Below are positions 1-38,641 of a DNA stretch of 38,641 bases, in pieces. The stretch is from Paracoccaceae bacterium. Lineage in GTDB: Bacteria > Pseudomonadota > Alphaproteobacteria > Rhodobacterales > Rhodobacteraceae. Positions within the stretch are counted from its first letter, which is position 1. The number at the start of each line of letters is the position of its first letter. A program made the translations under genes and the position numbers. The DNA lies in the NCBI GenBank assembly GCA_007131685.1, contig SLQD01000085.1, positions 1 to 38,641 of the forward strand, given 5' to 3'. Under the pieces are notes generated by a model. It did no database searches, was not told the DNA's origin, and saw only the letters and a program-made list of their open reading frames with translations.

Positions 1-1547
1 CTGGCGAGCACCTCCTCCATGCCGCCCGTGCTCAGCCGGTGCCCCGCGACGTTGATGACATCGTCGGTGCGCGCCATGATGTAGATATAGCCGTCCGCGT
101 CGATATAGCCGGCATCGCCCGTCTCGTAGTAGCCCGGAAAGCTCTCGAGATAGGACTTGCGAAACCGCGCCTCGGCGTTCCACAGCGTCGGCAGTGTGCC
201 CGGCGGCAGCGGCAGCTTGATCGCGATCGCGCCGAGCTCGCCGCGGGGCAGCTCCGCGCCGTCGGGGTCGAGCACGCGCACATCGTAGCCCGGCATCGGC
301 ACCGTGGGCGAGCCGTCCTTGACCGGCAGCGGCTCGACCCCCATCGGGTTTGCGGCGATGGGCCAGCCCGTCTCGGTCTGCCACCAGTGATCGATCACCG
401 GCACGCCGAGCTTGTCGCGCGCCCACGCGATGGTGTCGGGGTCGGCGCGCTCGCCGGCGAGATAGAGACAGCGCAGGCTGGAGATATCGTGCTCGGCCAG
501 ATGCGCGCCGGCCGGGTCCTCGCGCTTGATGGCGCGAAAGGCGGTGGGCGCGGTGAAGAAGCTCACCACGCCGTGCTCGGCGATCACGCGCCAGAAGGTG
601 CCTGCATCGGGCGTGCCGACCGGCTTGCCCTCGAACACCACCGTGGTCGCGCCGTGGATGAGCGGGCCGTAGCAGATATAGCTGTGCCCCACGACCCAGC
701 CGACATCCGAGGCCGTCCAGAACACCTCGCCGGGCTTGACGCCGTAGATGTTTTCCATCGTCCATTTCAGCGCGACGAGATGCCCGGCGGTGTGGCGCAC
801 CACGCCCTTGGGCTGGCCGGTGGTGCCCGAGGTGTAGAGGATATAGGCCGGGTGGTTGCCCGCGACGGGGACGCATTCGGCCGGCTCCACGCCGTGCTGG
901 ACGGCGTGCCAGTCATGGTCGCGCCCCTCGGTGAGCGCGGCGACCTCCTGCTCGCGCTGGAAGATGACGCAGAAATCGGGCTTGTGGGCGGCCTGGTCGA
1001 TGGCGGCGTCCAGAAGCGGCTTGTAGTGGACGACGGTGTTCGGCTCGATGCCGCAGGAGGCGGCGATCACGGCGCGGGGCTTGGCGTCGTCGATGCGCTT
1101 GGCGAGCTCGGCTGAGGCAAAGCCGCCGAACACCACCGAATGGATCGCGCCGAGCCGCGCGCAGGCCAGCATCGCCTCGAGCGCCTCGGGAATCATCGGC
1201 ATGTAGATCACCACACGGTCGCCCGCCGCCACGCCCTTGGCGCGCAGCGCGCCCGCAAGGCTCGCCACCCGCTCGCGCAGCTCGGCGTAGGTGATCTCGC
1301 GCTTGGAGTGGGTGACGGGACTGTCATGGATGATCGCGACGCGGTCGCCGTGCCCGGCCGCGACATGGCGGTCCACCGCGTTGTGGCAGGCATTGAGCTG
1401 GCCGTCGGCGAACCACTCGTAGAGCGGGGCGTTGTCGGAAAAGAGCGCCCTCGAGGGCGGGCGCACCCAGTCGATGGCCTCGGCCTGTTCCATCCAGAAG
1501 CCGTCCGGATCCCTGAGCGAGCGCGCATGGATGTCGGCGTAACGCAT
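1..1547 (-). CDS. prpE: propionyl-CoA synthetase / AMP-dependent acyl-CoA synthetase, 3' end cut by window edge
   Basis: My own translation of the minus strand (absent from the ORF track because it has no stop in the window): [36 protein letters not shown]..., with AMP-binding motif [17 protein letters not shown] and [50 protein letters not shown] upstream of ATG. Confidence 0.9.
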
Positions 1548-1576
1548 CGACCGTTCCTCCCTTGAAATGCTTTGCC

Positions 1577-1605
1577 CTGTTACGCGCGCGAAGGTGCACG
1601 CGCAA
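1577..1605 (-). promoter_or_regulatory. candidate sigma70-type promoter of prpE, TTGCGC-N17-TAACAG
   Basis: -35 at 1605-1600, 17-nt spacer, -10 at 1582-1577, about 30 nt upstream of the prpE ATG, in the maeB-prpE gap. Confidence 0.4.
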
Positions 1606-1618
1606 GATTGCTGCGCCC

Positions 1619-3901
1619 TCAGCCGTATTGCGTAACCGGCGTTCCCGCGAGCGCCGAGATGTTGAGCAGCCCGCGCGGCGTCGTCGACGGGGTGACGACA
1701 TGGGCGCGGTTGCCCATCCCCATCAGGATCGGGCCGACCTCGAGCCCGCCGCCGCGGAACTTGAGCGCGTTGCGCGCCGCATTGGCCGCGTCGGTGCCCG
1801 AAAAGATCAGGACATTGGCCGGCCCGCTGATCCGCGCCTCGGGAAAGATCCGCGCGCGCAGCTCCGGATCGAGGGCCGCGTCGAGCTTCATTTCGCCCTC
1901 ATGCGCGAAGTCCGGCGCCATGTCGTCGAGCAGGGCCATCGCCGCGCGCATGCGCCGGCCGCTCTCGCTGTCGAGATTGCCGAACTGCGAGTCGGAACAC
2001 AGCGCGACCTGCGGCGTCACCCCGAAGCGGCGCACATGGCGCGCGGCGGCCACGGCGGTCTCGACGATCTGTGCGGGGTCGGGTTCGGGATGCACCTGGG
2101 TGTCGGCGAGGAAGAGGTTGCCCTCGGGCTGGATGATCAGGCTGAGCGCGCCGACAGGGCGCAGCTCGGGCGTCTGCAGGATCTGCGTTACGTAATTCAG
2201 ATGCCACAGATACTGTCCGAAGGTGCCGCAGATCAGGCTGTCGGCATCGCCGCGTGCGACCATCACGCTGCCGATCGCGGTGGTGTTGGTGCGCATCACG
2301 GCGCGCGCGATGTCGGGGGTGACGCCGTGACGCGCCATCAGGGAGTGATAGATCTTCCAGTAATCGCGGTAGCGCGGATCGTCCTGCGGGTTGACGAGTT
2401 CGACATCGCGCCCCGGCCGGATCGCGAGCCCGGCGCGCTCGCAACGCTGCGCGACGACATCGGGCCGCCCGATCAGGATCGGCTTCTCGGTCGTGTCCTC
2501 GAGCAGGGCGTTGGCGCAGCGCAGCACCCGCTCGTCCTCGCCCTCTGCAAAGACGATTCGCCGCGATTCGCCGCGCGCGGCCTCGAAGACCGGGCGCATG
2601 ATCATCGCCGAGCGGAACACCGAGGCGTCGAGCCCCTCCTTGTAGGCATCGAGATCGGCGATCGGCCGCGCCGCCACCCCGGACTCCATCGCCGCGCGCG
2701 CCACCGCGGTGGCCACGATGCCCATCAGCCGCGGATCGAAGGGCTTGGGGATCAGGTAATCGGGGCCGAAGCTCATCCGCTCGCCCTGATAGGCGGCGGC
2801 GGCCTCGGCGCTGGTGCTGGCGCGGGCGAGTGCGGCAATGCCCTCGATGCAGGCGATCTTCATCGCGTCATTGATGTCGCTGGCGCCCACATCGAGCGCG
2901 CCGCGAAAGATGAAGGGAAAGCAGAGCACGTTGTTGACCTGGTTGGGATGATCCGACCGGCCGGTGGCGATGATCGCGTCGGGCGCGGCTTCGCGCGCCG
3001 CGTCGGGGTCGATCTCGGGCGCCGGGTTGGCGAGCGCGAAGATGATCGGCGGGCCGGCCATGCGCGCGACCTGCCCGGGCGCGAGCACACCGGGCCCGGA
3101 CAGCCCGAGGAACAGATCCGCCCCGTCGATGAGTTCGTCGAGACTGCGCTTGTCGCTCACCTGCGCATAGGCGGCCTTCTCGGGCGTCATGTCGATCTCG
3201 CGGCCCTCATGCACCAGCCCGTGCACATCGCACAGCCAGACATTCTCGCGCCGCACCCCGAGCTTGAGCAGCGTGTCGAGACAGGCGATCCCGGCCGCGC
3301 CGCCGCCCGTCGAGACGACCTTGATGTCCGCGAAGGACTTGCCCGCCACCTCGAGCGCGTTGCGCGCCGCCGCGCCCACGACAATGGCGGTGCCGTGCTG
3401 GTCGTCATGGAAGACGGGAATGTTCATGCGCTCGCGGCAGATGCGCTCCACCACGAAGCAGTCGGGCGCCTTGATGTCCTCCAGATTGATCGCGCCGAAG
3501 GTCGGCTCGAGCGCGCAGACGAGCCTGGCGAGCCGCTCCGGGTCGGTTTCGGCCAGCTCGATATCGAAGCAGTCGATCCCCGCGAACTTCTTGAACAGGA
3601 CCGCCTTGCCCTCCATCACCGGCTTCGAGGCGAGCGGGCCGATATTGCCCAACCCCAGCACCGCCGAGCCGTTCGTGACCACCCCCACGAGATTGCCGCG
3701 CGCCGTGTAGCGGCTGGCATCGAGCGGGTTGGCGGCGATCTCGGTGCAGGCCTCCGCGACGCCGGGCGAGTAGGCCCGCGCCAGGTCGCGGCCCGTGGCG
3801 AGCGGCTTGGTCGCGCGGATCTCGAGCTTTCCCGGGCGCGGATGCTCGTGATACCACAGCGCCTCCTCGCGCGCGCCGTCCTGCCTGGTCTCGTCGCTCA
3901 T
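1619..3901 (-). CDS. maeB: NADP-dependent malic enzyme with C-terminal phosphotransacetylase-like domain
   Basis: 760 aa ORF; malic enzyme motifs ([40 protein letters not shown]) followed by a PTA-like C-terminal half ([22 protein letters not shown]). Confidence 0.95.
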
Positions 3902-3917
3902 TCCGCTCCCCCCGCAT

Positions 3918-3939
3918 GGTCGTTCGACGTTGAACGACC
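3918..3939. repeat. 22-bp near-perfect palindrome GGTCGTTC-GACGTT-GAACGACC
   Basis: Perfect 8-bp inverted arms with a 6-nt centre, 17 nt upstream of the maeB ATG, in the divergent maeB/upp region. Confidence 0.8.
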
Positions 3940-3944
3940 GCCCC

Positions 3945-3974
3945 AGCCTAGCCCTGCGCGGCCTTGCGGATCAA
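3945..3974 (-). promoter_or_regulatory. candidate maeB promoter TTGATC-N18-TAGGCT
   Basis: -35 3974-3969, -10 3950-3945; predicted start falls next to the 3918-3939 palindrome. Confidence 0.4.
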
Positions 3975-3991
3975 TGCCGCAGCGGCGGCGC

Positions 3992-4020
3992 TTGCGCCGG
4001 CGCGGCGCTTCGGGCAAAGC
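3992..4020 (+). promoter_or_regulatory. candidate upp promoter TTGCGC-N17-CAAAGC
   Basis: Spacing and GGGCAAAG -10 region resemble the candidates before DUF952 and lgt. Confidence 0.35.
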
Positions 4021-4057
4021 GGGGCGGCGCATCCGCTCACCGCAGAAGGCCGCCGCC

Positions 4058-4690
4058 ATGTCCGAGCCCCTGACCATCGTCCGCCACCCGCTCGTGCAGC
4101 ACAAGCTCACCCTGATGCGTGACAGGACGACCTCGACGGCGGTGTTCCGCCAGCTCCTGCGCGAATGCGCCCAGCTTCTGGCCTACGAGGCGACGCGCGA
4201 CCTCGAGCTGGTGGACGAGGCCGTCGAGACCCCGATGGGGGCGACGGTGGCGCCGCGGCTGGCGGGGCGCAAGCTCGCGCTGGTGTCGATCCTGCGCGCG
4301 GGTAACGGCCTGCTCGACGGCATCCTGGAGCTCATCCCCTCGGCGCGGGTCGGCTTTGTCGGCCTCTACCGCGACGAGGCCACGCTCGAGCCGGTGCAGT
4401 ACTACTTCAAGGTGCCCGCCGAGATGGGCGAGCGCGTCGTGATCGTCGTCGACCCGATGCTGGCGACGGGCAATTCCTCCGCCGCGGCGGTGGACCTGCT
4501 CAAGCAGGCGGGGGCTCGAAACATCCGCTTTCTGTGCCTTCTGGCTGCGCCGGAGGGCGTTGAGCGGATGCGCCGCGCCCATCCGGATGTCCCGATCATC
4601 ACCGCCGCCGAGGACGAACGGCTCAACGACAAGGGCTATATCGTGCCCGGCCTCGGCGATGCCGGTGACCGTATGTACGGCACCAAGTAG
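4058..4690 (+). CDS. upp: uracil phosphoribosyltransferase
   Basis: [22 protein letters not shown]...; PRPP motif [20 protein letters not shown]. Internal start chosen within the long ORF 1562..4690. Confidence 0.95.
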
Positions 4691-4702
4691 CGCCGCGCCG
4701 CG

Positions 4703-5719
4703 TCACTGCGCGCAGATATCGCGCAGCTCCGCCCAGCCGCCCGGCGGCAGGAGCGCGGCCGGCGCCGGCGCCTCGCCCCCCGGGATCATCGCCGACATGC
4801 GCCCGGCGAGCGCGCCGGAGGGATCGGCCGTGAGCGTGTAGGGTTCGGGGATCACGTCGCTGCGGCGGAAGCGTTCGGCAAGCGCGCGGGTCTCGTCGGG
4901 GGGCGGAATGCTGGCCGCGGCGAGGGCCGAATGCCCGCGCAGCGCCCCGGCCGGCAGCTCGCCGCTGGTCAGCAGCCGCAGCGTCGCCCCGATCCCCGCC
5001 GCCTGCAGCGCGGCGACGAGCGGATCCTCCGCCTCGGCCTTGTGATGCGCCGCGACCGCGTGACCGGCGGCGAGATCGGGCCCCTCGGCCTGTGTCAGGA
5101 GCGCCGCATCGAGCGCGATGATCCCGCCGGGCAGCGCATGCGCGGCCGCCGCCTCACCGCCCGTCTCGATCACCACCAGCGTCGCGTCGCCGATGTCGAG
5201 CCCGCGTTCGAGCCCTTGCAGCGCCCGCGTGCCGGGCTCGGCATTGCAGGGCGCCCCGAGCGCCATCTCGTCGAGCATCATGCGCCCGATCTCGGCGCGC
5301 GCGGAGGGCGGCACGACAGCGGCGGCATGTCGTATCAGCGCATCGGGCAGCCACAGCACCGCCGCCGCCGCGAGCCCTGCGAGCCCCGTGGCGAGCGCGG
5401 CCGGGCGCAGCCATGCCAGTGCCGGGCCGCGCCCCGCCATCGCGCGGCGGACCTGCTCGAGGGCCGCGATCATCGTCGTGTCATCGAGCGCGAGCGCCTC
5501 GCCGCCGTCATCCGCGTTGGGGCCGTAGAGCGCCGGCTCCCCCTCCAGCCGCGTCACCGCCGGCAGCGACCAATGCGCGAGCACCGCCCCGTCCTGCGGG
5601 TCCGACAACACCAGCGAGGTCGCGCGCAGCGACACCACCACATCGCGCCAGTGCGCCTCCGGATCGGCCTGCCACCGGCCCGGGCATTCCAGCCGCTCAT
5701 ATCGCGTCAGCGCCGTCAT
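4703..5719 (-). CDS. membrane-anchored protein resembling an M48-type metallopeptidase fold without HExxH
   Basis: MTALTRYERLECPGRWQ...; one TM segment (AALATGLAGLAAAAVLWLPDALI); LPGGIIALDAALLTQAEGPDLAAGHAVAAHHKAEAEDPL resembles the M48 LPGG...HExxH region with the catalytic motif degenerate. Confidence 0.65.
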   Translation of the reverse strand: MTALTRYERLECPGRWQADPEAHWRDVVVSLRATSLVLSDPQDGAVLAHWSLPAVTRLEGEPALYGPNADDGGEALALDDTTMIAALEQVRRAMAGRGPALAWLRPAALATGLAGLAAAAVLWLPDALIRHAAAVVPPSARAEIGRMMLDEMALGAPCNAEPGTRALQGLERGLDIGDATLVVIETGGEAAAAHALPGGIIALDAALLTQAEGPDLAAGHAVAAHHKAEAEDPLVAALQAAGIGATLRLLTSGELPAGALRGHSALAAASIPPPDETRALAERFRRSDVIPEPYTLTADPSGALAGRMSAMIPGGEAPAPAALLPPGGWAELRDICAQ

Positions 5720-5794
5720 GGCGGGGTTTGCCTGCTCGTTCTGCCTGTGCGCAACGGTACCCCAAGCGCGCGCCGCGCACAATGCGCCGGGCCA

Positions 5795-5823
5795 TTGACC
5801 CGCGCGCGGCGAGCGGGCAAGAG
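5795..5823 (+). promoter_or_regulatory. candidate promoter TTGACC-N17-CAAGAG
   Basis: -10 ends 6 nt before the DUF952 ATG at 5830. Confidence 0.35.
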
Positions 5824-5829
5824 CTTGGC

Positions 5830-6168
5830 ATGCTGGTCTACAAGATCTTCCGGCGCCCGGAATGGGATGCGCTCTGTGCCGAGGGGCGCACGCTGGGCGC
5901 GCCGATCGACCGCGCCGATGGCTACATCCATCTCTCCACCGCGGCGCAGGTCGTGCAGACGGCGGCGAAGCATTTCGCCGACGAGAGCGACCTCGTGCTC
6001 GTGGCTGTCGAGGCCGAGGCGCTGGGGTCGGCGCTGCGCTGGGAGCCCTCGCGCGGCGGCGATCTCTTTCCGCATCTCTACCGCCCGCTCGCCCTCGAGG
6101 ACGTGGTCTGGGACAAGTCGCTGCCGCTCGGCGTGGCTGGGCATATTTTTCCCGAGGGGGTGGTGTGA
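5830..6168 (+). CDS. DUF952 family protein
   Basis: [19 protein letters not shown]...[20 protein letters not shown]..., typical DUF952 signature. Confidence 0.85.
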
Positions 6169-7223
6169 GCGTCATCGAGCGCGCCGGGCTCGCCCTCTTG
6201 CGCCGGATGGATCCGGAGCGCGCGCACGGGTTGGCGCTCGGGGCGCTGCGCGCCGGGCTCGTGCCGCTGCCGGCGCCGGTGCGCGACGCGCGGCTGGCGA
6301 CGGAACTGGCGGGATTGTCGCTGGCCAATCCGGTCGGGCTCGCCGCGGGGTTCGACAAGAATGCGGTGGCGCTGGGGCCGCTGGCGCGGGCGCGGTTCGG
6401 TTTCCTCGAGGTCGGCGCGGCGACCCCGCATCCGCAGCCGGGCAATCCGCGCCCGCGGCTGTTCCGGCTGCCCGAGGATCGCGCCGTCATCAACCGCTTC
6501 GGTTTCAATAACGACGGCGCGGAGGCGATCGCGCAGCGGCTCGCGGCGCGCCCGCGCGACGCGGTGATCGGCCTCAATCTCGGGGCCAACAAGGACAGCC
6601 CCGATCGCGCCGCCGATTATGCCGCGGTGCTGCGCATCTGCGGGCCGCATCTCGATTTCGCGACGGTCAATGTCTCCTCGCCCAATACCGGCGGGCTGCG
6701 CGATCTGCAGGGCGGTGCGGCGCTGGCAGGGCTGCTCGAGGGGGTGATGGCGGCCCGTGCGGAGCTTGCGCGGCCAGTGCGCATCTTCCTCAAGGTCGCG
6801 CCCGATCTCGATGCGGACGCGCTCGCGGCCATTGCCGGGGTGGCGTGCGCCGCCGGGGTGGACGCGATCGTCGCGACCAACACCACGATTGCCCGTGAAC
6901 ATCTGAAAAGTGCAAATTCGGTCGAAGCTGGCGGGTTATCGGGGGCGCCGTTGTTCGAAAAGTCCAACCGAATCCTTGCGCAGCTTTCGCGGGAGACGGG
7001 CGGGGAGATGCCGCTGATCGGGGTGGGGGGGGTCGACTCGGGCGCGGCGGCCTATGCCAAGATCCGCGCCGGGGCCTCGGCTGTGCAGCTCTACACGGGG
7101 CTGAGCTACCAGGGCCTGTCGCTGGTCGGGCGGATCAATCGCGACCTCGCGGCCTGCCTTGCGCGCGACGGGTTCGCGCGGGTCGCCGATGCCGTCGGCA
7201 CCGGACGCGACACCTGGTCGTGA
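6165..7223 (+). CDS. pyrD: dihydroorotate dehydrogenase (quinone), class 2
   Basis: GTG start overlapping the DUF952 stop by 4 nt (GTGA); [69 protein letters not shown]. Confidence 0.95.
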
Positions 7224-7227
7224 CGCC

Positions 7228-8544
7228 TCAGGCGACTGCGCGCGCCTCAACGCGCGGATAATAGAGCGCCATCGTCACGCCGCGCGCGAGGTTGAAGATC
7301 ATGAAGGCCGCCCAGAGCCCGTGATTGCCCATCAGCGGCAAGAGCGGCAGGAGCACCGCGCCATAGACCGCGAGCGAGACGAGCATCGCGTTGCGCATCT
7401 CGCGCGTGGCCGTCGCGCCGATGAAGATGCCGTCGAGCATGTAGCAGGCCAGGCTGATCAACGTGCCCGCCACGACCCAGGGCAGGAAGGCGCGCGCGGC
7501 CGCCTGCACCGCCGGGTCGCGCGCCATCACGTCGATCAGCAGCGGCCCGAGAAGTGCGAACCCCGCCGCCAGCACGAGCGCCGCGACAAGGCCCCACTGG
7601 CTCGTCATGACGCTCGAGCGGCGCAGCGCGCGCACCGAGCGCGCCCCCACGGCCTGGCCCACCAGCGCCTCGGCGGCGAAGGCGAAGCCATCGAGCGCGA
7701 AGGCCACCACATGCAGGAACTGCACCAGCACCTGGTTGGCCGCGAGCGTCACGTCGCCAAGGCCCGAGCCCAGGAACATGAAGCTCACGAAGCCGACCTG
7801 CAGCGCCACGGTGCGCACCATGATGTCGCCATTGACGCGCAGCATCAGCCGCAGGCGCACACCGTCGAGAATGCGCTCGAGATCGCGCCAGGCGTTGCCC
7901 GCGAACGCCCCACGGCACAGCCACAGCCCCAGCCCGAGCGCCGTCCATTCCGAGATGATCGTCGCCGCGGCGACCCCGTCGACCCCCCAGCCGAGCCCGA
8001 GCACGAACCACAGATCGAGGCCGATATTGAGCCCGTTGAGCCAGAGCTGAAGCCCCAGCACTGCGCGGGTGCGCTCCACCGCGATCAGCCAGCCCGTCAC
8101 CGCGAAGAGCGCGATCGTCGCAGGAGCGCCCCAGATGCGGATGCCGAGATAGCCGCGCGCGAGGTCCTCGACCTCGGCGCTCGCCGGGGCGAGGGTGAAG
8201 GCGGCGGCCATCAGCGGCAGTTGCAGCAGGATCAGCCCGACGCCCCCCGCCGCCCCGATCAGGAGCGCGCGCATCAGGATGGCGCCCGCCTCCGGGGTGT
8301 CGCGCGCGCCGTGCGCCTGTGCGGCCAGCCCGGAGGTGCCCATGCGCAGGAAGTTGAAGATGCCGTAGATCGCGGTGATGATCACCGCGCCGAGCCCGAC
8401 CGCCCCGATCGGCGCGGCTGCGCCCATCTGGCCCACCACGCCGGTATCGACGAGCCCGAGGATCGGCACCGTCGCGTTCGCGAGCACGATCGGCAGCGCA
8501 ATGTCGAGCACGCGGCGATGCGTGATCGGCGCTGTCTCAGCCAT
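7228..8544 (-). CDS. MATE family efflux transporter (DinF-like)
   Basis: 438 aa polytopic protein; RVLDIALPIVLANATVPILGLVDTGVVGQMG N-terminus typical of MATE/DinF. Confidence 0.9.
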   Translation of the reverse strand: MAETAPITHRRVLDIALPIVLANATVPILGLVDTGVVGQMGAAAPIGAVGLGAVIITAIYGIFNFLRMGTSGLAAQAHGARDTPEAGAILMRALLIGAAGGVGLILLQLPLMAAAFTLAPASAEVEDLARGYLGIRIWGAPATIALFAVTGWLIAVERTRAVLGLQLWLNGLNIGLDLWFVLGLGWGVDGVAAATIISEWTALGLGLWLCRGAFAGNAWRDLERILDGVRLRLMLRVNGDIMVRTVALQVGFVSFMFLGSGLGDVTLAANQVLVQFLHVVAFALDGFAFAAEALVGQAVGARSVRALRRSSVMTSQWGLVAALVLAAGFALLGPLLIDVMARDPAVQAAARAFLPWVVAGTLISLACYMLDGIFIGATATREMRNAMLVSLAVYGAVLLPLLPLMGNHGLWAAFMIFNLARGVTMALYYPRVEARAVA

Positions 8545-9043
8545 CGGGGCCGGGCATCAGGAAATGGCCGATGGCCTGGGCGAAGGGGCGGGCGCGATTG
8601 TCCTGCCAGGCCTCCGCCTGCACGCTGGCATAGCGCCGCCCTGAGCGGGTGATGCGCGCGCGGGCATAGGCGTCGCGCGGCAGGCCCGAGCGCAGGTAAT
8701 CCACGGTGAAATCGATGGTGCGCGGCAGCCGCGGCAGGTTCTGCGGATCGAGTGTCGCCGGGTCGAGCCGGCCGCTCTCCATCTCTTCCCAAAGGATCGA
8801 CCAGGACAGCTCGATGATCGCCGTGACCTCGAGAAAGGCCGAGGTCGCCCCGCCATGGATCGCCGGCAGGCGCGGATCGCCGATGAGCTTGTCGTCGAAG
8901 GGCATCAGCGCGGTGAGCTCGTCGCCGCGCCGGTCGAAACCGATGCCGAGAAAGCGGATATAGGGCACGCCCCCGACGAGGGCGGCGAGCGCGGCGTCGC
9001 GGCGCTGCTTGACGACCTGGACGGGTTCGGGCGGCTGTCTCAT
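8537..9043 (-). CDS. PaaI-family (hotdog) thioesterase
   Basis: 168 aa; GDPRLPAIHGGATSAFLEVTAIIEL, hotdog pattern HGG. Confidence 0.85.
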   Translation of the reverse strand: MRQPPEPVQVVKQRRDAALAALVGGVPYIRFLGIGFDRRGDELTALMPFDDKLIGDPRLPAIHGGATSAFLEVTAIIELSWSILWEEMESGRLDPATLDPQNLPRLPRTIDFTVDYLRSGLPRDAYARARITRSGRRYASVQAEAWQDNRARPFAQAIGHFLMPGPDG

Positions 9044-9468
9044 CGGTGCGCCGCCCGCTCGATGGTGAAGGCGCCGGTGGCGGTGGCGACGGGGCGCGCG
9101 GCGTCGTCATCGCGGGCGGTGGCGCGCACGAAGACGACATGGCGGGTGACGTGATAGCACTGCGCCTCGGCGCGCACGCGCTGGCCGGGGGTGGCCGGGC
9201 GCATGTAGTCGATGCGCAGGTCGATCGTCGCGGTGCCGGCGGCCTCCGGCAGGCTCATCACGGCCGCCCCGCAGCAGGTGTCCATCAGCGCCGAGACCGC
9301 GCCGCCATGAATCACCCCTGTCGCCGGATCGCCGACAAGCTCGGGGGCATAGCCCATCGAGATTTCCGCCGTGCCCGGCTCCAGCCGGTCGAGCCGCATC
9401 CCGAGCGCGCGGGCATGCGGCAGGGCGGCGATGAACGCGCCCGGATCGGAGGTGGTCTCGGTACTCAT
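9040..9468 (-). CDS. PaaI-family (hotdog) thioesterase
   Basis: MSTETTSDPGAFIAALPHARALGMRL...LVGDPATGVIHGGAVSALMDTCCGAAVM; overlaps the next gene by 4 nt. Confidence 0.88.
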   Translation of the reverse strand: MSTETTSDPGAFIAALPHARALGMRLDRLEPGTAEISMGYAPELVGDPATGVIHGGAVSALMDTCCGAAVMSLPEAAGTATIDLRIDYMRPATPGQRVRAEAQCYHVTRHVVFVRATARDDDAARPVATATGAFTIERAAHR

Positions 9469-9543
9469 GCGGACTCCTTCGGGTATGCGGGTTTGTCGCG
9501 TGCCGGTACGGCGATCGCAAGGGGGATCGCGCGGATGCGCGAG

Positions 9544-9572
9544 TTGCGCCGGCGCGCGCTCCGGCCTAGGGT
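9544..9572 (+). promoter_or_regulatory. candidate promoter TTGCGC-N17-TAGGGT for the MerR gene
   Basis: Spacing and TAGGnT -10 shared with the atpI and maeB candidates. Confidence 0.4.
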
Positions 9573-9592
9573 CGCCGCGCGGAAAGCGGGTT

Positions 9593-10000
9593 ATGCGCAT
9601 GGACGAGACGCGGCTGAGCTTCAGGGAGATGTGCGCGCGCTTCGAGGTGACGCCGCGCACCCTGCGCTATTACGAATACATCGAGCTGCTGCGCCCAGAG
9701 AAGGAGGGCCGCGCGCGCTTCTACGGCCCGCGCGAGGTGGCGCGGATGACGTTGATCCGGCGCGGGCGGCGCTTCGGCTTCACGCTCGAGGAGATCCGGC
9801 AATGGCTCGAGCTCTACGAGACGCAGGGCACGCGCGCCCAGCTCGAGACCTGGATCGAGCGCGCCGATCGCCAGCTCGAGGAGCTCGCGCGCCAGCGCGC
9901 CGAACTGGCGCAGACGATCGAGGAGTTGCGCGGCCTGCGCGACGCGGCCGAGCGGGAACTCGCCGCCGCCGACCCTGAGGTGGAACGCAAGCGCGGCTGA
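9593..10000 (+). CDS. MerR family transcriptional regulator
   Basis: SFREMCARFEVTPRTLRYYEYIELLRPEKEGRARFYGPREVARMTLIRRGRRFGFTLEEI, MerR HTH, C-terminal coiled coil; directly upstream of beta-oxidation genes. Confidence 0.92.
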   Translation: MRMDETRLSFREMCARFEVTPRTLRYYEYIELLRPEKEGRARFYGPREVARMTLIRRGRRFGFTLEEIRQWLELYETQGTRAQLETWIERADRQLEELARQRAELAQTIEELRGLRDAAERELAAADPEVERKRG

Positions 10001-10097
10001 CGCAGCGTAACCCGGCGGCCCCGGCTTGAAGGGGCGCGAGGCGATCTGCATCTGTGACGGGAGGCGCGGGGCCGCCGTCGATCGCTTGGGGGAGCTC

Positions 10098-11873
<1,776 letters not shown>

Positions 11874-11898
11874 TCTTCCCCGAAAGGGAGGGACACGG

Positions 11899-12534
11899 AT
11901 GACAGCGCAACTTTACTGCTTCGGCGAATCGGGCAACGCTTACAAGGCTGCGCTCACCATGACGCTGGCCGACCATGACTGGGAACCGGTCTGGGTCGAT
12001 TTCTTCGGCGGTGAAACCCGCACGCCGGAGTTTCGCGCTCTCAACGAGATGGGCGAGGTGCCCGTCTATGTCGATGGGGCGTTCACCCTCACGCAGTCGG
12101 GCATGATTCAGGATTACATCGCCTCCAAGACCGGCAAGCTCGCCGGGCGGTCGGCCGATGAGCGCCGCGAGGTGCTGCGCTGGATCTTCTGGGACAACCA
12201 GAAGCTCTCGGGAATGGCGGGGCCGGCGCGGTTCCTCGCCAATTTCCTGCCCCCCGAAAAACGCCCCGAAGGCGCGATCCCCTTCCTGCAGGGCCGCCTG
12301 CAGGCCGCGCTCAAGGTGCTCGAGGGCCGGCTCGCCGGACGCGACTGGATCGCCACCGAGGCGCCCACGATCGCGGACTGCGCCTGCTGCGGCTATCTCT
12401 ACTATCCCGAGCCCTTCGGCTTCGAGCGCGCCGAATGGCCCAATATCGATGCCTGGCTGGCGCGCCTCGCGGCGCTGCCGGGCTGGAAACATCCCTATGA
12501 TCTGATGCCCGGCTCGCCCGCCGACCGGGCCTGA
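11899..12534 (+). CDS. glutathione S-transferase family protein
   Basis: MTAQLYCFGESGNAYKAALTMTL...VPVYVDGAFTLTQSGMIQDYIA (thioredoxin-like N-domain), C-terminal GST helical domain. Confidence 0.88.
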   Translation: MTAQLYCFGESGNAYKAALTMTLADHDWEPVWVDFFGGETRTPEFRALNEMGEVPVYVDGAFTLTQSGMIQDYIASKTGKLAGRSADERREVLRWIFWDNQKLSGMAGPARFLANFLPPEKRPEGAIPFLQGRLQAALKVLEGRLAGRDWIATEAPTIADCACCGYLYYPEPFGFERAEWPNIDAWLARLAALPGWKHPYDLMPGSPADRA

Positions 12535-12544
12535 GGAGGACCCC

Positions 12545-13756
12545 ATGAGCGACGCCTACATCTACGACGCCGTCCGCACCCCGCGCGGCAAGGGCCGCAA
12601 GGATGGGGCGCTGCAGGAGGTCACCGCGCTGCGGCTTTCGGCGCTGACCCTCGACGCGCTGGCCGAGCGCAACGACCTCGACACATCCGCCATCGAGGAC
12701 GTGATCTGGGGCAACGCCACGCAGGTGGGCGAGCAGGGCGGCTGCCTCGCGCGCACGGCGGTGCTGGCCTCCGGGTTCGACGAGCGCGTGCCGGGGCTGT
12801 CGATCAACCGCTTCTGCGCCTCGGGGATGGAGGCCGTCAATCTCGCCGCCAACCAGGTTCGCGCCGGGGCGGGCGAGGCCTATGTCGCCGGCGGCGTCGA
12901 AATGATGGGCCGCGTGGCGATGGGGTCGGACGGGGCGGCCGTGGCCGTCGATCCGACCGTGGCGATGGAGCGGTATTTCGTCCCGCAGGGCATCGCCGCC
13001 GACATCATCGCCACGCGCTTCGGCTTCTCGCGCGATGACGCCGATGCCTTCGCGGTGGAGTCGCAGCGCCGCGCGGCGGCGGCCTGGGCCGATGGGCGCT
13101 TTGCGCGCTCCGTCCTGACGGTGCGCGACGTCAACGGCCTGCCGATCCTCGATCGCGACGAGCATATGCGCCCCGAGACCGACATGCAGTCGCTCGGCGC
13201 GCTCAAGCCCTCCTTCAAGGAGCAGGGCGAAGTGATGCCCGGCTTCGATGAGGTCGCGCTGATGAAGTATCCCGAGTTGGAGAAAATCGACCATATCCAC
13301 CATGCCGGCAATTCCTCGGGCATCGTGGACGGTGCTGCCGGGGTGCTCGTCGCCAGCAAGGCGTTCGGGGAAAGACACGGTTTGAAACCAAGGGCCCGCA
13401 TCCGGGCCGCGGCCCGGATCGGCACCGATCCGACGATCATGCTCACCGGCCCGGTGCCCGTGACCGAGAAGATCCTCGAGACCTCCGGCATGCAGATTTC
13501 CGACATCGACCTGTTCGAGGTCAACGAGGCCTTCTCCTCGGTGGTGTTGCGCTTCATGCAGGCTTTTGATGTCGATCACGACCGCGTCAACGTGAATGGC
13601 GGTGCCATCGCGATGGGCCACCCGCTGGGCGCGACGGGGGCGATCATCATCGGCACGCTGCTCGACGAGATGGAACGGTCGGGCAAGGGCACCGGGCTTG
13701 CCACGCTGTGCGTCGCCTCGGGGATGGGCGCGGCCACGATCCTCGAGCGCGTGTGA
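12545..13756 (+). CDS. acetyl-CoA C-acetyltransferase (thiolase, FadA-like)
   Basis: [72 protein letters not shown]. Confidence 0.95.
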
Positions 13757-13767
13757 GGGAGGACGCC

Positions 13768-15948
13768 ATGAGCGATTTCAACTACGCCACCGACGCCGAC
13801 GGCATCGCCACCATCACCTGGGACATGCCGGGCAGGTCGATGAACGTGCTCACCATCGCGGGGCTCGAGGAACTCTCCGCCTGCGTCGAGCGCGCGCTCG
13901 GCGACGAGTCCGTCAAGGGCGTCGTCATCACCTCGGCGAAGAAGGATTTTGCCGGGGGCATGGATCTCAACGTGATCGCGCAGATGAAGGATGCGGCCGG
14001 CGACGATCCGGCGCGCGGGGTCTTTGACGGGATCATGCAGATGCATGGCGTCCTGCGCCGCATCGAGCGCGCCGGAATGGACGAGCGCAACAAGGGCGGC
14101 AAACCGATCGCGGCGGCGCTGCCCGGCACCGCGCTCGGCATCGGGCTGGAACTCGCGCTCTCTTGCCATCGCAGCTTCGCCGCCGACAACCCCGCCGCGA
14201 AGATCGGTCTGCCGGAGATCAAGGTTGGGCTGTTTCCCGGCGCGGGCGGCACGACGCGGCTGTCGCGCAAGCTCGGCGCGATGGGGGCATCGCAGTTCCT
14301 GCTCGAGGGCAAGCTGGTGGAGCCGAAGAAGGCGAAATCCTCGGGCCTCATCGACGAGGTCGCCGCCGATCCCGTCGCCGCGGCGCGCGACTGGGTGCTG
14401 GCGGCCACCGACGCCGACATCGTCAAGCCGTGGGACGCGAAGGGCTGGAAGATGCCCGGCGGCGCGCCCTACACGCCGGACGGCTTCATGACCTTCGTCG
14501 GCGCCTCGGCGATGGTCAACGGCAAGACCAAGGGGGTTTATCCGGCCGCCAGGGCGCTGCTGTCGGCGGTCTATGAGGGCGCGCTGGTGCCGTTCGAGAC
14601 GGCGCTGCGCATCGAGGCGCGCTGGTTCACGCATGTGCTGATGGATCCGACCTCGGGCGCGATGATCCGCTCGCTCTTCATCAACAAGGAGGCGCTGGAG
14701 AAGGGCGCGAACCGCCCGGACGCACCCGATCAGAGGGTGCGCAAGCTCGGCGTGCTGGGCGCGGGGATGATGGGCGCCGGGATCGCCCATGTGAGCGCCG
14801 AGGCCGGCATCGAGGTCGTGCTCATCGATGCCGGGCAGGCCAATGCCGAGCGCGGCAAGGCGCATTCCGAGGGGCTGCTCGACAAGGCCATCAAGCGCGG
14901 CAAGCTCACCGAGGACGGCAAGGCCGAGGTGCTCGGGCGCATCACCCCGACGACGGATTACGCCGCGCTCGAGGGCTGCGATCTCGTCATCGAGGCGGTG
15001 TTCGAGGACCCGAAGGTCAAGGCCGAGGTCACGCGGCGGACGCTGGAGGTCGTCGGCTCCGATTGCATCATGGCCACCAATACCTCCACCCTGCCGATCA
15101 CCAGGCTCGCCGGGGCGAGCGACCGGCCCGAGGATTTTATCGGCATCCACTTCTTCAGCCCCGTCGACAAGATGCTGCTCGTCGAGATCATCCGCGGCGA
15201 GAAGACGGGCGACCGCGCCGTCGCGCGCGCGCTCGATTTCGCGCGCCAGATCCGCAAGACGCCGATCGTGGTCCATGATGCGCGCTTCTTCTACGCCAAT
15301 CGCTGCATTATCCCCTATCTCAACGAGGGCATCCGCATGGTGCGCGAGGGGATCGCGCCCGCGCTCGTCGAGAATGCGGCGCGGATGCTGGGGATGCCGC
15401 TGGGTCCGCTGCAGCTCACCGACGAGACCTCGATCGAGCTCGGCGTGCGGATCGCGAAGGCCACGAAGGCCGAGATGGGCGATGCCTATCCCCATGACGA
15501 CGTCGACGAGGTGACCTTCTGGCTTTACGGCGAGGGCCGGCTCGGGCGCAAGGCGAAGGCGGGCTTCTACAGCTATGACGATGACGGCAAGCGCATCGGG
15601 CTTTGGGCGGGGCTTTCGGAGAAGTTCCCGCCCGCCGCGGCGCAGCCCGATCTCGAGACGGTCAAGCGCCGGCTCCTGCTCGTGCAGGCGCTCGAGGCGG
15701 TGCGCGCGCTCGAGGAGGGGGTGCTCACCGATGTGCGCGAGGGGGATGTCGCGGCGATCCTCGGCTGGGGCTTCGCGCCTTGGTCCGGCGGGCCGTTCTC
15801 CTGGCTCGACCGGGTGGGCGCGGCGCAGGCGGCGGACTGGTCCGATGCGCTCGCGCGCGAACACGGCGCGCGCTTCGCGCCGCCCGCGATGCTGCGCGAG
15901 ATGGCACGAAGCGGAGCGCGGTTTCACCGCAACGCCGCGGCGGCGTGA
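13768..15948 (+). CDS. bifunctional enoyl-CoA hydratase / 3-hydroxyacyl-CoA dehydrogenase (FadB/FadJ-like)
   Basis: 726 aa; hydratase region with both Glu motifs ([26 protein letters not shown]) and NAD-binding [29 protein letters not shown]. Confidence 0.95.
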
Positions 15949-15949
15949 C

Positions 15950-16603
15950 TCAGCCGTCGAAGCCGTAACCGAAGCGTGCAATATCCTCGGCGCAGAGCGT
16001 CGCGACCCGCTCGGCGGCGGCGTCGGTATAGTAGACGCGCCAGTCGCGGGCGCGATCGGAGGCGTTGGCGCGCGCGAGCGGAGCGAGGCGAAAGCCCAGA
16101 TGCGTCTCGAGCGGGCCGATATCGGTCTCGAGATGCTCGATCCGGAGGAACAGATCGGCGCGCTCGACCCCGTCGGGATCCCTGACGTAACGGCCGTAAG
16201 GGTTGGCGCGGATGGTGTTCGCGGTGTGCGGATGCGCGATGAAATCCGCAAGCTCGAGGCGCTTTGCCAGCGTGACCGCGCGGTGGTCGAATTCCTGCGC
16301 GCGCAGCCAGTGATAGTAGCTCACGATCCGGTCCCAGGGGTTGCGCACAAGCGTGAAGACGAAAAGCTGCGTCATTTCCTCGCGCGTGACGAGCCCCTCG
16401 GCATCGGCGAGCCGCGCGTGTTTCCAGAGCCGTCCGCGTGTCGCGACGCCCTTGATCCGCCGGCGCCGGCGCCGGGCCTTCGGGGTGTCGCCGATCATGA
16501 TGTCATCGGCCATCGCACGCCCCTCGAGCGCGAGGGCGAGCGCCGTTCCGCCCGTCTTGGGGATGTGCACGAAGACATAGCCGCGCCCGCGCGAGACGAT
16601 CAT
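15950..16603 (-). CDS. sulfotransferase family protein
   Basis: [19 protein letters not shown] (5'-PSB loop) and [18 protein letters not shown] (3'-PB region). Confidence 0.85.
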
Positions 16604-16690
16604 GGCCCGGCCCCGCCCCGGCGATCACGCTGGCGCGCGGGCGTGGCCCGCTGCGCGCCGATGCCGATCGGCGGGGCGGCGCGCGCGGGA

Positions 16691-16957
16691 TCAGCTCGCG
16701 GGGCCATCCCCGCCCGGCGCACGGGCCTCGAGCGCCTCGATGCGGGCGCGCAGCTCGGCGTTCTCCTCGCGCGCGCGCCGCGCCATTGCCTCGACGGCGT
16801 CGAATTCCTCGCGGGTGACGAAGTCGCGCTCGGCCATCCAGCGATCCATCAGGCTGCGAAAGGCGGTTTCGGCCTCGCCGCGCGCGCCCTGGGCCACGCC
16901 CATCGCGTTGGTGACGAGCTGCGCCATGTCGTCGAGAAACCGGCTCTGGCTCTGCAT
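16691..16957 (-). CDS. ubiK: accessory factor UbiK family protein (BMFP domain)
   Basis: 88 aa MQSQSRFLDDMAQLVTNAMGVAQGARGEAETAFRSLMDRWMAERDFVTREEFDAVEAMARRAREEN..., C-terminal coiled coil. Confidence 0.85.
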   Translation of the reverse strand: MQSQSRFLDDMAQLVTNAMGVAQGARGEAETAFRSLMDRWMAERDFVTREEFDAVEAMARRAREENAELRARIEALEARAPGGDGPAS

Positions 16958-17013
16958 GCGAAACTCCTCGTTGTGCCCCTCGTTTATGTGACGGCGCCGG
17001 GCAAATCACAAGG

Positions 17014-17042
17014 TTGACTTCGCCGCACCCCGGCGGGCAAGA
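17014..17042 (+). promoter_or_regulatory. candidate lgt promoter TTGACT-N17-GCAAGA
   Basis: Shares the string GGGCAAGAG with the DUF952 candidate at similar distance from TTGAC. Confidence 0.35.
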
Positions 17043-17060
17043 GGCGCGAAAGGAGAAACC

Positions 17061-17948
17061 ATGCTCGCCGCGATCCCGTTTCCCGACATCTCGCCCGAAA
17101 TCTTCACAATCGAGATCGGCAATTTCCAGTTCGCACTGCGGTGGTATGCGCTGGCCTATATCGCGGGGCTGCTGATCGGCTGGTGGATCGTGGCGGCGCT
17201 GATGCGCCGGCCGGCGCTGTGGCCGGGCGAGCGCGCGCCGATGGCGCCGGCGAAGGCGGAGTTCCTGCTCACCTGGGTCATCATCGGGGTGATCCTCGGC
17301 GGGCGGCTCGGCTTCGTGCTCTTCTACGAACCGGCCTTCTACCTCGCGAATCCGGGGCAGATCCTGCAGATCTGGCAGGGCGGGATGTCCTTTCACGGCG
17401 GTCTGCTCGGGGTCCTCGTGGCCGGGGTCCTTTTCTGCCGCCGGCACGGCGTGCCGGTGCTGCCGCTTGCGGATGCCGTCGCGGTGGCCGCGCCGGTGGG
17501 GCTGTTGCTCGGGCGGGTGGCGAATTTCATCAATGCCGAGCTCTGGGGCCGGCCCACGCAAATGCCCTGGGGGGTGATCTTTCCGGGCCCGGGGGCGCAG
17601 ACCTGCCCGCCGGGCTGGGAGGGTGCCTGCGCACGCCACCCGACCCAGCTCTACGAGGCCGGGCTCGAGGGGCTGGTGCTGGGGCTCGTCCTGCTGGTGG
17701 TGGTGCGCCGGGGCGGGCTGACGCTGCCGGGGCTGGCGACGGGGGTGTTCCTCGTCGGCTACGGGGCGGCGCGCGCCTTCGTCGAGATCTACCGGGTCGC
17801 GGATGTGCAGTTCATCACGCCGGACAACCCGATGGGCCACGTGATCCGTATCGGCGAGGCCGGACTGTCGATGGGGCAGATCCTGTCGCTACCGATGGTC
17901 GTGGCCGGGGCGGTCCTGATCCTCGTGGCGCGGCGGCGGGCGGCGTGA
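17061..17948 (+). CDS. lgt: prolipoprotein diacylglyceryl transferase
   Basis: [83 protein letters not shown]. Confidence 0.97.
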
Positions 17949-19006
17949 CGGCGCTCGGGGAGCTGATCGCGCGGCGCATCGCCGCCGAAGGGCCGATCAC
18001 CGTCGCCGATTACATGACCGAGTGCCTGCTGCACCCCGAGCATGGCTATTACAGCACCCGCGATCCGCTGGGTGCGGCGGGCGATTTCACCACCGCGCCG
18101 GAGATCAGCCAGATCTTCGGCGAGCTGACGGGCCTCGCGCTGGCGCAGGCCTGGCGCGATCAGGGCCGCCCGGCGCCCTTCGCGCTGGCCGAGCTGGGGC
18201 CGGGGCGCGGCACGCTGATGGCGGACATGCTGCGCGCCACCCGCGCGGTGCCGGGCTTTCACGCGGCGCTGCAGCTGCATCTCGTGGAGGCGTCGCCGGC
18301 CCTGCGCGACCGTCAGGCCGCCACGCTCGCGGATCATGCCCCGGCCTGGCATCATGCGGCCGCGGAGCTTCCGGGGCTGCCGCTGTTTCTCGTGGCCAAC
18401 GAATTCTTCGACGCGCTCGCGGTGCGCCAATTCATCCGCGCGGGAGAGGCCTGGCGCGAGCGGGTGATCGGGCTGTGCGACGGTGCGCTGGCGTTCGGGC
18501 TCGCGGCGCCGGCGCGCCTTGCGGCGCTCGAGGATCGCCTCGCGGATACTGCCGAGGGCGATCTCGTCGAGCTGCGCGCGGCCGCAGACCCGATCATCGC
18601 GGAACTCGGCGCGCGGATCGGGGCCCATGGCGGCGCCGCGCTGATCGTGGATTACGGCGACTGGGGCTCGCGCGGGGACACGTTGCAGGCGGTGCGCGGA
18701 CATGCGCCCCAGGATCCGCTCGCGGCCCCCGGCGAAGCCGATCTGACTGCGCATGTGGATTTTCGCGCGCTCGCGCGGGCGGCTTCGGTGCCGGTGGCGG
18801 GGCCGGTGGGTCAGGGGCTCCTGCTCGAGCGGCTCGGTGCGACGGAGCGGGCGCGGGCGCTGGCGCGCGGGCTGGCGGGGGAAGCGCTCGAGTCGCATGT
18901 CGCGGCGCATCGGCGCTTGACCCATCCCGGCGAAATGGGAACCCTGTTCAAGGCCATCGCGCTGCACCCGCCCGATACCGCGCCGCCACCCGGATTCGCG
19001 CCATGA
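17945..19006 (+). CDS. SAM-dependent methyltransferase, MidA/NDUFAF7-like (COG1565)
   Basis: GTG start overlapping lgt by 4 nt; [67 protein letters not shown]. Confidence 0.9.
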
Positions 19007-19758
19007 CGCTCGAGATTCTCACCGCCGACCCGCTCGCCCCGCTGCGCCACGGCTTCTTCACGCGCAAGGGCGGGGCGTCCTCTGGCGTGTTCGCGGGGCT
19101 CAATTGCGGGCCCGGCTCCTCGGACCAGGCGCATGCCGTCGCGATCAACCGCGCGCGCGTGGCCGGGGCGCTGGGGGTGGCGCCGGGGGCGCTGGTCTCG
19201 CTCGATCAGGTCCATTCCGCCGAGATCGTGACCATCGACGCCCCGCCGGGCGAACGGCCGCGCGGCGACGGGCTGGTGACGGCGACGCCGGGGATCGCGC
19301 TCGCCGTGCTCACGGCCGACTGCCAGCCGGTGCTGATGGCCGATGCGCGCGCGGGGGTGATCGCGGCGGTGCATGCGGGCTGGCGCGGCACGCTGGACGG
19401 TGTGCTCGAGGCCGCGATCGCGGCGATGGAGGCGCTCGGCGCCGAGCGCGGTGCCATCACCGCCGTGGTCGGCCCCACCATCAGCCAGCGCGCCTACGAG
19501 GTCGGCCCGGAAATCCTCGACGCCTTCATGACCGAGGATCCCGAACATGCCCGCTTCTTCGCCAAGGGCCGCGATGACCGGCTGCTCTTCGATCTGCCGG
19601 GGCTCGGGGTATTCCGGCTGCGCCGCGCCGGGGTGGGGCATTCGGAATGGACCCGCCACTGCACCTACGAGCAGCCGGATCTCTTCTTCTCGCATCGCCG
19701 CTCCGTGCATGACGGCGCGGCGGATTACGGGCGGCTGATCTCGGCGATCCGGATCTGA
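19003..19758 (+). CDS. pgeF: peptidoglycan editing factor PgeF / polyphenol oxidase family
   Basis: HGFFTRKGGASSGVFAGLNCG, SLDQVHSAEI, AVLTADCQPVLMAD, AAVHAGWRGTLDGVLE. Confidence 0.93.
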   Translation: MTLEILTADPLAPLRHGFFTRKGGASSGVFAGLNCGPGSSDQAHAVAINRARVAGALGVAPGALVSLDQVHSAEIVTIDAPPGERPRGDGLVTATPGIALAVLTADCQPVLMADARAGVIAAVHAGWRGTLDGVLEAAIAAMEALGAERGAITAVVGPTISQRAYEVGPEILDAFMTEDPEHARFFAKGRDDRLLFDLPGLGVFRLRRAGVGHSEWTRHCTYEQPDLFFSHRRSVHDGAADYGRLISAIRI

Positions 19759-19761
19759 GCC

Positions 19762-20574
19762 TCAGAAATCGACCCTGAACCCGGGCAGCTCCAGCGCCGC
19801 CATCAGGTCGCGCAGCTCCTGGCGCGCGGCGATGTTGGACAGGCTCAGCCGCCCCTCGGCCCCGACATCGCGCAGATCGAGCAGGGTGAGCCCGCGCGGG
19901 AACAGCTCGCGAAAGATCACCCGCTCGGAGAATCCGGGCGCCACGCGAAAGCCGATCCGCCGCGCGAGCTCCGACAGCGCCGTGCCCACCTTGCGCTTGT
20001 TGTGCATCTGCTGCGAGCCCATGCGGTTGCGCAGCACGATCCAGTCGATCGGGTCGAGCCCGGCCTTCGCGCGCAGCTGCCGCGCGCCCCAGACCATCTC
20101 GGAATAGATCGACGGCCCCTTGACCTTGCCCGTTTCCGCATCGATCCGCGCGAGCAGGTCGAAATCCACGAAGCTGTCATTGAGCGGGGTGATCAGCGTA
20201 TCGGCGAGCGAGTGCGCGCCGTGGCTGAGATAGGTGTGCGAGCCCGGGCAGTCGATGACGAGGAAATCGGCCTCGGCCTCCATCGCGGCGATCACCCGCG
20301 AGAGCTGCAGATCCTGCACCGACTCGCCGGGGCCGGGCTCCGAGTCCGCGATCTCGGGCAGCTCGTGCACCACCGGCGCGGGCAGCGTGTGTCCGGACCG
20401 GCCGGCATAGGCGATGCGGTTCTCGATGTAGCGCGCGAAGCTGCGTTGCCGCAGGTCGAGATCGAGCGCCGCGACGCCGTGGCCAGCGCGTGCGAGCGCC
20501 GTGGCGACATGCATCGAGGTGGTGGACTTGCCCGAGCCGCCCTTCTCGTTGCCGCAAACTATGATATGCGCCAC
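19762..20574 (-). CDS. mipZ: division plane positioning ATPase MipZ
   Basis: MAHIIVCGNEKGGSGKSTTSMHVATALARAGHGVAALDLDLRQRSFARYIENR, deviant Walker A, MipZ-specific sequence. Confidence 0.93.
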   Translation of the reverse strand: MAHIIVCGNEKGGSGKSTTSMHVATALARAGHGVAALDLDLRQRSFARYIENRIAYAGRSGHTLPAPVVHELPEIADSEPGPGESVQDLQLSRVIAAMEAEADFLVIDCPGSHTYLSHGAHSLADTLITPLNDSFVDFDLLARIDAETGKVKGPSIYSEMVWGARQLRAKAGLDPIDWIVLRNRMGSQQMHNKRKVGTALSELARRIGFRVAPGFSERVIFRELFPRGLTLLDLRDVGAEGRLSLSNIAARQELRDLMAALELPGFRVDF

Positions 20575-20600
20575 GCGGTCTCTCCCGGCCTTCCCGACAC

Positions 20601-20628
20601 AAAAGGACGCGGCACAAGGGCCGCGTCC
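20601..20628 (-). terminator. intrinsic terminator of the ffh...rpmE operon
   Basis: On the minus strand GGACGCGGC-loop-GCCGCGTCC followed by TTTT; perfect 9-bp stem, 6-nt loop, downstream of the rpmE stop. Confidence 0.75.
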
Positions 20629-20666
20629 CCTCCATATGTTGTGTCACGCCCGGTGAAAAGCGGCGT

Positions 20667-20888
20667 TCAGAAGCCGAGCCCGGCGTATTTGTTCTTGAAC
20701 TTGGAGACGCGCCCGCCGGTGTCCATCAGCCGCTGCGAGCCGCCGGTCCAGGCCGGGTGGCCGCTCGGATCGATGTCGAGCGTCATGGTGTCGCCCTCCG
20801 CGCCCCATGTGGAGCGCATCTGCACCACGGTGCCATCGGTCATCTTGACATCGATGACGTGGTAATCGGGATGAATGTCCTTCTTCAT
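20667..20888 (-). CDS. rpmE: 50S ribosomal protein L31
   Basis: [50 protein letters not shown]... Confidence 0.95.
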
Positions 20889-20899
20889 GGCAGCTCTCC

Positions 20900-21283
20900 T
20901 CAGGCGCGGGCCGATTTCGGCGGGCGGTAGTTGGTCTTCTCGGGGATGCGGGCCGACTTGCCGCGCCGGTCGCGCAGGTAGTAGAGCTTGGCGCGCCGCA
21001 CCCGGCCGCGGCGGATCACCTTGATGCTGTCGATATTGGTCGAGTAGAGCGGAAAGATCCGCTCGACCCCTTCGCCGAAGGAGATCTTGCGCACCGTGAA
21101 GGAGGCGCCGACACCGCTGCCGCCCTTGCGCGCAATGCACACGCCTTCGAAATTCTGCACCCGCGAGCGCGTGCCCTCGGTGACCTTGTAGCCCACACGG
21201 ATCGTGTCGCCGGCCTTGAAATCGGGGATGTCCTTGCCGAGTTCGGCGATCTGCTCGGCTTCGAGCTGCGCGATCGTGTTCAT
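20900..21283 (-). CDS. rplS: 50S ribosomal protein L19
   Basis: [92 protein letters not shown]. Confidence 0.97.
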
Positions 21284-21330
21284 CGCGATGTCCTTTCCTT
21301 GCGCGGTTCGTGCCGCGGCGTGATGCCCCC

Positions 21331-22146
21331 TCAGAGCTCTCGGTCTCCATCCGGGTCCCCGCCGTCGGTTCGGCGAGCCCGCCAGAGATCAGGGCGGCGT
21401 TCTTTCGTCAGCCTCTCGGCCTCGGCCCTCCGCCAGGCGGCGATCTTCGCGTGGTGGCCCGACAGGAGAATGTCCGGCACCGCGCGGCCTTTCCAGACGG
21501 CGGGTCGCGTATACTGCGGGTGCTCCAGCAATCCGTGCGCGAAGGACTCCTCCGCGACCGACTCCTGATTCCCGAGCACGCGCGGTATAAGCCGGACCGT
21601 GGCGTCGATCAAGGCCATCGCCGCGATCTCGCCGCCGGTGAGGACGAAATCCCCCAGGCTGACCTCGGTGACCCCGTATTCCTCGAGCACGCGCTCGTCG
21701 ATGCCCTCGAAGCGCCCGCAGATCATGACCACGCCGGGGCCTTCGGCGAGCCGCGCGGCCATGGCCTGATCGAAGCGCCGCCCGCGCGGCGACAGCGCCA
21801 GGATCGGCATCCCGGGCGCGGGCGCGGCGGCCTCGATCGCGCTGCCGAGCACATCGGGGCGCAGCACCATCCCCGCGCCGCCGCCGGCCGGCGTGTCATC
21901 GACGTTGCGGTGCTTGCCGATGCCGAAGCGGCGCAGCTCCACCGTCTCTAGCGCCCAGAGCCCCCGCTCGCGCGCGCGCCCGACCAGCGACAGCGCGAGC
22001 GGGCCGGGGAAGGCATCGGGAAACAGCGTGATGACCTTCGCCGTCCAGGCCCCGGCGAGCTGCGGCGGCCCCTCCATGAGCGGGCGTGGCTGCGCCGAGG
22101 CGGAGACCCTGACGCGGCCATGGGAGCGGCGCGGCGGATCGCTCAT
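21331..22146 (-). CDS. trmD: tRNA (guanine37-N1)-methyltransferase
   Basis: [62 protein letters not shown]. Confidence 0.96.
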
Positions 22147-22655
22147 GGCTCGAACAGCCCCGGCGGCGGATCGGCGATCACCACCCCTGCCGCGAGATCG
22201 ACCATCGGCACCATCTCGCGCGTGAAGGGCAGGGAGACCGGCTCGCCTCCGCCCGGCGGCGCCACCTCCAGCAGATCGCCGGCGCCGTGATCCATCACCG
22301 CGCGGATGCGGCCGAGCGCCGCTCCGTTGCCGTCGCGCACCTCAAGGCCGATCAGATCGGCATGGTAGAACTCGTCATCGGGCAGCGCGGGCAGCCGCTC
22401 GCGCGGGACATGCAGCCGCGTGCCGCGCAGCGCGGCGGCGGCGCTGCGGTCGCCGATCCCGTCGAGGCGCGCCGCGAGCCCGTCCTTGAGCACTCGCAGC
22501 GCGGTGATCTCGAAGCGGCGCTCGCCGTCCTCGCTCGTCAGCGCGCCGTATTCGGCGATCGCCTCGGGACGGGCGCAGAAGCTCTTGAGCCGCACCTCGC
22601 CGCGCACCCCGTAGGCGCCGGCGATGGCCCCGACACAGACGCTGCGCGCTGGCAT
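22143..22655 (-). CDS. rimM: ribosome maturation factor RimM
   Basis: [74 protein letters not shown]; 4-nt overlap with trmD. Confidence 0.95.
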
Positions 22656-22670
22656 GGCCGCACCCGGCCG

Positions 22671-23036
22671 TTACTCGGCGTCGGCCGGTGCCGCGGCTTC
22701 GGCCGCCTTCGCGGCGCGGGCCTCGGCGCGTTCCTTGGCCTTCTTGCCGGGCTCGGCCTTCTTCATGTTGGCGCGCTCCTTCTTCGGCAGCGCCCCCGCG
22801 GCCTCCAGCATGCGCGAGACGCGGTCGGTCGGCGTCGCGCCATGCGCGAGCCAGGCCTGCACGCGCTCGATGTCGATGACGACGCGATCCTCGCGGTCCT
22901 TGGGCAGCAGCGGGTTGTAGGTTCCCAGCTTTTCGATGAAGCGGCCGTCGCGCGGCATCCGGCTGTCGGCGGCGACGATCTGGTAGAAGGGGCGCTTCTT
23001 CGAGCCACGGCGGGCGAGGCGGATCTTGGTGGCCAT
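22671..23036 (-). CDS. rpsP: 30S ribosomal protein S16
   Basis: [44 protein letters not shown]. Confidence 0.97.
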
Positions 23037-23059
23037 TGTCGGTCTCCTTGGTTTGGCTT

Positions 23060-23076
23060 GGCGGCGCGGGGCCGCC
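23060..23076 (-). repeat. 6-bp inverted repeat (GGCGGC-N5-GCCGCC) at the chorismate mutase/rpsP junction
   Basis: Touches the chorismate mutase stop codon and precedes rpsP; no T-tract. Confidence 0.5.
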
Positions 23077-23402
23077 TACTGGCGTTGTTTCTCGTGGTGG
23101 CGAATCACTTCGCTGATGATGAAGTTCAGGAAGTTGCGGGCGAATTCCGGGTCGAGATCGGCCTCCTTGGCGAGCCATTCGAGCCGCTCGATCTGGCGCG
23201 CCTCGCGCTCGGGATCGGCCGAGGGCAGGTCGTGCTCGGCCTTCAGCCGGCCGACATCCTTGGTGTGGCGGAACCGCTCGGCGAGGGTGTAGACGAGGAT
23301 CGCGTCGAGCCGGTCGATGCTGTCGCGATGCTCCTTGAGCAGCGCAGCGGCGCGATCGGCGGCATCGGCCGCGGCGGATTGCGGGAGAGTCGGGTCGCTC
23401 AT
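23076..23402 (-). CDS. chorismate mutase (AroQ-fold)
   Basis: LLKEHRDSIDRLDAILVYTLAERFRHTKDVGRLKAEHDLPSADPEREARQIERLEWLAKEADLDPEFARNFLNFIISEVIRHH. Confidence 0.9.
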   Translation of the reverse strand: MSDPTLPQSAAADAADRAAALLKEHRDSIDRLDAILVYTLAERFRHTKDVGRLKAEHDLPSADPEREARQIERLEWLAKEADLDPEFARNFLNFIISEVIRHHEKQRQ

Positions 23403-23917
23403 TGCAGTGCCTCCGGGGCGGGATGCCGCCAGACCCCCATGCGGCCGTAACGCGCATGGTCGAAATCCCGCTCGTAGCGGCAACCGAGACGCTCGGCCAG
23501 CGCGATGGAGCGGGTGTTGGCCGCGTCGATCAGGCTGATCGCGGTCGCCCAGCCTAGGGTGCCGTAAGCGTGGTGCCGGGTCGCCTCGGCGGCTTCGCGG
23601 GCGATGCCAAGCCCCTCGGCCGCCCCGGTTACGGTCCAGCCGATCTCGGGCTCCGGCCAGCCCTCGGGGAACCATGGTCCTACGCGCCCGCAATAGGCGC
23701 CGGTGCTGCGCTCCTCGACGGCAAAGAAGCCGTAGCCGCGCAGCACCCAGTGCCCGAGGATCGTCGCCAGCGAGCGCCACGCTTCCTCGGCATTCATCGG
23801 GCCGCCGACGAAACGCGCCCGCTCCGAGGCCAGAAACGTCGCCTCGGCCGGAAAATCGGCCTGCGATGGCGGCCTCAGGCGCAGACGCGCGGTTTCGATG
23901 ACGGTCGCGTCGATCAT
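23399..23917 (-). CDS. GNAT N-acetyltransferase (RimJ/RimL-like)
   Basis: VIETARLRLRPPSQADFP..., EPEIGWTVTGAAEGLGIAREAAEATRHHAYGTLGWATAISLIDAANTRSIALAERLGC; 4-nt overlaps with both neighbours. Confidence 0.9.
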   Translation of the reverse strand: MIDATVIETARLRLRPPSQADFPAEATFLASERARFVGGPMNAEEAWRSLATILGHWVLRGYGFFAVEERSTGAYCGRVGPWFPEGWPEPEIGWTVTGAAEGLGIAREAAEATRHHAYGTLGWATAISLIDAANTRSIALAERLGCRYERDFDHARYGRMGVWRHPAPEALQ

Positions 23918-25386
23918 TTCTTGCGCCCCATGCCGCCGAGCCCCTGCGGCAGCCCGCCGCCGCCCATGCCGGGCATCTGCTGGCCGACGCCGCGCGCCAT
24001 CTGCTGCAATGCGGCCTGATCGACCTGCTCGGGCTGTCCGCCGCCCTTGCCCATCATCCCGGCCATGGCCTGCTTGAGCATGCCCTTCTTGCCCATCTTC
24101 TTCATCATGTCGGCCATCTGGCGGTGCTGCTTCAGGAGCTTGTTGAGCTCGGGCACGTCGAGCCCGGCGCCCTTGGCGATGCGCTTCTTGCGGCTGGCCT
24201 GCAGGATCTGCGGGTTGGCGCGTTCCTTCTTCGTCATCGACTGGATGAGCGCGATCTGGCGGCGCAGCATCGTGTCGTCGAAGCCCGCGCTCTCGGCCTG
24301 CTTGGCCATCTTGCCCATGCCGGGCATCATGCCCATCACGCTCTCCATGCCGCCCATCTTGAGCATCTGCTCGAGCTGGGTTCGCAGGTCGTTCATGTTG
24401 AACTGACCCTTCTGGAAGCGCTTCATCATGCGCTCGGCCTGCTCGGCCTCGAAGGTCTCCTGCGCCTTCTCGACGAGCGCGACGATGTCGCCCATGCCGA
24501 GAATGCGCCCGGAGATGCGCTCGGGATCGAACGCCTCGAGCGCGTCGGTCTTCTCGCCGAGGCCCACGAAGCGGATCGGCTTGCCGGTGACCGCGCGCAT
24601 CGACAGCGCTGCACCCCCGCGCCCGTCGCCGTCCATGCGGGTGAGCACGACGCCCGAGATGCCGACCTTGCCGTCGAACTCCGAGGCGACATTGACGGCG
24701 TCCTGCCCGGTCAGCCCGTCAACGACCAGCAGCGTCTCGCGCGGGGCGACGGCGTCGCGCACCGCCTGGACCTCGTCCATGAGCACATCGTCGATATGCA
24801 GCCGCCCGGCGGTGTCGAGGATATAGACATCGTAGCCGCCGAGGCTTGCCTGCGTCTTCGCGCGTTTGGCGATCTGGACCGCCTTTTCGCCGGGCACGAT
24901 CGGCAGCGTGTCCACCCCGATCTGGGTGCCGAGCACGGCGAGCTGCTCCATTGCGGCGGGGCGGTTGGTGTCGAGCGAGGCCATGAGCACCCGCTTGCCC
25001 TCGCGCTCCGAGAGGCGGCGGGCGAGCTTGGCGGTCGTGGTGGTCTTGCCCGAGCCCTGAAGCCCGACCATCAGCACCGGCGCGGGCGGGTTGTCGATCT
25101 TGAGCGCACCGGGGTCGTCCTCGCCCGCGAGCGTCGCCTTGAGCTCGTCATGGACGATCTTGACGACCTGTTGACCCGGCGTGACCGATTTCGTCACCGC
25201 CGCGCCGGTGGCCTTGGACTGCACGCGCTTGATGAAGTCGCGCGCCACCGGCAGCGAGACATCGGCCTCCAGCAGCGCCACGCGAACCTCGCGCAGCGCC
25301 GTCTTGACATCCTCCTCGGTGAGCGCGCCCTGCCGGGTGAGGCGCTCGAACACGCCGGAGAGGCGTTCGGACAGATTCTCGAACAT
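23914..25386 (-). CDS. ffh: signal recognition particle protein
   Basis: MFENLSERLSGVFERLTRQGALTEEDV; G-domain VGLQGSGKTTTTAKLA, DTAGRLHIDD; Met-rich M domain. SD GGAGGG before the ATG at 25386. Confidence 0.97.
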   Translation of the reverse strand: MFENLSERLSGVFERLTRQGALTEEDVKTALREVRVALLEADVSLPVARDFIKRVQSKATGAAVTKSVTPGQQVVKIVHDELKATLAGEDDPGALKIDNPPAPVLMVGLQGSGKTTTTAKLARRLSEREGKRVLMASLDTNRPAAMEQLAVLGTQIGVDTLPIVPGEKAVQIAKRAKTQASLGGYDVYILDTAGRLHIDDVLMDEVQAVRDAVAPRETLLVVDGLTGQDAVNVASEFDGKVGISGVVLTRMDGDGRGGAALSMRAVTGKPIRFVGLGEKTDALEAFDPERISGRILGMGDIVALVEKAQETFEAEQAERMMKRFQKGQFNMNDLRTQLEQMLKMGGMESVMGMMPGMGKMAKQAESAGFDDTMLRRQIALIQSMTKKERANPQILQASRKKRIAKGAGLDVPELNKLLKQHRQMADMMKKMGKKGMLKQAMAGMMGKGGGQPEQVDQAALQQMARGVGQQMPGMGGGGLPQGLGGMGRKK

Positions 25387-25419
25387 GCGCGGCCCTCCAG
25401 ACCCGTTTCCCTTGCCCCG

Positions 25420-25448
25420 AACATAAGACGAGGCGCGCCAATCACCAA
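25420..25448 (-). promoter_or_regulatory. candidate proximal ffh promoter TTGGTG-N17-TATGTT
   Basis: -35 25448-25443, -10 25425-25420. Confidence 0.35.
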
Positions 25449-25451
25449 CGG

Positions 25452-25527
25452 CACCCGCGGGCGAAACCTCGCTGACGGGTGGCGATCCCGGCGCACGGGC
25501 CGGGACCGGAAGCGCGGACACTTCCGG
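25452..25527 (-). ncRNA. candidate structured 5' leader upstream of ffh with three consecutive hairpins
   Basis: Minus strand: CCGGAAG-N8-CTTCCGG (25527-25506), TCCCGG-N8-CCGGGA (25505-25486), CACCCG-tca-GCGA-ggtt-TCGC-ccg-CGGGTG (25481-25452); all arms perfect. Confidence 0.5.
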
Positions 25528-25537
25528 ATGATGGGCG

Positions 25538-25567
25538 CCATTAGCCGCAGCCCGGCACCGAAGTCAA
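25538..25567 (-). promoter_or_regulatory. candidate distal ffh promoter TTGACT-N18-TAATGG
   Basis: -35 25567-25562, -10 25543-25538, just upstream of the three-hairpin region. Confidence 0.45.
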
Positions 25568-25723
25568 GCCGCCGGCGCGAGGGGAGCGATCCGCGCCCGG
25601 GCCGCGAACCGGGCCTTGCGGGTGGGGCAGGGCTGTGCACAGTGTGCGCGAAGTCGACGATGCGCGATCGCGTCGCGCGCGAGACGCCGCCGCGCGGGCG
25701 GCCATGAGGGCTCGAACACCGCC

Positions 25724-26617
25724 TTGGACAGCTGGGACGACATCCGCACTGCCTATCAGGTCGCCCGCGCGGGCACCGTCAGCGGTGCGGCCGAGGCGCT
25801 CGGCGTGCACCATGCCACGGTCATCCGCCATGTCGACGCGCTCGAGGCGCGGCTGGGCACGCGGCTGTTCCAGCGCCATGCGCGCGGCTACACCCCGACG
25901 GAGGCGGGCGCCGACCTGCTGCGCATCGCGCAGACCACCGACGAACAGTTCGCCGAGCTCGCCGCCCGGCTCAGCGGCGGCGGCGATGCCATCACGGGCG
26001 AGCTGGTGATCACCGCGCTGCCCGAGCTCTCGCGCTTTCTCGTGCCCTGCCTCGCCCGTTTCGGGGCGGCGCATCCGGGGCTCGTGACGCGGCTGCATCT
26101 CGATACGCGGCTGTTCCGGCTCGAATACGGCGAGGCGCATGTGGCGATCCGAGCCGGCGCCGCGCCGCGCGAGCCCGACAATGTGGTGCGCCCCTTCGGC
26201 CGGCTGCGCCATGCGCTTTTCGCCGCGCCCGCCTATGTCGCGGCGCATGGCCTGCCGGCGGCGGATACGCTCGACGGGCATGCCTTCGTCGGCGGCGATG
26301 CCGAGGCCGAGCGCGTGCCCTTCCTGCGCTGGCTGGCCGAGACGGTCCCGCGCGAGCGCGTGGTCTTTCGCAGCCCCGACGTCGCCGCGCGCCAGCAGGC
26401 GGTGCTCGAGGGGGCCGGGCTCGGCTTCCTGCCGCTGCACATGGCCGAGGATCACCCCGAGCTCGTCCAGATCCTGCCGGCGCGCGATGACTGGGACGCG
26501 CCGCTCTGGCTGGTGACGCATGTCGATCTGCATCGCAGCGCCAAGGTGCAGGCCTTTCTCGAGCATCTGCGCGCCGCGGCGGCGAACTGGCCGCTGGCGC
26601 CGGCGCGGTCGGCGTGA
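25724..26617 (+). CDS. LysR family transcriptional regulator (TTG start proposed)
   Basis: LDSWDDIRTAYQVARAGTVSGAAEALGVHHATVIRHVDALEARLGTRLFQRHARGYTPTEAG, LTTR HTH; substrate-binding-like C-terminus. Confidence 0.88.
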   Translation: MDSWDDIRTAYQVARAGTVSGAAEALGVHHATVIRHVDALEARLGTRLFQRHARGYTPTEAGADLLRIAQTTDEQFAELAARLSGGGDAITGELVITALPELSRFLVPCLARFGAAHPGLVTRLHLDTRLFRLEYGEAHVAIRAGAAPREPDNVVRPFGRLRHALFAAPAYVAAHGLPAADTLDGHAFVGGDAEAERVPFLRWLAETVPRERVVFRSPDVAARQQAVLEGAGLGFLPLHMAEDHPELVQILPARDDWDAPLWLVTHVDLHRSAKVQAFLEHLRAAAANWPLAPARSA

Positions 26618-27531
26618 TGGCGCTGGCGCCGCGCACCGCCGGGCATCTGGCGATGCTCACCTTCTCGCTTCTCGTGGCGGGCTCCTTCAGCCTCGGCGCG
26701 CTCGTCGCGAACGACATCCCCCCCGTCGCGATCACTGCGGCAAGGTTCCTGCTCGCGGCGGTGATTCTCGGCGCGCTTGCCGCCGTGGCGGGGCCGGGGC
26801 TTCGGGCGGCACATCTGGCCGCGCCGTGGCGCTACCTGTTTCTCGGCGCGACTTTCGGCGCCTATTTCGTGCTGATGTTCGAGGGGCTCAAGACCGCGCC
26901 GCCGGTGTCGATGAGCGCGGTGTTCACGCTGACGCCGGTGATGAGCGCGCTGTTCGGCTGGCTGCTGCTGCGGCAGGTGACGACGCCGCGCATGGCGGCG
27001 GCGCTGGCGATCGGGGCGGCGGGGGCGCTCTGGGTGATCTTTCGCGCCGATCTGGGGCTCCTGCTCGCCTTTGCGGTGGGTCGCGGCGAGGCGCTGTTCT
27101 TTCTCGGCTGCGTGGCGCATGCGGTCTTCACGCCGCTCCTGGCGCGGCTCAACCGGGGCGAGCCGGCGCTGGTTTCCACGGCGCTGGTCACGGCGGGGGG
27201 CTTTCTGGCGCTGGCGGCCTGGGGCTGGCGCGATCTGCTCGCCACCCCGTGGATGGAGCTGTCGCCGATGGTCTGGGGCACGCTGCTCTATCTCGCCATC
27301 TTCGCCAGCGCGGTGACCTTCATGCTGCTGCGATTCGCGGCGCTGCGGCTGCCCTCCGCGAAGGTCATGGCCTACACCTATCTCACGCCCACCTGGGTGA
27401 TCGCCTGGGAGGTGGGGCTGGGCCACGGCGTGCCGCCGGCGCTGGTGCTGCCCGGGATCGGGCTGACGGCGCTCGCGCTGGTGATCCTGCTCAAGGACGA
27501 GGACGTCGCGCAGGCCGCCCGGCAGGCCTGA
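26617..27531 (+). CDS. DMT superfamily (EamA) transporter
   Basis: About 10 hydrophobic segments; two EamA halves; TGATG overlap with the lysR stop. Confidence 0.88.
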   Translation: MALAPRTAGHLAMLTFSLLVAGSFSLGALVANDIPPVAITAARFLLAAVILGALAAVAGPGLRAAHLAAPWRYLFLGATFGAYFVLMFEGLKTAPPVSMSAVFTLTPVMSALFGWLLLRQVTTPRMAAALAIGAAGALWVIFRADLGLLLAFAVGRGEALFFLGCVAHAVFTPLLARLNRGEPALVSTALVTAGGFLALAAWGWRDLLATPWMELSPMVWGTLLYLAIFASAVTFMLLRFAALRLPSAKVMAYTYLTPTWVIAWEVGLGHGVPPALVLPGIGLTALALVILLKDEDVAQAARQA

Positions 27532-27541
27532 TCGCGCGCGA

Positions 27542-27871
27542 TTATCCGTGCGCGCGCAGGAACCGCTCGAAAGCGTCGAGATCGACGGGCTCGAACTGCC
27601 CGAAGCCCTGCATCCAGACCGCGGCGGGATGCAGCGCGTCCGGCTCGAGCCGGCACCACTTCACCCGCCCGCGCCGCTCCTGCGCGATCAGTCCCGCCGC
27701 GGCGAGGATGGCGACATGCTTGGAGACCGCCGCGAGCGACATCGCGAAGGGCGCGGCGAGGTCGCTCACGGCCATGTCGTCCTCGAGCAACATCGCAAGG
27801 ATCGCGCGCCGCGTCGGGTCGGCGAGGGCGGCGAATTGCGCGTCGAGATCGGGGCGGGCGGGGGCGGACAT
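27542..27871 (-). CDS. ArsR family winged-helix transcriptional regulator
   Basis: LDAQFAALADPTRRAILAMLLEDDMAVSDLAAPFAMSLAAVSKHVAILAAAGLIAQERRGRVKWCRLEPDAL. Confidence 0.92.
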   Translation of the reverse strand: MSAPARPDLDAQFAALADPTRRAILAMLLEDDMAVSDLAAPFAMSLAAVSKHVAILAAAGLIAQERRGRVKWCRLEPDALHPAAVWMQGFGQFEPVDLDAFERFLRAHG

Positions 27872-27902
27872 GACGCGACGATGCGCACAAAGCGGGGCAT
27901 GG

Positions 27903-27918
27903 TCAACTCATCGGTTGA
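27903..27918. promoter_or_regulatory. candidate ArsR-type operator TCAAC-N6-GTTGA
   Basis: Perfect 5-bp inverted arms 31 nt upstream of the arsR ATG. Confidence 0.45.
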
Positions 27919-27961
27919 ACGACGTGCCGCGCCGCAATGCCGCCCGCACGCTGCGCCCGGC

Positions 27962-27980
27962 TTTCCGGACGATCCGGAAA
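27962..27980. repeat. 19-bp palindrome TTTCCGGA-CGA-TCCGGAAA
   Basis: Perfect 8-bp arms, 3-nt centre, next to an AT-rich stretch, in the arsR/atpI gap. Confidence 0.8.
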
Positions 27981-28001
27981 ACAATTCAATATCAATATCT
28001 T

Positions 28002-28016
28002 GCGCGGATACCGCGC
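28002..28016. repeat. 15-bp palindrome GCGCGG-ATA-CCGCGC
   Basis: Perfect 6-bp arms, 14 nt upstream of the candidate atpI -35. Confidence 0.6.
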
Positions 28017-28030
28017 CGCGGCGAAGGCGC

Positions 28031-28059
28031 TTGACTCGGCCGCGACGCGCCCATAGGTT
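28031..28059 (+). promoter_or_regulatory. candidate promoter of the F0 ATP synthase operon, TTGACT-N17-TAGGTT
   Basis: 30 nt upstream of the atpI ATG. Confidence 0.6.
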
Positions 28060-28088
28060 CCGCGCCATCTTCCGAGGGGCGCTCCGCC

Positions 28089-28442
28089 ATGGCCGGACCG
28101 GGGAACGGCGACGAACTCAGCCGGCTGCAGGAGCGGATCGATCGGGCCCGGGCGGCGCAGACCCCGCGACAGCGCGGGGCGGCCGCGCAGATCGGCCAGG
28201 CGCATGCGGCCTGGCGCATGGTCGTGGAGCTCGTCACGGGCCTCGTCATGGGGTTCGCGATGGGCTACGGGCTCGACGCGCTGTTCGGAACGCGGCCGGT
28301 GCTGCTGGTCGTCATGACGCTGCTCGGATTCGCGGCCGGCATCAACCTGATGCTGCGCACCGCCGCGGAAATGACGGCGAAGCAAAACAGGGACGCGGCC
28401 GAGGCCGACGATCCAGGCGAAGGGGACGAGGGACGTGGCTGA
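28089..28442 (+). CDS. atpI: ATP synthase accessory protein AtpI
   Basis: Two TM helices; [52 protein letters not shown]. Confidence 0.92.
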
Positions 28443-29178
28443 AGAGATTGGCTTTGTCATCGAGCCGATGGAGCAGTTCGAGGTCACGCCGCTGTTCGGC
28501 GGCGAGGCGGTGCACTGGTACACGCCGACCAATGTGACGCTCTGGCTGGCGCTGACGGTGCTGTCGGTGGCGCTCCTGATGGTCGCCGCCTCGCGCGGAC
28601 GCGCGCTCGTGCCGTCGCGGGTGCAGTCCATGGCGGAGCTGACCTACGGCTTCGTCCACCAGATGATCGAGGACGTCACCGGCAAGGACGGGGTGCGTTA
28701 CTTCCCCTACATCATGACGATCTTCGTCTTCATCCTGTTCGCGAACCTGCTCGGGCTCATCCCCTGGGCCTTCACGACGACCTCGCATATCGCCGTGACG
28801 GCGTTTCTCGCGCTCGCGGTGTTCCTGACGGTCACGGCGCTCGGCTTCGTGCTGCACGGGCTGAGCTTTCTGAAGATGTTCTGGATCGAGGCGGCGCCGC
28901 TGGCGCTGCGCCCAGCGCTGGCGATCATCGAGCTGATCTCGTATTTCGTCCGCCCGGTCAGCCATTCCATTCGTCTGGCGGGCAACATGATGGCCGGCCA
29001 TGCGGTGCTCAAGGTGTTCGCGGGGTTCGCGGGCGCGCTCGGGGTGGCGTCGGTCGTGCCGATCGCGGGGCTCGTGGCGATGTATGCCTTCGAGCTGTTG
29101 GTGGCGGTCATTCAGGCCTACGTCTTCACCATCCTCACCTGCGTCTATCTCAAGGATGCGCTGCATCCGCATCACTGA
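28435..29178 (+). CDS. atpB: F0F1 ATP synthase subunit A
   Basis: GTG start; [64 protein letters not shown] (essential Arg). Confidence 0.96.
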
Positions 29179-29218
29179 GACGCACAAATTCAGCCAGTTC
29201 CAAGCAAGGAGAAACGCA

Positions 29219-29455
29219 ATGGAAGGCGATATCGCGGAAATGGGCAAGTTCATCGGCGTCGGCCTGACGGCCTTCGGCATGGGCGGCGCAGCGATCGGTG
29301 TGGGCACCGTCGCGGGCAACTACCTGTCGGGCGCGCTGCGCAATCCGTCGGCGGCGCCGGGCCAGACGGCCATGCTGTTCATCGGCATCGCCTTCGCCGA
29401 GGCGCTGGGGATCTTTTCGTTCCTCGTCGCGCTCTTGCTGATGTTCGCCGTGTAA
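29219..29455 (+). CDS. atpE: F0F1 ATP synthase subunit C
   Basis: [78 protein letters not shown]. Confidence 0.97.
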
Positions 29456-29476
29456 GCTCCGGCCGACCCGTGCCAT

Positions 29477-29499
29477 CGGGCGGGCCGCGCGCCCGCCCG
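29477..29499 (+). repeat. intercistronic hairpin CGGGCGGGC-CGCGC-GCCCGCCCG
   Basis: Perfect 9-bp GC stem with 5-nt loop between atpE and atpF', not followed by a T-tract. Confidence 0.75.
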
Positions 29500-29522
29500 T
29501 GACAGGCTCGCAGGAGGACGCC

Positions 29523-30050
29523 ATGGAAACAGAGCCAAACGGCGCGGAAACGGGCATGCCGCAGCTCGATTTCGCGACCTTCCCGAACCAGCTTTTCTGG
29601 CTGGTGATCGCGCTGGTGGTGATCTACCTGATCCTGTCGCGCGTCGCGCTGCCGCGCATCGGTACCGTGCTCGCCGAGCGCAGCGGCACCATCACCAACG
29701 ATCTCGCCGCGGCCGAAGAGCTCAAGACCAAGGCCGCCGAGGCCGAAAAGGCCTATGAGCAGGCCCTCGCCGATGCGCGCGCGGAGGCGAACAAGATCAT
29801 CGACCGTGCCAAGGCCGAGATGCGCGCCGAGCTCGATGTGGCCATCGCCAAGGCCGACTCCGAGATCGCCGCCAAGCAGGAAGAGTCGGAAAAGCGCATC
29901 GCCGAAATCCGCGCGAGCGCGCAGGACACCGTCCAGGAGGTCGCGCGCGACACGACCGCGGCGGTGCTATCGGCGATGGGCAGCGAGGCCGATTCCGCCA
30001 CCATCGACGCCGCCGTGAAGGCGCGCGCCAGCCGGGGAGATGCCGCATGA
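29523..30050 (+). CDS. F0F1 ATP synthase subunit B'
   Basis: Single N-terminal TM ([34 protein letters not shown]) plus long coiled coil; position before subunit B. Confidence 0.93.
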
Positions 30051-30610
30051 GGCGCTTCATCGCGATATCCGCCGCGGCTGGCGCGGCCACGCCGGCGCTC
30101 GCGGCGGGGGATTACCCGTTCTTCTCGCTCTACAATACCGACATGGTGGTGGCGATCTCCTTCGTCATCTTCGTCGCCATCCTGTGGTATTTCGGGGTTC
30201 ACACGCTGATCACCAACTGGCTCGACGGCCGCGCCGAGGGGATCCGCAAGGATCTCGACGAGGCGCGCAAACTGCGCGAGGAGGCCCAGGCGCTGCTGGC
30301 CTCGTATGAGCGCAAGCAGAAGGAGGTCGAGGCGCAGGCGGACCGTATCGTCGAGAAGGCCAAGGAAGAGGCCGCGCAATCGGCGCGCGAGGCGCAGGCC
30401 GAACTCGAACGCTCGGTCGCGCGGCGGATGCAGGCGGCGGAGGACCAGATCGCCTCGGCCGAGGCCGCAGCGATCCGCGAGATCCGCAACCGCGCGGCCA
30501 CCATTGCCGTCGCGGCCGCCGGTGACGTGATCGCCGGACAGATGACGGCCGACAGCGCCAACAAGCTCATCGACCAGTCGATCCGCGACGTGGAGAAGCG
30601 GCTGCATTGA
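30047..30610 (+). CDS. atpF: F0F1 ATP synthase subunit B
   Basis: TM ([24 protein letters not shown]) plus coiled coil; 4-nt overlap with B'. Confidence 0.94.
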
Positions 30611-30635
30611 GCCGCTCTCAGCCCTTGCCGCAAGG

Positions 30636-30661
30636 ACCCGGCCCGTTGGGGCCGGGTTTTT
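30636..30661 (+). terminator. intrinsic terminator of the atpI-F operon
   Basis: ACCCGGCCC-gttg-GGGCCGGGT followed by a T run (TTTTT, 30657-30661). Confidence 0.88.
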
Positions 30662-30671
30662 CATGCGCGCG

Positions 30672-31319
30672 TCAGGCCTGCGTCGGGCGGATGATGATCT
30701 CCACACGGCGGTTCTGCGCGCGCCCCTCGGCGGTCAGGTTGCTGGCGACCGGCTGATCCTCGCCGCGCCCCACCGCGGTGATACGGTTGCCGGACACCCC
30801 GGCATCGCGCAGCACATTCGCCACCGAACCGGCCCTCCGCTCCGAGAGCGACTGGTTGTAGGAGGCGGCGCCGGTGCTGTCGGTGTGGCCGATCACCTGG
30901 ATGCGGCTGCCGGGATTCTCGTTGAGGTTGGCGGCCATGGCGCGCAGGTCGCGGCGCAGATCCGGGCGCACCGCGGCGCTGTCGGTGGCGAACAGGATCT
31001 CCTGGGGCATGGTGACGATGAGTTCCTGCCCGGTATTCTCGATATTGATGCGGTCGTCGCCCATGTCGCGGCGCAGCTCCGCGGCCTGGCGGTCGAGTTG
31101 CTGGCCGATGAGCCCGCCCGCAGCGGCGCCGAGCCCCGCGCCGATCGCGGTGCGGCGCACGCCGCCGTCTCCGGTGCCGGCGCCGACGAGCCCGCCGATC
31201 GCGGCGCCCGCAACTGCGCCGGTGCGCGTGCGGTCTGTCTGTCCGGTCATCGGGTCCTCGCAGGCAGCGAGGAAGAGCATGCCGGCGCTCGCGGCGAGGA
31301 GGGGGAATTGCAGTTTCAT
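30672..31319 (-). CDS. OmpA family lipoprotein with glycine-zipper region
   Basis: Lipobox FLAAC; GAVAGAAIGGLVGAGTG...GAGLGAAAGGLIGQ; OmpA motif GHTDSTGAASYNQSLSERRAGSVANVL. Confidence 0.92.
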   Translation of the reverse strand: MKLQFPLLAASAGMLFLAACEDPMTGQTDRTRTGAVAGAAIGGLVGAGTGDGGVRRTAIGAGLGAAAGGLIGQQLDRQAAELRRDMGDDRINIENTGQELIVTMPQEILFATDSAAVRPDLRRDLRAMAANLNENPGSRIQVIGHTDSTGAASYNQSLSERRAGSVANVLRDAGVSGNRITAVGRGEDQPVASNLTAEGRAQNRRVEIIIRPTQA

Positions 31320-31484
31320 CAGCCATGCCTCATGGAATTCGGGCCGGTTCCCGGCCTGTTGCTTGTTGATGCGCTACGATAGCATGGCGCCGTCTGCCTT
31401 CGCCAGCGTGATCACGCGCCGACAGCGCGATCCCGCTTTCGCCGCGAGGCGGCGCGGCCCGGCCCATCGCGGGAAGCGGCCCGT

Positions 31485-32315
31485 TCACTCCGCCCCGGTG
31501 CGCGCGGCTTCATAGGCCAGCATCGCCCGCTTGACCGGCACGCCCCAGTGATAGCCCCCGAGCGCCCCGTCGCGGCGCAGCGCGCGGTGGCAGGGGATGA
31601 TCCATCCCAGCGGGTTGCGGCCCACCGCGGTGCCGACGGCCCGTGCCGCCCCGGGCCGGCCGATGCGCGCCGCGATGTCGCCATAGGTCGTCACATGCCC
31701 GTCGGGCACCTGCAGGAGCGCCTCCCAGACCTTGTGCTGGAACGGGCCGCCGAACACGTGCAGCCGCGCCCCGCGCCGCGTCAGCGCCGCCTCGGCGAGC
31801 GGCGTCACCATTGCGGGATCCGCGCGATACCGCGCCGCCGGCCAGCGCGCCGCGAGATCGGCAAACGCGGTATCGCGGGACCGGACCGCGGCAAAGGCGA
31901 TGCCGCACAGCCCCCTGTCGGTCGCCATCGCCAGCATCGGGCCGAAGGGCGAGTCCTGCCATGCCCAGGCGATCTCGATGCCGTCGCCCGCGCGCGCATA
32001 GGCCCCCGGCGCCATCGCCTCCCATTTGATGAAGAGATCATGCAGCCGCCCGGCCCCCGACAGCCCCGCCGCCGCGCTCGTCTCCAGCGTGCCATGTCGC
32101 GCGCGCAGCAGGCGGCGGGCATGGTCGAGCGCGAGATACTGCTGATAATGCTTGGGCGAGACCCCGGCCCAGCGGCTGAAGACGCGCTGGAAATGCGCCG
32201 GGCTCAGGCCGAGCCTGCCTGCGAGCGCGTCGAGCGACAGCGGCGCAGGCGCGCCCGCGATCTCGTCGAGCGCGCGCAGGATGACGCGGTAATGGTAGGT
32301 ATCACTCTCGGCCAT
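31485..32315 (-). CDS. AraC-type HTH + methylated-DNA-[protein]-cysteine S-methyltransferase (Ada-like, no N-terminal Zn domain)
   Basis: LSLDALAGRLGLSPAHFQRVFSRWAGVSPKHYQQY (AraC HTH); GWIIPCHRALRRDGALGGYHWG (PCHR active site). Confidence 0.92.
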   Translation of the reverse strand: MAESDTYHYRVILRALDEIAGAPAPLSLDALAGRLGLSPAHFQRVFSRWAGVSPKHYQQYLALDHARRLLRARHGTLETSAAAGLSGAGRLHDLFIKWEAMAPGAYARAGDGIEIAWAWQDSPFGPMLAMATDRGLCGIAFAAVRSRDTAFADLAARWPAARYRADPAMVTPLAEAALTRRGARLHVFGGPFQHKVWEALLQVPDGHVTTYGDIAARIGRPGAARAVGTAVGRNPLGWIIPCHRALRRDGALGGYHWGVPVKRAMLAYEAARTGAE

Positions 32316-32391
32316 GGCGGTCTCCTCGTTCGCATCAGCCTTAGGGCCCGCCGCCGCGCCCGGCGACCCGGAAGCTGCGCAATCGTGCGCC

Positions 32392-32420
32392 TTGCGGGGG
32401 CGGGCGCGCTCGGGCATATC
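32392..32420 (+). promoter_or_regulatory. candidate nth promoter TTGCGG-N17-CATATC
   Basis: -10 ends 6 nt before the nth ATG. Confidence 0.35.
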
Positions 32421-32426
32421 CCCGCC

Positions 32427-33071
32427 ATGGCGCGTCAGCTCGATTATCACACGATCCATGCGATCTTCACCCGCTTCGCCGAGGCCGAACCCGAGCCGCG
32501 CGGCGAGCTGCATCATGTCAACGCCTTCACGCTGCTGGTGGCGGTCGCGCTGTCGGCGCAGGCCACGGATGCGGGGGTCAACAAGGCCACCCGCGCGCTT
32601 TTCGAGGTGGCCGACACGCCGGCGAAGATGCTCGCCCTCGGCGAGGAGGGACTTATCGCGCATATCCGCACGATCGGACTCTATCGCAACAAGGCCAGGA
32701 ACGTCATCAAGCTGTCGCGTATCCTCGAGGAGCAGTATGACGGAGCCGTGCCCTCGAGCCGCGCCGCGCTTTCGAGCCTGCCAGGGGTGGGGCGCAAGAC
32801 GGCGAACGTGGTGCTCAACATGTGGTGGGAGATGCCCGCGCAGGCGGTGGACACGCATATCTTCCGGCTCGGCAATCGCACCGGGATCTGCCCGGGCAAG
32901 GACACGCTCGCCGTCGAGCGCGCCATCGAGGACAACATCCCCGCCGAATTCCAGCGCCACGCGCATCACTGGATGATCCTGCACGGCCGCTACGTGTGCA
33001 AGGCGCGCAAGCCCGCCTGCGGCGCCTGCCTGATCCGCGATCTGTGCCCCTATGAGGACAAGACGGCCTAG
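32427..33071 (+). CDS. nth: endonuclease III
   Basis: HhH LPGVGRKTANVVLN and C-x6-C-x2-C-x5-C Fe-S cluster motif (CKARKPACGACLIRDLC). Confidence 0.96.
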   Translation: MARQLDYHTIHAIFTRFAEAEPEPRGELHHVNAFTLLVAVALSAQATDAGVNKATRALFEVADTPAKMLALGEEGLIAHIRTIGLYRNKARNVIKLSRILEEQYDGAVPSSRAALSSLPGVGRKTANVVLNMWWEMPAQAVDTHIFRLGNRTGICPGKDTLAVERAIEDNIPAEFQRHAHHWMILHGRYVCKARKPACGACLIRDLCPYEDKTA

Positions 33072-33871
33072 TCGCCGAGCTTGGCGTGGACCTCGTCGAG
33101 GTCGATCGCGCGCACGGGGCGCTTGCTGGAGGGATCGTCGATATCGTAGCCGAAAAGCTCGAAATCGCGCTTGTACATCTCCCGGACGAGATGCATCGAC
33201 AGATCATCGAAGAAATCCTCGACGGGATGGGCGCGCTTGGGGCCGTGGCCTTCGGATTCGTTGAAGCGCGGCACCGCGGCGAGATCGACGGAATGCGGCG
33301 TCTCGATGGCGTCGAGGACCGCCTGCATGCCGGGGTTGAATTCCTCGGTATGGGCGATGTGATCGTAGCGGCCGCCATTGACGATGAAGGTCGCGACATG
33401 GCCCGAAACGGCGGACCAGTGGATGTCGGGCTCCATCGGCTTGCGCCAGCGGATCGTGTCGCGCGCGAAGAGCAGGAAGCGGCGAAAACTCGCGATCTGG
33501 TCGAACTCGCCCTCCACGGCGACGCCGTATTGCTGGACGAGCTGCGGGACGAGCTTGCCGCGATAGCGGTTGCCGTTGCGCTGGATGCCGCAGATCTTGT
33601 CGAAGAAGGACGACAGGATGCGGGTATAGGGATTGCGCACGAAGGTGAAGGCGGGGGCGCGGCGGTTCTTCACGACATCGGTGATGCGCGGCTGGCTCGC
33701 GTCGAAGGCCCATTTGTGCAGGCCGGTCTGCGCGTCATGGATGTCGCCGTCGAAGAAGCGGCCGTGATCGGAGTAGTGCAGGATCTGGCCGACCGTGGAG
33801 CAGGCGCATTTGGGCACCACGCGGTAGACCACGCTCTCGCTTTCGGTCATCCAGGTGCCGGGAAACCCCAT
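33068..33871 (-). CDS. sulfotransferase family 2 protein (carbohydrate sulfotransferase-like)
   Basis: VVPKCACSTVGQILHY and FTFVRNPYTRILSSFFDKICG PAPS-binding motifs. Confidence 0.88.
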   Translation of the reverse strand: MGFPGTWMTESESVVYRVVPKCACSTVGQILHYSDHGRFFDGDIHDAQTGLHKWAFDASQPRITDVVKNRRAPAFTFVRNPYTRILSSFFDKICGIQRNGNRYRGKLVPQLVQQYGVAVEGEFDQIASFRRFLLFARDTIRWRKPMEPDIHWSAVSGHVATFIVNGGRYDHIAHTEEFNPGMQAVLDAIETPHSVDLAAVPRFNESEGHGPKRAHPVEDFFDDLSMHLVREMYKRDFELFGYDIDDPSSKRPVRAIDLDEVHAKLGD

Positions 33872-33905
33872 CGGTCGCGTCCCTTCAAGGAGTGTTCACC
33901 CCGCA

Positions 33906-33934
33906 GCGTTACGACGCCGCGACCGCCATCGCAA
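33906..33934 (-). promoter_or_regulatory. candidate promoter TTGCGA-N17-TAACGC for the sulfotransferase
   Basis: -35 33934-33929, -10 33911-33906; similar to the prpE candidate. Confidence 0.35.
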
Positions 33935-33999
33935 GCGCGCGCCTTTCCATCGGCGCGACTTCGCGGTTAGACACGCACGCAGCCCAAAGCGGAGCCCGG

Positions 34000-35574
34000 A
34001 TGGCCCGGATCGCCTTCATTCTGTTGTGTCACAAGGACCCGGACGGGATCGTCCGGCAGGTCCGCCAGCTGATCGCGGCGGGCGATTGCGTGGCTATTCA
34101 TTTCGATGCGCGTGCCCCGCGCGCCGACTTTGAGCGCATCGAACGGGAGCTGCGCGGCGAGGCCGCGGTGGTCTTCGCGCGGCGCGTGAAATGCGGCTGG
34201 GGGGAGTGGTCGCTGGTGCAGGGCACGCTCAACGCGATTCTCGCCGCCCGTTCGGCCTTCGCGGATGCGACGCATTTCTACATGATCTCGGGCGACTGCA
34301 TGCCCATCAAGACGGCCGAATACGCCCATGCCCTGCTCGATGCTCAGCCCGCCGACCACATCGAGAGCTTCGACTTCTTCACCTCCGGCTGGATCAGGAC
34401 CGGGCTGCGCGAGGAGCGGCTCGTCTATCGCCACTATTTCAACGAGCGCGCCAACAAGCCGCTGTTCTATGCCGCGATGGGCGCGCAGCGCCGGCTCGGG
34501 CTGCGCCGCGCGGTGCCCGACGGGCTGCGGATGATGATCGGCTCGCAATGGTGGTGCCTGCGCCGCAGGACCGTGGAGGCGGTTCTCGCCTTCATCGCCG
34601 AACGCCCCGACATCTTGCGCTTCTTTCGCACCACCTGGATCCCCGACGAGACCTTCTTTCAGACCCTGGTGCGCCATCTCGTCCCCGAAACCGAGATCCG
34701 CGCGCGCACGCTGACCTTCCTGATGTTCTCCGATTACGGAATGCCGGTCGCGTTCTACAACGATCATTACGAGCTCCTGCTGTCGCAGGATTTCCTCTTC
34801 GCGCGCAAGATCTCGCCCGGGGCGGGCGAGCTCAAGCGCCGGCTCGGCGCGCTCTATGCCCGCCGCGGGGTCGATTTCGGGGTGTCCGGCGGCGGGCGCG
34901 AGCTTTACGGCTATCTGACCGGGCGCGGCCGCATCGGGCGGCGCTTCGCGCGGCGCATCTGGGAGCGGCAGGCGGTGCTCGGGCGCGATCACGAGTTCAT
35001 GATCGTGGCCTGCAAGAAATGGCATGTCGCCAAGCGGCTGATCGCGCGCATCCACGAGCGCACCGGGATCGCCGCGCTGGCCTATCTCTTCGAGGAGGCG
35101 GGCACGCCGCTGCCCGATCTCGGCGGCCTCGAATCCAGCATGGACAAGCTCACCCGCCATCGCCGCGCGGTGATGCGGATCCTGTTCGACCACCACGCCA
35201 CCGACCGCATGGTGATCTGCGTGGATCCGTCCAATCTCGGGCTGATCGGCGATTTCGCCGGCGCGCAATGCGGCTTGCGGCTCCTGCAGGTCGAGTGCCG
35301 CACGACGGACGGGTTCATCGAGGGCCATGCCCGGCGCATGGGGCTGATCGGGGCCGCAACGCCGCAAAGCGTGCGCCGGCAGGTGCTGCAATCGATGCGT
35401 CGCGACATCGAACTCGAGGCGCAGAACCTGCGCGACGCCGATCTTGCGCCGCTCACACGGCTGCGTGAAACCGCGCCCGCGGCGCAGAATGCGCGCGCGT
35501 TGGCCGATTTCCTGCGCCTCGACGCCGCCACCGCGCGCGACATTCTCGATACCGACCACCTGTTCAGCGACTGA
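34000..35574 (+). CDS. GT14 (core-2/I-branching beta-1,6-GlcNAc transferase-like) with C-terminal DUF5928-like domain
   Basis: MARIAFILLCHKDPDGIVRQVRQLIAAGDCVAIHFDARAP..., FYMISGDCMPIKTAEYA, GSQWWCLRRRTVEAVL, IPDETFFQTLV; 524 aa with a long extra C-terminal region. Confidence 0.82.
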   Translation: MARIAFILLCHKDPDGIVRQVRQLIAAGDCVAIHFDARAPRADFERIERELRGEAAVVFARRVKCGWGEWSLVQGTLNAILAARSAFADATHFYMISGDCMPIKTAEYAHALLDAQPADHIESFDFFTSGWIRTGLREERLVYRHYFNERANKPLFYAAMGAQRRLGLRRAVPDGLRMMIGSQWWCLRRRTVEAVLAFIAERPDILRFFRTTWIPDETFFQTLVRHLVPETEIRARTLTFLMFSDYGMPVAFYNDHYELLLSQDFLFARKISPGAGELKRRLGALYARRGVDFGVSGGGRELYGYLTGRGRIGRRFARRIWERQAVLGRDHEFMIVACKKWHVAKRLIARIHERTGIAALAYLFEEAGTPLPDLGGLESSMDKLTRHRRAVMRILFDHHATDRMVICVDPSNLGLIGDFAGAQCGLRLLQVECRTTDGFIEGHARRMGLIGAATPQSVRRQVLQSMRRDIELEAQNLRDADLAPLTRLRETAPAAQNARALADFLRLDAATARDILDTDHLFSD

Positions 35575-35582
35575 GGGAAGCG

Positions 35583-35963
35583 ATGGCCTACAGCTATGAC
35601 GACGACAACATCTTCGCCAGGATCCTGCGCGGCGAGATCCCCAACGACACCGTCCTCGAGACCGAGCACTGCCTCGCCTTTCGCGACATCGCCCCGCAGG
35701 CGCCCGAGCATATCCTCGTCGTGCCCAAGGGCCGCTACGTGACCTATGACCATTTCGCGCTCGAGGCGAGCGAGGCCGAGATCGCCGATTTCACCCGCAC
35801 CATCGGTCGCATCTGCGCCGATCTCGGCGTGCAGCCGGGTGACGGCGGCGCGGGCTACCGGCTGATCTCGAATGCCGGCGAGAACGGGCTTCAGGAGGTG
35901 CCGCATCTGCATGTGCACATCCTTGCCGGGCGGCGGCTGGGGCCGCTGCTGGCGAAGGGCTGA
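35583..35963 (+). CDS. HIT family protein (HINT-like)
   Basis: DDDNIFARILRGEIPNDTVLETEHCLAFRDIAPQAPEHILVVPK...; HLHVHI triad. Confidence 0.95.
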   Translation: MAYSYDDDNIFARILRGEIPNDTVLETEHCLAFRDIAPQAPEHILVVPKGRYVTYDHFALEASEAEIADFTRTIGRICADLGVQPGDGGAGYRLISNAGENGLQEVPHLHVHILAGRRLGPLLAKG

Positions 35964-35967
35964 GCCC

Positions 35968-36924
35968 TCAGGCCGCGCCTTCGCGCGCCGCGCCGCGCTC
36001 CGAGGTCAGGGCGAGGAAGACGTCCTCGAGATCGGGGTCCTCGCTGGCGACGTCGCGGATCGTGATGCCCGCCTCGCTGAGAGCGGCGAGCACGGTATTG
36101 GCGGCGACCTCGCTGCGCCGGTAGGTGAAGGCGAGCGCGCCGCCCGCGCGCTCCTCCATCGTCACCCCGTCGGGCAGCCGGATATCGCGCGGCGCGGCGC
36201 CGTCGGGGTGGATCACGAGGGTCTTGGTGTCGAGCTCGCCGAGCAGGTTCGCCGTGGAGTCCTGCGCGACGACGCGGCCGTGATTGATGATGGCGATCTC
36301 GTCGCACATCTGTTCGGCCTCCTCGAGGTAATGCGTGGTCAGGATGATCGTCATGCCGCGCTCGTTGAGCTTGCGCACATTGGCCCACAGCATCTGCCGA
36401 AGCTCGATGTCGACACCCGCGGTGGGCTCGTCAAGCACCAGCACATTGGGCTGATGCACCAGCGCCTTGCCCAGAAGCAAGCGCCGGCGCATCCCGCCCG
36501 AGAGATTGCGCGCATAGGCCTCGGCCTTGTCCTCGAGCCCGATGAGCTCGAGGATCTCGTCGGTGCGCCGCTGCGCGCGGGGCACGCCGTAGAGCCCGGC
36601 CTGCACGTCGAGCGCGGCGCGCGGCGTGAAGAACGGGTCCATGTTGAGCTCCTGCGGCATCACCCCGATCGCGGCGCGTGACTGTCGCGGGTTCACGTCC
36701 TGGTCGAAGCCCCAGATGCGCACGCTCCCCGAGGTCTTGGTCACCAGCCCGGCGAGGATGTTGATGAGGGTGGACTTGCCTGCCCCGTTGGGGCCGAGCA
36801 GCCCGTAGATCGACCCGGCCGGGATCGTCAGATCGACCCCGCCGAGGGCCTCCTTGGGCGGCTCGGTTCCGCTGGCGGCGTAAACCTTGCGCAGCGCTTC
36901 GGTTTCGATGGCGTTGGGTCTCAC
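35968..36924 (-). CDS. ABC transporter ATP-binding protein (ABC-2/DrrA-like)
   Basis: Walker [10 protein letters not shown], signature [35 protein letters not shown] start proposed. Confidence 0.92.
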
Positions 36925-36966
36925 GACACCCCCTTTGGCGGCGCATCGTCTTGCCCGCGCGCCGCG

Positions 36967-36994
36967 TTGCTTTATGCTGCCCCGCATCTAGGCC
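36967..36994 (+). promoter_or_regulatory. candidate promoter TTGCTT-N16-TAGGCC
   Basis: Upstream of the zinc-finger gene; TAGG -10. Confidence 0.35.
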
Positions 36995-37029
36995 GGTTCG
37001 CCCGCATCCACAAGCAACGGAGCTTCGCC

Positions 37030-37221
37030 ATGACCCCTGATGCGCCCGAGACCGAAATCGTCAGCCGCTTTCGCGTCGCCTGCGACGGGGGCGAGGGGGC
37101 GCTCGGGCATCCGAGGGTCTGGCTGTCGATCCCGCTGGACACCGGCCGGGTCGAATGCGGCTATTGCGACAAGCTGTTCATTCACGAGGATTATCTCGAG
37201 GACGAGGGCAGCGCGGCTTAA
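37030..37221 (+). CDS. zinc-finger domain protein (zf-CHCC, NDUFS6-like)
   Basis: 63 aa; C...[29 protein letters not shown]. Confidence 0.88.
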
Positions 37222-37232
37222 GCCTGCCTTAA
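37218..37232. promoter_or_regulatory. TTAA-N7-TTAA, full match to the CtrA box consensus
   Basis: TTAAGCCTGCCTTAA, about 49 bp upstream of the SNase-like ATG, overlapping the zinc-finger stop codon. Confidence 0.55.
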
Positions 37233-37280
37233 GCCCCGTCCCGTATCCATCCCGGTGGGTAACACGGGGTGGGGTCTGCG

Positions 37281-37769
37281 ATGCGGCGCAGTCTGATATG
37301 CGCGGTTGCGGTCATGCTGGCCGGGCCGGCGGCGGCGGTGGATGTCACCAGCCGCGCGACGATCTTTCCGGGGCCGTACGAGGGGCGCGTGGTGCGGGTG
37401 ATCGATGGCGACACCGTCGCGGTGCGCGTCGCGGTGTGGCCGGGCATGTCGGCGGAGACCCGCGTGCGCATCCGCGGCATCGACGCGCCCGAGACGCATC
37501 GCCCCGATTGCGATGCGGAGCGTGCCTGGGGCGAGGCCGCGACCGAATGGGTCGCGCGCCGTTTTCCGGAGGGTGCCCCCGTGCGGCTCGCGCAGGTCAG
37601 CTTCGGCTCCTTTGCGGGCCGGGTCGTGGCCGGGCTGTCACGCCGGGAAGGCGAGGACTGGATCGCGCTCGCCGACGAGCTGATCGCCGCGGATCTCGCC
37701 GTCGCCTGGGAGCCCGGCGATGACCGGCCCGACTGGTGCGCCATGGCCGAGGCGGGCGGTGCGCCCTGA
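37281..37769 (+). CDS. thermonuclease (SNase-like) family protein with signal peptide
   Basis: MRRSLICAVAVMLAGPAAA signal; GRVVRVIDGDTVAVRVAVWPGMSAETRVRIRGIDAPETHRPDCDAER; late FAGRVVAGL. Confidence 0.9.
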   Translation: MRRSLICAVAVMLAGPAAAVDVTSRATIFPGPYEGRVVRVIDGDTVAVRVAVWPGMSAETRVRIRGIDAPETHRPDCDAERAWGEAATEWVARRFPEGAPVRLAQVSFGSFAGRVVAGLSRREGEDWIALADELIAADLAVAWEPGDDRPDWCAMAEAGGAP

Positions 37770-37840
37770 GCGCAAGGGGCTTGAGCCTTGCCCTCGGGCC
37801 TGCCACAACCCGCGTCATGCTTTGACGGGGAGCGGGCGGG

Positions 37841-38641
37841 ATGGATTTCGGCAAGGGATGTCATCTGCACCTGATCGACGGGTCGGGCTTCATCTTTCGC
37901 GCCTACCACGCGCTGCCGCCGCTGACGCGCAAGTCCGACGGGGCGCCCATCGGGGCGGTCGCCGGCTTTTGCAACATGCTGTTCAAGTATCTCGACGGCC
38001 ATGACGGCCCCGACGCGCCCACCCATGTCGCCGTCATCTTCGACAAGGGCAGCCATACCTTCCGCAACGATCTCTACGCCGATTACAAGGCCAACCGCGA
38101 CGAGATGCCCGAGGAGCTGCGCCCGCAGATCCCGCTGACGCGCGACGCCACGGCCGCCTTCAACATCGCCTGCATCGAGCAGGAGGGCTATGAGGCCGAT
38201 GACATCATCGCCACGCTGACGCGGCGTGCGCGCGAGGCCGGCGGGCGGGTGACGATCATCTCGTCGGACAAGGACCTGATGCAGCTCGTCGGCGGCGGCG
38301 TCGAGATGCTGGACGCGATGAAGAACCGCCGCATCGGCCCCGAGGAGGTCGAGGAAAAATTCGGCGTCGGCCCTGACCGCGTCGTGGATGTACAGGCGCT
38401 CGCGGGTGACTCGGTGGACAACATCCCCGGCGCGCCCGGCATCGGCCCCAAGATCGCCGCGCAGCTCATCAACGAGTATGGCGATCTCGACACCTTGCTC
38501 GCCGAGGCCGAGGGCATCAAGCAGCCCAAGCGCCGCCAGACCCTGATCGAGAAGGCCGACCAGATCCGGCTGTCGCGCGATCTGGTGCAGCTCGACGGGG
38601 ACATGCCGCTCGACGTGGCGCTCGACGATCTCGAGGTGCGC
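37841..38641 (+). CDS. polA: DNA polymerase I, N-terminal 5'-3' exonuclease part, cut by window edge
   Basis: My own translation (absent from the ORF track because it has no stop in the window): MDFGKGCHLHLIDGSGFIFRAYHALPPLTRKSDGAPIGAVAGFCNMLF...EADDIIATLTRRAREAGGRVTIISSDKDLMQLV...GDSVDNIPGAPGIGPKIAAQL. Confidence 0.96.
   Translation, partial: MDFGKGCHLHLIDGSGFIFRAYHALPPLTRKSDGAPIGAVAGFCNMLFKYLDGHDGPDAPTHVAVIFDKGSHTFRNDLYADYKANRDEMPEELRPQIPLTRDATAAFNIACIEQEGYEADDIIATLTRRAREAGGRVTIISSDKDLMQLVGGGVEMLDAMKNRRIGPEEVEEKFGVGPDRVVDVQALAGDSVDNIPGAPGIGPKIAAQLINEYGDLDTLLAEAEGIKQPKRRQTLIEKADQIRLSRDLVQLDGDMPLDVALDDLEVR

Follow-up and report, generated by a model that had tools for sequence, protein, structure and literature searches.

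The ffh operon and its upstream region

The DNA analysed in our study, hereafter the window, is a stretch of 38,641 nucleotides from a Paracoccaceae bacterium (contig SLQD01000085.1). On its minus strand, profile searches identified ffh, the gene for the signal recognition particle (SRP) protein, at 25386-23914 (ATG at 25386; TIGR00959, 570 bits against a cut-off of 473), followed at 23917-20667 by the remaining genes of a putative operon, which NCBIfam matches assign to a GNAT-like protein, chorismate mutase, rpsP (S16), rimM, trmD, rplS (L19) and rpmE (L31). These searches confirm the genes for the SRP protein, S16, RimM, TrmD, L19 and L31 that a preliminary description, made from the sequence alone, had placed in this operon. 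The GNAT-like acetyltransferase gene, located between ffh and the chorismate mutase gene (23917-23399, minus strand), gave a weak match below the cut-off.

Upstream of ffh and on the same strand, direct reading of the sequence identifies a sigma-70-like promoter, P1 (TTGACT-N18-TAATGG, 25567-25538), whose two boxes occupy 25567-25562 and 25543-25538; with an N17 spacer, its -10 would read CTAATG. Transcription from P1 is expected to start at about 25531-25533, just 5' of the first of three hairpins. Hairpin 1 (H1, 25527-25506) consists of CCGGAAG (25527-25521), the N8 loop TGTCCGCG and CTTCCGG (25512-25506). Hairpin 2 (H2, 25505-25486), which abuts H1 with no gap, consists of TCCCGG (25505-25500), the N8 loop CCCGTGCG and CCGGGA (25491-25486). 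Hairpin 3 (H3, 25481-25452) is formed by CACCCGT (25481-25475), C, A, GCGA, the loop GGTT, TCGC, CC and GCGGGTG (25458-25452), so that its internal positions are a C25474.C25459 mismatch and an A25473.C25460 wobble-like pair. The three hairpins and their perfect arms lie exactly where the preliminary description had drawn them. H3 is followed by a U-rich 3' tail (25451-25438) in which comparison within the family reveals a conserved NTTTG/TTGG element (ATTGG in the window), by a proximal promoter, P2 (TTGGTG-N17-TATGTT, 25448-25420), whose -10 ends 33 nt before the ffh ATG, and by the ffh Shine-Dalgarno sequence GGAGGG (25398-25393), also read directly.

When the 151-nt leader was folded, only 4 of 200 dinucleotide shuffles folded better (z = -2.24). 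H2 as drawn is absent from the minimum-energy fold of the window sequence alone; it is the comparative data that support it. Covariation gives no support to the extended basal stem GAUCGCCA/UGGUGAUU of the single-sequence fold, which was rejected.

The covariance model of the Rfam ffh motif (RF01793) matches 25496-25444 over the full model (positions 1-52) with 57.6 bits, the gathering threshold being 35, and this is the only copy found in the genome of the window. H3 is the core of this motif: it is a bulged hairpin with the conserved cytosines in its internal loop (C25474.C25459), and it lies upstream of ffh in an alphaproteobacterium, with the TIGR00959 match directly downstream. The preliminary description had considered that the leader might be the alphaproteobacterial Rfam RNA named ffh, and this is correct. 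The element is therefore not new. In 2009, Meyer et al. already described RF01793 from Rhodobacterales, Rhizobiales, Sphingomonadales and Pelagibacter as a single bulged hairpin that precedes ffh, noted that it is unlike the portion of 4.5S RNA to which Ffh binds and suggested a role in cis regulation (PMC2704228). Metatranscriptomes have been cited as evidence for its transcription in relatives (PMC2704228), and it appears among the leader RNAs in an RNA-seq study of Bartonella (PMC7717549). It has been in Rfam since about 2009; we found no function for it in the literature searched, and both the name it bears and the prevailing suggestion implicate Ffh.

The window shares H3 and its C mismatch with the published motif, together with the 5' flank GGGAUCGCC, the beginning of the 3' tail, the position upstream of ffh and the alphaproteobacterial distribution. 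Whereas the published motif is one hairpin, and the RF01793 model omits H1 and H2 except for one arm of H2, our study adds the conservation and covariation of these two hairpins, the promoters P1 and P2, the reduction of the mismatches to a single invariant C.C, since the inner one behaves like a pair, and the retention of the motif before rpsP, without ffh, in the PS1 clade.

RF01793 was present, in one copy each, in 118 of the 121 sampled genomes of the same family (the three without a match being G402, G411 and G467) and in 112 of 387 genomes of the class, which included SAR11 and PS1. The Ffh start adjoins the motif at 177 of the 180 loci fetched, and the three exceptions, in which the motif precedes rpsP, all belong to PS1. 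One further locus (L203) appeared to carry ffh without rpsP; its ffh frame is broken and fused to other sequence, probably through an assembly fault, and it was set aside.

Conservation of the hairpins and of the two promoters

The three hairpins are real and under selection. Of 115 leaders of the same family, nearly all have both H1 and H2. In an all-against-all covariation test in which no structure was given and the null was simulated on the tree (by our own R-scape-like script), five H3 pairs reached E = 0.005 and two H2 pairs E = 0.015 and 0.04; H1 covaries most weakly of the three, its best pair having E = 0.41. With the structure given, 95.1% of the cells were paired across 53 relatives (94.1% in H1 and 100% in H3), compared with 85.6% in shuffles and 35-51% when the structure was slid along the alignment, and 15 of the 24 pairs had changed on both sides (4/7 in H1, 5/6 in H2 and 6/11 in H3). 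The preliminary description had named a lack of compensatory changes across relatives as the observation that would count against it; such changes are present in the family.

A covariance model of the three hairpins gives the window, which is itself among the model's sequences, 85.6 bits, and it matches 82 of 82 loci from other members of the class and PS1, most of them preselected by their RF01793 match. A class-level alignment of 83 rows, which was fitted to this model and is thus biased toward its pairing, has C.C at the outer mismatch of H3 in all 83. The inner position is more varied (A.C in 50 rows, A.A in 11, C-G in 8, G.U in 6, U-A in 6 and A.G in 2). Because this inner position behaves like a paired or wobbling one in many lineages, H3 holds one invariant C.C. 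The TTTG/TTGG element occurs at a fixed distance 3' of H3, even where P2 cannot fit, and the tail contains 5.6 T per 14 nt across the family versus 2.2 in the remaining spacer, with T runs of mostly 2-4. Three loci of the Rhodobacteraceae (L124, L130 and L135) carry tandem repeats of the 3' arm and tail of H3 (for example GCCCATGGGGGCGCGTGTCGTTTGG) between H3 and P2.

Both promoter patterns recur in relatives, which suggests that P1 and P2 serve as promoters there as in the window. The P1 pattern (TTGAC-N16..18-[TC]A) was found upstream of the hairpins in 111 of 115 family members, against 1.6 expected from shuffles, and it ends about 47-62 nt before H3. Of the 115 family members, 97 have room for P2, defined as an H3-ATG distance of 55 nt or more, and the P2 pattern (TTGnnn-N16..18-[TC]AnnT) was found 3' of H3 in 69 of these; shuffles gave a mean of 4.3 and a maximum of 9. 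Its -10 mostly lies 33-41 nt before the ATG, also in members whose H3 has been displaced by insertions to 110-170 nt from the ATG. None of the 18 family members with an H3-ATG distance below 55 nt (21-54 nt) has P2, and it is also absent from the SAR11 and PS1 examples, where this distance is about 28-36 nt. Two consequences follow. First, since P2 is conserved 3' of H3, ffh mRNA can start past the hairpins in most Rhodobacteraceae, the window included. Second, in the 18 family members, SAR11 and PS1 there is no room for P2, and therefore transcription has to traverse the hairpins to reach the operon. Of the two promoters that the preliminary description had read at these positions, both are thus conserved; its leader transcript keeps a promoter before the hairpins and is not the sole route to ffh mRNA. 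In Rhodobacteraceae, the -35 box of P2 falls on the aaUUgUG end of the Rfam consensus (25448-25443 in the window), and some of the conservation of this end may therefore reflect the promoter and not the RNA.

The leader in the PS1 clade

The three loci, among the 180, that have no adjacent Ffh come from one family with genomes of about 1.4 Mb. Our PS1 set comprises 18 genomes (G039, G145, G226, G294, G356 and G504-G516; loci L209, L222-L226, L238-L246, L248 and L250), which are mostly incomplete, six of them being at least 90% complete, and the clade was assigned through named relatives (L248 and L250). A search for the SRP GTPase domain common to Ffh and FtsY (PF00448) gave no score above the cut-off in any of the 18, whereas the domain was recovered from each of 14 controls and from 3 of 3 further members of the class. 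In addition, the Ffh model had no match in five PS1 genomes, and 4.5S RNA was found in 0 of 5, with neighbours and controls positive. To judge from these genomes, the whole SRP pathway seems to have been lost in this free-living marine alphaproteobacterial clade, an apparent loss that is noteworthy by itself. Our literature search found no report of SRP loss in PS1 or of an alphaproteobacterial S16 leader.

RF01793 was identified in 14 of these 18 genomes. The gene order is dapF (divergent), leader, rpsP, (rimM), trmD and rplS, and some 35 nt separate the motif from rpsP. Pairing of H3 is 100% across 12 distinct PS1 sequences, in which 9 cells carry changes on both sides, and the C.C mismatch, the tail and a P1-like TTGAC promoter are retained in most copies. 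Because the leader is kept with compensatory change, the RNA stayed under selection without detectable Ffh. Between rpsP and trmD, rimM was not detected in SAR11 (L189, L190 and L192) or in some PS1 loci (L238-L241 and L250), in which they differ from most of the other class members examined. With no rimM detected in the operon in SAR11 or in one PS1 genus, the constant partners of the leader are S16, TrmD and L19.

Possible roles of the leader RNA

PS1 can be regarded as a natural deletion experiment: it speaks against sensing of Ffh and leaves S16, TrmD and L19 as the candidates. We favour, at about an even chance, a cis-acting leader of three hairpins transcribed from P1 whose input is a ribosome-related product of the operon and not Ffh; this reading is preferred because the RNA always heads the operon and because co-transcription is obligatory where P2 is absent. 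More tentatively, the ffh motif may be the ribosomal protein leader of an ffh-rpsP-rimM-trmD-rplS operon, sensing S16, L19 or TrmD, which would co-regulate SRP with the supply of ribosomes and would have outlived the loss of SRP in PS1. As is expected of such leaders, it is a structured RNA before ribosomal protein genes whose association with them does not depend on other genes: in PS1 it immediately precedes rpsP, with no ffh between them, and rpsP, trmD and rplS are downstream of it in other lineages too. Candidate cis leaders have been reported before rpsP/rimM in Flavobacteria (S16) and before rplS (L19), with autoregulation inferred (PMC7247131). They come from other phyla and are likened to the RNA studied here by gene context; by this analogy, the leader would bind a ribosomal protein and regulate the operon.

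Under this mechanism, P1 would give rise to a 5' leader RNA acting in cis on the operon that it heads, and S16 would be the likeliest ligand, followed by L19 or TrmD. Binding to H3, through the C.C mismatch and the conserved tail, could lead H3 and the U-rich tail to stop transcription or to block initiation, while P2 would provide basal ffh operon mRNA without the hairpins in Rhodobacteraceae. Given its U-rich tail, H3 may terminate transcription imperfectly or only under certain conditions. Several observations speak against the favoured reading: transcripts from P2 would escape control in most Rhodobacteraceae; a scan of the window found no intrinsic terminator that satisfied its criteria, and the T runs past H3 are short; and a discrete 115-nt RNA of Sinorhizobium meliloti, SmelC778/Sm5, has been typed as trans-encoded (PMC2873474).

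This last RNA introduces a serious rival, to which we assign an appreciable though clearly smaller probability, namely that P1 directs a stable trans-acting sRNA of about 100-115 nt ending at H3 and its U-rich tail, with the operon served by P2. In S. meliloti 1021, SmelC778 (= Sm5; chromosome 3522269-3522383) is a 115-nt RNA from the dapF-ffh interval that has been typed 1 (trans-encoded); microarray signals and a Rho-independent terminator, the latter predicted, are reported for it (PMC2573895, PMC2873474). It resembles the RNA studied here in its interval, its ffh sense and its sigma-70 promoter. It is probably the same element as RF01793, an equation made by position alone, as neither paper labels it RF01793 (PMC2573895, PMC2873474). 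Rfam also types RF01793 as an sRNA, the tail after H3 is U-rich, and P2 separates the RNA from the operon in most Rhodobacteraceae. A stand-alone RNA would nevertheless have to account for the constant genomic position at the head of the operon in one copy per genome, for the obligatory read-through in PS1, SAR11 and 18 of 115 family members, and for the listing as a leader RNA in Bartonella (PMC7717549). The two readings could be reconciled if the leader were an attenuator whose action left behind a short, stable RNA.

Improbable, in our assessment, is a structural 5' UTR without a specific ligand, in which growth-rate control resides in the promoters and the hairpins serve to shield the P1 transcript or adjust initiation. 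Three strong hairpins at the extreme 5' end and two conserved promoters speak for it, but the C.C in 83 of 83 class rows and the TTTG tail at a fixed distance point to sequence-specific recognition.

Autoregulation by Ffh itself through the leader is less probable still, and we consider it very unlikely. In its favour, almost every genome with the motif has it ahead of ffh, and Ffh is an RNA-binding protein; such regulation could still operate where ffh is present. It cannot be the general explanation, because PS1 keeps the RNA, with compensatory change, without detectable Ffh, FtsY or 4.5S RNA; the leader thus does not depend on the presence of Ffh and probably does not sense it. From the structured leader on an ffh-ribosomal operon proposed in the preliminary description, the structure stands, with covariation in its support, while Ffh autoregulation as a general explanation does not. 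Meyer et al. saw no resemblance to the Ffh-binding part of 4.5S RNA (PMC2704228), and the model of this partner RNA of Ffh (RF00169) does not match the leader, to which it shows no homology; H1 has only CCGGAAG in common with the loop of the genome's own 4.5S RNA.

A switch based on sequestration of the Shine-Dalgarno sequence was rejected, as hairpin and Shine-Dalgarno do not coevolve (own versus swapped duplex energy, rank 0.51) and accessibility is not reduced relative to shuffles. The three-hairpin model, the C.C mismatch and the two promoters provide a guide to what to clone and mutate. Mimicry of SRP RNA by H1 was likewise discarded, since relatives alter CCGGAAG while the stem is kept, for example as CCGAAGG/CCTTCGG.
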